Positions 1 through 64,000 of a stretch of 64,000 bases of DNA are shown in pieces. Within the stretch, counting starts at the first letter, position 1. Every line of letters starts with the position of its first letter. Under the pieces are notes generated by a model that worked only from the letters and a program-made list of their open reading frames with translations, was not told the origin of the DNA and ran no database searches. Position numbers and translations under genes: made by a program. The stretch is from NCBI RefSeq assembly GCF_020165195.1, contig NZ_JAIUHR010000002.1, positions 310,001 to 374,000 on the forward strand. The letters run 5' to 3'. The DNA is from Mesorhizobium sp. CA14 (lineage in GTDB: Bacteria; Pseudomonadota; Alphaproteobacteria; Rhizobiales; Rhizobiaceae).

Positions 1-41
1 GCGGCGGCCAGGACGGGCAGCAGTTTACCGTTTAGCGTCAT
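1..41 (-). CDS. cpaC: CpaC pilus secretin, N-terminal fragment cut by window edge
   Basis: Only the first 13 codons are inside the window, reading MTLNGKLLPVLAA, which looks like the start of a signal peptide. The ATG overlaps the cpaB stop in an ATGA arrangement, so the two genes are translationally coupled. The name rests on gene order: in flp/tad loci cpaB is followed by cpaC, the outer-membrane secretin (RcpA). Nothing of the secretin domain itself is visible, so the assignment is inference from position. Confidence 0.6.
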   Translation of the reverse strand, partial: MTLNGKLLPVLAA

Positions 42-850
42 TTCCTTGCTCCCACCTCGGAAACCTCGCCCGACTTGATCAGACGCACCGTTCCGCGCCG
101 GCCATTGCCGTTGACCAGATAGTCGGCTTCGTCCGTAACCTTTTCATGGATGTCGGTGATCGGGCGCAGCGCAAGCGTCAGGCGGTCCGCCATCTGCTGC
201 GCCACCGTGATGATCTCCGCCTGCTGCGGCGTCAGTTCCAGCGTCGCAGTCTGGCCGACTCGGGTCTTCTTGCCCTCCTCGTCTTCCTGGATGGTCTGGT
301 CGATGGCCAGGACGCGGATGTTCTTGAGAATCGTCGAGGTGTTGAAACCGCTGCCGCCATTGCCGGTGTCGGCGCGGCGGGTCATGATGACGTCGACGAA
401 GTCGTTGGGCAGGATGAAGCCGCCGGCGGACGTATCGGCCGATATCGCGGTCGCGACGGCGCGCATGCCGGAAGGCAGGATCGACGACATGAAGCTCTGC
501 CCCTCGCCGACCAGCTTGGAGCGCCGCAAAGGTTCGCCGGCATACATGGCAACGCGGGCGACCGAGCCTTTGAGCTTTTCGATCGCGTCAGGCTCGGCGG
601 CGCGCGTGATGAAATTGGCGTTGACGCCATCGGCCGGCCATTGTTCCCAGTTGATATTGTTGCCGAGCTGGCTGCCCATCGCCACGTCGCCGGAAAGCAC
701 CAGCACATCCTGCAGCGCGATTGCCGGCTGCTTGGGCGCATCGACGACGACCTGAGGCGGCGGCGCCACGACCATGTTCTTCGCCACATAGCCCGCGCCA
801 CCCGCCGCGATCGCAGCCACGCCCAGAATAATCAATCGGGATGCTGGCAT
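38..850 (-). CDS. cpaB: Flp pilus assembly protein CpaB (RcpC)
   Basis: The product is a periplasmic or inner-membrane-anchored component of the Flp/Tad pilus machine, thought to work with the CpaC secretin. The first 25 residues (MPASRLIILGVAAIAAGGAG and following) form one N-terminal membrane segment. A SAF/CpaB domain follows, with the family features 'GEPLRRSKLV' and 'MRAVATAISADTSAGGFILPNDFVDVIMTRR'-like spacing around residues 100-160. Length is 270 residues from the ATG at 850; a GTG 33 bases upstream is the alternative start, but the ATG places the membrane segment directly at the N-terminus. It follows cpaA on the same strand, separated by a terminator, so it probably has its own promoter. 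Confidence 0.9.
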   Translation of the reverse strand: MPASRLIILGVAAIAAGGAGYVAKNMVVAPPPQVVVDAPKQPAIALQDVLVLSGDVAMGSQLGNNINWEQWPADGVNANFITRAAEPDAIEKLKGSVARVAMYAGEPLRRSKLVGEGQSFMSSILPSGMRAVATAISADTSAGGFILPNDFVDVIMTRRADTGNGGSGFNTSTILKNIRVLAIDQTIQEDEEGKKTRVGQTATLELTPQQAEIITVAQQMADRLTLALRPITDIHEKVTDEADYLVNGNGRRGTVRLIKSGEVSEVGARK

Positions 851-994
851 TCGTCCGAAACCCTTCGCCTCAAGGCAAACCACCTCGCCAGGCCGGACTT
901 TGCAGCTGCAATCGTCAAAACAAGGTTAATGCAATACTTACGATCGTGATTAATTTAAGGTTTACTCAAATTAGACGGAACGGCCTGCCGTTAA

Positions 995-1019
995 CAAAAA
1001 AGGGCGGCCAAGCCGCCCT
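995..1019 (-). terminator. Rho-independent terminator after cpaA
   Basis: On the minus strand a GGGCGGC / GCCGCCC stem with a short loop is followed by six T. It lies 58 bases past the cpaA stop and about 145 bases before cpaB, so it should separate the cpaA transcript from cpaBC. Confidence 0.75.
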
Positions 1020-1076
1020 CCGATCTGACAGAGGCGATCAAGCCGCCGGGGATCGCCGACATCGACGTCGCCAGGC

Positions 1077-1595
1077 CTATGTCGTGAGCCTCTCCAGCGC
1101 CCACACCATCAGCGGCGAATCCGGGAAGGTGATCAGCCCACCCGCGCCGAGCGCAATGCCATATGGGATGCCAACGCTCTCGTCGGCGAAATGGCGCAGG
1201 AATCGGTTGTGGCCGGTGTACATGGAGAGCGGCGATTTCCGGTAAGCAAGGATTGCCGCCGTAAGCAGGCCGCCGATGAAAGCCGATGTCACCAGATAGC
1301 CGATCAGGTTGATGTTGAGGCCCATCCATAGAGCGGTCGCGGCCAGAAGCTTGGCGTCGCCGCCGCCCATGCCGCCGAGCGCAAAAAGGCCGAACGTCAT
1401 CGCGAGCACGAGGGCGCCGGCAGCGAAGTGCCAGCCATAGGTTGCCCAGTCCATCCCGGTGAGCGGCGCGACAAGCGCGAATGTGGCCACCAGCAACACG
1501 GGAACGCGGTTGGCGATCGTCATCGACAAGGTGTCCGAGACCGCAGCGAACAGCATGCAGAAAGGAAAGACGACGAAGATCACGGCTTCAAGCAT
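1077..1595 (-). CDS. cpaA: Prepilin peptidase CpaA (TadV), A24 family
   Basis: This membrane aspartyl protease cleaves, and may methylate, the leader of the Flp pilin encoded just upstream. About six hydrophobic segments cover the 172 residues. The two catalytic aspartates of the A24 family are visible: one early, in 'FAAVSDTLSM', and one in 'GGMGGGDAKLLAA', the signature GxGD motif. The length suits the short CpaA/TadV type, which lacks the N-terminal methyltransferase region of PilD. The ATG at 1595 was chosen; an in-frame TTG 21 bases upstream has a better Shine-Dalgarno match and remains possible. Confidence 0.9.
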   Translation of the reverse strand: MLEAVIFVVFPFCMLFAAVSDTLSMTIANRVPVLLVATFALVAPLTGMDWATYGWHFAAGALVLAMTFGLFALGGMGGGDAKLLAATALWMGLNINLIGYLVTSAFIGGLLTAAILAYRKSPLSMYTGHNRFLRHFADESVGIPYGIALGAGGLITFPDSPLMVWALERLTT

Positions 1596-1690
1596 GGATG
1601 CGGCGGCCCGTGGCAAGGTTTCAGCGGCATCCTAGGCGCGCCGGATTAACGATCGATGAGGCCTGACGATCAAAATCGGCCGACTGCATG

Positions 1691-1718
1691 AAAAAGGGCC
1701 ACCAGCGGCGGCCCTTTT
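1691..1718 (-). terminator. Terminator after the flp pilin gene
   Basis: A GGGCC / GGCCC stem with a nine-base loop is followed by five T on the minus strand. It lies about 35 bases downstream of the pilin stop. It probably lets pilin mRNA accumulate separately from cpaA. The other strand also carries a short T run, so it may act in both directions. Confidence 0.65.
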
Positions 1719-1751
1719 CTCCTTGTTCGAAAGGCGCGATACCGCAGCCTG

Positions 1752-1931
1752 TTACGGATTGCCTGCGCCGTTAAGCGTGTCGGCAATGTTCTTGAACTTG
1801 GCGTTCAGCGAGGTGCCGAGCGCTCCGGCGCCGATCATGATGGCGAGTGCGATGAGAGCGGCGATCAGACCGTATTCGATGGCGGTCGCGCCGGATTCGT
1901 CTTTCACGAAACGTGCAATGAGATTAGACAT
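1752..1931 (-). CDS. Flp family type IVb pilin
   Basis: This is the major pilin subunit of the Flp/Tad pilus, 59 residues long. The short polar leader MSNLIARFVKDESGA is followed by 'TAIEYGLIAALIALAIM', the classic Flp motif: the leader is cleaved next to the Ala-Thr pair, and the mature protein carries the Glu-Tyr of the Flp motif (E19-Y20) before a single hydrophobic helix. The C-terminus is short and small-residue-rich, as in other Flp pilins. An AGGAG ribosome site lies eight bases before the ATG. The gene is followed by a terminator and then by the gene for its peptidase, cpaA. The locus is probably a surface-attachment pilus; multiple Flp paralogues are common in rhizobia, so a paralogue number cannot be given. 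Confidence 0.95.
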   Translation of the reverse strand: MSNLIARFVKDESGATAIEYGLIAALIALAIMIGAGALGTSLNAKFKNIADTLNGAGNP

Positions 1932-2277
1932 TCGAGAGCTCCTACTCCACGTGTTGCAGCACTTCCGTCAACTTCTCTTCGCGGTTGATCGGATGCTGCA
2001 AATTTAGGAAGAAGCCGTTTCAATCGGCTTAATAAACAGCCTTAGCGATTCCTTTCCGGTGGTGAACGCGCTGTGTGGTTAATCGTGGCCTAAACATCGC
2101 CAGGGAGCCCGGGTTCCCGGGAAACCGGCGCTTGTGCAATGTTCCTAAAACAGCAAGCGCCATGGACGCATGGCGCACCGTGCAGGCGATCCTTAATCAT
2201 GCCGGGTCCGGTTTAACCGTTGCTTCACCAATCTCGTTCATGTTCCGTTGAAGAATCTGCCCGCCCGGAGCGCTTCA
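1932..2277. other. Divergent control region of the pilus locus
   Basis: These 346 bases separate the minus-strand flp pilin from the plus-strand CpaC N-domain gene and contain no credible coding frame. Visible structures are an inverted repeat AAGCCG/CGGCTT near 2012-2030, a short CCCGGG-centred palindrome near 2108-2122, and a CtrA-like motif at 2077-2093. The region probably holds both promoters. Confidence 0.6.
2077..2093 (-). promoter_or_regulatory. CtrA-like box upstream of flp pilin
   Basis: On the minus strand the sequence reads TTAG-N7-TTAACC, one mismatch from the alphaproteobacterial CtrA consensus TTAA-N7-TTAAC. It lies about 150 bases before the pilin start. CtrA controls pilA in Caulobacter, which makes the match plausible, but the motif is short and could occur by chance. 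Confidence 0.35.
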
Positions 2278-2700
2278 ATGACGTTGTCGAGATCGCTGTT
2301 TCCAGCCGCCGCGCTGTTGGCAATCGCCGCCTTGGTCATGCCGGCCAAGGCCGGCGCGGGCATAGAAGTCACCATGAACCAGGCGAAGATCGTCAAATTG
2401 TCACGCGCGGCCGACACGGTCGTCATCGGCAACCCGGCGATCGCCGACGCCTCCGTGCAGGACGCCTCGACCATCGTTCTCACCGGCAAGGGCTTCGGTG
2501 TCACCAATATGGTCGTGCTCGATTCCGACGGCAGCCCGATCATCGATGAACAGGTGACCGTCGTGCGACAGGCCGCCTCCTCGGTGCGCATCTACAGACG
2601 CGCCGAAGTCCAGACCATGTCCTGCACGCCCTATTGCGAGAGCGCGTTCAAGAGCGAGGCCGAGAAGGCTTCCGAATCCGAGATGAGCGCCGGGCACTGA
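2278..2700 (+). CDS. Pilus assembly protein with CpaC-type N-terminal domain
   Basis: The product is about 140 residues: a signal peptide (MTLSRSLFPAAALLAIAALV to about residue 28), then one domain of the kind found at the N-terminus of T2SS/T3SS/CpaC secretins. The family pattern is visible in 'VKLSRAADTVVIGNPAIADA' and 'TGKGFGVTNMVVLDSDG'. No secretin pore domain follows; instead there is a short tail with two Cys and a charged end. It is probably periplasmic and may interact with the pilus secretin or its lipoprotein pilotin. The ATG at 2278 has GGAG seven bases upstream; a TTG 30 bases earlier is less likely. It is transcribed away from the pilin, towards the TadE-like genes. Confidence 0.8.
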   Translation: MTLSRSLFPAAALLAIAALVMPAKAGAGIEVTMNQAKIVKLSRAADTVVIGNPAIADASVQDASTIVLTGKGFGVTNMVVLDSDGSPIIDEQVTVVRQAASSVRIYRRAEVQTMSCTPYCESAFKSEAEKASESEMSAGH

Positions 2701-2728
2701 CGCCTGCAAAGGGCGAACCCCACGGGCA

Positions 2729-2743
2729 TTAAAGGCAGATTAA
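2729..2743 (+). promoter_or_regulatory. CtrA-like box TTAA-N7-TTAA before the tadE-like genes
   Basis: Two TTAA half-sites are separated by exactly seven bases, the spacing of CtrA boxes in alphaproteobacteria. The site is in the gap between the CpaC N-domain gene and the first TadE-like gene, about 100 bases before its start codon. A further TTAAC lies near 2760. Function is inferred from the motif only. Confidence 0.4.
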
Positions 2744-2841
2744 AGCTTGCCCGGCGAATTTAACGATCATCCAAACCGGAACTCAATGGGTTTTCGCTAA
2801 CCTTGCCGCCGGTACCGCAAAGGGATCGGCAGGAACGCAAT

Positions 2842-3435
2842 ATGAGCAAGGATGCCACATCCGGCAACGGCACGGACAGCAAGGCGCGCGCCAGATCGCG
2901 CCCCGGCTTTTTCAGCGACAGGCGCGGCAGCACGGCGATGGAATTCGCGCTGCTGGCCATCCCATTCGCGCTTCTCGTCTTCGCCATCCTCGAGAGCTGC
3001 ATTTCGTTCGCCGGCCAGGAGGTGATGGCCAACGTCACCGACGATGTCGCCCGCCAGTTGCGGACCGGGCAGTTGCAGAAGACGAACGTCACCGAAGCCT
3101 CCATCAAGCAGCTGATCTGCAGCAGGCTTGAGATCATGGTGGCTCAGGGCTGCCCGGGATTGCTGGTCGATTTGCGCGAATATCCGAGTTTCGCCGACGC
3201 CGCCACGGCAGGCTTCAAGATCGTCGACGGCGACATCGTGCTGGTGCAGGGCACCAACTCGATGACCTTCACGGTCTCGCCCGGATTGGCAGAGTCCATC
3301 AACATGTTGCGGGTGTTCTACAAATGGCCGGTGATGACCGACTTCCTGGCCCGGTCGATGGCCAATCTGAAGGACGGCAACACGCTGCATTTCGCATCGG
3401 TGACCTGGCAGAACGAGCCATTCGACAACAATTGA
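2842..3435 (+). CDS. TadE/TadG-like pilus assembly protein (first copy)
   Basis: The 197-residue product has a charged cytoplasmic leader ending near 'FFSDRRGSTAMEFALLAIPF', where the pseudopilin cleavage region and Glu resemble TadE, followed by one hydrophobic helix (about residues 30-52) and a periplasmic domain with paired Cys residues. TadE-like minor pseudopilins are processed by the same prepilin peptidase as the Flp pilin and are needed for pilus assembly. An AGGA site precedes the ATG. It is followed 38 bases later by a second TadE-like gene, so the two are probably co-transcribed. Confidence 0.85.
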   Translation: MSKDATSGNGTDSKARARSRPGFFSDRRGSTAMEFALLAIPFALLVFAILESCISFAGQEVMANVTDDVARQLRTGQLQKTNVTEASIKQLICSRLEIMVAQGCPGLLVDLREYPSFADAATAGFKIVDGDIVLVQGTNSMTFTVSPGLAESINMLRVFYKWPVMTDFLARSMANLKDGNTLHFASVTWQNEPFDNN

Positions 3436-3473
3436 GGCTGCTCGACGGCTAAAGCCGCGGCGTGGAGGACGGT

Positions 3474-4085
3474 ATGCATAGTGCGGGGGCACTCCGGGGG
3501 ATTTCGGCAAAGGTGGAGCGGTTTTGCCGCGATCGCCGCGGCGTCGCGGCAATCGAGTTCGCGTTCATCGTACCGGTTCTCCTGATCATGTATTTCATCA
3601 CGATGGAGGCTTCGCAGGCCATCGAGACCAGCAAGAAGGTCAGCCGCATCGGCAGCATGGTCGCGGATCTCGTCACGCAGCAGCAGACCGTCGTGAAGGC
3701 CAACCTCGATGCAATGATGAAGATCGGCACATCGACGCTGCAGCCGTACAACCGTTCATTGCCGACGATCATCATCACGGGAATACAGATCACGGACGAA
3801 GCGTCGCCAAGGGTGCAGGTTGCATGGTCGCGCAAGCTGGTGGGCACCACCTACAGCGCCGACGCGGCCGTGAACTCGATCACCACGGTGCCGGCGACGC
3901 TGAACATCCGCAACACCTTCCTGGTCCGCGTCGAGAGCGACCTCGGCTACAAACCGATCATCACCTGGTCCGCCAGCAATTCGCAGGGGCTCGGGCTGAC
4001 CTCGGCTTTCAGCAACATATCGATGAGCGAAACCTACTATCTAAGGCCGCGCCGTTCCCCTACGATATCCTGCAGCGACTGCTGA
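3474..4085 (+). CDS. TadE/TadG-like pilus assembly protein (second copy)
   Basis: The 203-residue product follows the same plan as its upstream neighbour: a basic leader ending 'CRDRRGVAAIEFAFIVPVLL', with the Glu placed as in TadE pseudopilins, one membrane helix, then a periplasmic domain of about 150 residues. The start is the ATG at 3474, which has GGAGG five bases upstream; a GTG twelve bases earlier is in frame but would overlap that ribosome site. It ends only four bases from the convergent PhnD-like gene, so there is no room for a separate terminator between them. Confidence 0.85.
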   Translation: MHSAGALRGISAKVERFCRDRRGVAAIEFAFIVPVLLIMYFITMEASQAIETSKKVSRIGSMVADLVTQQQTVVKANLDAMMKIGTSTLQPYNRSLPTIIITGIQITDEASPRVQVAWSRKLVGTTYSADAAVNSITTVPATLNIRNTFLVRVESDLGYKPIITWSASNSQGLGLTSAFSNISMSETYYLRPRRSPTISCSDC

Positions 4086-4089
4086 CACG

Positions 4090-5028
4090 CTATTCCTGCC
4101 CAATCGTTTCCTGCCGCACGATCGCTATCGCCATCGCATAGTCCTTCTTCGCGGCAGGCCCAAAACCACCGGAATGCGCCCGCTCCAGCAGGTCGTACAC
4201 ATCGGGCGTCTGTGACTTGAGATTGGTCAGGAAGACCGTCAGCCGGCGCTTTGCCTCAGGGTCGAGATCGCTGCGCACGGCGTGCGGCCCGTAGCGCAAG
4301 AGGCCCGAAGTCCACAAAACGCGAAGCGACGCTTGAGGGATGCCAGCCGCCTCCAGCCGCGCGACCGTGCCGTCGGAACGGCTGGGCTGGCCGTCGGCAC
4401 CGGCCGGCTCCCAGCCGAACAGGGCATCCGCTTCGCCGCCGGCCAGCATCGTCTCGGCCGCGGTGGCTGAAGCGGCACGCGCCAGGAAGGGCGAATCGCC
4501 TGCGATCTTGACGCCTTCGGCCGATAGCGCCGCCAGCGGCAGCAGAGAACCGCCGACGTTGTCGGCGGGCGCGATCGCAATCCGGTGCGAGGCCATTGTT
4601 GCGAAAGCCGGCACTTTGCCGTCGCGCGTCACCAGGATGGAACGGATGCCAACGGCGCCGTCGGCATCGACCGGCGCCACCAGCGGCTCGACACAGCCGC
4701 AGCGCTCCGAAGCCGTGGCGTAGGCGAGAGCGGAATAGAGCGCATATTGCACGCGTCCACTCGCCTGTGCCTCGATCAGCGCCGCGTAGTCGCGCGCAAC
4801 GACGAACTCGACCTTCATGCCGAGCGCATTGGCATAGGCATCGCTCAGGCGCGCGAGCCCCGGAACGGTGTTGCCGCCGCCCGGTTCGGCGACGATGCCG
4901 ATGCGGAACGTACCGATATCGCCACGCCAGTCGGCGCGTGCCGGCCATGAGGCAGCGCCGAACGCCGCGAGAGCGGCCGCGCACGCCTTCACGGCCTGCC
5001 TTACCGCGGTTTTGCCGCGCCTTGCCAT
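4090..5028 (-). CDS. PhnD-like phosphate/phosphonate-type periplasmic binding protein
   Basis: The 312-residue product has an N-terminal signal sequence (about residues 1-32, ending near 'ARA') and the fold signature of the PhnD/phosphonate-binding family: '[14 protein letters not shown]' at the first strand, '[26 protein letters not shown]', and a second lobe around '[16 protein letters not shown]'. Such proteins normally deliver phosphonate, phosphite or related ligands to an ABC importer, but no permease or ATPase lies nearby, so the ligand and partner are unknown. It may also serve as a sensor subunit. It is divergent from deoB, with 131 bases between them. Confidence 0.75.
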
Positions 5029-5160
5029 ACCCGCTTCGCTCCCGCCGCATCCGCGCCTCGCCGCAACTATGGCACCAAGCCGTTGCGGTTTGGTTTCCGA
5101 TTTGCCAACACCGCCGGGGAACCTTATGTCTGGCAGTCAGGACTGACAACAAAGATACCC

Positions 5161-6399
5161 ATGGCGCGCGCGTTCCTGTTTGTTCTCGATTCTTTCGGCA
5201 TCGGCGGCGCGGCCGACGCCGAACGCTATGGCGATGCCGGCGCCGACACGTTCGGACATATTTTTCAGGCCTGCGCCGATGGTCGTGCTGATCGGCAAGG
5301 GCTGCGCAACGGGCCGCTCGCGGTGCCCAACATGATGTCGCTCGGACTTGGCCTGGCAGCGCAAACCGCAACGGGATTGAGAACGGGCGTTGACGCGCCG
5401 CCGATCGCCTCGGTCTTCCATGGCGCCGCCCAGGAAGTGTCGAGCGGCAAGGATACGCCGTCCGGCCACTGGGAGATCGCCGGCCTGCCGGTGCGGTTCG
5501 ACTGGGGCTATTTCCCCGACACGGTGCCGACCTTCCCGGCCGAGCTGACCGACGCGATCATCCGCGAGGGCAAGCTGCCTGGCATTCTCGGCAATTGCCA
5601 TGCGCCCGGAACCGAGATCATCGAGCGGCTCGGCGAAGAGCATATCCGCACCGGCAGACCGATCTGCTATACGTCGGTCGATTCCGTGCTGCAGATCGCC
5701 GCGCATGAAACGCATTTCGGCCTGGAGCGGCTTTATGACCTGTGCCTCACGGTGCGCCGGCTGGTCGATCCGCTCAAGATCGGGCGGGTGATCGCGAGGC
5801 CATTCGTGGGCGAGACGCCCGCTACGTTCCAGCGCACCCACAATCGCCGCGACTATGCAGTGCCGCCACCGGAGCCGACCCTGCTCGACCGGCTGACGGA
5901 GCGCGGCAGCAAGGTCATCGCCGTCGGCAAGATCGGCGACATCTTCGCTCATCGCGGCATTTCGGAGGTGCGCAAGGCCGGCGGCAACATGGCGATGTTC
6001 GACAAGGCGCTCGGCGCCATGGACGACGCCGGCGATGGCGACCTGGTCTTTGCCAATTTCGTCGATTTCGACACCGAGTTCGGCCACCGGCGCGATGTCG
6101 CCGGCTATGCCGCCGCGCTCGAAGCCTTCGACCGCCGGCTGCCGGAGGCGCTGTCGCGCATCAGGCCTGGCGACCTGCTCATCCTGACCGCCGACCATGG
6201 CAACGATCCGACCTGGCGCGGCACCGACCATACGCGCGAACGCGTCCCGGTGATCGGTATCGGGCCGGGGCTGAAGGGCGGCGATATCGGGCTGAGGCCG
6301 ACCTTCGCCGATATCGGCGAAACCGTCGCGGATCATCTCGGCCTGGCAACCGGTCGCCATGGGACGTCCTTCCTTGCAACGATAGACGGCCATGCCTGA
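5161..6399 (+). CDS. deoB: Phosphopentomutase
   Basis: The enzyme interconverts (deoxy)ribose 1-phosphate and 5-phosphate in nucleoside catabolism. At 412 residues it matches the family length. The metal-site motifs of the alkaline phosphatase superfamily are present: '[16 protein letters not shown]' at the N-terminus, '[10 protein letters not shown]' (here the residue equivalent to the phosphorylated Thr is Ser), '[13 protein letters not shown]', '[10 protein letters not shown]' and '[12 protein letters not shown]' near the C-terminus. The ATG at 5161 gives the canonical start [13 protein letters not shown]. The end overlaps the mutM start by eight bases. Confidence 0.95.
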
Positions 6400-7282
6400 A
6401 CTGCCTGAAGTCGAGACGGTCCGGCGCGGACTGCAGCCGGTCCTGGAAGGCGCGCGGCTCGTCAAGGTCGAGGCACGCAGGCCCGACCTTCGCTTTCCTT
6501 TTCCCGAACGCTTTTCGGAGCGGCTTACCGGCAAGACCGTGACGGCGCTTGGCCGGCGCGCCAAATATCTGACAATGCATATGGAAGACGGTCCGATCCT
6601 GATCTGCCATCTCGGCATGTCGGGATCGTTCCGAGTCGAGGCCGCCGAGAGCAGCGACATCCCCGGTATCTTCCATCACGAACGTTCGAAGAGCGCGGCG
6701 CACGACCATGTGGTGTTCGATGTCGCCTCGGAAAAAGGCGAGCGCTCTCGCGTCATCTTCAACGACCCGCGCCGCTTCGGCTTCATGCTGTTTGCCGAAG
6801 GCGCGCCGGACACGCATCCGATGCTGGCGGGACTCGGCATCGAGCCAACCGGCAACGCGTTCGACGGCCCCCTGCTCGCCTCGCTGCTGAAGGATCGCAG
6901 ATCGCCGCTCAAGGCGGCGCTGCTCGATCAGCGGCTGATTGCCGGGCTCGGCAATATATATGTCTCGGAAGCACTGTGGCGCGCCGGGCTCTCGCCGCTG
7001 CGCGAAGCCGGCACCATCGCCGGGTCGGCCAAGAAGGCGAAAGAACAAAGCGAGCGCCTTGCCGAGGCGATCCGCTCTGTCATCGCCGATGCGATCGCCG
7101 CCGGCGGCTCCTCGCTGCGCGACTATGTCCAGGCCGACGGATCGCTCGGCTATTTCCAGCATTCCTTCGCGGTCTACGATCGCGAGGGGGAGCCGTGCCA
7201 GAAGCCGGGCTGCCGCGGCCACGTCGAGCGCATCGTGCAAAGCGGCCGCTCGACCTTTTATTGCCGGACCTGTCAGCGGTAA
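6392..7282 (+). CDS. mutM: Formamidopyrimidine-DNA glycosylase
   Basis: This bifunctional glycosylase/AP lyase removes 8-oxoguanine and formamidopyrimidines. The 296-residue protein begins [14 protein letters not shown], giving the catalytic N-terminal Pro and Glu; the conserved Lys is in '[11 protein letters not shown]'. A helix-two-turn-helix region is around '[18 protein letters not shown]'. The C-terminal zinc finger is intact: 'CQKPGC' and 'FYCRTCQR'. It overlaps deoB by eight bases and is followed 47 bases later by an enoyl-CoA hydratase gene, so the three may share a transcript. Confidence 0.97.
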
Positions 7283-7329
7283 GCTAGGAACGATATCGAT
7301 CATCCCACTGCCGCGGAAGGAAGCGAACC

Positions 7330-8103
7330 ATGACCTATGAAACCATTCTCGCGGAAACACGCGGCAAGGTCGGGCTGATCACGCTGAACCGGCCCAAGGC
7401 ACTCAATGCGCTGAACTCGCAAGTTCTTGCGGAGGTCGTGGCGGCGGCGAGCGCGTTCAATGCCGATCCCGGCATCGGCGCGATGGTGCTTACGGGCTCT
7501 GAAAAGGCGTTTGCCGCGGGCGCCGACATCAAGGAAATGCAGGCGATGTCCTTCGCCGACGCCTACACGCAGGACTTCTTCGTCGGCTGGGAGGAATTCA
7601 CGCGCACGCGCAAGCCCATCATCGCGGCAGTGGCCGGCTATGCACTCGGCGGCGGCTGCGAGCTTGCCATGATGTGCGACTTCATCATCGCCGGCGACAA
7701 TGCCAAATTCGGCCAGCCCGAAATCACGCTCGGCGTCATGCCGGGCATGGGCGGATCGCAGCGGCTGACCCGCTTCGTCGGCAAATCGAAGGCGATGGAC
7801 ATGTGCCTGACCGGGCGGATGATGGACGCGGCCGAAGCCGAGCGGAGCGGGCTGGTATCGCGGGTGGTGCCGGTCGCAGAGCTCACCGAGGAAGCGCTGA
7901 AGGCGGCGGCCAAGATCGCCGAGTTCTCGCTGCCATCGGTGATGATGACCAAGGAGGCCGTCAACCGCGCTTACGAGACGACGCTCGCCGAAGGGCTGCG
8001 CTTCGAGCGCCGTCTGTTCCATTCGCTGTTTGCGCTCGACGACCAGAAGGAAGGCATGGCTGCGTTTGTCGAGAAGCGGAAGCCGAATTTCAGCAACCGC
8101 TAG
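7330..8103 (+). CDS. Enoyl-CoA hydratase
   Basis: The 257-residue crotonase-family enzyme hydrates trans-2-enoyl-CoA in fatty-acid beta-oxidation. Visible hallmarks are 'AAGADIKEM' (oxyanion hole), '[19 protein letters not shown]', and the two catalytic glutamates in '[20 protein letters not shown]' and '[11 protein letters not shown]'. This spacing with both Glu present favours a true short-chain hydratase over isomerase-type paralogues. A GGAAGG site precedes the ATG by nine bases. The gene ends well before the rpsT promoter. Confidence 0.92.
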
Positions 8104-8178
8104 GGTGCGTTGCGCAATGACTGAAGGCGGGTCATGACGCACCGCGCTTTCCGTCTCCAAAAAGACCGCCAAGTGGCG

Positions 8179-8207
8179 TTGACGCGCCGGAAAAGCTGAA
8201 CTATAAG
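8179..8207 (+). promoter_or_regulatory. Sigma-70-type promoter for rpsT
   Basis: TTGACG and TATAAG hexamers are separated by exactly 17 bases, close to the vegetative consensus. The predicted start is about 85 bases before the rpsT ATG. It is the clearest promoter in this part of the window. Confidence 0.75.
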
Positions 8208-8298
8208 CCGCACCAACCGAGGCGGCCCGTGGCTGCCCGTTTGTTTTTTGCGCCCTGCGGCACCCCGCTGGCGCCCACCAGATCAGAAGAGAGGCATC

Positions 8299-8565
8299 AT
8301 GGCCAACACGTCTTCGGCCAAAAAGGCAACGCGCAAGATCGCCCGCCGCGCGGCGGTCAACAAGAACCGCCGCTCGCGCGTCCGCTCCTATGTCCGCAAG
8401 GTCGAAGAGGCGCTGGCCGCCGGCGACAAGGCCGCGGCGGTGGAAGCCTTCAAGGCAGCGGAGCCGGAATTGATGCGCGCCGCCACCAAGGGCGTCGTCC
8501 ACAAGAACACGGCTTCCCGCAAGGTTTCGCGGCTGGCCCAGCGGGTCAAGACGCTGTCGGCCTGA
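8299..8565 (+). CDS. rpsT: 30S ribosomal protein S20
   Basis: The 88-residue basic protein binds 16S rRNA early in 30S assembly. The start [20 protein letters not shown] and the later '[28 protein letters not shown]' are typical of S20. The ATG at 8299 has a GAGG ribosome site; upstream in-frame sequence is not S20-like. The gene stands alone between its own promoter and a strong terminator, upstream of dnaA, an arrangement common in alphaproteobacteria. Confidence 0.98.
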
Positions 8566-8594
8566 CCGAACTAATCCTCGATCCGTCGATGTGG

Positions 8595-8622
8595 AACCCG
8601 GCCGCGCAGGCCGGGTTTTTTC
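8595..8622 (+). terminator. Rho-independent terminator after rpsT
   Basis: An ACCCGGCC / GGCCGGGT stem with a short loop is followed by six T, 30 bases after the rpsT stop. Confidence 0.9.
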
Positions 8623-8799
8623 GTTTGCCGGCAAGTACTTAAAAAAATTGCGCGAGAGCAACGCTTGTGACGCGATTCCAATGGCAGTAATGTTTTGCCG
8701 GCATATTCAGCGCCGTTGATAGCGGCAAGCCCTCCCCGCGGCAGCTGCCCTAATTTGCCTGGCAGAAAAACCATAGCTTTTTCAGAGACTTACGACGGG

Positions 8800-8808
8800 T
8801 CATCCACA
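8800..8808 (+). promoter_or_regulatory. DnaA-box-like site
   Basis: The sequence TCATCCACA differs at one position from the DnaA box TTATCCACA. It lies about 590 bases upstream of the dnaA start. Confidence 0.4.
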
Positions 8809-9006
8809 GCTTGTTCAACGCGCGCCCGAGCGACGGGGGAGAAGTAGCTGTCAAGAGAATTATTTCAGAATATTTCGTTTCAGGCGGCCTTTTTCATATT
8901 CGCCGGAAAAGGGTTTGAATCACAATGGCTTTGTCAAAACGTGCCGTGCCGGCATCCGATTTCCGGTAACCAGATTCGTTAAAAAACCGTTAGATGTGGC
9001 CTTGCC

Positions 9007-9015
9007 CTATCCACA
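9007..9015 (+). promoter_or_regulatory. DnaA-box-like site
   Basis: The sequence CTATCCACA differs at one position from the DnaA box. It is about 380 bases upstream of dnaA, in the same orientation as the other site. Confidence 0.4.
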
Positions 9016-9394
9016 GCGATTTCGGTAATGTCCATCCATCGAAGGGACGGGCTCTAGCCCCTGACCCAGCCTGAATCGGCCAGCACAAAATGGCGGAATT
9101 CATGACGTGGAGCAATTCCGCGTGCGGCTTGGTTTGTCTCTTCGGTGCGGGTAGGGGACTGGCGTAATTGTACATGGCAGTCGATGTCTCACCGGCGTTT
9201 CCGCCGGAGGGTGATGCATTGCCTTGTCGTTGTCGGAAGCCGGCGTGCGGAGCCGGCAGCTGGTCCCTTGCGCGAGTTGTGACGACATTGCCGCGGCGGC
9301 AATGGCATCGCGGCTGAATGAGGTCGCCGGACCAAGGATGCAGGAGGCGCATCCCCGGTGGAAAAGGGTACGAGAAGAACAAGGGACTTGGATC

Positions 9395-10942
9395 ATGCAA
9401 AGCGGCATCGAGAGGGAGATAGCGGGCGAGCTCCCATTTCCAGCAACTTTTGTCGGAGGGGGCGACGTGGCGGTATCCAGCGACGCGGAACAGAAGTTCG
9501 AACGGGTCAAGGCACAGCTGAAGGCGCGTCTTGGAGCCGAGGTCTATTCGAGCTGGTTCGGTCGCATGAAGGTCGCCGAGGCGTCCCGCGGCGTTGTCCG
9601 TATCTCCGTGCCTACAGCGTTCCTGCGGTCCTGGATCAACGGCCACTATCTCGAGCTCATTGCGGAGCTGTGGCGGCATGAGGATCCGGACGTGCTCAAG
9701 ATCGAGATCGTCGTGCGCACCGCGACGCGCCAGGGGCGCAACCCTGTCGAGCCGGAAGTGGCGCCGGCGCGCAAGATGACAAAGCACACGCATACCGCGC
9801 TCGCCAACGGCACCGCGAGCACCGGGCGCGTGGAACCACGGGCTCCGGCGCCGCGCCAGGGCGCGTCCGCGGAACCGGAGTTCCGCCACAATGTGCTGGG
9901 GTCGCCGCTCGACCCCCGCTACACCTTCGCCTCCTTCATCGAGGGACCGTCGAACAGAGTGGCCTTCGCGGCGGCCAGGGCGGTGGCGGAATCGCAGTCG
10001 AGCGCGGTCCGTTTCAACCCGCTTTTCCTGCATGCGACCGTCGGGCTCGGCAAGACGCACCTGCTGCAAGCGATCGCGGCGGAATCGCTGCGGCAAAACC
10101 CGAAGTCGCGCGTCGTCTACCTGACCGCGGAATATTTCATGTGGCGCTTCGCCACCGCGATCCGCGACAACAACGCGCTGACGCTGAAAGAGCAGTTGCG
10201 CGACATCGATCTGCTGATCATCGACGATATGCAGTTTCTGCAGGGCAAGTCGATCCAGCACGAATTCTGCCACCTCATCAACATGCTGCTCGACAGCGCC
10301 AAACAGGTCGTGGTCGCGGCCGACCGGCCGCCGTCGGAATTGGAATCGCTGGAGCCGCGCGTGCGTTCACGTCTGAATGGCGGCGTGGCGCTGGAAATGT
10401 CGACGCCGGATTTCGCCATGCGGCTCGGCATGCTGAAGCTGCGCCGCGCCACCGCCAAGACCGATGACACCTCGCTCGATATATCGGACGAAATCCTGGA
10501 GCATGTCGCGCGCACGGTGACCGGCAGCGGACGCGAGCTCGAAGGCGCCTTCAACCAGCTTCTGTTCCGCCAGTCCTTCGAGCCGCAGATCACCATCGAC
10601 CGCATCGACGAGATCCTCGGTCACATCTACCGCTCCGGCGAGCCGAAGCGGGTGCGCATCGAGGATATCCAGCGCATCGTGGCGCGCCACTACAACGTGT
10701 CGAAGACGGAGCTTCTGTCCAACCGGCGCACGCGCACGATCGTCAAGCCGCGGCAGGTGGCGATGTATCTGTCGAAGGTGATGACGCCGCGCTCATTGCC
10801 GGAGATCGGGCGGCGCTTCGGCGGCCGCGATCACACGACGGTGCTGCATGCCGTGCGCAAGATCGAGGACCTTTCGGGCGGGGACAACACGCTGGCGCAG
10901 GAACTCGAACTGCTCAGAAGGCTGATCAACGACCAAGCCTGA
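9395..10942 (+). CDS. dnaA: Chromosomal replication initiator DnaA
   Basis: This AAA+ initiator binds DnaA boxes and opens the origin. The 515-residue product shows an N-terminal interaction domain ('[22 protein letters not shown]'), a variable linker (about 115-165), the ATPase with Walker A '[11 protein letters not shown]' and Walker B '[12 protein letters not shown]', and the C-terminal DNA-binding domain with the signature '[16 protein letters not shown]'. The start MQSGIERE at 9395 has an AAGGGA site upstream; longer in-frame extensions do not resemble DnaA. dnaN and recF follow on the same strand. Confidence 0.97.
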
Positions 10943-10957
10943 AGGGGCGCACAAACA

Positions 10958-10983
10958 GCCGGCGGCATGCTTCGCCGGCTTTA
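10958..10983 (+). terminator. Possible terminator between dnaA and dnaN
   Basis: A GCCGGCG / CGCCGGC stem with an eight-base loop is followed by a weak TTTAT tract, 15 bases after the dnaA stop. A second GC-rich imperfect hairpin follows near 10992-11030. The short T tract makes full termination uncertain. The gap to dnaN is 200 bases, so a dnaN promoter could lie here too. Confidence 0.4.
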
Positions 10984-11142
10984 TCCCCAGAAGGCCCGCG
11001 CTGCCGGCCGAAACCGGCGCCGCGGGCTTGCCTTTGCAGGTTTTTTACTGTCAGCTTACGGAGATTCTGGAAGCCTTTCAGCGCTTTCGCGGGATACCGT
11101 CTGCCGGTGACCCGTTCATTCATTGAAGCGAGCCTGTTCGTC

Positions 11143-12261
11143 ATGCGTGTTATCCTGGAACGGTCAAACCTCCTGAAGTCCCTCAACCACGTCCACCGCG
11201 TGGTCGAGCGGCGCAACACCATTCCGATCCTGTCCAACGTGCTGCTCAGCGCCGAGGGCGCCAGCCTTGAGATGAAGGCCACCGACCTCGACCTCGAAGT
11301 GACGGAGGCGACGCCCGCCAAGGTCGAGCGAGCCGGCGCGACGACGGTGCCGGCGCATCTGCTCTACGACATCGTGCGCAAGCTTTCCGACGGCGCCGAG
11401 GTGATGCTGAAGACGGACGAGGACGGCAACGCGATGACCGTCACCTCCGGCCGTTCGAGCTTCCGTCTGCAGTGCCTGCCGCAATCCGATTTCCCGGAGC
11501 TTTCGGCCGGTTCGTTCTCGCATATCTTCCGGCTGGAATCGGCGGCGCTCAAGGGGCTGATCGACAAGACCCAGTTCGCCATCTCCACCGAGGAGACGCG
11601 CTACTATCTCAACGGCATCTTCCTGCACACGCATGAGGTGGGCGGCAAATTGAAGCTGCGCTCGGTGGCGACGGACGGGCATCGCCTGGCGCGGGCCGAG
11701 ATCGATGCGCCGGCGGGCTCCGAAGGCATGCCCGGCATCATCATTCCGCGCAAGACGGTGAGCGAGCTGCAGAAGCTGGTCGACGATCCCGATGTGGCGG
11801 TGACCACGGAGCTGTCGGACACCAAGATCCGCTTTACCATCGGCAGTGTGGTTTTGACCTCGAAGCTGATCGACGGCACCTTCCCCGACTATCAGCGTGT
11901 CATCCCGACCGGCAACGACAAGAAGCTGATCATCGACCGCCAGAGCTTCGCCGCGGCGGTAGACCGCGTTTCGACCATTTCCTCCGAGCGCGGCCGGGCG
12001 GTGAAACTGTCGATCAATGACGGCCAGCTGACCTTGGCCGTCAACAATCCCGACTCCGGCAGCGCCACCGAGGAACTGGCGGCGGACTATTCGTCGGATC
12101 CGATCGAGATCGGCTTCAACGCCAAATACCTGCTCGACGTCGCCGCCCAGCTCACAGGTTCCGAGGCCAAGTTCATGCTGGCCGACGCCGGCTCGCCGAC
12201 GCTGATCCACGACATGGCCGACGAAACCGCGCTCTATGTGCTGATGCCGATGCGGGTCTAG
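11143..12261 (+). CDS. dnaN: DNA polymerase III beta sliding clamp
   Basis: The ring-shaped clamp tethers the replicative polymerase to DNA. The 372-residue length is normal. Three clamp domains are recognisable, beginning with MRVILERSNLLKSLNHVHRV and including 'VVERRNTIPILSNVLL' and the C-terminal 'YVLMPMRV', which forms the end of the protein-binding pocket. The ATG at 11143 starts at the conserved residue; an in-frame GTG 36 bases earlier adds non-conserved sequence. Confidence 0.97.
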   Translation: MRVILERSNLLKSLNHVHRVVERRNTIPILSNVLLSAEGASLEMKATDLDLEVTEATPAKVERAGATTVPAHLLYDIVRKLSDGAEVMLKTDEDGNAMTVTSGRSSFRLQCLPQSDFPELSAGSFSHIFRLESAALKGLIDKTQFAISTEETRYYLNGIFLHTHEVGGKLKLRSVATDGHRLARAEIDAPAGSEGMPGIIIPRKTVSELQKLVDDPDVAVTTELSDTKIRFTIGSVVLTSKLIDGTFPDYQRVIPTGNDKKLIIDRQSFAAAVDRVSTISSERGRAVKLSINDGQLTLAVNNPDSGSATEELAADYSSDPIEIGFNAKYLLDVAAQLTGSEAKFMLADAGSPTLIHDMADETALYVLMPMRV

Positions 12262-12275
12262 GATGTCTTTGTCGG

Positions 12276-12323
12276 CGCAATTCCGGACGGAAAACCGCTG
12301 TGCACTTTTCCTGGAATTGCTCT
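12276..12323. repeat. Palindromic intergenic repeat, GCAATTCC family, copy 1
   Basis: The element has inverted ends GCAATTCC and GGAATTGC enclosing a G/C-rich centre with GGAAAACCGCT. A close relative lies at 23769-23806. Both are immediately downstream of genes, as expected of REP-like elements. The family name is unknown to me. Confidence 0.65.
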
Positions 12324-12343
12324 AGCCAACCCGATGTGTCGCC

Positions 12344-13507
12344 GTGACCGCGGATGCGAAACTGCTTCGGCAGCAGCAAAGCTATTTAAGTAAGCTAACA
12401 CTTACGAACTTCCGCAACTACGCGGAGCTTTCGCTCGACCTTGCGCCTGGCGCGGTGGTGTTGTCGGGCGACAATGGCGCGGGCAAGACCAATCTCCTGG
12501 AAGCGATCTCGTTCCTGACACCCGGTCGGGGCCTGCGCCGCGCGCCCTATGCGGATGTCGCGCGCGAAGGCGGCGATGGCGGCTTCGCCTTGTATGCGCG
12601 CATCGAGGGACCGGAAGGAGAGGTCGAGATCGGCACCGGCATGTCAGGCGGCGACGCCGCCGGCGAAGGCGGCAGGAAGGTGCGGATCAACGGCGCGCCG
12701 GCGCGATCGTCCGAGGATATGCTGGAATGGCTGCGGGTCGTCTGGCTGACGCCGGCGATGGACGGGCTGTTTCCCGGGCCGGCGGCGGACCGCCGCCGCT
12801 TCCTCGATCGGCTGGTGCTGGCGATCGACCCCGGCCATGGCCAGCGCGCGCTCGACTACGAGAAAGCAATGCGCGGCCGTAACCGCCTGCTTACCGAAGG
12901 TTCCCGCGACGGCGCCTGGTTCGACGCGATCGAAACGCAGATGGCCGAGACCGGGGTGGCGATCGCCGCAGCGCGGGCCGAGCTGGTGCGGCTGCTTGCC
13001 GCCATGATCGACAGATTGCCCGGCAGCGGGCCGTTTCCGCAGGCCGACATTAGTCTCTCGGGGGACCTGGAGAGCGAGGTCGCCGTCGCGCCGGCTGTCG
13101 ATGTCGAGGAGCGCTTCCGCCGCGCGCTTGCCAACGGCCGCGAGCGCGACCGTGCCGCCGGCCGCACGCTGGACGGTCCGCATCGTTCCGACCTCGTGGT
13201 GCGGCACCGGCCGAAGTCGATGCCGGCGGAACTGTGCTCGACCGGCGAGCAGAAGGCGCTGCTGGTCGGCATCGTGCTGTCGCATGCCAGGTTGACCGGC
13301 GAGATGTCGGGACTGACGCCGATCCTTCTCCTGGACGAGATCGCCGCGCATCTCGACGCGGGCCGGCGCGCGGCCTTGTTCTCGATCCTGGAAGACCTGA
13401 ACTGCCAGGCCTTCATGACCGGCACGGATGTCGCCTTGTTTTCGAGCCTTGCCGGCAGAGCGCAATTCCTGACGGTCGATCACGGCAGCGTCGAGCCAAC
13501 CGGCTGA
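12344..13507 (+). CDS. recF: DNA replication/repair protein RecF
   Basis: RecF is an SMC-like ATPase that helps load RecA at gaps with RecO and RecR. The 387-residue product contains the opening motif 'KLTLTNFRNYAELSLDL', Walker A 'GDNGAGKTNLLEAI', the signature 'CSTGEQKALLVGIVLSHA' and Walker B 'ILLLDEIAAHLDAGRR'. It starts at GTG (12344); no better in-frame ATG precedes the conserved start. It follows dnaN after an 82-base gap that contains the palindromic repeat. Confidence 0.95.
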   Translation: MTADAKLLRQQQSYLSKLTLTNFRNYAELSLDLAPGAVVLSGDNGAGKTNLLEAISFLTPGRGLRRAPYADVAREGGDGGFALYARIEGPEGEVEIGTGMSGGDAAGEGGRKVRINGAPARSSEDMLEWLRVVWLTPAMDGLFPGPAADRRRFLDRLVLAIDPGHGQRALDYEKAMRGRNRLLTEGSRDGAWFDAIETQMAETGVAIAAARAELVRLLAAMIDRLPGSGPFPQADISLSGDLESEVAVAPAVDVEERFRRALANGRERDRAAGRTLDGPHRSDLVVRHRPKSMPAELCSTGEQKALLVGIVLSHARLTGEMSGLTPILLLDEIAAHLDAGRRAALFSILEDLNCQAFMTGTDVALFSSLAGRAQFLTVDHGSVEPTG

Positions 13508-13535
13508 TCGCCTGAAGCAAGCGGGCGTAGTGGTA

Positions 13536-13640
13536 GCCCGGCGGGACAAAGCTTCGCTTTGCCCGTGCTTGCCCGGCGGGACAAAGCTTCGCTTTGCCCG
13601 TGCTTGCCCGGCGGGACAAAGCTTCGCTTTGCCCGTACAA
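13536..13640. repeat. Three tandem copies of a 35-bp hairpin repeat
   Basis: The 35-bp unit starts GCCCGGCGGGACAAAGC. Units begin at 13536, 13571 and 13606; the first two are identical and the third differs only in its last few bases. Each unit contains an imperfect palindrome, CGGG-A-CAAAGC then GCTTTG-CCCG around a 3-base loop, so the RNA would form three hairpins in a row. It fills the gap between recF and moeB. It is not CRISPR-like because there are no spacers. Confidence 0.9.
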
Positions 13641-13694
13641 GCCTCCGCCTTGCATGTGCATGACAAGATTTTCTCGCCGCTATAAGGTCCAGCC

Positions 13695-14450
13695 ATGACC
13701 GACGCCGCCCTGACCGACGAAGAGCTCGAACGCTATGCCCGCCACATCGTGCTGCCGGAGATCGGCGGGCCGGGCCAGCAGAAGCTGAAACGGGCGCGGG
13801 TGCTGGTGATCGGCGCCGGCGGGCTCGGCGCGCCGGTGCTCGAATATCTTGCCGCTGCCGGCGTCGGCACGCTCGGCATCGTCGATGACGACACGGTTTC
13901 GCTATCCAACCTGCAGCGGCAGGTCATCCATGGCAGCGACACGATCGGCATGGCCAAGACCGACAGCGCCGCCGCGGCGATCATGCGCGTCAACCCCAAC
14001 GTCACGGTGGAATCGCATCGCCTGAGGCTGACGGAAAAGAACGCCCCTGCCCTCGTCGCGCGCTACGATGTCGTTGTCGACGGCTCCGACAATTTCGAAA
14101 CGCGCTACGCGGCCGCCGATGCCTGCGCCAGTGAGAAGAAACCCCTCGTCACCGCGGCCGTCGGCCGTTTCGACGGCTCGGTAACGGTGCTGAAGCCGTT
14201 CGAGACGGGCGCGGACGGCAAACGCAATCCGAGCTATCGCGACCTGTTTCCGGAAGCTCCGCCCGAAGGGCTGGTGCCGTCCTGCGCGGTTGCCGGCATC
14301 GTCGGCGCGCTGACGGGCGTCATCGGCACGCTGGAGGCGATGGAAGCGATCAAGCTGATCACCGGCATAGGCGAGCCGCTGATCGGCCGGCTGCTGCTCT
14401 ATGACGGGCTGACGGCCCGCTTCGACACCATCCGCTACAAGGCCGTCTGA
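13695..14450 (+). CDS. moeB: Molybdopterin-synthase adenylyltransferase-like protein (MoeB/ThiF/HesA family)
   Basis: Proteins of this family adenylate the C-terminal glycine of a ubiquitin-like sulfur carrier (MoaD or ThiS). The 251-residue protein has the N-terminal 'RYARHIVLPEIGGPGQQKL', nucleotide-binding 'VLVIGAGGLGAPVLEYLAAAGVG', 'DDDTVSLSNLQRQV' and 'DGSDNFETRY', all strong MoeB features. Only two Cys are present ('DACASEK' and 'PSCAVAG'), so the paired CxxC zinc ligands of E. coli MoeB are missing. Which carrier protein it serves cannot be seen here. Five bases separate it from the next gene. Confidence 0.85.
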   Translation: MTDAALTDEELERYARHIVLPEIGGPGQQKLKRARVLVIGAGGLGAPVLEYLAAAGVGTLGIVDDDTVSLSNLQRQVIHGSDTIGMAKTDSAAAAIMRVNPNVTVESHRLRLTEKNAPALVARYDVVVDGSDNFETRYAAADACASEKKPLVTAAVGRFDGSVTVLKPFETGADGKRNPSYRDLFPEAPPEGLVPSCAVAGIVGALTGVIGTLEAMEAIKLITGIGEPLIGRLLLYDGLTARFDTIRYKAV

Positions 14451-14454
14451 GCGC

Positions 14455-14943
14455 ATGGACCAGAACGTCGGCATCTCCATAACCGGCCTTCCAGCGGATT
14501 TCGATCGATGGGACGACCTGCTCGCGCTGATCCGGCGCGCCTTTGCCTATATGGACGGTGTCATCGACCCGCCCTCCTCGGCGCATCTTTTGACCGCCGA
14601 GGCGCTTGCCGCGAAGGCGAAACGGGAAACCGGGCTTCTGGCCCTCGAAAACGGCCGCATCGTCGGCTGCGTCTTCGCGCTGGAACGGGCGCCGGATTTC
14701 TATGTCGGCAAGCTCGCGGTCGAGCCGCGGCTCCAGGGCCAAGGCGTCGGAACCCGGCTGATGCGGGCGGTCGAGGATCTCGCCCGAGAACGCGGCAAGG
14801 ATGCGATCGAGCTGCAGACCCGCATCGAACTGAAGGCAAACCATGCTGCCTTCGCCCGGCTCGGCTTTTGCGAGGCCGAGCGCACGGCGCATGAGGGCTA
14901 TGACAGGCCGACCTCCATCACCATGCGCAAGGTGCTGTCTTGA
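14455..14943 (+). CDS. GNAT-family N-acetyltransferase
   Basis: The 162-residue product has the acetyl-CoA-binding motif A of GNAT enzymes in 'VGKLAVEPRLQGQGVGTRLMRAVEDLA' (about residues 83-109), and a late 'NHAAFARLGFCEAERTAHEGY' typical of the final strand-helix unit. The substrate is unknown. It lies five bases after moeB, and its TGA overlaps the TTG start of the aconitase X large subunit, so the group of genes looks like one operon. Confidence 0.8.
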   Translation: MDQNVGISITGLPADFDRWDDLLALIRRAFAYMDGVIDPPSSAHLLTAEALAAKAKRETGLLALENGRIVGCVFALERAPDFYVGKLAVEPRLQGQGVGTRLMRAVEDLARERGKDAIELQTRIELKANHAAFARLGFCEAERTAHEGYDRPTSITMRKVLS

Positions 14944-16193
14944 GCCTTTCGCTCAGCCCGGAAGAACAGGCGATCGCCGCCAAGCAGGACGGCCCGGGCA
15001 TGGCGATGCGCATCGTCGCCGAAAGCGCTCGCCTGCTCGGCGCGCCGCGGCTGATTCCGATCGCCTCCAGCCATATCGATGGCGCGCTGTACCACGGGGA
15101 TTCCGGCACGCTGTTCGCCGAAAAACTGGTCGAAGGCGGTGCGAAGGTCGCGGTACGCTCGACCCTCAATGTCGGGGCGCTCGACCTGATGGGTTGCTCG
15201 CGTATCCGCCTGGAAGAGCCGCAGCGCGGCATGGCGCGGCGGATGATGGAGGCCTATCGCAAGCTGGGCTGCGAGCAGAGCTGGACCTGCGCGCCCTATC
15301 AGGCCGGACACAGGCCCGCGCTCGGCAGCGACGTGGCCTGGGGCGAGTCCAACGCGGTCGTCTTCTGCAATTCGGTGCTGGGCGCGCGCACCAACCGCTA
15401 TGGCGATTTCCTGGATATTGCCTGCGCCATCACCGGCCGCGCGCCGGATTACGGCCTGCACCGGCCTGACAATCGCCGTGCCCGGCTCGTTTTCGATGTC
15501 TCGGGCCTCTCGCCATCCTTCCTTGCCTCGGAGATCGCCTGGCCAGTGCTGGGCAGCCTCTATGGCCGCGAGGTGGGCAATGCGATCGGCGTCGTCGCCG
15601 GCTTGGCCGCTCATCCCGGCGAAGACGCGCTGAAAGCCTTCGGCGCGGCGGCCGCATCGTCCGGCGCGGTCGGCCTGTTCCACATTGCCGGCGTGACGCC
15701 CGAGGCTCCCGACATCGAAACCATTCTGGCCGGGCCGGAGCCGGAAGCGGTGATCCGCGTAACGCCCGGCATGGCGGCTAAGGCCCGCGCGGGCCTGTCG
15801 ACCGCGGCAGCGACCAAGACCATCGACGCGGTGGCGATCGGCAGCCCGCATCTGTCGAACGCCGAGTTCGAGAGCCTGGAACGGCTGATCGCCGGGCGGC
15901 GGCTCACTGTCCCGATCTATGCCTGCACCGGCCGTCACGCGCTTGCTCCGCTGGAGCGGGACGGCCGGCGAAAAAGGCTCGAGGCGAGCGGGGTCGTCAT
16001 CGTCGCCGATACATGTGTGGTGGTGACGCCGATCATGCCGGAGCTCGGCAACGGCGTGCTGATGACCAATTCGGGCAAGTTCGCGCATTACGCGCCGGGC
16101 AACACCGGCTATGCGGTGCTCTACGCCTCGCTCGCCGATTGCGTCGAAAGCGCGGTCCTCGGCAAGCCGGTCTTCACGGATATCGCCGCATGA
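14940..16193 (+). CDS. Aconitase X large (catalytic) subunit
   Basis: This 417-residue protein belongs to the aconitase X family (formerly DUF521). Bacterial members characterised elsewhere include cis-3-hydroxy-L-proline dehydratases, and archaeal ones phosphomevalonate dehydratase, so a dehydratase role is likely but the substrate is not fixed. Family-like segments include 'IPIASSHIDGALYHGDSGTLFAEKL', 'NSVLGARTNRYGDFLDIACAITGRAP' and 'PIYACTGRHA'. Cys residues in 'DLMGCSRIRL', 'TCAPYQ' and 'VVFCNSVLGART' are candidate cluster or active-site ligands. It starts at TTG in a TTGA overlap with the GNAT gene; no in-frame ATG precedes the conserved start. Confidence 0.85.
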   Translation: MSLSLSPEEQAIAAKQDGPGMAMRIVAESARLLGAPRLIPIASSHIDGALYHGDSGTLFAEKLVEGGAKVAVRSTLNVGALDLMGCSRIRLEEPQRGMARRMMEAYRKLGCEQSWTCAPYQAGHRPALGSDVAWGESNAVVFCNSVLGARTNRYGDFLDIACAITGRAPDYGLHRPDNRRARLVFDVSGLSPSFLASEIAWPVLGSLYGREVGNAIGVVAGLAAHPGEDALKAFGAAAASSGAVGLFHIAGVTPEAPDIETILAGPEPEAVIRVTPGMAAKARAGLSTAAATKTIDAVAIGSPHLSNAEFESLERLIAGRRLTVPIYACTGRHALAPLERDGRRKRLEASGVVIVADTCVVVTPIMPELGNGVLMTNSGKFAHYAPGNTGYAVLYASLADCVESAVLGKPVFTDIAA

Positions 16194-16609
16194 GCGCAGC
16201 AGCCGAAATCCTGGTGCCGGGCAAGGCGGGCGAAGGCGAAGCGCTGGTGCTGACGGCGCCGATCAGCTTCTGGGGCGGCGTCGACCCGAAAACAGGCCGC
16301 ATCGCCGATGTCCGCCATCCGCAGCATGGCGAAATCATCGCCGGCCGGGTGCTGTTCCTGCCGGGCACGATCGGCTCGTCATCCGCTTCGGCGGTGCTGA
16401 TGGAGCTGGTCCATAATGGCCGGGCGCCGGCCGGCCTGGTGCTGCACGAGCCGGACGCCATCCTGCTGCTTGGCCTGATCGTTGCCCGTGAGATGGGCTG
16501 GGAAACGCCGATGGCGGTGCGGCTTGGCCGAGACGCGTTCGAAACCTATGGCGGCAGGGTGAGAATAGCCGAGGATGGCGCTCTCAGGCGAATAAGCCTC
16601 AGGTCCTGA
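16190..16609 (+). CDS. Aconitase X small (swivel) subunit
   Basis: The 139-residue product is the swivelling domain of aconitase X (formerly DUF126), encoded as a separate subunit. Conserved features are 'APISFWGGVDPKTGRIADVRHPQHGEIIAGRVLFLPGTIGSSSAS'-type sequence; the Asp-rich entry and the 'GTIGSSSAS' loop contribute to the active site shared with the large subunit. The ATG overlaps the large-subunit stop as ATGA, so the two are made together. Its 3' end overlaps the convergent dehydrogenase gene by 11 bases. Confidence 0.88.
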   Translation: MSAAAEILVPGKAGEGEALVLTAPISFWGGVDPKTGRIADVRHPQHGEIIAGRVLFLPGTIGSSSASAVLMELVHNGRAPAGLVLHEPDAILLLGLIVAREMGWETPMAVRLGRDAFETYGGRVRIAEDGALRRISLRS

Positions 16610-17600
16610 GCGGCAGCACGCGGTCCGGCGGGCGGTGGCCGTCGAAGAAGGCGCGGATGTTGATGATCACCTTCTCGCCCATGTCGATGCGGCCCTCGAG
16701 CGTGGCCGAGCCCATATGCGGCAAAAGCACCACCTTGCCCTTGGCGGCAAGCCTTAAGAGCTTGCTGTTCAGCGCCGGCTCATGCTCGTAGACGTCGAGG
16801 CCGGCTCCGGCGATCTTGCCGTCATGGATGAGCTTGATCAGCGATTCCTCGTCAATGATATCGCCGCGCGCGGTGTTGACGATATAGGCCGAAGGCTGCA
16901 TCAGCGCGAGGCGGCGGCCGGACAAAAGGTGGAACGTCGCCGGCGTCGACGGGCAGTTGACCGAGATGATGTCCATGCGGGCCAGCATCTGGTCGAGGCT
17001 TTCCCAATAGGTCGCCTCCAGTTCCTCCTCGACGGCGGGCAGCACGCGGTGCCGGTTGTGGTAGTGGATCGACAAGCCGAAGGCCTTGGCCCGCCTGGCA
17101 ACCGCCGTGCCGATGCGGCCCATGCCGACGATGCCGAGACGTTTGCCCCAGATGCGCCGGCCAAGCATCCAGGTCGGCGACCAGCCGGCCCATTTCTTCT
17201 CGCCCGTCAGCACATTGGCGCCTTCGGCGAGCCTGCGCGGCACGGCGAGCATCAGCGCCATGGTCATATCGGCGGTGTCTTCGGTGAGCACATTGGGCGT
17301 GTTGGTGACAGTGATGCCTTTCTTGGCGGCGGCCGCGACATCGATCTTGTCGACGCCGTTGCCGAAATTCGCGATCAGCTTGAGGTTTTCGCCGGCCTGG
17401 GCGATCAGCGCGGCGTCGATATGGTCGGTGATGGTGGGGACCAGCACATCGGCTTCCTTGACCGCCGCGACGAGCTCCGGCTGGGTCATCGGCCGGTCCT
17501 CGACATTCAGCCTTGCGTCGAACAGCTCGCGCATGCGCGTTTCGACCGGATCGGGCAGCTTGCGCGTGATGACGACGAGGGGCCGTTTTTTGCCTGCCAT
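16599..17600 (-). CDS. D-isomer-specific 2-hydroxyacid dehydrogenase, probable glyoxylate/hydroxypyruvate reductase
   Basis: The 333-residue NAD(P)-dependent enzyme reduces a 2-oxoacid such as glyoxylate or hydroxypyruvate. Signature parts are 'NFGNGVDKIDVAAAAKKGI', the Rossmann 'LGIVGMGRIGTAVARRAKAFG', 'NTARGDIIDEESL' with the conserved Arg, 'DVYEHEP' with the Glu and 'LLPHMGSAT' with the catalytic His. The ATG at 17600 begins MAGKKRPLVV; longer in-frame starts add non-conserved sequence. Substrate assignment among the family is uncertain. Confidence 0.88.
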   Translation of the reverse strand: MAGKKRPLVVITRKLPDPVETRMRELFDARLNVEDRPMTQPELVAAVKEADVLVPTITDHIDAALIAQAGENLKLIANFGNGVDKIDVAAAAKKGITVTNTPNVLTEDTADMTMALMLAVPRRLAEGANVLTGEKKWAGWSPTWMLGRRIWGKRLGIVGMGRIGTAVARRAKAFGLSIHYHNRHRVLPAVEEELEATYWESLDQMLARMDIISVNCPSTPATFHLLSGRRLALMQPSAYIVNTARGDIIDEESLIKLIHDGKIAGAGLDVYEHEPALNSKLLRLAAKGKVVLLPHMGSATLEGRIDMGEKVIINIRAFFDGHRPPDRVLPLRT

Positions 17601-17769
17601 TTTATCCCCGAAGCTTCCTCGAAACCGATCTCGTTGAGACCTCTTTAACCAAGACCGGCGAAACTTGTAGCCAGTCGCGGCATCAGCCCACTCCTGTAAC
17701 AAGCGGTGCCGCCGAAGACAAAGAAAAAGGGGCGCTCATCCCGACGGACCGGCGCCGAAAGGAACGAAA

Positions 17770-18327
17770 GTGTCTGGTTTCGCGTCACTTCGCCTGGCCT
17801 TCAGCGCAGCCATTCTCGGCGCCCTGCTTTGCGCGCCGCAGGCTTTGGCGCAAGGCGCGGCCGCGCCGGCTCAAACCATAACGCTTGGGCCGAGCGGCCT
17901 GCCGCTGCCGCGCTTCGTCAGCCTGAAGCCGGCCCGCGTCAATTCTCGCGTCGGCCCCGGCGCCAATTATTCCGTCAACTGGATGTATCTGAAGGCCGGC
18001 CTGCCGATGGAGGTCATCCAGGAGTTCGACACCTGGCGCCGCGTGCGCGACGCCGACGGCGCGGAGGGCTGGATCAACCAGTCGCTGCTCTCGGGCCGCC
18101 GCACCGCGATCGTCGCGCCCTGGCAGCGCGGCAAGGGCGGGCGAATCAACCTGCTCGACGAGCCCGACAAGGATGCGGGTGTGATCGCCATCATCGAGCC
18201 GGGCGTGATCGGCTCGATCAAGAAATGCGACGGCCAATGGTGCGAGATGACCTTCGACGGCCACACCGGCTGGATGGCGCAGTCGCAGGTGTGGGGCGCC
18301 TATCCCGGCGAGAAGGTCAAGAACTGA
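17770..18327 (+). CDS. Secreted SH3-domain protein
   Basis: The 185-residue protein has a signal peptide (about residues 1-28, ending 'QALAQG') and two bacterial SH3-like units: the first around 'KPARVNSRVGPGANYSVNWMY' to 'GWINQSLLSG', the second around 'NLLDEPDKDAGVIAIIEPGV' to 'GWMAQSQVWGAYPGE'. Such modules often bind cell-wall components, so a periplasmic or envelope role is likely. It starts at GTG with AAAGGA upstream. Its 3' end overlaps the convergent DUF4260 gene by 11 bases. Confidence 0.82.
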   Translation: MSGFASLRLAFSAAILGALLCAPQALAQGAAAPAQTITLGPSGLPLPRFVSLKPARVNSRVGPGANYSVNWMYLKAGLPMEVIQEFDTWRRVRDADGAEGWINQSLLSGRRTAIVAPWQRGKGGRINLLDEPDKDAGVIAIIEPGVIGSIKKCDGQWCEMTFDGHTGWMAQSQVWGAYPGEKVKN

Positions 18328-18715
18328 GTTCGCTAGCCTTGCTGTTGCGGTCGCGGCCGATGCGGCCGAGATGCGTATCCTGAAAACCGGTGGGCAGCTT
18401 GAGGCCGTAGCCGAGGGCACGGTCGATGGCGATATGCGCGATCCAGATGAGCGCCACGGCGGTCGTGATCGGGCCGGCGAGCAGCGCGCCCGCAAGCAGA
18501 AGCACGAGCGGGGCAATCAGGATATGCAAGGCGTTGTAGGTGACGGCGCCGACGTTTGGCCCGGCGAGATAGCCCAGCATCGACAGGTCCGGCGCAAGGA
18601 TGAGCAGCGCAAACAGCCACCAGGAAAAACCGGAGATCGCATAGCAAACGATCGCCAATGCAGCGACGGTGGCCCATTCAAACCGGACAATCAAATCGAC
18701 GGGCCGCATCGCCAC
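18317..18715 (-). CDS. DUF4260 family membrane protein
   Basis: The 132-residue protein has about four hydrophobic segments (around residues 12-30, 31-48, 58-82 and 83-100) and the family-like pattern 'LAPDLSMLGYLAGPNVGAVTYNALH'. The function of DUF4260 is not known. Its start is four bases after the irr stop, so it may be co-transcribed with irr. The first two Met codons are both possible starts. Confidence 0.75.
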   Translation of the reverse strand: MAMRPVDLIVRFEWATVAALAIVCYAISGFSWWLFALLILAPDLSMLGYLAGPNVGAVTYNALHILIAPLVLLLAGALLAGPITTAVALIWIAHIAIDRALGYGLKLPTGFQDTHLGRIGRDRNSKASELSS

Positions 18716-18719
18716 GGGA

Positions 18720-19151
18720 TCAGTCGCCGCGCTTCGGGCGAAGCCTCACGACGATGTCGACATTGGCGATCTCCATGCCTTCCGGAGGAGCCGGCAGGTT
18801 GGAGACGGTCACCGGTCCGCTTTCAATATCGAAAATGCGATTCTCGCCTTCGATGTAGAAGTGGTGGTGATCGGACGTGTTGGTGTCGAAATAGGTTTTC
18901 GACCCTTCGACCGCGAGGATGCGCAGCAGGCCAGCCTGGGTGAACTGGTGGAGCGCGTTGTAGACTGTCGCCAGCGAGACCGGCACGCCGGCGGCGATCG
19001 CCTCTTCGTGCAGTTCCTCGGCCGAAAGATGGCGGTCGCCCTTGGCGAAAAGCAGATCGGCCAGCGCAATGCGCTGACGCGTCGGCCTCAGGCCGGCTTC
19101 GCGAACCCGCTTGTCCACAGCGACATTTTCCTTCCGGTAGCCCGAATCCAT
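18720..19151 (-). CDS. irr: Iron response regulator Irr (Fur family)
   Basis: Irr is the haem-sensing Fur-family regulator that controls iron and haem genes in Rhizobiales when iron is scarce. The 143-residue product has the Fur winged helix 'VREAGLRPTRQRIALADLLF', 'HLSAEELHEEA', 'VSLATVYNALHQFTQAGLLR', then the diagnostic haem motif 'TSDHHHFYIEGENRIFDI'. The ATG at 19151 was chosen because a good promoter lies at 19239-19267, so upstream in-frame Met codons would be outside the transcript. It sits next to fabA, as in other rhizobia, and a possible Irr target palindrome is at 53874-53896. Confidence 0.93.
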   Translation of the reverse strand: MDSGYRKENVAVDKRVREAGLRPTRQRIALADLLFAKGDRHLSAEELHEEAIAAGVPVSLATVYNALHQFTQAGLLRILAVEGSKTYFDTNTSDHHHFYIEGENRIFDIESGPVTVSNLPAPPEGMEIANVDIVVRLRPKRGD

Positions 19152-19238
19152 CTCTTTGCGTCGAAGCTTGCTGCCCAGCCCATCAACAGGTCCAGAATGG
19201 CAAAAAGACGTCAAAAGCCAAAACCGGACATCAGCCGA

Positions 19239-19267
19239 CATATATTCTGTAGTCCAAATGCGATCAA
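19239..19267 (-). promoter_or_regulatory. Promoter of irr
   Basis: On the minus strand TTGATC and TATATG are separated by exactly 17 bases. Transcription would start near 19232, about 80 bases before the irr ATG. An overlapping TTGACC on the plus strand (19277-19282) could belong to fabA. Confidence 0.65.
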
Positions 19268-19399
19268 TAGCGCGCATTGACCCGGGCAGGCGCACGGGTT
19301 AAGCGCAAACGCCGGTTTCCGGCCGCAAACAGAGTGTGTTAGGAAACCAACGAGAAGGGCGCCCTGCCGCCCGCGAAAGAACACGGGGACAGAAATTTG

Positions 19400-19915
19400 A
19401 TGGCGGATCAAAAGTCCAGCTACGATTATGAGGAACTGCTTGCCTGCGCCCGCGGCGAGCTGTTCGGTCCGGGCAATGCCCAGCTGCCCTACCCGCCGAT
19501 GCTGATGTTCGACCGCATCACCGAGATCAGCGAGACCGGCGGCGCTTTCGACAAGGGCTTCATCCGCGCCGAATTCGACATCAAGCCGGATCTTTGGTTC
19601 TTCGCCTGCCACTTCATCGGCAATCCGATCATGCCGGGCTGTCTCGGCCTCGACGCCATGTGGCAGTTGACGGGTTTCTATCTCGGCTGGCTGGGCGAAC
19701 CGGGCAAAGGCATGGCGCTTTCGACCGGCGAGGTGAAGTTCAAGGGCATGGTGACGCCATCGGTGAAGAAGGTCGAATACGGCGTCGACTTCAAGCGCGT
19801 GATGCGGGGCCGGCTGGTGCTCGGCATCGCCGATGGCTGGCTCAAGGCGGATGGCGAACCCATATACGCGGCTACGGATCTAAAGGTCGGTCTGTCCAAG
19901 CAGCCGGCCGCCTGA
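19400..19915 (+). CDS. fabA: 3-hydroxydecanoyl-ACP dehydratase/isomerase
   Basis: FabA introduces the cis double bond of unsaturated fatty acids at the C10 stage. The 171-residue length is standard. Catalytic His is in '[16 protein letters not shown]' and the Asp in '[11 protein letters not shown]'. The ATG at 19400 was chosen over a TTG immediately before it. fabB and fabI follow, giving the set needed for unsaturated acyl chain synthesis. Confidence 0.97.
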
Positions 19916-20030
19916 CCGTTTTTCGCCACGGCGTCGCGTAGCCAATGGACGCCACGCCAGTTTATTTGCGTATGATCAAAAGCGAAAACCGGCTAGGTTT
20001 TTCGCCCGAATACGCCGGAAGGAGTAGCGA

Positions 20031-21251
20031 ATGAGACGGGTCGTAGTGACAGGGCTCGGCATTGTGTCGTCGATCGGCAACAATGCCAACGAGGTGCAGA
20101 GCTCGCTTTACGATGCCAAATCCGGCATCAGCTTTTCCAATTCCTTCGCCGAACACGGCTTCCGCTGCCAGGTCTGGGGCGCGCCGACGCTCGATCCCAC
20201 CCCGATGATCGATCGTCGTGCCATGCGTTTCCTGAGCCAGGGCGCGGCCTGGAACCACGTCGCCATGGATCAGGCGATCGCCGATGCCGGCTTAAGCGAA
20301 AGCGACATCACCAATGAGCGGACCGGCATCGTGATGGGCTCCGGCGGGCCTTCGACCCGCACCATCGTCGAAGCGGCCGAAACCACGATCAAGAACAACA
20401 GCCCCAAGCGCATCGGCCCGTTCGCCGTGCCGAAGGCCATGTCGTCGACGGCGTCTGCCACCCTGGCGACGTGGTTCAAGATCCACGGCGTCAACTACTC
20501 GATCTCGTCGGCCTGCTCGACCTCCGCGCATTGCATAGGCAATGCCTATGAGCTGATCCAATGGGGCAAGCAGGATATGATGTTTGCCGGCGGCCACGAG
20601 GACCTCGACTGGACCATGTCGGACCTGTTCGACGCCATGGGCGCCATGTCGTCGAAGTTCAACGACAATGCATCGGCCGCTTCGCGCGCCTATGACGTCA
20701 ACCGCGACGGCTTCGTCATCGCCGGAGGCGCCGGCGTGCTGGTGCTGGAGGAATTGGAACACGCCAAGGCGCGCGGCGCGAAGATCTATGCCGAGATCGT
20801 CGGTTATGGCGCGACATCCGACGGCTACGACATGGTCGCTCCTTCGGGCGAAGGCGCTATCCGCTGCATGCGGCAGGCGCTTGCCACGGTGCCATCGCCG
20901 GTCGACTATATCAACACCCACGGCACCTCGACGCCGGTCGGCGATTCCAAGGAAATGGGCGCCATTCGCGAGGTGTTCGGCGACAAGATGCCTTACATCA
21001 CCTCGACCAAGTCGCTCACCGGCCATTCGCTGGGCGCGGCCGGCGTGCAGGAATCGATCTACTCGATCCTGATGATGCAGGGCGGCTTCATCGGCGAGAG
21101 CGCCCATATCGAAGAGCTCGATCCGGAATTCGAAGGCATGCCGATCGTGCGCAAGCGTATCGACAATGCCAAGATCGACACCGTCCTGTCCAATTCCTTC
21201 GGTTTCGGTGGCACCAACGCAACGCTGATTTTCCAGCGCTATTCCGCATAA
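20031..21251 (+). CDS. fabB: Beta-ketoacyl-ACP synthase I
   Basis: FabB elongates the cis-3-decenoyl product of FabA, so it is needed for unsaturated fatty acids. The 406-residue enzyme shows the active-site Cys in '[14 protein letters not shown]', the two His in '[14 protein letters not shown]' and '[15 protein letters not shown]', and the C-terminal '[14 protein letters not shown]'. It follows fabA by 115 bases, with a GGAAGGAG site before the ATG. Confidence 0.97.
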
Positions 21252-21280
21252 AGCCGGCGTTTTTATAAGGATTGCCTTTT

Positions 21281-22093
21281 ATGGACGGGTTGATGAAGGG
21301 CAAGCGCGGGCTTGTCATGGGTGTTGCCAACGACCATTCGATCGCCTGGGGCATCGCCAAGAGGCTGTCGGAACATGGGGCGGAGCTCGCCTTCACCTAC
21401 CAGGGCGACGCCTTCGGGCGGCGGGTCAAGCCGCTCGCCGAGAAGGTGGGCGCCTCGCTGATCGTGCCCTGCGATGTCGAGGACAGCGCCTCGGTCACCG
21501 CGACTTTCGAGACCCTTCGTGAAGCCTGGGGCGGGCTGGATTTCGTGGTGCACGCCATCGGCTTTTCCGACAAGAACGAGCTGAAGGGCCTCTACGCCGA
21601 CACCAGCCGCGACAATTTCGTGCGCACCATGGTGATCTCCTGCTATTCCTTCACCGAGATCGCCCGCAACGCCGCTGCGCTGATGGGCAATGGCGGCTCG
21701 ATGATCACCCTCACCTATGCCGGCTCCGTCAGAGTGATGCCGAACTATAACGTCATGGGCGTCGCCAAGGCCGGGCTGGAGGCCAGCGTGCGCTATCTCG
21801 CCAACGACTACGGCCCGCGCGGCATCAGGGTGAACGGCATCTCGGCCGGGCCGGTGCGGACGCTGGCCGGCTCCGGCGTGTCCGACGCCCGCCACATGTT
21901 CTCCTACCAGCAGCGCAATTCGCCTTTGCGGCGCACCGTGACTATCGACGAAGTCGGCGGCTCGGCGCTCTACCTGCTCTCCGACCTGTCGTCGGGCGTC
22001 ACCGGCGAGATCCACTATGTGGATTCCGGCTATCACATCGTTTCGATGCCGGCACTGGAGGAATTGAAGCAGAACGACGGCATGCGCGAATAA
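21281..22093 (+). CDS. fabI: Enoyl-ACP reductase (NADH)
   Basis: FabI performs the last reduction in each fatty-acid elongation cycle and is the triclosan target. The 270-residue SDR protein has 'GLVMGVANDHSIAWGIAK' (the FabI version of the nucleotide loop), 'HAIGFSDKNEL', and the catalytic Tyr-(N)6-Lys in 'NYNVMGVAKAGLEASVRYLA'. The ATG at 21281 has AAGGA upstream. It is 29 bases after fabB and probably shares its transcript. Confidence 0.95.
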   Translation: MDGLMKGKRGLVMGVANDHSIAWGIAKRLSEHGAELAFTYQGDAFGRRVKPLAEKVGASLIVPCDVEDSASVTATFETLREAWGGLDFVVHAIGFSDKNELKGLYADTSRDNFVRTMVISCYSFTEIARNAAALMGNGGSMITLTYAGSVRVMPNYNVMGVAKAGLEASVRYLANDYGPRGIRVNGISAGPVRTLAGSGVSDARHMFSYQQRNSPLRRTVTIDEVGGSALYLLSDLSSGVTGEIHYVDSGYHIVSMPALEELKQNDGMRE

Positions 22094-22195
22094 TTTGCGG
22101 CCGCGATAGTAGCCTTCCAGTAAAATTGCATGCATCGGGGGAAACTCATTTTAAGGAGATGTCCGCTATAAGGCCCTGTAATCCGGGGACCATGC

Positions 22196-23749
22196 ATGCC
22201 CGCAGTCAGCAATCCCAAACGGACTCCGCTGTTCCGGCTGATCACCATCGCCAGCTCGGGCATGGGCAGTTTCATCCTTGGACTATGGGGGCTGCGGTTC
22301 GGCTTCGGCGACGGCATGGCCGGCATGCCGGCCGAAACGATGGCCGGCATCATCGCAGCGCTCTGCGCTTTAGCCGCCGGCGGTGCCGCGCTATCGTTCT
22401 TCGCGGGCGTCGATGAATCGGTGGCCTATGTCTTCAAGGAAACCCATTTCGACAAGCTGACCGGCCTTTTGTCGCGCCAGGCCATGGTCGGCAAGATAGC
22501 CGAAGCTGCCTCCGCGACCATTCGAACCGGCGAGCCGGTGTTCCTGATCGACATCGATATCGACCGCTTCAAGCAGATCAACGACGCCATCGGATACAGC
22601 CAGGGCGACGAGCTGATCCGCGCCTTCACCGACAGGCTGAGGGATAACATACCGAAAAACGCGGTGATCGGGCGTATCGGCGCCGGCGAATTCGGCGTGC
22701 TGCTGCCGGATTGCGACATCAGGGGTTCGATCGAACGGCTCATCGAAAAGCTCATCAACGAGATGATGGAGCCCTACCAGCTGCGGAGCCATCTGCAGTC
22801 GGTCAGCCTGTCGGTCGGCATCGTGGCGATGCCGAAGGACGGCGTCGACCCGGTCCTGGTCCTGCGCCGCTCGAACCTTGCGCTGCAGAACGCGCGTGCC
22901 AGCGGCATTGGCAACTGGTCCGTTTTCCACGCCGATATGGGCCGCGTGGCGGATTATCGGCAATGGATCGAGTCGGAGCTGAAGACGGCCTTCGACCGCG
23001 GCGACTTCAGCCTCCACTACCAGCCGCAGCTCAACCTGCCGAGCGGCCGTGTCGTCGGCTATGAGGCGCTGATCCGCTGGAAGCATCCGGAGCGCGGCAT
23101 GATCCCGCCGATGGAATTCATTCCGATCGCCGAAGAGACCGGCATGATCAATCCGATCGGCGAGTGGGTGCTGCGCAAAGCCTGCGGCGACGCCCGGTTC
23201 CTGCCGCAGGACTGCTTCGTCGCCGTCAACATCTCGCCGGTCCAGTTCATGACCAGGGACTTCATCGGCATCGTGCGGGACGTGATGGAATCGACCGGCA
23301 TCAGGCCGTCGCGGCTGGAGCTCGAGGTCACCGAGACGGCGATGATGCAGGATCGCGACCGCGCCGCGGCGATCCTGGAGCAGCTTGCCGAGATGGGTAT
23401 CTCCGTGGCCGTCGACGATTTCGGCACGGGCTATTCCAATTTGAGCTACCTGATCGACTTCTCTTTCGGCAAGCTGAAGATCGACCGTTCCTTCGTCAGC
23501 CGCATCGACACCGACTCCAGCTCCGGCGCGATCGTTTCGACCATTGTCGGCCTGTCGCGGGCGCTGGGCGTCGGCATCATCGCCGAGGGCGTGGAGACCG
23601 AGAATCAGGCCACGCTGCTTCAGGCGGCCGGCTGCGAGGTTGTGCAGGGCTATCTGTTCGGCCGGCCGGCGCCGCTCACGGTCGAACTCGGCGAAGCGCG
23701 GCCCGCCTTCGACACCCGCGAACCGGCCCGCATCGTCAGCGTGCAGTAA
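22196..23749 (+). CDS. Membrane GGDEF/EAL protein, probable c-di-GMP phosphodiesterase
   Basis: The 517-residue protein has two N-terminal membrane segments (about 14-36 and 48-70), a GGDEF domain (about 82-240) and an EAL domain (about 255-500). The GGDEF motif is degenerate: 'GRIGAGEFGVLL' has GAGEF. The EAL domain keeps its key residues: 'GYEALIRWKHPERG', 'NISPVQF', 'LEVTETAMM', 'VDDFGTGYSNLSYL', 'KIDRSFV' and 'EGVET'. It is therefore predicted to degrade c-di-GMP, with the GGDEF part possibly sensing GTP. No sensor domain is visible beyond the membrane region. It is a single-gene unit, 102 bases after fabI. Confidence 0.9.
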   Translation: MPAVSNPKRTPLFRLITIASSGMGSFILGLWGLRFGFGDGMAGMPAETMAGIIAALCALAAGGAALSFFAGVDESVAYVFKETHFDKLTGLLSRQAMVGKIAEAASATIRTGEPVFLIDIDIDRFKQINDAIGYSQGDELIRAFTDRLRDNIPKNAVIGRIGAGEFGVLLPDCDIRGSIERLIEKLINEMMEPYQLRSHLQSVSLSVGIVAMPKDGVDPVLVLRRSNLALQNARASGIGNWSVFHADMGRVADYRQWIESELKTAFDRGDFSLHYQPQLNLPSGRVVGYEALIRWKHPERGMIPPMEFIPIAEETGMINPIGEWVLRKACGDARFLPQDCFVAVNISPVQFMTRDFIGIVRDVMESTGIRPSRLELEVTETAMMQDRDRAAAILEQLAEMGISVAVDDFGTGYSNLSYLIDFSFGKLKIDRSFVSRIDTDSSSGAIVSTIVGLSRALGVGIIAEGVETENQATLLQAAGCEVVQGYLFGRPAPLTVELGEARPAFDTREPARIVSVQ

Positions 23750-23768
23750 AGCGCCTCGCTTTTCCTGG

Positions 23769-23806
23769 CGCAATTCCGGCCGGAAACCGCTTCACTGGAA
23801 TTGCTT
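23769..23806. repeat. Palindromic intergenic repeat, GCAATTCC family, copy 2
   Basis: This shorter relative of the element at 12276-12323 has the same ends (GCGCAATTCCGG and GGAATTGC) around GGAAACCGCTTC. It fills most of the gap between two convergent genes, and the rsmC-like stop codon abuts it. Confidence 0.65.
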
Positions 23807-24816
23807 CAGCGGCGCGCCGAAAACACCTTGAACATGCCGTCGCGGGCAATCTCGGCATGGCTGGCAAAGGCCGCCGAGAGCACCTGTTCGTAAGGAAGCT
23901 GGCGATTGGCTACCATGAATAGGCGGCCGCCCGGCTTCAGCGCCTTCGACGCGGCGCGGATCATGCCGGCGCCGATGTCCGGCTCGGCGGCACGGCCGCT
24001 GTGGAATGGCGGGTTCATGACGATCGCGTCATAGCGCCGCTCGACTGCCTCGGTGAGCAGATCGATCCAGAAGAAGCGCGGCTCGATGGCATCCCCGTAG
24101 ACGTTCAGCCTGGCTGCTTCTAGGGCCTCGAAATCCGCTTCATAGAGATCGAGCGCTGAGAGACGCTGCGAGCGCTGCCCGACCTCCGCCGAAAGATATC
24201 CCCATCCAGCGCAGAAGTCGGCGACATTGCCTTTGAGATCGTGAGGTAAGTTCGCGGCCAACAGTTTCGAACCGGCATCGATCCGATCGAAGGAGAACAT
24301 GCCAGGCTGGGTTTTGAAGCCGCCCTCAAGGACAAAATCGGGGTTGCCGAAGCGCAGCGTCGCGGCCGCCTCCGAGCCGGTCCGCCGCAACCAGAAAGCA
24401 ACGCCGTGGTGCTTGGGCAGATGGCCTTCGAGCGGCGCCAGCGCGTCGATCCGCTTTCGCAAGCTGTCGATGCCGTCTTCCTTGCCACCGGCAATGACAA
24501 CCAATCCACCCGGCGCCACACGCTCGATGGCCTCGGCTATGCGCCGCTCATTCTGGCCGCGATGGCGGCCCGCAAGCACCAGGGCCATGTCGAAGCCGGA
24601 ACCTTCCACGCGCGGCGTGACAGTGTAGCCCGACGCCTGCAAGGCCCGAAAATGTGGCCGAAAGCCTTGCACGAGATGCAGCGCCGCGTCGAAGCCGGCG
24701 GGCAAACGGAAGCCGGGCTCCGCGCCGAGAAAAAGGACGCGGGCATCCTTTCTGGGCAGAGGCAGCGCCTCGGCCTCGAACGGGTAGAACAGTGTCTTCA
24801 GCGGCTCCGCGGCCAT
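23806..24816 (-). CDS. Class I SAM-dependent methyltransferase, RsmC-like
   Basis: The 336-residue protein has the length and two-domain plan of RsmC, which methylates 16S rRNA at G1207. The C-terminal half carries the SAM fold, with motif I 'GNVADFCAGWGYLSAEVGQR' and the catalytic 'AIVMNPPFHSG' that marks base N-methyltransferases of this group, and a late 'LKPGGRLFMVANRQLPYE'. The N-terminal half is a degenerate methyltransferase-like domain, also typical of RsmC. Substrate specificity cannot be confirmed from sequence alone, so no symbol is given. Confidence 0.82.
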   Translation of the reverse strand: MAAEPLKTLFYPFEAEALPLPRKDARVLFLGAEPGFRLPAGFDAALHLVQGFRPHFRALQASGYTVTPRVEGSGFDMALVLAGRHRGQNERRIAEAIERVAPGGLVVIAGGKEDGIDSLRKRIDALAPLEGHLPKHHGVAFWLRRTGSEAAATLRFGNPDFVLEGGFKTQPGMFSFDRIDAGSKLLAANLPHDLKGNVADFCAGWGYLSAEVGQRSQRLSALDLYEADFEALEAARLNVYGDAIEPRFFWIDLLTEAVERRYDAIVMNPPFHSGRAAEPDIGAGMIRAASKALKPGGRLFMVANRQLPYEQVLSAAFASHAEIARDGMFKVFSARR

Positions 24817-24851
24817 TCACCTTGCTCCGTAGAACTCTTTGCAGTGCCCTG

Positions 24852-24886
24852 AAACAAAACGGGCGCGACCTCGCGGCGCGCCCGTC
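24852..24886 (-). terminator. Terminator after pnp
   Basis: An ACGGGCGCG / CGCGCCCGT stem of nine pairs is followed by TTTTGTTT on the minus strand, about 25 bases after the pnp stop. It marks the end of the rimP-pnp block. Confidence 0.85.
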
Positions 24887-24908
24887 TTGAATTATCCGGT
24901 CAAACCGA

Positions 24909-27059
<2,151 letters not shown>

Positions 27060-27439
27060 GTCTTGTCCTTCATATGCGGAAAGGGCCGCGCCGTCCTAAC
27101 GGCTACGGGTTCTCCCTTCCCTGGCTTCCTTCGGGCAGCCACGGGCAAGACAACGGGGTGCTCGATCAAATCCGGCTCATGAGCCAAGCGAGCACCCTGC
27201 AATCCTGCCCCATGACCGTCCATGGGCGGTTCCGAATGGCCCTCTGCACGTCCGGAACCGGGTTTGGCCGTTTGATCGGCCGGCTTTGCGCATGACGCCG
27301 GAAACCGCTGTTTCCAGAACGCGCCCTGCGCGAATGCAGATTTGGAGAGCGCATCGCGCTCAGGCATTATCGCACCGGACCATCCGATGCGCCAATGCGC
27401 GACCGGCGGGCCCCCTTCGAGAGCCCGCCGGTCAATTCG
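27060..27439 (-). other. rpsO-pnp intergenic leader with several inverted repeats
   Basis: The 380 bases between rpsO and pnp contain no convincing gene. Visible inverted repeats include GGCCG-N6-CGGCC near 27267-27283, a CCATGG-centred one near 27205-27225, and a perfect 11-bp stem at 27401-27433. In E. coli the pnp leader forms an RNase III-cut hairpin used for autoregulation; this region could serve the same purpose, but that is inference from position. Confidence 0.5.
27401..27433 (-). terminator. Strong hairpin directly after rpsO, no U tract
   Basis: The arms GACCGGCGGGC and GCCCGCCGGTC pair perfectly over 11 bases, seven bases past the rpsO stop. No T run follows on the minus strand, so it may be a decay barrier, a processing site or a partial terminator rather than a classic intrinsic terminator. 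Confidence 0.55.
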
Positions 27440-27709
27440 TCAGCGACGCAGACCGAGCTTGTCGATCAGCGTCTGATAGCGCGCGTCATCCTTGCGCTTG
27501 AGGTAGTCAAGCAGGCTGCGGCGCTGGGAGACCAGAGCAAGCAGACCACGGCGGGAATGGTTATCCTTCTTGTGATCCTTGAAGTGCTCGGTCAGGTTCT
27601 TGATGCGCTCGGAAAGGATGGCAACCTGGACTTCCGGAGATCCGGTGTCGCCCTTGGCGGTTGCGAATTCGGTCATCAATTCCTTCTTGCGATCGGCAGT
27701 GATCGACAT
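27440..27709 (-). CDS. rpsO: 30S ribosomal protein S15
   Basis: S15 binds 16S rRNA helices 20-22 in the central domain. The 89-residue protein [20 protein letters not shown], with '[22 protein letters not shown]' and 'DHHSRRGLL'-type sequence (here [20 protein letters not shown]), matches the family closely, including its length. An AAGGAAAA site lies before the ATG. It precedes pnp, the usual order, but corA and a palindromic repeat separate it from truB. Confidence 0.98.
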
Positions 27710-27904
27710 CGTGCTTTTCCTTATCTGTTGGAGGAAACGGGACGCCTTCAGCCGGGATGTCGTCCAGCAGAGGCCAGTGCAAGCGACGCGTCAGGGCGCG
27801 AAGCTGCGGCGCATATAGTGCAATTCCGGAAAAAACACCAGCCCAATTGTCAAGCCGGCTTGTCGCAGGTTCCGGTTGCGAAAACAGGCGAATTCAAAGG
27901 CTAA

Positions 27905-28007
27905 TGCATGTCGCCCAGAAGCGTGCAGCGGTCCTGGGGAAACGACATGCATCAAAACAAAGGCCTAAAGCGCGTAGCCTGAATCCGTTTCATCGCGACG
28001 CGCTTTA
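27905..28007. repeat. Compound palindromic repeat beside corA
   Basis: Two palindromes lie in tandem. The first has ends ATGCATGTCG and CGACATGCAT (about 27905-27952) around GCGTGCAGCGG; the second has ends CTAAAGCGCG and CGCGCTTTAG (about 27965-28008) around TGAATCCGTTTCATC. I recognise this as the type of element scattered through Mesorhizobium chromosomes. The right end supplies the corA stop codon. Confidence 0.75.
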
Positions 28008-29099
28008 GAGCCACTTCTTCCATTTGAAGAACGCAATCAGACCGACCGCAACGATCCCCATGAACATGAGCGAGGCGGGATAGCCGTAATAGGCTTTCAG
28101 CTCGGGCATGTTCCAGGGCGAGCTTTGCGGATCGAAATTCATGCCCCAGACGCCGACCAGGAAAGTCAGCGGCATGAAGATTACCGAGACGATGGTCAGG
28201 TAGGAAATGACGTCGTTGGTGCGGGCCTGGGTCAGCGAGACATGCATCTCGATCAGGCCGGTGAGCATGTCGCGCTGGTTCTCGACCAGCTCGATCAGGC
28301 GCAGCGAATGATCGAGCGTGTCATTGAAGAAGATCTTGGTCTCGGCCTTCACGAAGGGCACGTCGTTGCGGATCAGCGTCGCCAGCGCGTCGCGCATCGG
28401 CCACAGAACGCCTTTCAGCACATTGGCGTCGCGCCTCAGTTCATGCAGCTGCCGCATCTGATGCTTGTGCGGCTTGTCCAGCATCTCGTCCTCGATGCCG
28501 TCGACCGTTTCGCTCGCCGCCTCGATGGGCGGGAAATAGCTGTCGACGATAGCATCGATCAGCGCATAGGCGAGATAGTCGGCGCCGCGCGAACGCAGCC
28601 GGTTGGGCATCGCGCCGGCAATGCGCTTGCGTACCGGATCGAACGGATCGCCCTCGCGTTCCTGGAAGGTGACGACGAAATTGCCGCCGAAGAACAGCGC
28701 GATCTGCTCGTAGCGGTGCGAGGTGACGTCGTCGATCATGCGCATGACGACGAAGGCATGATTCTCGTAGAAATCCACCTTGGGCCGCTGCCCGGTGTTG
28801 ACGACATCCTCCAGCGCCAGCGGGTGCAGGTTGAAGATGCGGCCGATCTCCTCGATCAGCGGGATGTTGGCGAGCCCCGTGCAATCCAGCCACACGGCAG
28901 GCCATTTCTGGCAATGGGTGTTGAGATCGTCGATCGAGGCATTGTCGATGGTTTCGTATTTCTGGGGCGAGATCAGCGTCAGCCGAAGCTCGCTTCGCCG
29001 CGCCGCCGGATCGGCGATAAGCGTGCCGGGCGACGCGCCGACCGGTGGTCGACGGGTTTTCAGCGGCGCCCGCTTCTTGCCAGTGTCAGCCTTGGCCAT
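28005..29099 (-). CDS. corA: CorA-family magnesium/divalent-cation channel
   Basis: The 364-residue protein has a large cytoplasmic N-terminal domain and two C-terminal membrane helices separated by the selectivity motif 'FLVGVWGMNFDP', which contains the GMN of CorA channels. The long coiled region before it ('LRRDANVLKGVLWPMRDALATL') matches the CorA funnel. It ends in 'FFKWKKWL', basic as in the family. The ATG at 29099 follows truB by 46 bases, so corA probably rides on the upstream transcript; this is not its usual neighbourhood. Confidence 0.9.
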   Translation of the reverse strand: MAKADTGKKRAPLKTRRPPVGASPGTLIADPAARRSELRLTLISPQKYETIDNASIDDLNTHCQKWPAVWLDCTGLANIPLIEEIGRIFNLHPLALEDVVNTGQRPKVDFYENHAFVVMRMIDDVTSHRYEQIALFFGGNFVVTFQEREGDPFDPVRKRIAGAMPNRLRSRGADYLAYALIDAIVDSYFPPIEAASETVDGIEDEMLDKPHKHQMRQLHELRRDANVLKGVLWPMRDALATLIRNDVPFVKAETKIFFNDTLDHSLRLIELVENQRDMLTGLIEMHVSLTQARTNDVISYLTIVSVIFMPLTFLVGVWGMNFDPQSSPWNMPELKAYYGYPASLMFMGIVAVGLIAFFKWKKWL

Positions 29100-29145
29100 G
29101 AGATCCCTGAAGTATCGGCACTCAGCGGAGCTTAGACGACCGGAT

Positions 29146-30105
29146 TCACCCGGCAAAGACCCGCTTGGGCTTGAACATACCCTGCTCGATGGCGCCGATG
29201 GCGACGAGCTTGCCGCGCGCTGTGGCGCAAGCCTCCTCGGCCTCGACCGGCGCATCGCGACCGCGAATGATGACGGGATTGCCGAGGCGGATCTTCGTTG
29301 CCGCGTCGTCGCTGACGGCGACCTGCGGCAGGCAGTCGAGCGCTACCGCCGTTTCGACCAGCAGCGCGTCGATGGCGCTGAAATCGATCGGTGCCTCCGC
29401 TTCGTCCGGGGCCGCTTCTGTCTTGTCGCCAAAGCGGGCTGATTCCAGCTCGGCAACCGTGACGAAATCCTCCGGCGTGAACGGCTCGACCTCTACGCGG
29501 CGCAGTTCGGCGATGTGGCCGAAGCAGCCGAGATCGCGACCCATGTCGCGGGCCAGCGAGCGCACATAGGTGCCCTTGCCGCATTCGACCTCGAAGACGG
29601 TTCTGTGGGCACCATGCTCGACGATGTCGAGACAGCCGATTTCAATTTCCCGCTCGGGTATCTCGACCGTCTCGCCGTCGCGAGCGAGATCGTAGGCGCG
29701 CTCGCCGGCAATCTTGATGGCCGAGAATTGTGGCGGCGTCTGCATGATGACGCCGGTGTAGTTCGGCAGCAGCGCCTGCACTTCAGCCTCGGACGGGCGA
29801 CGGTCGGAACTTTTGGTGACCGGGCCTTCGAGGTCGTCGGTCGAGCGCTCCTCGCCCCAGGCAACGGTGAAGCGGTAGACCTTGGCGCCGTCCTGCACAT
29901 AGGGAACGGTCTTGGTCGCCTCGCCGAGCGCGATCGGCAGCATGCCGGAGGCGAGCGGATCGAGCGTGCCGGCATGGCCGGCCTTCTCGGCCTGGAACAG
30001 CCATTTGATCTTGGACACGGCCTCGGTCGAGCCCATGCCGACCGGCTTGTCCAGCACCACCCAGCCGGAGACCGGCCGCCCCTTCTTCTTGCCGCGACGC
30101 GCCAC
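29146..30105 (-). CDS. truB: tRNA pseudouridine(55) synthase
   Basis: TruB makes pseudouridine 55 in the T-loop of tRNAs. The 319-residue protein has '[22 protein letters not shown]', the catalytic Asp in '[24 protein letters not shown]', and '[14 protein letters not shown]' with the family Tyr. A C-terminal extension of about 50 residues follows. It starts at GTG, five bases after the rbfA stop, with AGGA overlapping that stop. Confidence 0.96.
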
Positions 30106-30110
30106 TATTC

Positions 30111-30521
30111 CTAGTCCTTGTCGTTGTTCTTGCCATCGTCGAGATCGCGCGCGACTTCGGGCGATTTCAGCAGTTCGTTGATCTTCGCGAAATTGTCGAA
30201 GGACGTGTCGAGCCGGAAGCGGAACTCCGGCATGTACTTCATCTGCCTGAGCGCGCCGGAGACGCGGCCGCGGATGAATTTCGCGTGCTTGTTGAGCGCC
30301 TCGACCACGACGCCCGTATCGGCCGCGCCAAGCGGCGAGACGAAGGCGGTGGCGATCTTGAGATCGGGCGACATGCGCACCTCGGAGACCGAGACGACGC
30401 TGTTCTCGATCACCGGATCGATGATCTCGCCGCGCTGCAAGGTCTCGGAAAGGGCATGGCGCACCTGCTCGCCGACGCGCAGCATGCGCTGGGAGGGGCC
30501 TGATGTTGTCGAACGGGGCAT
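30111..30521 (-). CDS. rbfA: 30S ribosome-binding factor RbfA
   Basis: RbfA helps mature the 5' end of 16S rRNA and is needed in the cold. The 136-residue protein shows the family pattern '[17 protein letters not shown]', '[23 protein letters not shown]' and '[17 protein letters not shown]'-like sequence near the C-terminal KH-type fold. The ATG at 30521 has AGGA four bases upstream; earlier in-frame codons lack similarity. It sits between infB and truB, the usual order. Confidence 0.95.
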
Positions 30522-30592
30522 TTTTCCTGGGTCCTGAAATCGTGGAGCGCGGGCTGGGACCACGCCGCATGTCTCAAATGCATGAGCGGCCG

Positions 30593-30618
30593 GGGCGGCA
30601 GCCTTGCGGCAGCCGCCC
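30593..30618. other. Stable hairpin between infB and rbfA
   Basis: GGGCGGC and GCCGCCC arms, with an inner GCC/GGC pair and a GCAA tetraloop, form a strong stem in the 124-base gap between infB and rbfA. There is no T tract on the minus strand, so it may be a processing or decay site inside the operon rather than a terminator. Confidence 0.5.
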
Positions 30619-30645
30619 GTTTCATTTCGGCAAGTATACCCGAAT

Positions 30646-33225
30646 TTAGAGCGTCCTGCTCACCATCTCGACGCGGAAGCACTCGATGATGTCACCGACG
30701 CGCATGTCCTCGTAGTTCTGGAAGGCCATGCCGCATTCCTGGCCGCCGGGCACTTCCGAAACCTCGTCCTTGAAGCGCTTGAGCGTCTTCAGCGTGCCTT
30801 CGTGGACGACGACGTTGTCGCGGATCAGGCGCACGCCCGCGCCACGCTCGACCTTGCCTTCGGTGACGCGGCAGCCGGCGATCTTGCCGATCTTCGAGAT
30901 GTCGAAAATCTCGAGGATCTCGGCATTGCCGATGAAGGTCTCGCGCCGCTCCGGCGAAAGCATGCCGGAAAGGGCCGCCTTCACGTCGTCGACGAGGTTG
31001 TAGATGATCGAGTAGTAGCGGATCTCGATGCCCGCGGCAGCCGCCGCGGTGCGCGCCTGCGCGTTGGCGCGGACGTTGAAGCCGATGATCGCCGCACCGG
31101 ACGTCTCGGCCAGCGAGACATCGCTTTCGGTGATGCCGCCGGCGCCCGAATGGACGATCCGCACCCTGACCTCGTCGTTGCCGAGCTTTTCGAGAGCGGC
31201 ATTGATCGCCTCGATGGAGCCCTGCACGTCGCCTTTGATGACCAGCGGGAATTCCTTCAGCCCGCTCGTCTGCAACTGCGACATCATCTGCTCCAGCGAG
31301 CCGCGCTGGCCGGCATGCCTGGCCACCGCCTTGTCGCGCGCCAGGCGCTGACGATACTCGGTGATCTCACGGGCGCGGGCCTCGTTGTTGACGACGGCGA
31401 AGCGGTCGCCTGCCTGGGGCGTGCCCTGGAGGCCGAGCACCTCGACCGGCATTGCCGGCGGTGCTTCCGGCACATGCTCACCGCGATCGTTGACAAGCGC
31501 ACGCACACGGCCCCACTCGTTGCCGGCGACGATGATGTCGCCCGGCATCAGCGTGCCGGTCTGCACCAGCACGGTGGCGACCGGGCCACGGCCCTTGTCC
31601 AGCTGCGCCTCGATGACCGCGCCTTCGGCGGTGCGGTCCGGGTTGGCCTTGAGGTCGAGGACTTCGGCCTGCAGCAGGATAGCTTCCAGCAGCTTGTCGA
31701 GATTGATGCCCTTGGTCGCCGAAACCTCGACGTCCAGCACCTCGCCGCCCATCGATTCCACGAACACTTCGTGGCGCAGCAGCTCGGTCCGCACCTTCTG
31801 CGGGTCGGCGTCGCGCTTGTCGATCTTGTTGATCGCCACGATGATCGGCACGCCGGCCGCCTTGGCATGGTTGATCGATTCGATCGTCTGCGGCATCACG
31901 CTGTCGTCGGCCGCCACCACCAGCACCGCGATGTCGGTGACCTGGGCGCCGCGGGCGCGCATGGCCGTGAAGGCGGCGTGGCCGGGCGTGTCGATGAAGG
32001 TGATCTTCTGACCGTTCTTCTCGATCTGATAGGCACCGATGTGCTGGGTGATGCCGCCGGCCTCGCCGGAGACGACATTGGCGTTGCGGATGGCGTCGAG
32101 CAGCGAGGTCTTGCCGTGGTCGACATGGCCCATGATGGTCACGACCGGCGGACGCGACACAAGGTCCTCCGGGCGGTCGGCGATGTTGAACAGGCCTTCC
32201 TCGATGTCGGACTCGGCGACGCGGCGGACGGTGTGGCCGAATTCGGAAGCCACCAGCTCGGCCGTGTCGGCGTCGATGACATCGCCCGGCTTCAGGATCT
32301 GGCCCTGCTTCATGAAGAACTTGACCACGTCCACGGCGCGCTCGGACATGCGCTGCGCCAGTTCCTGGATGGTGATGGTTTCGGGCAGGATCACTTCGCG
32401 CATGACTTTCTCGCGCGGCTCATTATGAAGCGCGCGTTTGAATTTTTCCTGGCGGCGACGCATCGACGACAGCGAGCGGGCACGCGCGTCATCATCCGAC
32501 AGCGCCGAGTTCAGCGTCAGCTTGCCGCGGCGGCGATCTTCCTCGCCCTTGGTCGGCTTGGCCGGGCGAGCCACTTCGGGCGTCGCAAGACGGCGCGGCG
32601 GCGCGCTGGCTGCGCCACCGGTACCGGTGCGCCTGGGCTTCGCCTCTTCCTCGTCATCGGCCGTGGCGACGTCGGCGGCCTGCGGCGCGCGCCGGCGAGC
32701 CTCCTCCTCGGCACGGCGGCGGGATTCGGCCTCGGCCTGCAGGCGCGCTTCTTCCTCGGCCTGACGGCGCGCGGATTCGTCACGCTCGCGCTTGCGGCGT
32801 TCCTCTTCCTCGGCGCGGCGCTTGGCATCTTCCTGAGCGCGCAGGCGATCCTCGGCCTCGCGGGCCTTGGAGCCTTCCAGCGCCTTGCGGCGCGCTTCCA
32901 TCTCGCCGCGCGAGAGTTCGTTCAGAACCATGCCGGAACGCTCCGGCGGCGGAGTCGGCGCCTTGGGCGCTTCCTGCACGGCAGGCGCTGCTGCGACAGG
33001 AGCAGCGGCAGGCTTAGGCGTGAAGACGGACGGCGCCACCGGCTCCGGCTTGTCGCCGGGCAGCGAGAACTTGCGCTTCTTGGTCTCCACGACGACCGAC
33101 TTGGTGCGGCCATGCGAAAAATTCTGGCGCACGGTGCCCTGCTCGAGGCCGGGACGCTTCAGCGTCAAGGTCTTCTTCGGCGTAACACTCAACGTCTTGT
33201 CGTCGCCCGATTTCGTATCGCTCAT
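30646..33225 (-). CDS. infB: Translation initiation factor IF-2
   Basis: IF-2 is the GTPase that brings fMet-tRNA to the 30S subunit. The 859-residue protein has a long low-complexity N-terminal region (about 60-250) rich in Glu, Arg and Ala that is likely coiled-coil, an IF2_N module, then the G domain with '[15 protein letters not shown]' (G1), 'DTPGHAAF' (G3) and 'NKIDK' (G4), and C-terminal EF-Tu-like and IF2 domains. It overlaps the upstream YlxR gene by four bases (ATGA). Confidence 0.98.
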
Positions 33226-33872
33226 TCCATATCCTCTGCGGCATCATCTTCGTCAGCAACGGCCGCAAGCATTGCCAGATCGTTCGGGGTACCGCCCCGA
33301 TATCGGTCGAGCGCAACAACGCGCTTCTCAACCGCCAGTCCCGCGTCCTGCGCGAGGACGGCAGCATGTATCACATTTGTACCCCCCAATGCCAAGCTCA
33401 ACTCGGCCTCGGGGAAAAGTTTGTAGGCAAGGATGGCGGGGCCGCCGAGATGGACGGTTGCCCGCCGCGCCTGACTGATCTTGCGGACGCCATCGTCCGA
33501 AGCCTCGGTCGCATGCAGCACAAGCAGTGCCTGGCCGTCGCGCACCGCGCCCTCGACCTTGGCGGCGCCAAGAACGACAGCGCCCGCCTTGCGAGCAAGG
33601 CCGAGCATGCCCAGAGCGGATCTGGAGAGCAGCCCGTCGACCATGGCGCCGATGTCGGCCGGAACGGTCACCTGTGCCTTGAAAGCACGGGCAAACAGGT
33701 TCTTCGCCGCTGCCTTCTCGATATGTAGGCGATCGGCGGTGACCCAGCAACCGCGGCCGGGCAGATTTCTCTTGATATCCGGAACGACGGCCGAATCCGG
33801 GCCGACGACGAAGCGGATCAGTTCATCCGCTTCGGCCTGCCTGCGCGTAACGATGCAAGTGCGATCGTTCAT
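33222..33872 (-). CDS. YlxR (DUF448) / L7Ae-like RNA-binding protein
   Basis: The 216-residue protein joins two RNA-binding modules. The first (about 1-80) is YlxR/DUF448, with 'RTCIVTRR' and '[14 protein letters not shown]'. The second (about 90-185) resembles L7Ae, with '[26 protein letters not shown]'. It is encoded between nusA and infB, its standard location, suggesting a role in ribosome or transcript handling that is still poorly defined. The ATG at 33872 has weak SD support; a GTG nine bases upstream is an alternative. Its stop overlaps infB. Confidence 0.88.
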
Positions 33873-33904
33873 CTCGTCCACGGGCTTTGCGATTGGTGGT
33901 CACC

Positions 33905-35500
33905 TCACGCACCGACGGTTTCGTCGGCCGCTGTCTCTTCGGCGGCGAGCTCTTCCTCGGTGATCCAGCCGGCCTGCTTGCGGGCGGCAAGCACCATCTG
34001 CTCGGCCTCGGCGCGCGAGACGCCGTGGCTGGCGAGCACGCCCGGATAGACCTTGGTCTCGCCGTCCTTGCGCTCTTTCCACCCGATCAGGTCGTCGGCG
34101 GCATAGCCGGCGAAGTCCTCGATGGTCTTCACGCCGTCCTCGCCGAGCGTGACCATCATGGCGGTGGTGACGCCGGGGATCTCACGCAGCTCGTCCTTGA
34201 CGCCCAGCGCCTTGCGCTTTTCGTCATGCTCGGCCTCGATCTTTTCCAGATATTCGCGGGCGCGGGTCTGGATTTCCGAAGCGGTGTCCTCGTCGAAGCC
34301 GTCGATCGAGGAGATTTCGCCCGAATCGACATAGGCGACTTCTTCGACGCTGGTGAAGCCTTCGGAGGCGAGCACCTGGCCGACCATCTCGTCGACGTCG
34401 AGAGCTTCCATGAAGAGCGCCGAACGCTCGACGAATTCCTTCTGGCGGCGCTCGCTCTCCTCCTGCTCGGTCAGGATGTCGATATCCCAGCCGGTGAGCT
34501 GCGAGGCCAGGCGCACGTTCTGGCCACGGCGACCGATGGCCAGCGACAGCTGGTCGTCCGGCACCACCACCTCGATGCGCTCGGCATCCTCGTCCAGCAC
34601 CACCTTGGCGACTTCGGCCGGCTGCAGCGCGTTGACGATGAAGGAAGCGGCCGAAGGCGACCACGGAATGATGTCGATCTTCTCGCCCTGCAACTCGCCG
34701 ACCACCGCCTGGACGCGGCTGCCGCGCATGCCGACGCAGGCGCCGACCGGATCGATCGAGGAATCGCGCGAGATGACCGCGATCTTGGCGCGCGAGCCCG
34801 GATCGCGGGCGACCGACTTGATCTCGATGATGCCGTCGTAGATTTCCGGCACTTCCATGGTGAAGAGCTTGGCCATGAACTGCGGATGGGTGCGCGACAG
34901 GAAGATCTGCGGGCCGCGCTGCTCGCGTCGCACGTCATAGACATAGGCCCGCACGCGGTCGCCATATTTGTAATTCTCGCGCGGGATCAGCTCGTCGCGC
35001 CGGATGATCGCCTCGCCGCGGCCGAGATCGACGATGACGTTGCCGTATTCGACGCGCTTGACGGTGCCGTTGACGATCTCGCCGATGCGATCCTTGTATT
35101 CATCATATTGGCGGTCACGCTCAGCCTCGCGCACCTTCTGCACGATGACCTGTTTGGCCGACTGGGCGGCGATGCGGCCGAAATCCATGGGCGGCAGCTG
35201 CTCGGCGATGAAGTCGCCGAGCTGGGCGTCGGGATTGCGCTCGCGGGCCGTTGAAAGCGCGATCTGCGTCGCGTAGTCCTCGACCTTCTCGACCACCTCC
35301 ATCAGCCGCTGCAGCTTCATCTCGCCGGTGTTCGGGTTGATGTCGGCGCGGATGTTGGTCTCCTGGCCATAGCGGGAGCGCGCCGCCTTCTGGATCGCGT
35401 CGGCCATGGCGGCGATGACGATCTGCTTGTCGATCGACTTTTCACGCGCGACCGCGTCGGCGATCTGCAGCAGTTCAAGCCTGTTGGCGCTTACAACCAT
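33905..35500 (-). CDS. nusA: Transcription termination/antitermination factor NusA
   Basis: NusA binds RNA polymerase and RNA and modulates pausing, termination and antitermination. The 531-residue protein has the N-terminal domain ([18 protein letters not shown]), S1 domain ('[23 protein letters not shown]'), two KH domains ('[22 protein letters not shown]' and '[21 protein letters not shown]') and a C-terminal acidic-repeat region. It lies 46 bases after rimP and 33 bases before the YlxR gene, in its normal operon. Confidence 0.98.
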
Positions 35501-35546
35501 TGTCTTTCTCCCGATTTCGCGCCGGGCATACGGCCCGGCTACTCAA

Positions 35547-36179
35547 TCAACTTTCCTGTTCGGTTTCGTTTTCTTCGTCCGCGCCGGCGTCTTGCGCTTC
35601 GCCGCGGCGTTTCCTGGCTTCCTTGCGCGCCCGGTTGTCTTTCGACAGGGCATCGCGGATGAGATCGTCGGTCAGCACGAGCCGAGCCTCGGCGATCGCG
35701 TCATAGGGCACGCGCATCGTCGGCTCCTCGCCATAGGCCGCCTTGTCGCGCTCGACCAGGATGCCGTCGGCGTCAGCCTCGGCGATCTTACCCTTGAAAC
35801 GCTTGCGGTTGCCAATGAGAACCGACGTCTCCAGCTTGACCAGATGGCCGGTCCAGGCGGTGAAATCCGATTTGCGCACCAGCGGCCGGTCGATACCGGG
35901 CGAAGACACTTCGAGATGATACGCCTTTTCGATCGGATCATCGACATCGAGCGCCGGCGACACGGCGCGGCTGACCTCTTCGCAATCCTCGACGGTCATG
36001 GTGCCGTCTTCACGTTCGGCCATGATCTGCAGCGTCAACCCGTTCTGGCCGGTCAACTGGACCCGCACGAGGCGGAAGCCGATAGCCTTGAGCACCGGCT
36101 GCACGATCAGCGCAATGCGCGCATCGATGCCGCTTTCGCGGATGATACGGTCGTCGGCCTCGCTTGCCGCTGCAGTCAT
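35547..36179 (-). CDS. rimP: Ribosome maturation factor RimP
   Basis: RimP assists 30S maturation. The 210-residue protein contains the conserved '[15 protein letters not shown]', '[18 protein letters not shown]' and '[20 protein letters not shown]' segments, followed by a lysine- and glutamate-rich tail longer than in E. coli. The ATG overlaps the stop of a short upstream frame as TGATG. A promoter and a terminator-like hairpin precede it, so its expression may be attenuated. Confidence 0.95.
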
Positions 36180-36256
36180 CAGATCCCTGTCGTTTTTGGC
36201 TTCCGGCCGGCGGGTAATAAAAAAGAGCGGGACCGGGTGGACCCACTCTTCGTCAT
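36179..36256 (-). CDS. Possible 25-residue leader peptide before rimP
   Basis: This short frame begins MTKSGSTRS and ends with Thr-Thr-Gly-Ile; its TGA shares one base with the rimP ATG. It crosses the entire terminator-like hairpin and lies wholly within the predicted rimP leader, so its translation could decide whether the hairpin forms. Ribosome-site support is weak (GGTCGGT). It could be chance; nothing is known about such a peptide. Confidence 0.3.
36219..36250 (-). terminator. Terminator-like hairpin in the rimP leader
   Basis: On the minus strand AAGAGTGGG pairs with CCCGCTCTT around a ten-base loop and is followed by six T. It lies 23 to 28 bases downstream of the predicted transcription start and about 40 bases before the rimP ATG. 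It could be an attenuator, or the terminator for metK-trmB. Confidence 0.7.
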
Positions 36257-36277
36257 ACCGACCAAGAATTTGAGGCT

Positions 36278-36306
36278 GATATAGACGATTGCCGCCGGCG
36301 TTTCAA
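36278..36306 (-). promoter_or_regulatory. Promoter of the rimP-nusA-infB operon
   Basis: TTGAAA and TATATC are separated by exactly 17 bases on the minus strand. The predicted start is near 36271, giving a leader of about 92 bases that includes the terminator-like hairpin. It lies 27 bases after the trmB stop. Confidence 0.65.
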
Positions 36307-36332
36307 GCCTTCAGGCACAGAGGTCTGCCCGG

Positions 36333-37043
36333 CTATTTCCGGATGAAGGTCAGATAGGCCGGCCGCCGTCCCTCGCGTATCGCCTTGGACTCGTAACGCG
36401 TGCCGGGCCAGCCCTCATAGGATTGATGCCAATCCGCGGCCTCTTCAGCCTGCCACGCGAAGGCGCCGTGATCCCGGCAGGCAAGCAGCGTCCAGTTGAC
36501 GTAGCTGTCGATATCGGAGGCGAAGCGGAACCTGCCGCCGGCTTTCAGCACCCGGGCAAATCGGCCGAGATTGGCGGCGCTGACGAAGCGCCGCTTCCAG
36601 TGCTTCTTCTTCGGCCACGGATCGGGATAGAGCAGGTCGATGCCGTCGAGCGAGCCTGGCGGCAGCCAGTCGAGCAGGCGCGTGGCGTCGTCGTCATAGA
36701 CCCTGAGATTGGCAAGTGGCGACTTGCCGAGCGCCGTCATCATCTTGGCCATGCCGTTGACGAAGGGCTCGACGCCGATGAAACCGGTCTGCGGCGCTTC
36801 CGTGGCGCGGTGCAGAAGATGCTCGCCGCCGCCGAAGCCGATTTCCAGCTGGAGCGCCGAAACCTCTGCCTTGAACAAGGTCTTGAGATCGGCCGGCGCT
36901 TCCGCAGTCAGGTCGATCCGGTATTCGCGCAAGCCGCTTTCGAGGGCAATCGCCTGCTGTGGGCGTATAGTTTTGCCGTGCCGGCGACCAAAGAATCCTT
37001 CGGTCGCCCGGCTCGGCCTGTCCTTTGCGTGCGCTGGCGTCAG
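36333..37043 (-). CDS. trmB: tRNA (guanine-N7)-methyltransferase, apparent CTG start
   Basis: TrmB methylates G46 in tRNA. The C-terminal part is complete: '[15 protein letters not shown]', '[39 protein letters not shown]' with the catalytic '[10 protein letters not shown]'. The conserved N-terminal stretch, '[20 protein letters not shown]', is encoded upstream of the first ordinary start codon (TTG at 36932), with no ATG, GTG or TTG between it and the preceding in-frame region. The best candidate is CTG at 37043, whose last two bases overlap the metK TGA as CTGA, giving 236 residues, the usual length. An AAGGA lies 12 bases upstream. A sequencing error is the alternative. Confidence 0.85.
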
Positions 37044-38305
37044 GCGGCGACGGCGTCCTTGAGCGCCTTGGCGAGATCGGTCTTCTCCCAGGAGAAGGAG
37101 CCGTCGCGGCCGGCCTTGCGGCCGAAATGGCCGTAGGACGAGGTTTTTGCGTAGATCGGCTTGTTCAAATCGAGATGACGGCGGATGCCCGACGGCGACA
37201 GATCCATCACCTTGCGCAACGCCTCTTCGAGCTTCGATTCCTCAACCTTGCCGGTGCCGTGCAGGTCGACATAGACCGACAGGGGCTGGGCGACGCCGAT
37301 GGCGTAGGAGAGCTGGATGGTGCAGCGGTCGGCAAGCTTGGCCGCCACCACGTTCTTGGCGAGGTAGCGGGCCGCATAGGCCGCCGAACGGTCGACCTTG
37401 GTGGTGTCCTTGCCCGAGAAGGCGCCGCCGCCATGCGGCGCCGCGCCGCCATAGGTGTCGACGATGATCTTGCGGCCGGTGAGGCCGGCATCGCCGTCGG
37501 GCCCGCCGATGACGAACTTGCCGGTCGGGTTGATGTACCAGTTGCAGTCCTCGGCGATCTTCAAGTCGCCAAGCGCCTCGCGAATATAGGGCTCGACCAC
37601 CTTGCGGACCTTCTTGGAGTCCCAGTTCGCATCGAGATGCTGGGTGGAGAGCACGATCTGCGTGACTTCCGCCGCCTTGCCATCGGCGTAGCGCACGGTA
37701 ACCTGGCTCTTGGCGTCCGGGCCGAGCTTGCCGGCCTCGCCATTGCCTTCATGGCGCGCCGCGGCCAGCAATTCGAGAATCTTGTGGCTGTAATAGATCG
37801 GCGCCGGCATCAGATCGGGCGTCTCGCGGCAGGCGTAGCCGAACATGATGCCCTGGTCGCCGGCACCTTCCTCGCCCTGGCGGTCGGCGGCGTTGTCGAC
37901 GCCCTGGCCGATGTCGGGCGACTGGCCATGCAGCAGCACGTCGATCTTGGCGGTCTTCCAGTGGAAGCCGGACTGCTCGTAGCCGATCTCGCGGATCGCC
38001 TTGCGGGCAACAGACTTGAACTTGGTCGGGTTGACCACGGGGTGGCCGGACGCATCCTTGAGGACGTTGCCCGCCTTGTCCTTCTTCAAAAGCGTGTCGG
38101 GAACGCGGACCTCGCCGGCGATGACGACGCGGTTGGTGGTGGCCAGCGTCTCGCAGGCGACGCGTACCTTCCACGGATCCATGCCCGCCTTCTTGGCTTC
38201 GCGATAGACCAGATCCACGATCTCGTCGGAGATACGGTCACAGACTTTGTCGGGATGACCTTCGGAAACGGATTCCGAGGTGAAGAGATAATTCTGCCGC
38301 GTCAC
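37040..38305 (-). CDS. metK: S-adenosylmethionine synthetase
   Basis: MetK makes SAM from methionine and ATP. The 421-residue protein has '[22 protein letters not shown]', '[18 protein letters not shown]' and '[23 protein letters not shown]', all signatures of the family. It starts at GTG (38305), with AGAGGGG seven bases upstream. The stop overlaps the trmB start. A strong promoter and a terminator-like hairpin precede it. Confidence 0.97.
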
Positions 38306-38320
38306 GGGTGTCCCCTCTTG

Positions 38321-38350
38321 AAAAAAGATCGGCAGGGCTGCCGATTTTTG
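38321..38350 (-). terminator. Terminator-like hairpin in the metK leader
   Basis: ATCGGCAG and CTGCCGAT arms are followed by CTTTTTT on the minus strand, then immediately by the metK ribosome site. The hairpin begins about 10 bases after the predicted transcription start. Possible roles are attenuation, or a 5' stabilising stem. Confidence 0.7.
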
Positions 38351-38360
38351 GCGCGCCACG

Positions 38361-38389
38361 TGTTAGCGGTGCCGGGCGCCGCTCGTCAA
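38361..38389 (-). promoter_or_regulatory. Promoter of metK
   Basis: TTGACG and CTAACA are separated by exactly 17 bases on the minus strand, in the 168-base gap after the XRE regulator gene. The predicted leader is only about 50 bases. Confidence 0.65.
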
Positions 38390-38473
38390 GCGGCGCGACG
38401 GTTCTGGCATGAATGTAGGCAAGGCCGCCTATACCACCGGCGGCGAGGCGCCGGCCGGCGGCACAGGTAAAAA

Positions 38474-38896
38474 TCAATCGGCGTCTTCGGCGGAGAGCGC
38501 CTTCACCAGATCGATGATGCGGCGGCGCACCTTGACGTCGCCGATCTTGACGAAAGCCCGGTTGAGCTGAAGCCCTTCGGGACTGCCGCAGAATTCAATG
38601 GCGAAAGCCATCGAGGAGTCTTCGGCAAATCCCCTGGTGCCGCCGGCGGGCTCCTCGCCCGGGGCATCCTCGAAAAAGAAGGCGACGGGAACGCTCAGGA
38701 TGGAGGCGATCGCCTGCAGACGACTGGCGCCAACCCTGTTCGTGCCCTTTTCGTACTTCTGTATCTGCTGAAAGGTGATGCCGAGATTTTCACCGAGCTT
38801 TTCCTGGCTCATTCCAAGCATATTGCGACGCAGCCGGATGCGACTCCCGACATGGATGTCGATCGGATTCGGCTTCTTCTTGTTCTCTTCTGTCAT
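38474..38896 (-). CDS. XRE-family regulator (PraR/PhrR-like)
   Basis: The 140-residue protein has an N-terminal helix-turn-helix with 'IRLRRNMLGMSQEKLGENLGITFQQIQKYEKGTNRVGASRLQAI', very close to rhizobial regulators of the PraR/PhrR type, which affect biofilm, symbiosis and stress genes in other species. The C-terminal part ('FVKIGDVKVRRRIIDLVKALS') is also conserved among them. The target genes here are unknown. It lies upstream of metK, as in many Rhizobiales. Confidence 0.8.
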   Translation of the reverse strand: MTEENKKKPNPIDIHVGSRIRLRRNMLGMSQEKLGENLGITFQQIQKYEKGTNRVGASRLQAIASILSVPVAFFFEDAPGEEPAGGTRGFAEDSSMAFAIEFCGSPEGLQLNRAFVKIGDVKVRRRIIDLVKALSAEDAD

Positions 38897-39036
38897 TTTT
38901 TCCTCGCCGAATTTTTCCGGCTTTTTCTATTATGTTCCGCCCATATGAAGCCGGAGCCACCTGCCCCAACAGAACCCTCCAACCGACTTCGAGAAAATTT
39001 TAGGCGTTACAGTATGAGTTTCTAATGTGCCGACTG

Positions 39037-40623
39037 TCAATTCACCCGTAGCCGCTGCCTTACATTCCATGTGAAGGCCGCCAGCGCAAACACCAACATG
39101 ATCAGTAATCCGTTAATGCGCCGCTGGTCGGGAGACAGGAAGGCACGCCCAGAGACCGGCACATGCGCGTCGATGGCGCCGCGCGCGTCGACGGCAAGCG
39201 CATCGACGATGCGGCCTCGTGAATCGACGACTGCGGAGATGCCGTTGTTGGCCGCGCGCAACAGCGGCATTCCATTCTCCACCGCGCGAATCTGGGCCTG
39301 CCTGAAGTGCTGGTACGGGCCTGGCGTGTCGCCAAACCAGGCGTCGTTGGTGACGTTCACAATTACGTCAGACGACGCGGAGTCGACGGCGACGAGATCG
39401 GGAAAGATCACCTCGTAGCAGATGAACGGAGCAGCGCGCAGGCCGCCCGGCAGGCCGATCGGATGCCGCTCGTTGCCGGCGGCGAAATTCATCGGTCCGG
39501 CAACGAGCCGGCCGATACCGAAGCGTTCGAAAAGGCCGGCGAAGGGCAGATACTCGCCGAAGGGCACCAGATGCACCTTGTCGACAGCATCGACGATCTC
39601 GCCCTTATCGTTGATCGCAACAACGGAATTGTAATAGCGGCTGCCGCCACTCGCCGATCCGCCCTCCTCGCGCACGATACCGGCAATCAGCATCTGGCCG
39701 TCGGCCAGCATATCGCCCAGCGCCGTCAGCGCGTCCGGACGCTCGGTGAAGAGGAACGGCACCGACGTTTCCGGCCACAGGATGAGCTGCGGCTTGGCAT
39801 GCCCCTCTTCCGGCGCTTTCCCGGATATCCCCAGCAAAGTTGCGAAGATGCGGTCGCGCACCGAAGCGTCCCACTTCTCGCTGAGATCGACCGCGGGCTG
39901 GACGATGCGGACATCGATCGAGCGTGTCGTTTCAACCGGGGTGACGAGCCTGAAATAGCCGAAGCCGATATGGGCGGCGACGAGGATGACGAAGAGGGCG
40001 ATACCCAGCCTCAGATGCCGGCGCGCCGCGACCAGCGCGGGAAGCGAAAACAGGAAGACGGCGAGCGCATTCATGCCGATCATCCCGGTCACCGAGACGC
40101 TCTGCATCAGGAGCGGCACCGGCATCGCCGCGTAGCCGACGGCGTTCCAGGGAAAGCCGGTGAAGAGGAAGTCGCGCAGCCATTCGGCGAGACCGAAGCC
40201 GAAGGCAAGAGCGGCGATGCGGCCGATATCGCTGCTCCAGAACAGCCGCGCCACCACGGTGGCAAAGCCATAGAAGAAGGCCAGCGCGAAGGGGATGCCG
40301 ACAACGGCGAAGGGCAAGGCCCAAGCGAAGCTGTCGGCCTCGACCAGCAATGCCTGGCCGATCCACCATAGGCCGGCGAGGAAATAACCGAAGCCGAACC
40401 ACCAGCCGGTGGCGAAAGCCGGCCTCAGGCGCTTGAGCCAGCCATCGGATGCCTCACCCGTGGCGCCGTCGAGCAGCCAGACCAGGACGGGGAACGAGAC
40501 GAAGCAGACGGCGAAGAAGTCGTAAGGCGCCTGGGCAAGCACCGCCAGCGCCCCGGCGGCAAAGGCCACCAGCGCCCGCCGCCACCCCCACAGCAGAATT
40601 ATCCGGCCGGCAAAGCGCTGCAT
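39037..40623 (-). CDS. lnt: Apolipoprotein N-acyltransferase
   Basis: Lnt adds the third acyl chain to lipoproteins in the inner membrane. The 528-residue protein has about eight membrane segments (most in residues 10-220) and a periplasmic carbon-nitrogen hydrolase domain with the catalytic triad Glu in '[11 protein letters not shown]', Lys in '[15 protein letters not shown]' and Cys in '[12 protein letters not shown]'. The ATG at 40623 has GGGAAG upstream; a TTG twelve bases earlier is also possible. A final membrane segment anchors the C-terminus. Confidence 0.95.
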
Positions 40624-40720
40624 CAAGCTTCCCAAGTCGCGCGAATCAGGGAGCTAGAGGTTTAACAGGCTGCGCCGCCCGATCCAAACCCGGATAAGCG
40701 TCGCCTGATAAATGGTCGCG

Positions 40721-41191
40721 CTATCGGTGCCAGCCTTCGATGCGCAAGCCAGTCAGCCGCTCGGCCTCGTCCTTCGGGACCACGCGCATGGTCTGGCTGA
40801 ACGTCCAGACATGGCCCTCGGGATCGCGGGCGCGGTATTGGCGCTCGCCGTAGAAATGATCCGTCGGTTCTTGAAGAATTTCCGCGCCGGCCCCACGTGC
40901 CTTTTCGCAATGAGCGTCGATACCTTGCCGCAGACGGACATAGACGGCTTGGGTGTTCTTGCCGCCGACCGAGGCCGGGCTGGCGACATGCCCGGCCCAT
41001 TCGGAATCGACGATGATGTAGCCGTCGCCGAAACGCATTTCGGCATGGACAAGCCGGCCGTCGGCGTCGCTCACCACCATGCTCGGCTCGAAGCCGAAAG
41101 CCGCCTGCAGCCAGGTCAATGCGGCGCGCGGATCTTTATAGAAAACGCCTGAGCCGAGAACGGCATGCTTGAATGGATCGTCGACGGACAT
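40721..41191 (-). CDS. VOC-superfamily (glyoxalase/PhnB-like) protein
   Basis: The 156-residue protein has two paired beta-alpha-beta-beta-beta modules typical of the VOC fold: 'AALTWLQAAFGFEPSMVVSDADG' and 'IDAHCEKARGAGAEILQEPTDHFYGERQYRARDPEGHVWTFSQTM'. The metal-ligand pattern cannot be fully confirmed. It is 12 bases after corC and about 100 bases before lnt, an unusual insertion in a conserved gene order. The substrate is unknown. Confidence 0.8.
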   Translation of the reverse strand: MSVDDPFKHAVLGSGVFYKDPRAALTWLQAAFGFEPSMVVSDADGRLVHAEMRFGDGYIIVDSEWAGHVASPASVGGKNTQAVYVRLRQGIDAHCEKARGAGAEILQEPTDHFYGERQYRARDPEGHVWTFSQTMRVVPKDEAERLTGLRIEGWHR

Positions 41192-41203
41192 GTCGCGACT
41201 GTG

Positions 41204-42283
41204 TCAGGCCTGCTCGGTGCGCGCGGCGCGGCGGCGTCGCTCGCCTTTCTGGCTCTGCACGATGCGCACGCGCTTGACGCGGCGCGGGTCGGCGTCGAGC
41301 ACATGAAACTCGAAGCCGGGAATGGCCTGCACAACCTCGCCCCTGGCCGGGACACGTCCCAGCGTGTTGAAGATCATGCCGCCGATGGTGTCGACATATT
41401 CGCCATGCTCGCCGGCGGCGAAATCCTCACCGATCATCTTGGCGACCTCGTCGATCTCGGCCTTGCCGTCGACGACGAAGACGCCGTCGCCGGTCTGCGT
41501 GATCATCGGCTCGTCGTCGTCATGCTCGTCCTCGATGTCGCCGACCACCATCTCGACGATGTCTTCCAGCGAGGCGAGGCCGTCGGTGCCGCCATATTCG
41601 TCGATGACCAGCGCCATCTGCGTGCGGGTCGTCTGCATGCGGCCCATCAGGTCGGAGGCCAACATCGAGGGCGGCACGAACAGCACCTGGCGGATCAGAT
41701 TGAGATCGCCAATGGTGCGCGCGAGATCGACCTGCGCGAGGTCGAGCGCCGTCGTCACCGGCGCCTTTGCTCTGGTGCGGCCCTTCTTGACGCGGGCGAC
41801 CTTGGTGATGTGGGCGAGCACGTCGCGAATGTGGACCATGCCGCGCGGATCGTCCAATGTCTCGGAATAGACCGGCATGCGCGAATGGCCGGATTGCTCG
41901 AAAAGGCCGAGGAGGTCGCCAAGCGTCGTGTTGATCTCGACCGCCTCGATATCGGCGCGCGGCACCATGACATCCTCGACCCGCACTTCGCGCAGGCGCA
42001 GGATGTTGTTGAGCATGGCGCGTTCGCCGGGCGAGAAGGATTCGGCATCGGTAGCCGTTTCGGCAAGCGCGCCGGCGATCTCCTCGCGCAGGCTGGTGCC
42101 GTTGCGGTGCCGGAACAGGCCAAGCACGCGATCGAAGAGGGAAGGACCGGCATGCGTCGGCTCGGCGGCCGCGCTGCCGGTGGGAATACTCGGACTGGAG
42201 CCCTCTTCCGTCTTTTCGGAAGGTTTGGCAGCACTGCCGGCGTCCGGACGGGCGGCAGTTTCTGGGGTGTCGTTCATCGCCAT
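41204..42283 (-). CDS. corC: CorC/HlyC-type CBS-domain protein
   Basis: The 359-residue cytoplasmic protein contains a CBS pair (about 100-235), with 'VRVEDVMVPRADIEAVE', 'FEQSGHSRMPVYSETLDDPRGMVHIRDVL' and 'DEYGGTDGLASLEDIVEMVVGDIEDEHD', followed by the C-terminal CorC_HlyC domain. Members are linked to magnesium and cobalt resistance and to envelope functions in this gene neighbourhood. The N-terminal 80 residues are low-complexity. It follows ybeY by 21 bases. Confidence 0.88.
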   Translation of the reverse strand: MAMNDTPETAARPDAGSAAKPSEKTEEGSSPSIPTGSAAAEPTHAGPSLFDRVLGLFRHRNGTSLREEIAGALAETATDAESFSPGERAMLNNILRLREVRVEDVMVPRADIEAVEINTTLGDLLGLFEQSGHSRMPVYSETLDDPRGMVHIRDVLAHITKVARVKKGRTRAKAPVTTALDLAQVDLARTIGDLNLIRQVLFVPPSMLASDLMGRMQTTRTQMALVIDEYGGTDGLASLEDIVEMVVGDIEDEHDDDEPMITQTGDGVFVVDGKAEIDEVAKMIGEDFAAGEHGEYVDTIGGMIFNTLGRVPARGEVVQAIPGFEFHVLDADPRRVKRVRIVQSQKGERRRRAARTEQA

Positions 42284-42304
42284 CGGGTCAATTGAGCTTT
42301 TTTG

Positions 42305-42802
42305 TTACGCGTAGGGATCGGGAATGGCAAGCCTCGCAAGCGCGGCGCGCTCGATCGCTTCCATCTCCTCCGCCTCGGCGTCCGTCTCGTGATCATGGCC
42401 CAAGAGATGCAGCAGGCCATGGATGACGAGATGGCTGATATGGTTCGCAATCGGCTTGTCTTCCAGGGTGGCCTCGCGCGCCACCGTCTCGAAGGCGAGC
42501 ACGATATCGCCCAGCATCGGCGGCAGCCGGCCGCCTTTCGGGAAGGAAAAAGCCGGGAAAGACAAGACGTTGGTGGGCTTGTCCTTGCCGCGCCACCCGG
42601 CATTGAGTGTCTGGATATGGGCATCGTCGGAAAAAACGATGCTGAGCTCGGACGCCCCGCCGGCGCCGGTCTCGGCAAAGGCGGCCGCAACGGCGCGGTC
42701 GACGAGACGCGTCAGCTCGGCTTCGGCAGGCCAGTCGCCGGCCTCGACGAAAATATCAATATCGATCGGCGTCTCGCCGCCAAATTCCGGACTTTGAGCC
42801 AT
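42305..42802 (-). CDS. ybeY: Endoribonuclease YbeY
   Basis: YbeY is a zinc-dependent endoribonuclease for 16S rRNA processing and quality control. The 165-residue protein carries the metal motif in '[23 protein letters not shown]', with the three His of H-x3-H-x5-H present. 'NVLSFPAF' and '[10 protein letters not shown]' are also typical. It is 11 bases after phoH, with which it usually occurs. Confidence 0.95.
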
Positions 42803-42813
42803 AGGGCCTTTGA

Positions 42814-43863
42814 TCAGCTTTCGGCGCCCAAGCCTCGCGCCAGCTTGCCGTCGCGGTCATAGGCCTTGACGATTTCAGCGACCAGCGGGTGACGCACCAC
42901 GTCGCCCTCGTTGAAGCGGACGGTGACGATGCCAGGCACGCCGTCGAGGATGCGCAGCGCCTCGACCAGGCCCGACTTGGTGTTGGGCGGCAGATCGATC
43001 TGAGTCGGATCGCCGGTGACGATCATGCGCGAGTTCTCGCCGAGGCGGGTCAGAAACATCTTCATCTGCATCGGCGTTGTGTTCTGCGCCTCGTCGAGAA
43101 TCACCGCCGCATGCGCCAGCGTGCGGCCACGCATGAAGGCCAGCGGCGCGATCTCGATTACTTCGGCGGCGATCGCCCGCTCGACCTTGTCGGCCGGCAT
43201 CATGTCGTAGAGCGCGTCATAGAGGGGCCGCAGATAGGGGTCGACTTTCTCCTTCATGTCGCCGGGCAGGAAGCCCAGCCGCTCGCCGGCCTCGACGGCG
43301 GGGCGCGACAGCACGATGCGCTCGACCATGCCGCGCTCGAGCAGCATCGCCGCATGCGCCACCGCCAGATAGGTCTTGCCGGTGCCGGCAGGGCCGATGC
43401 CGAAGACCATTTCCGAGCGCTCCAGCGCCCGCATATAGGCGTCCTGGGTGAGCGAGCGGGCGTAGATCGTCTTCTTGCGCGTCGAGATCTGCGCGGCCGA
43501 AACCTTGCCCTTGCGCTCCAGGGTCGGCAGTGTCAGCTGGTCGTCGGCGGCAATCGCCATGCGTACGGCGCCGTCGACGTCCGACTGGCCGATGTCGACG
43601 CCCTTCTGCAGGATGCCGTAGAGCGTATCCAGCGCGCGGCGCGCCTGTTCGGCGGCCGAAGCCGAGCCCTTGATCGCAAGCTGGTTGCCGCGCGAGCGGA
43701 TGTCCACGCCGAGCTTCTGCTCGAGCCGGGCCAGATTCTCGTCGAACTGACCGTAAAGGGCGCTGGCAAGCTTGTTGTTGTCGAAGGTCAGTACGATGTG
43801 CGCCATGTCGGAAGCCCCGGACGCCTGGTTCTGGGGCGGATTCTTCAGTTCAGCAGCGCTCAA
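42814..43863 (-). CDS. PhoH-like ATPase (YbeZ)
   Basis: The 349-residue protein has an N-terminal KH-like region and a PhoH ATPase with Walker A '[17 protein letters not shown]' and Walker B-like '[41 protein letters not shown]'. YbeZ works with YbeY in RNA metabolism. It starts at TTG (43863), which has an excellent AGGAG ribosome site; the first internal ATG at 43806 lacks one. It is 27 bases after miaB. Confidence 0.92.
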
Positions 43864-43890
43864 CCGTCTCTCCTCATCTGCCGAGGCCCG

Positions 43891-45300
<1,410 letters not shown>

Positions 45301-45373
45301 CGGGCGGCTTCTAGCGCCTTTCCGTGACAAAAAACAGACGATTCTGCCTTGTGACGCGTCGTGCAGTCCGGAC

Positions 45374-46174
45374 TCACCGGCTCTTGGCCGGCTCGGCCAG
45401 GATAGCATGCATCATTTGACGCACCTTGGCTTCCATCAGCCTTGCCGTTTCCTTGCGGTTCGAGCCCTTGGAGAACGGCACCGGCTCGCCGAAATGCACC
45501 TCGGCATCGAGCGCGCCTTCGGCGAGCAGGATCTTCAGATGCGGCATCAGATCCTGATCGCCGATCCAGGCGGACATCGGCCGATGACGGCGGCCCATCG
45601 GCATGCCGTGCAGACGCGTATAGGCGATCGCCACGGGCTGGATGAAGACCTGTTCCGCGGCGCCTTCCGAAATCGCCATCGAGGCCGCGCCGAACAGCGT
45701 GCTCTTGAACGGCAGCACGAGGTTGCCGTCCCCGGTCGAGCCTTCGGCGAACAGCACCATGGCGTCGCCTTTTGCCATCCTTTTGGCGATCTCGCTTGCC
45801 TGGTCGCCGGAGGTGCGCTTTCGCTCGCGCTCGATGTAGACGGTGCGCTGCAGCTTGGACAGCATGCCGATCAGCGGCCAGCCTTCCATGTCGGCCCTAG
45901 CGATGAACTTCACATCTACGAAGGAGCCGAGCACCATGATGTCGGTCCAGGAGATATGGTTGGCCGCGACCAGCAGCGGTCGTTCCCTGGCCAGCGCGCC
46001 CTTCACATGCACCCGCATGCCCAGCGCGCTCAGGATCATGCGGTGCCAGATTTTCAGGATGAAGGTCTCGGGCCAGAGCCCCGTCTTCATCGACAGGATC
46101 TGCAGCGGCACCAGCACCAGTGAACAGACGACGACATAGCCGAGCGCCAGGAAAATCCGTAATTTCTTGATCAT
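45374..46174 (-). CDS. plsC: 1-acyl-sn-glycerol-3-phosphate acyltransferase
   Basis: PlsC makes phosphatidic acid from lysophosphatidic acid. The 266-residue protein has an N-terminal membrane segment (about 4-26) and the acyltransferase motifs '[14 protein letters not shown]' (NH-x4-D), '[14 protein letters not shown]', '[18 protein letters not shown]' and 'FIQPVAIAY'. The ATG at 46174 has GGAG four bases upstream. Two palindromic repeats lie between it and rimI. Confidence 0.93.
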
Positions 46175-46191
46175 TCGCTCCGGCCCCAACA

Positions 46192-46232
46192 TTACAGCGC
46201 CGCGCGCCTTAGGCGCGCAAAGGACGCTGTAA
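46192..46232. repeat. Palindromic repeat, TTACAGCG family
   Basis: Inverted ends TTACAGCG and CGCTGTAA enclose GCGCGCC-TTA-GGCGCGC, which is itself a palindrome. It lies between rimI and plsC, next to another palindrome. I recognise it as a common Mesorhizobium intergenic element. Confidence 0.7.
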
Positions 46233-46244
46233 CACTCCCGCTTG

Positions 46245-46292
46245 GCGCATGATCCTTTCCGAAAATCGGAGCCGATTTTCGGGGTCATGCGC
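46245..46292. repeat. Palindromic repeat, CATGATC family, copy 1
   Basis: Ends GCGCATGATC and TCATGCGC enclose a CCGAAAATCGG...CCGATTTTCGG stem. Relatives are at 46818-46860 (inside tsaB) and 52298-52334. Confidence 0.75.
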
Positions 46293-46300
46293 GACTGTGG

Positions 46301-46795
46301 CTAGCGAAGATCGCGGCGCATGACAAGCGCGCCGGTCGGGCCGTGCTCGGTCGAACGGTAATAGTTCGGGCGATGGCCGACCTGGACGAAGCCAAGCCTG
46401 CGGTAGAGGCCGATCGCCGGAGCATTGGTCTCGTCGACCTCGAGGAAGAGCGCTTCGGCGCGTTGTGCATGAAGCTCGCGCAGTACGGCGTCCATCAATT
46501 GCCAGCCAAGGCCCTGGCGGCGATGGCTACGGGCGACGGCCACGGTCAGGATCTCACCCTCGCCGGCCGCGAGCCGCGCCAGCACGAAGCCGACCGGAGG
46601 CTTGGCGCCTTGGCCGGTTTCGCGCGCCGCATAGCCGAACACGGTGTCCTGTCCGAGCAGCGCTGCGAATTCGCCATCGGTCCAGGGCCGCACGAAATCC
46701 TCGCGATGCAGCTCCGAGATGGCGGCGCTGTCGGCAACCGTCAGCGGTTCCAAGGCATATTCCCTGCGGCGCGGCTGAAAGAACGGTATGCGCAT
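46301..46795 (-). CDS. rimI: Ribosomal protein S18 alanine N-acetyltransferase
   Basis: RimI acetylates the N-terminus of S18. The 164-residue GNAT protein has 'DSAAISELHREDFVRPWTDGEFAALL', the acetyl-CoA loop 'ILTVAVARSHRRQGLGWQLMDAVL' and 'LEVDETNAPAIGLYRRLGFVQVGHRPNYY', strongly RimI-like. Its ATG shares one base with the tsaB stop (TGATG), so the two are coupled, as is usual. Confidence 0.92.
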   Translation of the reverse strand: MRIPFFQPRRREYALEPLTVADSAAISELHREDFVRPWTDGEFAALLGQDTVFGYAARETGQGAKPPVGFVLARLAAGEGEILTVAVARSHRRQGLGWQLMDAVLRELHAQRAEALFLEVDETNAPAIGLYRRLGFVQVGHRPNYYRSTEHGPTGALVMRRDLR

Positions 46796-47553
46796 CAGGA
46801 GCCTTTTCCCTTTGGACCATGATCTTTTCCAAAAACCGGGTTCCGCTTTTTGGGATCATTGTCTGCCTTCGGACCCTTGGGGGCCCGCCTTGGAAGAATG
46901 AAGCCCGCCTGCGGCTTGGCGTCGGCGCCGCGCAGATAGAGCGGCTTGGGCTTTTCGCCCGGTTCCCTGATCGAGGCCAGCCTGGCATAGGTCGCGATGT
47001 CGGCAGTGGCGGCGACCGGGCCGGTGTCGAAGGCACGGCCCGCCGCCTCGGCAATCTGCGGCGCGGCGGTGCCGACCAGGACCGCTTCGGCGTAGATTGC
47101 CATGGTCGTCGCCTCGGAAAGCGCGACTACGGAAGGTCCGTAAGCTAGCGCTAACGCTTTATCGTAGAGCGCGGCATGGATTTCCTCACGGCCGGCGTCG
47201 AGCGCGGCAAGCACCGCGCGCCCGGGAAAGCCATTTGCCCCCTCCGCCGCCAGAGCTTCCAGGGTCGTCACGCCGATCGCCGGGATTTTCAGCGCCAGCG
47301 CCAGGCCGCGCGCGGTCGAGACGCCGACACGCAGGCCGGTGAAGGAACCGGGCCCGACCGAGACGGTAATGGCGTCAAGGTCAGGATAGCCGATCCCGCC
47401 GGCTTGCAAGGCCGTTTCGATAACGGCCATCAGATGCTCGGCATGCCCCTTGCCGAGGTCGCGCACCTCGCGGCCAAGCTCCTTCCCCGCGCTTGCGTCG
47501 TAGACGCAAGCGGCGCAGAGATTGGCAGCGCAATCGATGGCGAGCAGTTTCAT
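46795..47553 (-). CDS. tsaB: tRNA threonylcarbamoyladenosine biosynthesis protein TsaB
   Basis: TsaB is the partner of TsaD in making t6A37. The 252-residue protein shows 'LLAIDCAANLCAACVYD', 'HAEHLMAVIETAL' and 'VSVGPGSFTGLRVGVSTARGLALAL', typical of the actin-like ATPase fold. The last about 30 residues are basic and unlike TsaB; the segment from 'NDPKKRNPVFGKDHG' is encoded by a copy of the CATGATC palindromic repeat. It is the first gene of a block that continues through rimI and plsC. Confidence 0.93.
   Translation of the reverse strand: MKLLAIDCAANLCAACVYDASAGKELGREVRDLGKGHAEHLMAVIETALQAGGIGYPDLDAITVSVGPGSFTGLRVGVSTARGLALALKIPAIGVTTLEALAAEGANGFPGRAVLAALDAGREEIHAALYDKALALAYGPSVVALSEATTMAIYAEAVLVGTAAPQIAEAAGRAFDTGPVAATADIATYARLASIREPGEKPKPLYLRGADAKPQAGFILPRRAPKGPKADNDPKKRNPVFGKDHGPKGKGS
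46818..46860. repeat. Palindromic repeat, CATGATC family, copy 2, inside tsaB
   Basis: Ends CATGATC and GATCATT enclose CCAAAAACCGGG and a matching GCTTTTTGG arm. The copy lies within the 3' end of tsaB and is translated as the NDPKKRNPVFGKDHG segment near the C-terminus. Confidence 0.75.
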
Positions 47554-47679
47554 TTAGGCAGCTTCATACGGCCGGTTAAAGAATTGGATCGAAACACAAT
47601 TCCCTCTGCCCGGCATAGGCGGCCGCCGCAAGGGCCAGGGTCGAGAAATGTTATGCGGCTTTGCTTCCACGCGCGGCGA

Positions 47680-48801
47680 TCACGCCGTCGCGACAATGCG
47701 CAGCATGTGGTTGTCCCAGACATAGTCCGGTTCGGAGCGGATGGCGCCGGCGCCGCCGACGATCTCGCCGGCGCCGGTCGTCGCCATGAAGCCGGCACCG
47801 TCGGGCGCGAGGCCGCAGACCTCGACCAGCGATTTGGTCGCGACCACGCACCCGCTGGCGGCGTCGAGGACGGCCAGCGAATTGCCCTCCGGCGAGGTGA
47901 CGGCGACGGTGCCGGTGGCGGCGTTGGCGGCGACCGAGCCGATATAATTGCGGAAGCCTGAGAGCACGTCCTGCGGCATCTCCAGGAGCTCGAGCTCCTT
48001 GCCGCGCGCGGCACGGCCGACCAGGGCCGGGCGGTCGGTCGCCGGCCCGCGATATTGGCAGCCGAACCAGACGGTGCCCGCCTGGTCGCGATCCATGTGG
48101 CGGATCGACAGCTGATGCAGCGCCGGCGGTAATTCGTGCTTTTCGATCAGGTCGCCGGTGACGCGGTCGACCAGCGTATAGGACGGCTTCATCGTCGCGA
48201 TGTTGAGTTCGGCGCGGCCGAAATCGGGATGGGTTTCGATGCCACCATTAGCGATGGCTAATGTGCGGCCGTCGCCGAGCAGGAGCAACTCATGCGGGCC
48301 CATGCCGTAGGTCGGGAACTCGCCGACGCGATTGAATTTCTCCCGCGCGTCATAGACACCCACGACACCTGCCGCGCTGTCGAAATCGTTCTCCGTCGCA
48401 TAGAGCAAGGCGCCGTCGGGCGAGAACACGCCATGGCCGAAGAAATGCCGGCCGGCGATGCTGGCGATGGTCAGCGGCTTGTCGCGGCCGGCATGGTCGA
48501 AGACCACGGCAAAGGTGCCGGGCTGGCGGGCAAAGACCACCGAGCGCTTCGACACCGGATCGAAAGTGACGTCGTGGCCACGGTCGGGCAGATCGACCGT
48601 GTGCAGGATTTTCCCCGCCTCGGAGAGCACGGCGGCGCCGAAGCTGCCGTCGCGCTTGACGAACGCCGTGGCAAACACCGCATCCGCGGCAAGCGTGTCG
48701 GCCCAGGCGCGCGGCGCCATCACGGCTGCGAAGCCCGCGCCCGCGGCTCGCAGGAAATCGCGGCGGTCGATGAGGGCGGTTCTCACGGCATCAATCCCCA
48801 T
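47680..48801 (-). CDS. DUF1513 Tat-exported protein, iron cluster
   Basis: The 373-residue protein begins with a twin-arginine signal ('DRRDFLRAAGAGFAAVMAP') and continues with a likely beta-propeller with 'DLPDRGHDVTFDP' and 'GHGVFSPDGALLYATEND' repeats, as in DUF1513. It should be periplasmic. Its start overlaps the imelysin stop by 11 bases, so it is the last gene of the iron operon. DUF1513 proteins commonly accompany imelysin and di-haem proteins, but their function is not established. Confidence 0.85.
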   Translation of the reverse strand: MGIDAVRTALIDRRDFLRAAGAGFAAVMAPRAWADTLAADAVFATAFVKRDGSFGAAVLSEAGKILHTVDLPDRGHDVTFDPVSKRSVVFARQPGTFAVVFDHAGRDKPLTIASIAGRHFFGHGVFSPDGALLYATENDFDSAAGVVGVYDAREKFNRVGEFPTYGMGPHELLLLGDGRTLAIANGGIETHPDFGRAELNIATMKPSYTLVDRVTGDLIEKHELPPALHQLSIRHMDRDQAGTVWFGCQYRGPATDRPALVGRAARGKELELLEMPQDVLSGFRNYIGSVAANAATGTVAVTSPEGNSLAVLDAASGCVVATKSLVEVCGLAPDGAGFMATTGAGEIVGGAGAIRSEPDYVWDNHMLRIVATA

Positions 48802-49867
48802 CCAGCGACGAAAAGCCCGCGGTCAGGCCGAACTCCGCGGTCATCCTGGTGCCGATCAAGGTCGACAGGCTGGAAGTGATCAGCGCGAAATGCTCGAGCT
48901 TGCCGCGCAGCGCGGGGTCGGCGAGGGCCTTGTCGATCGGACCGGCAACGGATTTCGCTGTCGTCACGCCGTTGGCGAGCTGGATGTGGATGGACTCTGC
49001 CATCCATTGCGCATCGGCCGGCAGAGCGTCGCCGAGCCTGGAGGCTTGGAACAGCTGGTCGATGCCGGACAGATTTCCGGCCAGCGAGGCCGTCGTGTTC
49101 TGCGAGCGCCAGTAGATCGCCTGCTTCGGCTTGTCGGCATCGGGTTTCGCGCCGAGAAATCCCTTGAGCCGCACGTCGCGGATCATTTCCAGCTCGTTGA
49201 TGAAGACGCCGACCAGTTCCGTCACCGCTTCGTTGCCGTCGCGGTAGAGCGGGCTCTTCGGCCCCGGATTGGCCCAGAGCGACGCAAAGCCGTCGGGCTT
49301 TTGCCAGGCGTCGCGCACCTCGCCCGCCATCGTTTCGATGTTGCCGGCAACCGCCGCGCCATAGGCGCAGCGGTAAGGATCGTCTTTCCCGGCAAGGGTT
49401 TCGGCGCCGTCGCCGTAGAGCACATATTCGAGCGCGCCTAGGCCCTGCATGGCGACGCTCTTTTGCGCCAGTTGCGCCGGATCGGTGGCGGAAGCATCCT
49501 TCGATGCGAGCGTGGCCTGCACTTGCCTCAGGCCGATGCTCTTGCGGTCCGGCCAATAGAGCATGCGCTCCAGCCGGTTGTTCTCCTTGATCGGTCCGAA
49601 GGCGATGATCTCGGCCACCGACCAGGCCTCAACGGTGCCTGAAAACGCCGAGCGCGCCGCTTCGAGGTTTTGGCCGGACGGCGTTTCGCAAAGCCGGTGC
49701 ATCGCCTTGGTGAGGCCCGCCGCATGTTCGCCGAGGCTGGCGTAGGCGGGGCGGACGAAACCGTCGATGGCGCGACCGATGACATCGGAAGCCTTGACCG
49801 TGGCCGATGCCGGCAGCGCAGCTGCCAGAAGGAACGGAAGAGCAAGGGCCATGCGTTTCGACATCAT
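48791..49867 (-). CDS. Imelysin-family periplasmic protein (second copy)
   Basis: The 358-residue protein has a signal peptide (about 1-22, 'MALALPFLLAAALPASA') and the imelysin/peptidase M75 fold, with 'GALEYVLYGDG' and 'IYWRSQNTTASLAGNLSGIDQLF'. Imelysins are iron-regulated periplasmic or surface proteins of the IrpA type whose exact role is debated. It starts at ATG (49867) with GGAG upstream and overlaps the di-haem gene stop as ATGA. Confidence 0.87.
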   Translation of the reverse strand: MMSKRMALALPFLLAAALPASATVKASDVIGRAIDGFVRPAYASLGEHAAGLTKAMHRLCETPSGQNLEAARSAFSGTVEAWSVAEIIAFGPIKENNRLERMLYWPDRKSIGLRQVQATLASKDASATDPAQLAQKSVAMQGLGALEYVLYGDGAETLAGKDDPYRCAYGAAVAGNIETMAGEVRDAWQKPDGFASLWANPGPKSPLYRDGNEAVTELVGVFINELEMIRDVRLKGFLGAKPDADKPKQAIYWRSQNTTASLAGNLSGIDQLFQASRLGDALPADAQWMAESIHIQLANGVTTAKSVAGPIDKALADPALRGKLEHFALITSSLSTLIGTRMTAEFGLTAGFSSLDGD

Positions 49868-51465
49868 AGGGACTCCAGGAATTTTATCAGCGCGTCGCGA
49901 TCGGCCGCGCCGGCGCCGGCGAAACGGTCGCGCGCCTTCTGGCCCTCGCCGCCATGCCACAGGATCGCCTCGGCAAGCGTGCGGGCGCGAGCGTCATGCA
50001 GATAGAAAGCATTGCCGTTGACGGTCGCGGTGAGCCCGATGCCCCAGAGCGGCGGGGTGCGCCATTCGCTGCCGCTCGCTTCGCCAACGCGCTGCCCATC
50101 GGCAAGACCTTCGCCCATGTCGTGCAATAGGAAGTCGGAATAGGGCCAGATCAGCTGGAAGGCCTGCGCCTTGTTGGGCGTGCCGCGCATGGTGACGAAT
50201 TTCGGCGTGTGGCAGGCAATGCAGCCCATCTCGTAGAGCTGTTTTTTGCCGGCCAGCACGTCAGGTTTGCCAATATTGCGCCGCGCTGGCACGGCCAGGT
50301 TCTGCGAATAGAAGGTGACGAGGTCCATCACCGGCGGCGGCGCTTCGGCCGCGCCAAGGCGTTGCTGCACCCCGTTCGGCATGGCAAGGCAATCCTTCTG
50401 CGCCTCGGTGCAATCGCCCCAATGCTTCGGCATTTCCGACGTCGAGATGCCTATATCGCCGGCAAAGGCATCGGCCGCTTGCTGGCGGATCGAGGCGGTC
50501 TGTGCCTTCCAGCCGAAGCGGCCCAAGGTCACCGCGCCACTCAACGCATCGCGCACGATGTTCGGCCGGCCCGAAATGCCGTCGCCGTCGCGGTCGTCCG
50601 GATCGGCATGGGCGAGGATATCGGCCGGCGCGATCTGCTCGATCAGGCCCAGCCCGATCATCGGCGGCGTCAGGCGCGGCGACAACGTGGTGCGCGGATC
50701 GAGCGGGCCGTAGCCGAGATTCTCGATCGTATAGCGCGGCTTGCGCAGTGAAACGACGGTGCCGTCGCCGAGCGTAACTTTTTGCTCCTGGTAATCGACG
50801 CGCATCCGGCCTTCGCCTTTGAGGCCTGGAACCGCAAGGTCCTGCAATTGCGCGCCATAGACCGGGTCCGGAAAATTCAGCAGCTTGTGGTCGGCAAGCG
50901 CTGCCTTTTCCTCGGCGCTGCCGGCGTCGCGCGCCAACCGCAGGAACATCGATGTCGATCCGGCATCGCCCTCCGGAGGACGCCCGCGGCCATCCTTCAG
51001 ATGGCAGTTCTGGCAGGCGCGTTCGTTGAACAGCGGGCCGAGCCCGTCCGAAGCCTGGGTAGAGGACGGCGACGACACCCAGTTCTTGCGAAACAGCGCG
51101 TTGCCGAGCTTGAAGGTTCCTTCTTCCTCGAAGGTGATATTGGCAGAGGATTGCGAGAAGGCATCGCGGTTGGCGTCCTTGCGCGAGGTGCCGGCGCCAC
51201 CCTGCATCAGCTCGAACGGCTCCGGCCTGGTGAAATCGGCCGTCGGCCTGGTGACGGCCAGAACCCGCGCCTGATCCTTCGGCGTCAGATCGGCGCGGCT
51301 TGTCGGCAGGGCGGCGGGCTCACCGGCTAAGGCCGATGCGGAAAGCATGATCGCCAGCAAAAGCCATGCTCCGCGACCAATCCGGTATCGCGGGGTCGTC
51401 TGGGACGGCAAGCGGTGAATCCCGGCCCGCCACGCGCGGCGCGAAAAATCTACGGGGCGCCGCAT
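49864..51465 (-). CDS. Di-haem oxidoreductase-like protein (DUF1111)
   Basis: The 533-residue protein has a signal sequence (about 28-48) and two c-type haem sites: 'CQNCH' near residue 155 and 'CIACH' near residue 420. The rest, including 'FLLHDMGEGLADGQ' and 'EWRTPPLWGIGL', matches the DUF1111 di-haem family often found with imelysins. It probably carries electrons in the periplasm, perhaps for iron reduction or oxidation. The bfr stop and its TAAGGA serve as ribosome site, 12 bases before the ATG. Confidence 0.88.
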   Translation of the reverse strand: MRRPVDFSRRAWRAGIHRLPSQTTPRYRIGRGAWLLLAIMLSASALAGEPAALPTSRADLTPKDQARVLAVTRPTADFTRPEPFELMQGGAGTSRKDANRDAFSQSSANITFEEEGTFKLGNALFRKNWVSSPSSTQASDGLGPLFNERACQNCHLKDGRGRPPEGDAGSTSMFLRLARDAGSAEEKAALADHKLLNFPDPVYGAQLQDLAVPGLKGEGRMRVDYQEQKVTLGDGTVVSLRKPRYTIENLGYGPLDPRTTLSPRLTPPMIGLGLIEQIAPADILAHADPDDRDGDGISGRPNIVRDALSGAVTLGRFGWKAQTASIRQQAADAFAGDIGISTSEMPKHWGDCTEAQKDCLAMPNGVQQRLGAAEAPPPVMDLVTFYSQNLAVPARRNIGKPDVLAGKKQLYEMGCIACHTPKFVTMRGTPNKAQAFQLIWPYSDFLLHDMGEGLADGQRVGEASGSEWRTPPLWGIGLTATVNGNAFYLHDARARTLAEAILWHGGEGQKARDRFAGAGAADRDALIKFLESL

Positions 51466-51477
51466 TCCCGCATGTCC

Positions 51478-51963
51478 TTACTCCGCCTCGTTGGCCGAGT
51501 CGGCATTGAGCTGGCCGTATTTTTCCTCGCCGATCGAGGCAAGCAGGTCGAGCTGCGTTTCCAGGAAATCGATATGTCCTTCTTCGTCGGTCAAAAGATC
51601 CTCGAACAGCTTCATCGAAACGAAATCGCCTTCGTCCTGGCAGATCTCGCGCGAGCGCTTGTAGGCGGTGCGCGCGTCATATTCGCCGGCGAGATCGGAT
51701 TCGAGCACTTCCTTGACGTTCTGGCCGATGCGCAACGGCGCGACGGACTGCAGGTTCGGGTGGCCTTCGAGGAAGATGATGCGCGCGATCAGCCGGTCGG
51801 CGTGATGCATTTCCTCGATCGATTCCGCCCGCTCCTTCTTTGCCAGCTTGGTGTAGCCCCAATCCTCGAGCAGACGATAATGCACCCAGTACTGGTTGAC
51901 GGCCCCAAGCTCCAGAAACAGGGCTTCATTAAGCCGCTCGATGACCTGCGGTTCGCCTTTCAT
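51478..51963 (-). CDS. bfr: Bacterioferritin
   Basis: Bacterioferritin stores iron in a 24-mer with haem at subunit interfaces. The 161-residue protein has '[30 protein letters not shown]', '[23 protein letters not shown]' and '[13 protein letters not shown]', which include the ferroxidase Glu and His ligands. The candidate haem Met is in 'EEMHHADR'-adjacent sequence. The ATG at 51963 lies inside the bfd gene, which it overlaps by 35 bases. Confidence 0.95.
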
Positions 51964-52240
51964 GGGTTCTGCTCCCGTATTGGCCGCGCAAGCCTCGCAC
52001 GCGATCCAGGTGTGAAACGATGTCCACGCCCCCCACCTCTGAGCGGGTGTGGTAATTCTCGGTGACCCGAATGATCGTTTCCACCACATTTGGGAAACAG
52101 CCGCAACAGCGACCGCGCTTGGCCATCGCGTGGTAGACCTTCGCGGGCACGATCAGCTGCCAGGGATCCTGATCCAGCAGGCCGACGATCGTCTGCTCGA
52201 TCTCCTTTTCGGTAATGATGTTGCAATGGCAGATCAGCAT
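51929..52240 (-). CDS. bfd: Bacterioferritin-associated ferredoxin
   Basis: Bfd reduces stored iron in bacterioferritin so it can be released. The 103-residue protein has the [2Fe-2S] Cys set 'LICHCNII' and 'GRCCGCFP', as in E. coli Bfd, and a longer, arginine-rich C-terminal tail. It precedes bfr with a 35-base overlap, so release and storage proteins are made together. Confidence 0.92.
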
Positions 52241-52297
52241 CTACTTGCTCTGGCTGACGGCGCCGTTCCGGCGCCGCTTGGCTGGTTTCTCAATTGA

Positions 52298-52334
52298 GCA
52301 TGATCTTGTCCAAAAACCGGTTTTGGGATCACGC
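52298..52334. repeat. Palindromic repeat, CATGATC family, copy 3
   Basis: A shorter member with GCATGATC and GATCACGC ends around CCAAAAACCGG/TTTTGG. It fills the gap between bfd and the first imelysin gene. Confidence 0.7.
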
Positions 52335-52340
52335 CCGATC

Positions 52341-53633
52341 TTACTTGAATACCTTGTCGGGCGCGTCGAGGCTGTCGGAACCCTCGAAAGCGATCTGGTT
52401 CAGCTTGAGCGAGCCGACGGCGCGCTCGATCGACTTGGTCTGATCGATCAGGGCGTCGATCGCCGCCTGCACGGTGGCGTTGCCTTCGGTGTTGCCCTCG
52501 GCGATCTGCTGGTCATAGGCCTCGCCGGCAAGAGCACGCGCCTGGATGGCCTCCATCTTGGCGACGGTGGTGTCGAGCTTGCCCGACAGCTCTTTGTCGA
52601 TCGCCGGATCGGTCGCCTTCACCATGTCGGACACTGACGGGCCCGAAACCACGGAGCCGTCGAGCCGCTTGTATCTGGCATGGTAGGCGTCGCGGATGCC
52701 GACCGCGTCATAGAGATGCGAGATGTAGGTGTTGTCGGAGAAGCAGTCGTGCTCCTCTTCCGGATCGTGCAGCAACAGGCCGAGCTTCATGCGCTCGCCG
52801 GCCAGTTCGCCATAGGAGAGCGAGCCCATGCCGGTGAAGATGATGGAGATGCCGGCATTCGCATCGCCGTCGGTGAGGTTCTTGCGCGCCGCGCCATCCT
52901 CCTTCCAGTTGCCGACCATTTCCTGCAGGTCAGACACCAGAAGGTCGCTTGCCGATTTCAGATATTCGGCGCGGCGGTCGCAATTGCCGCCCGTGCAGTT
53001 CTTGAGGTCGTAATCCGTATAAGGCCGCTCGCCCGCGCCAGGGCCGGTGCCATGCAGGTCCTGGCCCCACAGCAGGAATTCGATGGCGTGATAGCCGGTC
53101 GCGACATTGGCTTCGACGTCGCCGGCCTCCTGCAGCGTGCCGGACAGGAACTCGGGCGTCAGCTTCGAGGCATCGACCTTCTTGCCGTTGATCTCGATTT
53201 CCTTGTTGGCGATGACGTTGGCCGTATAGAGCGCGTTCTCATCCGACTCGGTGCCGTAACTCTTGGCGACATAGTCGATCAGGCCCTCATCCAGCGGCCA
53301 GGAATTCACCTTGCCTTCCCAGTCGTCGACGATCTTGTTGCCGAAGCGGTAGACTTCGGTCTGCTGGTAAGGAATGCGCGCGGCCTTCCAGGCTTCGCGC
53401 GCGGCGTTCAACGTGTCGGCCGAGGGGCTGGCGACGAGCGCATCCACCGCCTTGTCCAGCGCCTGCGCAGTGGTCAGCGAATCCTCGTATTTGGCCAAAG
53501 CGATGTCGGCATAGGTCTTGATCACCGCTTTGGCGTCCGTCTCGGCTTTCGCCGGCAACACGAACACCGCCGCCGTCAGTGCAGCCGTGGCGCAGATCGC
53601 AGCCAGCCTGCCGCCATTACGTGCCGTCATCAT
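52341..53633 (-). CDS. Imelysin-family periplasmic protein (first copy, IrpA-like)
   Basis: The 430-residue protein has a signal peptide (about 1-30, ending 'VLPAKAE') and an imelysin domain with 'GYHAIEFLLWGQDLHGTGPG', 'ERPYTDY' and 'DNTYISHLYDAVGIRDAY', which match IrpA-type imelysins. It begins with a GGAG-preceded ATG at 53633. Upstream lies the palindrome proposed to bind Irr. It is separated from bfd by 100 bases containing a palindromic repeat. Confidence 0.9.
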   Translation of the reverse strand: MMTARNGGRLAAICATAALTAAVFVLPAKAETDAKAVIKTYADIALAKYEDSLTTAQALDKAVDALVASPSADTLNAAREAWKAARIPYQQTEVYRFGNKIVDDWEGKVNSWPLDEGLIDYVAKSYGTESDENALYTANVIANKEIEINGKKVDASKLTPEFLSGTLQEAGDVEANVATGYHAIEFLLWGQDLHGTGPGAGERPYTDYDLKNCTGGNCDRRAEYLKSASDLLVSDLQEMVGNWKEDGAARKNLTDGDANAGISIIFTGMGSLSYGELAGERMKLGLLLHDPEEEHDCFSDNTYISHLYDAVGIRDAYHARYKRLDGSVVSGPSVSDMVKATDPAIDKELSGKLDTTVAKMEAIQARALAGEAYDQQIAEGNTEGNATVQAAIDALIDQTKSIERAVGSLKLNQIAFEGSDSLDAPDKVFK

Positions 53634-54044
53634 CCGTCTCCAGTTCTTTGGAAATTCAATAAAAGGCGTCCACCCCCGCAGAGGCATGAGCATGCCGGGA
53701 AAAATGGTGGCCGCGCCGATGCGCGGTTCGCGATAAAAAGACACCCAATTGCCTCCAATCGAAAGGGTTCAAGGCCCAGACATCAAAGGAATGCGCTTTG
53801 CGCGCAGCTCCCCATAAAGCGATGGAGACGCCGGGAGTCAACTGGTTCGGCACAAAATATTCAATTGAAACAATAGTTTAGAATTATTCTAAACTACAAA
53901 TATCAACTTTTAAGCCAGGACTGCCTCGCTGGCCCGATTGACAGACAGCCATTCTGGGTGCGACCCGATCCGCGGTTCTTGCGGCGGCTGCAGACAATCG
54001 CCACCTGGCGCAAGAGGCTAGATTTGCTGACCAAAAGGATTGCG
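53634..54044. other. Divergent control region of the iron genes
   Basis: The 411 bases between the imelysin gene (minus) and the flavoprotein gene (plus) are richer in A/T than the surrounding DNA near 53850-53915 and hold no credible gene. They contain the 23-bp palindrome. Reading both strands, TTGAAA-N17-TCTAAA (53865-53893, plus) and TTGATA-N17-TTCTAA (53906-53878, minus) place a -10-like hexamer of each direction inside the palindrome. Confidence 0.6.
53874..53896. promoter_or_regulatory. Perfect 23-bp palindrome, candidate Irr box (ICE)
   Basis: Two 11-base arms, TAGTTTAGAAT and its exact complement, flank one T. The TTTAGAA...TTCTAAA core resembles the iron control element bound by Irr in Bradyrhizobium and related bacteria, as I recall it. 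The site is 240 bases from the imelysin start and 149 bases from the flavoprotein start. The irr gene is in this window. Confidence 0.6.
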
Positions 54045-55298
54045 ATGACGAACGGGGTTGTGATTGTCGGTGCGGGCCATGCCGGCGTGCAGGCCGCCGC
54101 CAGCCTGCGCGAAGAGGGCTATGAAGGGCCTGTCGTGCTGCTCGGCGACGAGCAGGAACTGCCCTATCACAAGCCGCCGCTCTCCAAGACCTTCATCAAG
54201 GACGCCGAGGCCAAGCCGCAGCCCTTGCGCGGCGAAGCCTTCTACACTGGCAACAACATTGATTACCGGCCGGGCGTGCGCATCGACCGCATCGATGCCC
54301 GCGCGAGCCGGTTGAATGTCGCAGGCGGTGGAACGCTTGCCTTCGACCGGCTGGTGCTTGCGACCGGCTCGCGACCGCGCCTGCTCAAGCTCGACGGCGC
54401 CGGCCTTGCCGGCGTGGTCTCCCTGCGCTCGCTGGCCGATGCGCGCCTGATCCGCGAGTTCAGCGCGCAAAGCGAAGACGTGGTCATTCTCGGCGGCGGC
54501 TTCATCGGGCTGGAGATCGCGGCGACGCTAAGGGCCGCCGGCCGCAACGTCTCCGTCGTCGAGGCGGTCGACCGGCTGCTCGGCCGCGCCGTCGCGCCGA
54601 TCATCGCCGCGCATATGCGCCAGCGCCTGGAAACGATCGGCGTGCGCATCCTGACCGGCACCACCATTGCCCGCCTGGAGGGCGAAGGCGATCGCGTCTC
54701 GGCCGCGATCACGTCAGGCGGCGAACGCCTGCCAGCGCAGATGGTGATCATCGGCATCGGCGTGGTGCCCAATGTCGAACTGGCTGAAGCCGCCGGCCTG
54801 GCTACCGGCAACGGCATCCGCGTCGACCAGCATATGCAGAGCTCTATTCCCGAAATCCTCGCCATCGGCGACGCGGCCTCCTACCGGCACTGGTTCACCG
54901 GAGGCGACGTGCGGCTGGAATCGGTGCAGAACGCCACCGACCAGGCCAGGCTTGCCGCGCGCACCGTCCTCGGCCATGCCGAGCCCTTCTCGGCCGTACC
55001 GTGGTTCTGGTCGGATATCGGCGACATGAAGCTGCAGATGGTGGGCCTGACCCAAGGCGGCGATCACCATGTCGTGCTGGGCGATCTCGCCGAGAACAAG
55101 TTCTCGATCTACCACTATGCGGGCAACCGGCTGCTCGGCATCGAATCCGTCAACCGCCCGGCCGACCATATGCTTGGCCGCAAGATGCTCGGCGCCGGCT
55201 TCTCGCCGACGCCGCAAACCGTGGCAGGCGGGCCGGATGCACTGAAGGCAGCCCTTGCGGCCTTCAATCAGGACGAACCGGCGAGGGCGACGGGCTAG
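54045..55298 (+). CDS. FAD-dependent ferredoxin/rubredoxin-reductase-type oxidoreductase
   Basis: The 417-residue flavoprotein has the FAD site 'VVIVGAGHAGVQAAASLREEGYEG', a second dinucleotide site 'VVILGGGFIGLEIAATLRAAGRNVSVVE', and the late 'ILAIGDAASY'. This is the plan of putidaredoxin- and rhodocoxin-type NADH reductases. The ATG at 54045 has AAAGGA upstream. Facing the iron operon across the palindrome, it may feed electrons to Bfd, but partner assignment is inference. Confidence 0.85.
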   Translation: MTNGVVIVGAGHAGVQAAASLREEGYEGPVVLLGDEQELPYHKPPLSKTFIKDAEAKPQPLRGEAFYTGNNIDYRPGVRIDRIDARASRLNVAGGGTLAFDRLVLATGSRPRLLKLDGAGLAGVVSLRSLADARLIREFSAQSEDVVILGGGFIGLEIAATLRAAGRNVSVVEAVDRLLGRAVAPIIAAHMRQRLETIGVRILTGTTIARLEGEGDRVSAAITSGGERLPAQMVIIGIGVVPNVELAEAAGLATGNGIRVDQHMQSSIPEILAIGDAASYRHWFTGGDVRLESVQNATDQARLAARTVLGHAEPFSAVPWFWSDIGDMKLQMVGLTQGGDHHVVLGDLAENKFSIYHYAGNRLLGIESVNRPADHMLGRKMLGAGFSPTPQTVAGGPDALKAALAAFNQDEPARATG

Positions 55299-55308
55299 GA
55301 CGCCACCT

Positions 55309-56586
55309 TCAGGCGGCCCGCGCCTCGCGGATCGAGGTCTCCAGGATATCCAGCGCCTCGGTCATGACGCCGTCCTGGATGGTGATCGGCGACAGGAAGC
55401 GGATGACGTTGCCGTAGACGCCGCAGGTGAGCAGGATGAGGCCCTTGTCCAGCGCCTTCAGCCTGACCGCGTTGGCGAACTCCGCCGAGGGCAGCCCCTT
55501 CTTCACGTCGTTGAATTCGACGGCGTTCATGAAGCCCGGACCGCGGATGTCGACGATCTCCGGCACGTCCTCGCGGATCGAAACCAGCCGCTGCTTCAGC
55601 CTGGCGCCCAGCGCATTGGCGCGGTCGCAGAGCTTTTCTTCCTCGATGACGTCGAGCACGGCGTGCGCGGCGGCAACGCCGATCGGGCTGCCGCCATAGG
55701 TGCCGCCGAGCCCGCCAGGGCCGGGCGCGTCCATGATCTCGGCGCGGCCGGTGACGGCCGACAGCGGGAAGCCGCCGGCGAGGCTCTTGGCCATGGTGGT
55801 GAGATCGGGCGCCACATCATGATGATCCATGGCGAACATCTTGCCGGTACGGGCAAAGCCGGTCTGCACCTCGTCGGCGACCAGCAGGATACCGTGCTGG
55901 TCGCAGATCTTGCGCAGTGCTGCCATGAAATCGCGCGGCGCCTCGTAGAAGCCGCCCTCGCCCTGAACCGGCTCGACGATGATGGCGGCAACGCGGCCCG
56001 GATCGACATCGGCCTTGAACAGCTTGTCGAGCGCGGCAAGCGAATCGGCGACCGACACGCCATGCAGCGCCACCGGGAACGGGGCGTGGAAGACATCGGC
56101 GGGCATGGCGCCGAATCCGACCTTATAGGGCACGACCTTGCCGGTCAGCGCCATGCCCATGAAAGTGCGGCCGTGAAAGCCGCCGGAAAAGGCGATGACC
56201 GCCTGACGGCCGGTGGCGTTGCGGGCGATCTTGATGGCGTTCTCGACCGCCTCGGCGCCGGTGGTGACGAACACGGTCTTCTTGTCGAATTTTCCGGGCA
56301 GCATGCCGTTCAGGCGCTCGGCGAGATGCACGTAGCTTTCATAAGGTACGACTTGGTGGCAGGTGTGGGTGAAGCGGTCGAGCTGCACCTTGACCGCCTC
56401 GATCACCTTCGGGTGGCGATGGCCGGTGTTGACGACGGCGATGCCGGACGAGAAGTCGATGTAACGGCGGCCTTCGACATCCCAGATTTCCGAATTCTCG
56501 GCGCGATCGGCGTAGATCTGCGTCGTCATGCCGACGCCGCGCGAGATCGACTGGTTCTTGCGTTCGGAAATGGCTGAATTCTTCAT
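55309..56586 (-). CDS. gabT: 4-aminobutyrate aminotransferase-like protein
   Basis: This 425-residue class III PLP enzyme is closest in features to GABA transaminase, which yields succinate semialdehyde and glutamate. Signature segments are 'GAEAVENAIKIARNATGR', 'AVIAFSGGFHGRTFMGMALTGK', 'LVADEVQTGFARTGKMFAMDHH' and the lysine-containing 'MAKSLAGGFPLSAVTG'. Specificity among GABA and related amino donors is not certain. The ATG at 56586 has GAGGGA upstream. It lies 164 bases after a peptide-type ABC importer on the same strand. Confidence 0.88.
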   Translation of the reverse strand: MKNSAISERKNQSISRGVGMTTQIYADRAENSEIWDVEGRRYIDFSSGIAVVNTGHRHPKVIEAVKVQLDRFTHTCHQVVPYESYVHLAERLNGMLPGKFDKKTVFVTTGAEAVENAIKIARNATGRQAVIAFSGGFHGRTFMGMALTGKVVPYKVGFGAMPADVFHAPFPVALHGVSVADSLAALDKLFKADVDPGRVAAIIVEPVQGEGGFYEAPRDFMAALRKICDQHGILLVADEVQTGFARTGKMFAMDHHDVAPDLTTMAKSLAGGFPLSAVTGRAEIMDAPGPGGLGGTYGGSPIGVAAAHAVLDVIEEEKLCDRANALGARLKQRLVSIREDVPEIVDIRGPGFMNAVEFNDVKKGLPSAEFANAVRLKALDKGLILLTCGVYGNVIRFLSPITIQDGVMTEALDILETSIREARAA

Positions 56587-56749
56587 ATCGTCCCTCATCG
56601 GGCATCCCTGTCCGGGATCGCACCTGTTCCGTTGATCGAAAACCTTCTGACCTTATTTCACGTTTTCCTCAAGTCGGCACGTGGCCCAGTCGATTGGGCC
56701 TAGCGGTGGGCGAAGTGCTCCTCAGCCGGCGCACCGTTCGGGCGGAATA

Positions 56750-57496
56750 TTACGCCCTCACAAACCCCTCACTCGCCCTCAGCAAATTCCGCGTATAATC
56801 CTCGCTCACCCGATGCCCGATCAGCTGGCTTGCGGTCAGCGTCTCCACCGCCTCACCGTTCTGCATCACCATCAGCCGCTCGCACATATGGGTGATGATG
56901 GCGAGGTCGTGGCTGACCATCAGGAAGGTGAGCTTGCGGCGCCGCCGCACCTCTTCCAGCAGGTTCAGCACCTCCGCCTGCACCGAGGCGTCCAGCGCCG
57001 AGGTCGGCTCGTCGAGCAGCAGGATCGAGGGTTCCAGGATCAGCGCACGGGCGATCGCCACGCGCTGGCGCTGGCCGCCGGAGAGCTGGTGCGCGTAACG
57101 GAAGCGGAAGCCCTTGCCAAGCCCGACCTCGTCCAGCGCGCGCTCGATGCGCTTCTCGCCGTCGGCGATGCCGTGGATGGCCAATGGCTCCTGCAGCAGG
57201 CGGTCGACCGTCTGGCGCGGATGCAGCGAGCCGTAGGGATCCTGAAAGACCATCTGCACCTCGCGATAAAACGCCTTGTCGCGGGTTTTGCCGAGCGTCT
57301 TGCCATTGACGGTAACGGTGCCAGCGGAAACCGGCGCGAGGCCGGTGATGGCTCTCAGCAGCGTCGACTTGCCCGAACCGCTTTCGCCGACGAGGCCATA
57401 GGATTCGCCTTCGCTGACTTCGAGACTGACGCCCTTCAGCGCGCGAAAGCGGTCGAAGACCACCTCCAGCCCTTCGACAGTGATGGAAGCCGTCAT
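56750..57496 (-). CDS. Peptide-type ABC importer, second ATPase (DppF/OppF-like)
   Basis: The 248-residue ATPase has Walker A 'VGESGSGKSTLL', Q loop 'MVFQDPYGSLHPRQTV', signature 'LSGGQRQRVAIARAL' and Walker B 'ILLLDEPTSALD'. It pairs with the ATPase encoded upstream, whose stop it overlaps as ATGA (start 57496). It is shorter than typical DppF and lacks the C-terminal oligopeptide-importer extension. Confidence 0.9.
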   Translation of the reverse strand: MTASITVEGLEVVFDRFRALKGVSLEVSEGESYGLVGESGSGKSTLLRAITGLAPVSAGTVTVNGKTLGKTRDKAFYREVQMVFQDPYGSLHPRQTVDRLLQEPLAIHGIADGEKRIERALDEVGLGKGFRFRYAHQLSGGQRQRVAIARALILEPSILLLDEPTSALDASVQAEVLNLLEEVRRRRKLTFLMVSHDLAIITHMCERLMVMQNGEAVETLTASQLIGHRVSEDYTRNLLRASEGFVRA

Positions 57497-58329
57497 GCCG
57501 CCCACTCCGGCTTGCGGTCGAGAACCGGCAGCGGATGGCGCTCGAAGCCGATCCTCGGCATGCAGTTGAGCAGGCCGCGCGTGTAAGGGTGCTGAGCGTC
57601 GCGCAGCTCCGAAGCCTTGATCTGCTCGACGATCTTGCCGGCATACATGACGACGACGCGGTCGCAGAAGGACGAAACCAGGCGCAGATCGTGCGAGATG
57701 AAGATCAGCCCCATGCCGCGCTCGGCGACGAGCTTGTCAAGTATCTTGAGAACGTCGAGCTGCACCGTGACGTCGAGCGCCGAGGTCGGCTCGTCGGCGA
57801 TCATCAGCTCCGGTCCGGTGACCAGCATCATGGCGATCATGGCGCGCTGGCCCATGCCGCCCGAGACCTCGTGCGGGTAAAGGTCGAAGACGCGGGCCGG
57901 ATCGCGGATCTGCACCGCCTGCAGCATAGCTAGAGCGCGCTCGCGCGCCTCGGCCTTGGAGACTTTTTCATGCGTGCGCAGCGTCTCGACGATCTGGCGG
58001 CCGATGGTCATGACCGGATCGAGCGAATATTTCGGATCCTGCAGGATCATGGCGATGCGGCTTCCCCGCAGCGCCCGGCGTTCACGCGGCGACATGGAAA
58101 GCAAGTCCATGCCGTCGAAGGCGAGCTTCTTCGCCGACACCTCGGCCTGCGGCGGGGTGACGCCCATGATGGCGCGGCCAGTCTGCGATTTGCCGGAGCC
58201 GCTCTCGCCGACAATGCCGAGACGCTCGCGTCCGAGTGAGAAGGAGACGCCGCGCACGGCCTGAACGAGACCGGTACGGGTCGGAAAGGTGACGCGCAGA
58301 TCGTCGACTTCGAGGAGCGTGTCGCTCAT
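57493..58329 (-). CDS. Peptide-type ABC importer, first ATPase (DppD/OppD-like)
   Basis: The 278-residue ATPase has Walker A 'VGESGSGKSQTGRAIMGV', signature 'VSGGMGQRAMIAMMLV' and Walker B 'LMIADEPTSALDVTVQL', then the C-terminal 'HPYTRGLLNCMPRIG' of the oligopeptide family. It starts 10 bases after the permease gene ends and overlaps the second ATPase. Confidence 0.9.
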   Translation of the reverse strand: MSDTLLEVDDLRVTFPTRTGLVQAVRGVSFSLGRERLGIVGESGSGKSQTGRAIMGVTPPQAEVSAKKLAFDGMDLLSMSPRERRALRGSRIAMILQDPKYSLDPVMTIGRQIVETLRTHEKVSKAEARERALAMLQAVQIRDPARVFDLYPHEVSGGMGQRAMIAMMLVTGPELMIADEPTSALDVTVQLDVLKILDKLVAERGMGLIFISHDLRLVSSFCDRVVVMYAGKIVEQIKASELRDAQHPYTRGLLNCMPRIGFERHPLPVLDRKPEWAA

Positions 58330-58339
58330 TGATCGCCAC

Positions 58340-59260
58340 TCATTGGTCGCCGCTCCGGGGGTCAAGTGCGTCGCGCAGGCCATCGCCGAGCAGGTTGAAG
58401 CCGAGGCTGACGATGAGGATGGCCGCGCCTGGGGCTGCGGCGACCCACCACTGGTCGAGGATGAAGCGGCGGCCGGACGCGATCATCGCGCCCCATTCGG
58501 GCAGCGGCGGCTGGGCACCGAGGCCGAGAAAGCCAAGGCCGGCAGCGGTCAGGATGATGCCCGCCATGTCGAGCGTGACGCGGATGATCAGCGAGGAGAT
58601 GCAGAGCGGCATGATGTGGCGCAGCACGATGCGGAAGGGCGAGGCGCCCATCAATTGCACCGCCTTGATGTAGTCGGAGTTGCGCACTGTCAGCGTTTCG
58701 GCGCGGGCGATGCGCGCGTAAGGCGGCCAGGAGGTGATGGCGATCGCCAGCACGGCGTTCTCGATGCCGGGGCCGAGCGCCGCCACGAAAGCCAGCGCAA
58801 GAACCAGCTTCGGAAAGGCGAGGAAGATATCGGTGATGCGCATCAGGATCGTGTCGGTCCAGCCGCCGGCATAACCGGCGATCGTGCCGACCAGCAGGCC
58901 GATGGGCGCGGCGATAATGGCGACGAGGATCACCACATAGAGTGTCCAGCGCGCGCCGTAGACGACCCGCGAGTAGATGTCGCGGCCGAGGTCGTCGGTG
59001 CCGAACCAGTGCGCGGCGCCGGGCGGCAGCAGGCGGGCGTTCTTGAGATCACCAACGGTCGGCGAATAGGGCGTCAGCACGTCGGCAAACGCGGCGACCA
59101 CCAGCAGCGCGATGATGATCAGCATACCGATCAGCGCCAAGCGATTGGCGGAGAAGCGCCGCCAGGCGACATAGGCGCGGCCGAGCCTTGCCTGCAGGCG
59201 CGAGGCCGGCCGGTCGCTGAGCAGCCATTCGCGACGGGAGAGGACAACGGAGGCGGTCAT
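58340..59260 (-). CDS. Peptide-type ABC importer, permease (DppC/OppC-like)
   Basis: The 306-residue permease has an N-terminal transmembrane helix after a basic stretch and about five further helices, with the family 'GTDDLGRDIYSRVVYGARWTL' and a coupling loop around 'YIKAVQLMGASPFRIVLRHIMP'. The ATG at 59260 starts MTASVVLSRREW; the longer upstream frame comes from repetitive sequence. It is followed by the two ATPases. Confidence 0.9.
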   Translation of the reverse strand: MTASVVLSRREWLLSDRPASRLQARLGRAYVAWRRFSANRLALIGMLIIIALLVVAAFADVLTPYSPTVGDLKNARLLPPGAAHWFGTDDLGRDIYSRVVYGARWTLYVVILVAIIAAPIGLLVGTIAGYAGGWTDTILMRITDIFLAFPKLVLALAFVAALGPGIENAVLAIAITSWPPYARIARAETLTVRNSDYIKAVQLMGASPFRIVLRHIMPLCISSLIIRVTLDMAGIILTAAGLGFLGLGAQPPLPEWGAMIASGRRFILDQWWVAAAPGAAILIVSLGFNLLGDGLRDALDPRSGDQ

Positions 59261-59280
59261 GAAGGTGACTCGTGAAGCTG

Positions 59281-59410
59281 TCGATCCCCACTCCGGTCTG
59301 CTTCGCAGACCACCTCTCCCCCGTTCGATGGGGGAGAAGAAAGGAGCCATGCGTTCAGCCAGCTTTTCCTCTCCCCCGGGCACGAGGAGAGGCGGCCGGA
59401 AGGGCCGAAG
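59281..59410. repeat. CTCCCCC-rich repeat between permease genes
   Basis: Two palindromic motifs with CTCTCCCCC and GGGGGAGA arms lie in the 196-base gap between the two permease genes, together with GGCCGGAAGGGCCGAAGC-type sequence. It resembles the element near 63.7-63.86 kb and may be a fragment of the same family. I see no gene in the gap. Confidence 0.55.
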
Positions 59411-59456
59411 CGGGGGCGGTTGGCCGCGGCCAAGGTCAAAACGGCAATAGCTCTGA

Positions 59457-60524
59457 TCATCCGGTCTTCGTCCTTGGATCGAGCAGCCGGTAGAGCAGAT
59501 CGGAGAAAAGGTTGATGGCGATGAAGACCGAGCCGATGGCAATGGTGCCGCCGAGCACGGCGTTCATGTCGGCATTCTGCAGCGAGTTGGTGATGTAGAG
59601 GCCGATGCCCGGCCAGGAAAAGACGGTCTCGGTCAGCACCGAGCCTTCGAGCAGGTTGGCGTAGGAAAGCGCGATCACCGTCACCATCGGCACGGCGGCG
59701 TTGCGCAGCGCGTGGCCCCAGATGATACGCCTCTCCGACAGGCCCTTAGCGCGCGCCGCGACGATATATTCCTGCGCCAATTCGTTCAGCATGAACGAAC
59801 GCGTCATGCGGCTGATATAGGCGAGCGACAGGTAGCCAAGCAGCGCGGCCGGCAGGACAATGTGGCGCCAGGCATCGTAGAAGACATCCCATTGCCCCTG
59901 GATCGCGGCGTCGAGCAGATAGAAGCCGGTGATCGGCGTGAAGGTGTATTCGTAAACGACATCGAGCCGCGCCGGGAAGGCGATCCATTGCAGCTTGGCG
60001 TAGAACAGCACCAGCCCGAGCAGCCCCAGCCAGAAGATCGGCACGGAATAGCCGATGAGGCCGACGATGCGGGCGACCTGATCGATCAGGCTGCCGCGCT
60101 TGACGGCGGCCAGCACACCAAGCGGCACGCCGATGACGGCGCCGATGAACGTGCCCAGCGTCGCCAGCTCGATGGTCGCCGGGAAAACGCGGCGGATATC
60201 GGACATCACCGGATTGGTGGTCAGCACCGACGTGCCGAAGTCGCCCCTCAGCGCAGCTTTGACATAGAGGTAGAACTGCTCGATCCAGGGCAGATCGAGG
60301 CCCATCTCGCGTCGCGTGCGCTCGACGACGGCCGTCGGCGCCCGGTCGCCCAGAACGGCCAGCACCGGATCGATCGGAATGACCCGGCCGATGAAAAAGG
60401 TCACCGCGAGCAGACCGAGATAGGTCGTCACCGCGACGACCAGGAAGCGGCCGAGCGACGACACGATGGCGACGGCGCGGGCGCTACCGCGCCCGGCCGC
60501 CGCCTGGTTTTCAGCTACGCTCAC
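59457..60524 (-). CDS. Peptide-type ABC importer, permease (DppB/OppB-like)
   Basis: The 355-residue permease has six membrane helices and the DppB family features 'FIGRVIPIDPVLAVLGDRA', 'GLDLPWIEQFYLYVKAALRGDFGTS' and the coupling segment 'EYIVAARAKGLSERRIIWGHALRNA'. The start is GTG (60524), just after the substrate-binding protein gene. An inserted stretch of about 20 residues in the middle is longer than in E. coli DppB. Confidence 0.9.
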   Translation of the reverse strand: MSVAENQAAAGRGSARAVAIVSSLGRFLVVAVTTYLGLLAVTFFIGRVIPIDPVLAVLGDRAPTAVVERTRREMGLDLPWIEQFYLYVKAALRGDFGTSVLTTNPVMSDIRRVFPATIELATLGTFIGAVIGVPLGVLAAVKRGSLIDQVARIVGLIGYSVPIFWLGLLGLVLFYAKLQWIAFPARLDVVYEYTFTPITGFYLLDAAIQGQWDVFYDAWRHIVLPAALLGYLSLAYISRMTRSFMLNELAQEYIVAARAKGLSERRIIWGHALRNAAVPMVTVIALSYANLLEGSVLTETVFSWPGIGLYITNSLQNADMNAVLGGTIAIGSVFIAINLFSDLLYRLLDPRTKTG

Positions 60525-60539
60525 GCGCGGCGCCCGGGG

Positions 60540-62177
60540 TTACTGCTTCGACACCGCCCAGACGAAGTTGGTGTCGAAGCTCGGGCCGAGCTTGAAACCC
60601 TGAAGGTTCTTGCGCAGCCCCGCCACTTCCAGCTGCTGGTGGATGATGACGAAGGGGCTGGTGTCCATGATCTTCTGCTGCAGATCCTTGTACATATCGG
60701 CGCGCTTAGCCGCATCCTTCTCCAGCAATGCCGCCTCGGTTTCCTTGGTCAGGTCAGGAATGTCCCAGGCATTGCGCCAAGCCAGCGTCTTGATCTTGGC
60801 ATTGTCGGAATTGTCCGGGTTCGAGGCAAAGGTTTGGGCGTTGGAGTTCGGATCAAAATAGTCCTGGCCCCAGTTGCCGATGTAAATATCGTGGTTGCGG
60901 GCACGGTATTTGGTCAGCGTCTGCTTACCATCGCCCGGAATGATCTCCAGCCTGATGCCGGCCTGGCCGAGCGTCTGCTGGATCGATTCCGCCATGCCGG
61001 TGGTCGGCTGGCCGGTGCGCACGTCCATCGTTACCTTGAAGCCATCAGGCACCCCGGCTTTGGCCAGAAGCTCCTTGGCCTTAGCGACGTCGAGCTTGAA
61101 GGGATTGTCATCGATGGCGCCGAGGTCGCCCTTGGGCAGGAAGGACTGATGGATCTCGCCGATACCCTTGAGGATGGTGGTGCTCAACGCGTCGTAATCG
61201 ACCAGATATTTGAACGCCTGCCGAACCTCGGGTTTGGCGAGCGTCGGGTTCTTCTGGTTGAGGCTGATGTAGTAGACGGTGCCTTTCGGCGCGCTGGTGG
61301 TGGTGAGATCGGCGTTCTTGGCGATGGCGTCGAGATCGTTCGGCTCGAGATTGCGGGCAACGTCGATATCGCCGGCTTCAAGCGCCAGGCGCTGCGCCGA
61401 GCTTTCCTTCATGTTGCGGTAGATGACGCGGGCGAGCTTGGCCTTCTCGCCATTGTAATTGTCGTTGCGCTCCAGCACGACGGCCTCGTTGGCGCGCCAC
61501 TCGCGCAGCTTGTAGGGGCCCGAGCCGGCATAGCCGGTCTTCAGCCAGGCATTGCCGAAGTCGTTGTCCCATTTGTAGTCGGCGCTCGGCTTGACGGCGG
61601 CGACATGTTCCTTGACCAGCTTCGCATCGACGACCGACGCAACGGTGGCCGACAGACAGTTGAGCACGAAGCTCGGCGCATAGGCCTTGTCGACCACGAA
61701 CTGGAAGGTGCTGTCGTCGACGGCCTTGGCCTTTTCGGTGACATTGTCGCCGGTGATGCCGAACTGGTTGATGATGAAAGCGGGGCTCTTGTCGAGCTTG
61801 ATGGCGCGTTCGAAGGAATAGGCGACATCGGCCGCGGTGATCGGATTGCCGGATGCGAATTTCATGCCGGGCTTCAGCTTGAAAGTGTAGGTCAGTCCGT
61901 CATCGGAAACGGTCCAGCTCTCGGCAAGGTCGCCCTTGACCTTGGAGGTGTCGCTGAGGTCGAGCCGGACCAGCAGATCATAGGTGTTGCCGGTGACTTC
62001 GGCCGTCGACAACTCGAACGCTTCGCCGGGGTCCATCGAGATGATGTCGTCGATGGCAAAGCCCTCGACCAGCGTATCGGCGGGCGTGACCGCGAAAGCG
62101 GGCGCTACGAGCAGCGCGGACAGCGCGGCGCCCGCAAGCAAGGCGCGCGAGCGGAGGGCAAATTTTTCCAGCATCAT
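60540..62177 (-). CDS. Peptide-type ABC importer, substrate-binding protein
   Basis: The 545-residue family-5 binding protein has a signal peptide (about 1-29, ending 'PAFAV') and typical segments such as 'LAESWTVSDDGLTYTFKLKPGMKFASGNPITAADVAYSFERA' and 'GTVYYISLNQKNPTLAKPEVRQAFKYLVDY'. It defines what the importer takes up: peptides, or small amine or sugar compounds; the ligand cannot be read from sequence. It is the first gene of a five-gene set, with a 269-base upstream region. Confidence 0.9.
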   Translation of the reverse strand: MMLEKFALRSRALLAGAALSALLVAPAFAVTPADTLVEGFAIDDIISMDPGEAFELSTAEVTGNTYDLLVRLDLSDTSKVKGDLAESWTVSDDGLTYTFKLKPGMKFASGNPITAADVAYSFERAIKLDKSPAFIINQFGITGDNVTEKAKAVDDSTFQFVVDKAYAPSFVLNCLSATVASVVDAKLVKEHVAAVKPSADYKWDNDFGNAWLKTGYAGSGPYKLREWRANEAVVLERNDNYNGEKAKLARVIYRNMKESSAQRLALEAGDIDVARNLEPNDLDAIAKNADLTTTSAPKGTVYYISLNQKNPTLAKPEVRQAFKYLVDYDALSTTILKGIGEIHQSFLPKGDLGAIDDNPFKLDVAKAKELLAKAGVPDGFKVTMDVRTGQPTTGMAESIQQTLGQAGIRLEIIPGDGKQTLTKYRARNHDIYIGNWGQDYFDPNSNAQTFASNPDNSDNAKIKTLAWRNAWDIPDLTKETEAALLEKDAAKRADMYKDLQQKIMDTSPFVIIHQQLEVAGLRKNLQGFKLGPSFDTNFVWAVSKQ

Positions 62178-62446
62178 GGTGATCGTTCCCTGTCTTGTTG
62201 ACCTGAGTTCCCGGCTCAGGGCTGTATTGTTCTTTGCAAGGCCGGCTGCGGCTTTGACCGCTTACCGTCGTGTTTTTTGTCCAGTTGGTCAACACCCTAT
62301 TCAGCGGTTCTCGAACCGGCAACGGACATTTTGCGAGACGCTATATCGGGGGACCAGACGAGCCGCAAGAGTCGACCCATGCGCCGGCTAATTGAAGCCG
62401 CTAGTCCGCAAAAAATTATCAGGTCCGTCCATTGGGACGGCAGCCG

Positions 62447-63724
62447 CTATTTCAACTGCGCGACCAAACCCGCATCGGGAAAGCAGGTGGCGGGCTTGCC
62501 GTTCTTTGCCTGCCAGACGCCGATCGAACGGCGGGTCTTGAAGCCGGGCAGGCCGTCGGCGCTGCCGACATCGTAGCCCTTGTCCTCCAGCGCCCGCTGC
62601 AGAGCGGCGATATCGGAGCGGTGGAGATCGCCGATCGCGCCCCAGCCGCCGACAAAGGCGGCGTCGCCCTTGGCGATGCGGTCGGCGGCATGGCCGATGA
62701 ACAGGCCGTAGAGATCGCTGTTGTTGTATTGCTTCAGCACATAGAAGTTCGGCGTGACGACGAAGGCCGGACCGCTGCGCCCGGCCGGCATCAGCAGGAA
62801 ACCCTCGGCCTTCAATTCGCTCGCCGCAAACGCCTTGCCGTCGACGCGCCTGATGCCCATTGTAACCCAATCGGCGATCTTCTTGCCCTGGTCGGGTCCT
62901 TCGAGAGAGCAGGAGATATTTGCTGGAACCGTCACCTCGGTCCCCCAGCCGCGCCCCCGCACCCAGCCGTAATGGACGAGGTAGTTGGCGATCGAAGCGA
63001 GCACGTCGGGCGTCGAGTTCCAGATGTCGGGCCGGCCGTCGCCATCGAAGTCGACGGCGTGCTTCAAGAAGGAGGTCGGCATGAATTGCGGCTGGCCGAG
63101 CGCGCCGGCCCAGGACGATTTCATCGAATTGACCGGCGCCAGTCCGCGCTCAACGATTTCGAGCGCCGCCAGCACCTCGGTGCGGAAGAAATCCTTCTTC
63201 GTCGACATGAACGCCTTGGTGCCCAGCACCTCGAAAGCGTCGTAAGGCATCTTGGCCGCGCCGAAGCCGGTCTCGCGACCCCAGATCGCCAGCACGATCT
63301 CGCCCGGCACGCCGTAGCGCTTCTCGATCAGCCCGAGCACCCGGGCGTTGGCGCCCTCGCGTGTGCGCCCGCCCGAGGTGACGGCGCGGATGATCTTCTC
63401 GCCGAAATAGTCGGCAGGTGGGCCGAACTCGGCCTGGTGCTGCTTCTGCGGCGTCGTCGGCTTCTCGCCGGGCATGACGAGATCGGGCAGTTTCAGGTTC
63501 GGCTTCACGCCGAGGAAGGCCTCGTCGAAGGTCTTCTTGGAGATGCCTTTGGACTTGGCTTCGGGCCAGAGGTCGGTTTGAAGCCAGGCCTGGAACTGGT
63601 CATCGATGGGGGCGGCGTGGGAGGGGGTCGAAACGCCGAGAGCTATGACGATTACAACGAAAATCGTGACGGCCAATCCGTAGAAGCCGCGTTGCTTCGC
63701 GCCCCCCTCTGTCCTGCCGGACAT
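62447..63724 (-). CDS. Lytic murein transglycosylase with peptidoglycan-binding domain
   Basis: The protein (about 425 residues from the ATG at 63724) is of the MltB-like SLT_2 type. It has a membrane or signal segment ('YGLAVTIFVVIVIALGVSTPSHA'), the catalytic domain with the Glu in 'LAIWGRETGFGAAKMPYDAFEVLGT' and 'GALGQPQFMPTSFLKHAVDFDGDGRPDIW', and a C-terminal PG_binding_1 domain ('RSDIAALQRALEDKGYDVG'). The start is uncertain: the chosen ATG is inside a palindromic repeat; the in-frame TTG before 'LAVTIF' is the other candidate. It cleaves peptidoglycan glycan strands. Confidence 0.85.
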   Translation of the reverse strand: MSGRTEGGAKQRGFYGLAVTIFVVIVIALGVSTPSHAAPIDDQFQAWLQTDLWPEAKSKGISKKTFDEAFLGVKPNLKLPDLVMPGEKPTTPQKQHQAEFGPPADYFGEKIIRAVTSGGRTREGANARVLGLIEKRYGVPGEIVLAIWGRETGFGAAKMPYDAFEVLGTKAFMSTKKDFFRTEVLAALEIVERGLAPVNSMKSSWAGALGQPQFMPTSFLKHAVDFDGDGRPDIWNSTPDVLASIANYLVHYGWVRGRGWGTEVTVPANISCSLEGPDQGKKIADWVTMGIRRVDGKAFAASELKAEGFLLMPAGRSGPAFVVTPNFYVLKQYNNSDLYGLFIGHAADRIAKGDAAFVGGWGAIGDLHRSDIAALQRALEDKGYDVGSADGLPGFKTRRSIGVWQAKNGKPATCFPDAGLVAQLK

Positions 63725-63746
63725 CTCCCCCTCTAGGGGGGAGATC
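63701..63746. repeat. CCCCCTCTGTC repeat, first arm, at the transglycosylase start
   Basis: The copy runs from GCCCCCCTCTGTCCTGCCGG to CTCTAGGGGGGAGAT. An inverted relative lies at 63811-63856. The repeat supplies the chosen ATG and its G-rich upstream sequence. Confidence 0.7.
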
Positions 63747-63810
63747 AGATGCCGCGCAGGCTTTCGCCAATCGCCAACGTGGGGAGAAAAGCACCGGCGA
63801 AGAAACTGCC

Positions 63811-63856
63811 AATCTCCCCCCTTGCGGGGGAGATGCCCGGTAGGGCAGAGGGGGGT
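63811..63856. repeat. CCCCCTCTGTC repeat, inverted relative
   Basis: The copy runs from AATCTCCCCCCTTGCGGGGG to GGGCAGAGGGGGG, the inverse of the element at 63701-63746, with about 65 bases between them. The pair could form a large stem in RNA. Confidence 0.7.
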
Positions 63857-63908
63857 GTGACAGAGTGTGACCTTTCCAGGAAAAACGCCTGTCACCAATA
63901 CCTCCCCC

Positions 63909-64000
63909 TCAAAACGCCGTCCTCGATCGTAGCGCCGCGGCCAGCGTGCCTTCATCGAGGTAATCGAGCTCACCGCCCACCGGCACGCCGTGCGCGAGCC
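63909..64000 (-). CDS. recR: Recombination protein RecR, C-terminal fragment cut by window edge
   Basis: Reading the minus strand from the window edge gives 'AHGVPVGGELDYLDEGTL' then 'AAALRSRTAF' and a stop, which is the typical C-terminal end of RecR (the ATP/Toprim part's last strands). RecR acts with RecF and RecO in gap repair. Only about 30 codons are visible, so the rest of the gene lies outside the window. It is on the same strand as the transglycosylase, about 185 bases upstream. Confidence 0.85.
   Translation of the reverse strand, partial: LAHGVPVGGELDYLDEGTLAAALRSRTAF

Follow-up and report, generated by a model that had tools for sequence, protein, structure and literature searches.

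A putative Irr site spaced from a conserved promoter, and a leader RNA hairpin, upstream of a presumed imelysin-bacterioferritin operon in Mesorhizobium

Irr boxes, small leader RNAs and the imelysin locus

Irr is best documented as a repressor of iron storage genes. According to a review, apo-Irr represses or activates depending on where its ICE lies, and in the Rhizobiales bfr is a target that Irr represses directly when iron is low (PMC7762939). ICE/Irr boxes that serve repression are reported at Bradyrhizobium bll6680 bfr and blr7895 and at R. sphaeroides mbfA, and the same account has R. sphaeroides irpA, bfd and bfr going up at low iron (PMC3413700). The RNA elements closest to the one discussed here are small hairpins too. 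In the serC motif, as PMC1273637 describes it, the 3' arm of the last hairpin contains the ribosome-binding site, and translation starts no more than 11 nt further on. A motif named 'Rhizobiales-1' is entered in PMC2864571 without an Rfam number and rated there as probably not cis-regulatory.

In the window, by which we mean the whole 64,000-nucleotide stretch of Mesorhizobium sp. CA14 DNA that was analysed, an exact ICE lies between divergent imelysin and flavoprotein genes; the first-pass annotation had placed it there, and both flanking genes bear these names out:

47680-48801, minus strand: DUF1513 protein
48791-49870, minus strand: second imelysin
49864-51465, minus strand: di-haem oxidoreductase (DHOR)
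51478-51966, minus strand: bacterioferritin (bfr)
51929-52240, minus strand: Bfd-like bacterioferritin-associated ferredoxin, named by eye
52341-53633, minus strand: IrpA-like imelysin of the Peptidase_M75 family, at the head of the operon, likely ATG at 53633
54045-55298, plus strand: divergent FAD-dependent flavoprotein of the ferredoxin-reductase type, likely ATG at 54045

The six minus-strand genes, transcribed in the order imelysin-bfd-bfr-DHOR-imelysin-DUF1513, presumably form a single operon. The nearest named relatives of the first imelysin are Mesorhizobium proteins, and a signal-peptide-like stretch can be seen by eye after its inner ATG. The Bfd-like protein matched no Pfam or NCBIfam model at E ≤ 0.001. 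The flavoprotein resembles dioxygenase ferredoxin reductases yet falls below cut-off in all of the best 25 of 81 matching NCBIfam models; a role as the Bfd/Bfr reductase is only a guess.

The ICE and the predicted promoters near it

53874-53896, no strand assigned: perfect 23-bp palindrome with an exact ICE (Irr box) core at 53877-53893, placed from the sequence and its relatives
53813-53841, minus strand: predicted imelysin operon promoter, conserved among relatives, with -35 TTGACT (53841-53836), N17 and -10 TTTATG (53818-53813)
53938-53943, plus strand: TTGACA kept among relatives, a candidate -35 for the flavoprotein gene that lies 44 nt past the ICE 17-mer
18720-19295, minus strand: irr open frame, the IrrA model aligning to residues 57-189

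The palindrome is just as the first-pass annotation had read it: TAGTTTAGAAT-T-ATTCTAAACTA, two perfect 11-base arms flanking a single T. Its core, TTTAGAA-TTA-TTCTAAA, was classed as an Irr box by comparison with TTTAGAA-N3-TTCTAAA, which we take to be the ICE consensus; a pattern scan of the window matched all 14 fixed positions, so that the likeness claimed earlier proves to be an exact match. Palindromes of this kind (arms of at least 11, spacer 0-1) arose by chance at a mean of 0.13 per sequence in 60 first-order Markov sequences derived from the window, and in none of 3000 derived from the intergenic region. The window holds one ICE match with up to three mismatches, and 22 of 100 shuffles hold at least one; it is therefore the exactness of the core that counts. 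Another palindrome with perfect 11-base arms, CCGAAAATCGG-AG-CCGATTTTCGG (spacer 2), lies at 46259-46282.

The regulator is close at hand. The first-pass annotation had stated that irr lies within the window, and the protein of the irr frame scores above cut-off with both the IrrA and the Irr models of NCBIfam; RirA is also encoded, elsewhere in the genome. The RirA site, the IRO box, follows the pattern TGA-N9-TCA. It was considered as the operator and rejected: no TGA-N9-TCA occurs in 53634-54044, and only two of 55 relatives (L011-L065) have one.

Across the 6.07-Mb genome the exact ICE occurs twice, as the palindrome and at an MbfA-like gene, where the site begins 33 nt ahead of the ATG. 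Copies with a single mismatch also number two: the first begins 48 nt ahead of an NfuA-like gene, and the second lies upstream of a cysteine-desulfurase-like gene (all three genes named by eye). Allowing up to two mismatches yields six sites, but the reversed pattern then gives four, and hence none but the near-exact ICEs is informative. Two of them occupy a repressor position: at the MbfA-like gene the ICE shares bases with a predicted -10 (promoter with 8/12 consensus matches), and at the cysteine-desulfurase-like gene it begins 4 nt past one (9/12). Promoter prediction returned none near the ICE of the NfuA-like gene.

How far does the site at imelysin extend among relatives? In 80 relatives of the window's imelysin taken from named records, an ICE was sought up to 900 nt upstream: 45 have an exact copy, and the site carries one mismatch in ten relatives, two in one and at least three in 24. 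The split follows gene content, scored within the fetched stretch. Among relatives with bfd/bfr an ICE with at most two mismatches is present in 56 of 57; among those in which no bfd/bfr was detected (Rhizobium, Agrobacterium and others) it is present in 0 of 23, every ICE there having at least three mismatches. The full 11-base arms are kept at 23 of the 45 exact sites. Since seven of the 56 ICE-bearing relatives keep the site with no flavoprotein gene found within the locus, the ICE belongs first to the imelysin-bfd-bfr operon; the idea of a shared switch, put forward in the first-pass annotation, holds where the flavoprotein gene is present and fails in those seven loci. Loci of the Rhizobium/Agrobacterium type (L067-L090) have neither bfd-bfr nor ICE nor hairpin, with L074 and L087 as exceptions that have bfr; several of this group retain one ICE half-site, TTCTAAACTA or TTCCAAACTA, a few nt ahead of a TTGACA.

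The ICE at 53877-53893 as such belongs to an already known type of site. Its exact motif, the irr gene in the window, the ICEs at other iron genes and its presence in 56 of 57 bfd/bfr-bearing relatives all support the Irr/ICE identity well, as far as sequence comparison goes, and the palindrome looks like a genuine, conserved site that Irr would bind.

What Irr would do there depends on which promoter is used, and alignment of 48 intergenic regions points away from the palindrome: a second conserved block lies on the imelysin side, TTGACT-N17-TTTATG in the window, where its -35 begins 35 nt past the ICE 17-mer. In the window and its 56 ICE-bearing relatives the gap from ICE to TTGAC is 33-36 nt at 56 of 57 loci and 25 nt, one helical turn shorter, at the remaining one (Nitratireductor, L087); this is the constrained distance upstream of a -35 expected of an Irr activator site, and the near-fixed gap suggests activator geometry. 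The wider set, in which 14 of 191 loci are omitted from the ICE count because their upstream sequence is a duplicate or too short, has its peak at 34-36 nt (109 sites) and minor peaks at 24-25 (13) and 45-46 (2). Gaps outside the main mode show a weak 10.5-bp phasing (32 sites, p ~0.011 against uniform, uncorrected for shared ancestry). On the flavoprotein side TTGAC lies 44-46 or 55-58 nt from the ICE at 34 of 45 sites, and the mean phase nearly equals that of the imelysin side (3.4 vs 3.2); gaps of 51-53 nt at five loci are off phase, and in two loci the only TTGAC is at ~150 nt. No recognisable -10 accompanies the TTGACA at 53938-53943.

The first-pass annotation had proposed a simpler arrangement, in which a -35/-10 pair spaced by 17 bases on either strand puts both -10 boxes inside the palindrome and one dimer blocks both promoters. 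The plus-strand pair is exactly so, TTGAAA-N17-TCTAAA; the minus-strand pair, TTGATA-N18-TCTAAA, is spaced by 18, and a spacing of 17 would give TTCTAA, a poor -10. Each pair matches the consensus at 9/12 positions, and the downstream promoter at 8/12. If these were the promoters in use, Irr would be a repressor whose binding at low iron turns bfr and imelysin off. The review agrees with such a role in reporting direct repression of Rhizobiales bfr by Irr at low iron (PMC7762939), and for this reason activation of a bfr-containing operon is unexpected. It is conservation that leads us to prefer the downstream promoter despite its lower score. The overlapping -35 hexamers (at least 5/6 matching) are kept at 29 (plus strand) and 42 (minus strand) of 50 flavoprotein-bearing loci, the window included, yet at only 0 and 1 of the seven loci without a flavoprotein gene, where ICE and downstream promoter persist; the downstream -35 stands 33-36 nt from the ICE in all 50 of the former and in six of the latter. 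The layout also differs from that of the two other ICEs of this genome for which a promoter was predicted, which lie over or just after the -10 with the -35 upstream. Repression from the palindrome thus strikes us as unlikely, if still deserving of attention.

The most widely conserved promoter, then, starts 35 nt from the ICE, and some of the relatives have the overlapping hexamers. A single dimer covering both -10 boxes fits these data less well: what stands of that proposal is the overlapping hexamers kept in some flavoprotein-bearing loci, and what speaks against it is the position of the best-conserved imelysin promoter and the flavoprotein-side TTGACA, both outside the ICE. Since many flavoprotein-bearing loci keep the hexamers (42 and 29 of 50), an Irr-blocked overlapping promoter may also exist in such loci. 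Could both modes operate at once, an Irr-blocked promoter over the ICE for iron-replete cells and an Irr-activated one downstream for iron-starved cells? Flavoprotein-bearing loci contain and conserve both hexamer sets, but only the downstream promoter is conserved in the seven loci without that gene, and we give this dual switch little credence.

On balance we favour Irr acting at the ICE from upstream of the imelysin operon promoter, most likely as an activator at low iron, together with a conserved hairpin in the leader; Irr binding, activation rather than repression and the transcription start are all what we infer from sequence. The steps would be as follows: (i) at low iron, heme-free Irr would bind the ICE palindrome, whose centre is ~80 nt before the predicted start (near 53806); (ii) from this upstream position it would most likely activate the TTGACT-N17-TTTATG promoter of the imelysin-bfd-bfr-DHOR-imelysin-DUF1513 operon, and it would probably act on the divergent flavoprotein promoter too; and (iii) the transcript would start with a hairpin whose 3' strand contains the Shine-Dalgarno sequence for the first start codon, which would add another point of control after transcription. 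PMC3413700 reports that irpA, bfd and bfr of R. sphaeroides go up when iron is low, in agreement with this reading, but that they do so without need of Irr, which counts against activation by Irr.

A hairpin in the leader RNA

53752-53790, minus strand: 39-nt leader RNA hairpin, outer stem CCUUUGAU/AUUGGAGG, inner GGG-CCUUGAA-CCC, Shine-Dalgarno sequence in the 3' strand
53742-53744, minus strand: GTG start codon 7 nt past the hairpin GGAGG, opening a leader ORF in frame with imelysin (467 aa)

Soon after the predicted transcription start comes a block of 37-39 nt that is near-invariant across Mesorhizobium. Taken in isolation it folds into the outer stem CCUUUGAU/AUUGGAGG and an inner stem with the loop CCUUGAA; when more of the window's leader is included, the inner stem is kept and the predicted outer pairing is altered. 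Rfam 15 covariance models gave no match up to E 5 in 53600-54100 of the window, and none of the papers listed by a literature search describes such a hairpin RNA. A covariance model built from 20 sequences chosen for diversity, the window's included, finds matches at E ≤ 0.01 in 103 of 297 genomes of the family and 63 of 397 of the order, samples that partly overlap; 90 and 53 of these genomes, respectively, have a match below 1e-4. With a second model, a search of 385 genomes of the class recovered the window's genome at full strength and four others whose best E values, 5.6e-4 to 2.2e-3, are treated as chance. The hairpin occurs once in this genome, so a repeated element was discarded as an explanation.

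Does the structure covary? In 100 aligned copies (94 distinct), an alignment fitted to the model and hence leaning toward structure, both partners vary at nine of the 14 pairs, 78 cells in all; none of 500 shuffles reaches this value and slid versions give at most 24 cells. A smaller, structure-free alignment has changes at four pairs and in five cells, figures attained by 12 and seven of 500 shuffles. The loop is highly conserved and reads GGCCTT[GT]A[AC]CC in 91 of the 100 copies. It is very improbable that the 39-nt block is instead a DNA operator of another protein: the block is almost invariant in Mesorhizobium loci and adjoins a promoter, but a conserved loop between covarying stem arms is the reverse of a protein operator, and a start codon follows the GGAGG by 4-7 nt in 170 of 191 loci, compared with 33 and 21 in control windows.

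In several loci that encode a substrate-binding protein, the start after the hairpin is the gene's own. In the window, the GTG precedes the likely imelysin ATG by 111 nt, and the corresponding start is in frame into imelysin at only 24 of 55 named hairpin-bearing loci; for these reasons the hairpin may act on imelysin only indirectly. The same count, and peptides that differ between loci, led us to reject the idea that the block is conserved because it encodes additional N-terminal residues of imelysin.

Which genes follow the hairpin elsewhere? The RNA model was used to fetch 136 loci, 56 from searches and 80 picked by hand before their genes were seen; they include the window copy (L113), possible duplicates of named genomes and genomes common to both samples. 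Up to 2.6 kb of downstream DNA was compared with a reference set of imelysin, bfd/bfr, DHOR, an Fe(III)-transporter-type substrate-binding protein, FeoAB, a cupredoxin-FTR1 pair, A-type Fe-S proteins and a 170-aa protein. A member follows in 131 of the 136 loci and none in five, with the set derived in part from these same loci and 17 of the 131 matches owed to the 170-aa protein alone, which is tied to iron only by neighbourhood. Pfam supports FeoA, FeoB, FTR1, cupredoxin, Fe-S_biosyn and solute-binding families in one or two representatives each; the 'Fe(III) type' label of the substrate-binding protein is our own reading. An ICE with at most two mismatches lies upstream of the hairpin in 96 of the 136 loci, as against one with the reversed motif.

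The 170-aa protein (L098, L106, L147, L222) often stands after the hairpin and before imelysin or bfd-bfr, and has conserved Cys pairs and a motif of the 'LVxEGxRxW' type; two representatives gave no Pfam family above cut-off and, in one, a weak DUF7939 match. It is absent between hairpin and imelysin in the window. In L217, L219 and L224 a conserved 48-50-aa protein (M[AS]DFYGAFxxMVGLCFYEPxFF) comes right after the hairpin and before imelysin.

A covarying structure that contains a Shine-Dalgarno sequence and precedes functionally related genes is what a cis-regulatory leader RNA would look like, and the hairpin presumably regulates translation. Its small size speaks more for a protein or small RNA as partner, or for a stem that melts in a temperature-like way, than for a metabolite aptamer; we know of no established RyhB counterpart in the rhizobial order. 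The fuller proposal could equally well be right or wrong: a new cis-regulatory RNA of this order would hide or expose the Shine-Dalgarno sequence of iron genes according to iron status, by way of its loop and in series with an Irr-activated promoter, and its gene set would comprise imelysin, bfd-bfr, the Cys-rich 170-aa protein, the Fe(III)-type transporter, FeoAB, FTR1 and A-type Fe-S proteins.

Comparison with known systems

Literature searches on imelysin with Irr or with Rhizobium, and on activation by Irr, listed nothing on this locus. As far as they reach, an ICE spaced from its promoter and combined with a hairpin is a new architecture, and the hairpin, with its ribosome-binding site, is a seemingly undescribed RNA placed before many iron genes of the rhizobial order. 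The large comparative set with its near-fixed gap between ICE and promoter makes an activator mode of Irr directly testable, and the hairpin would add a further, post-transcriptional layer to iron control in the order.

Among described RNAs, 'Rhizobiales-1' was compared with the hairpin by its description in PMC2864571 rather than by sequence. The serC and ybhL motifs of alphaproteobacteria (RF00517 and RF00520; PMC1273637) resemble it, as described there, in being small hairpins near a predicted transcription start; the window's hairpin differs in matching no Rfam model, in preceding several kinds of iron genes and in having an ICE upstream.

With the repressing ICE/Irr boxes as reported in PMC3413700, the site shares its palindromic core, the Irr family and downstream genes for iron storage and handling. 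Unlike the Irr box of R. sphaeroides mbfA, which in that account covers the transcription start, the ICE of the window keeps a near-fixed distance upstream of the best-conserved -35; unlike the repressing sites described there, it is flanked by divergent genes and accompanied by a leader hairpin. With the Irr-activated promoters (Rudolph et al. 2006, as cited in PMC7762939) it can be compared in that the sign of control is said to follow the position of the ICE. From those that the review describes it differs in its target, imelysin-bfd-bfr, which Irr would here activate, and in a spacing that is kept over many loci.
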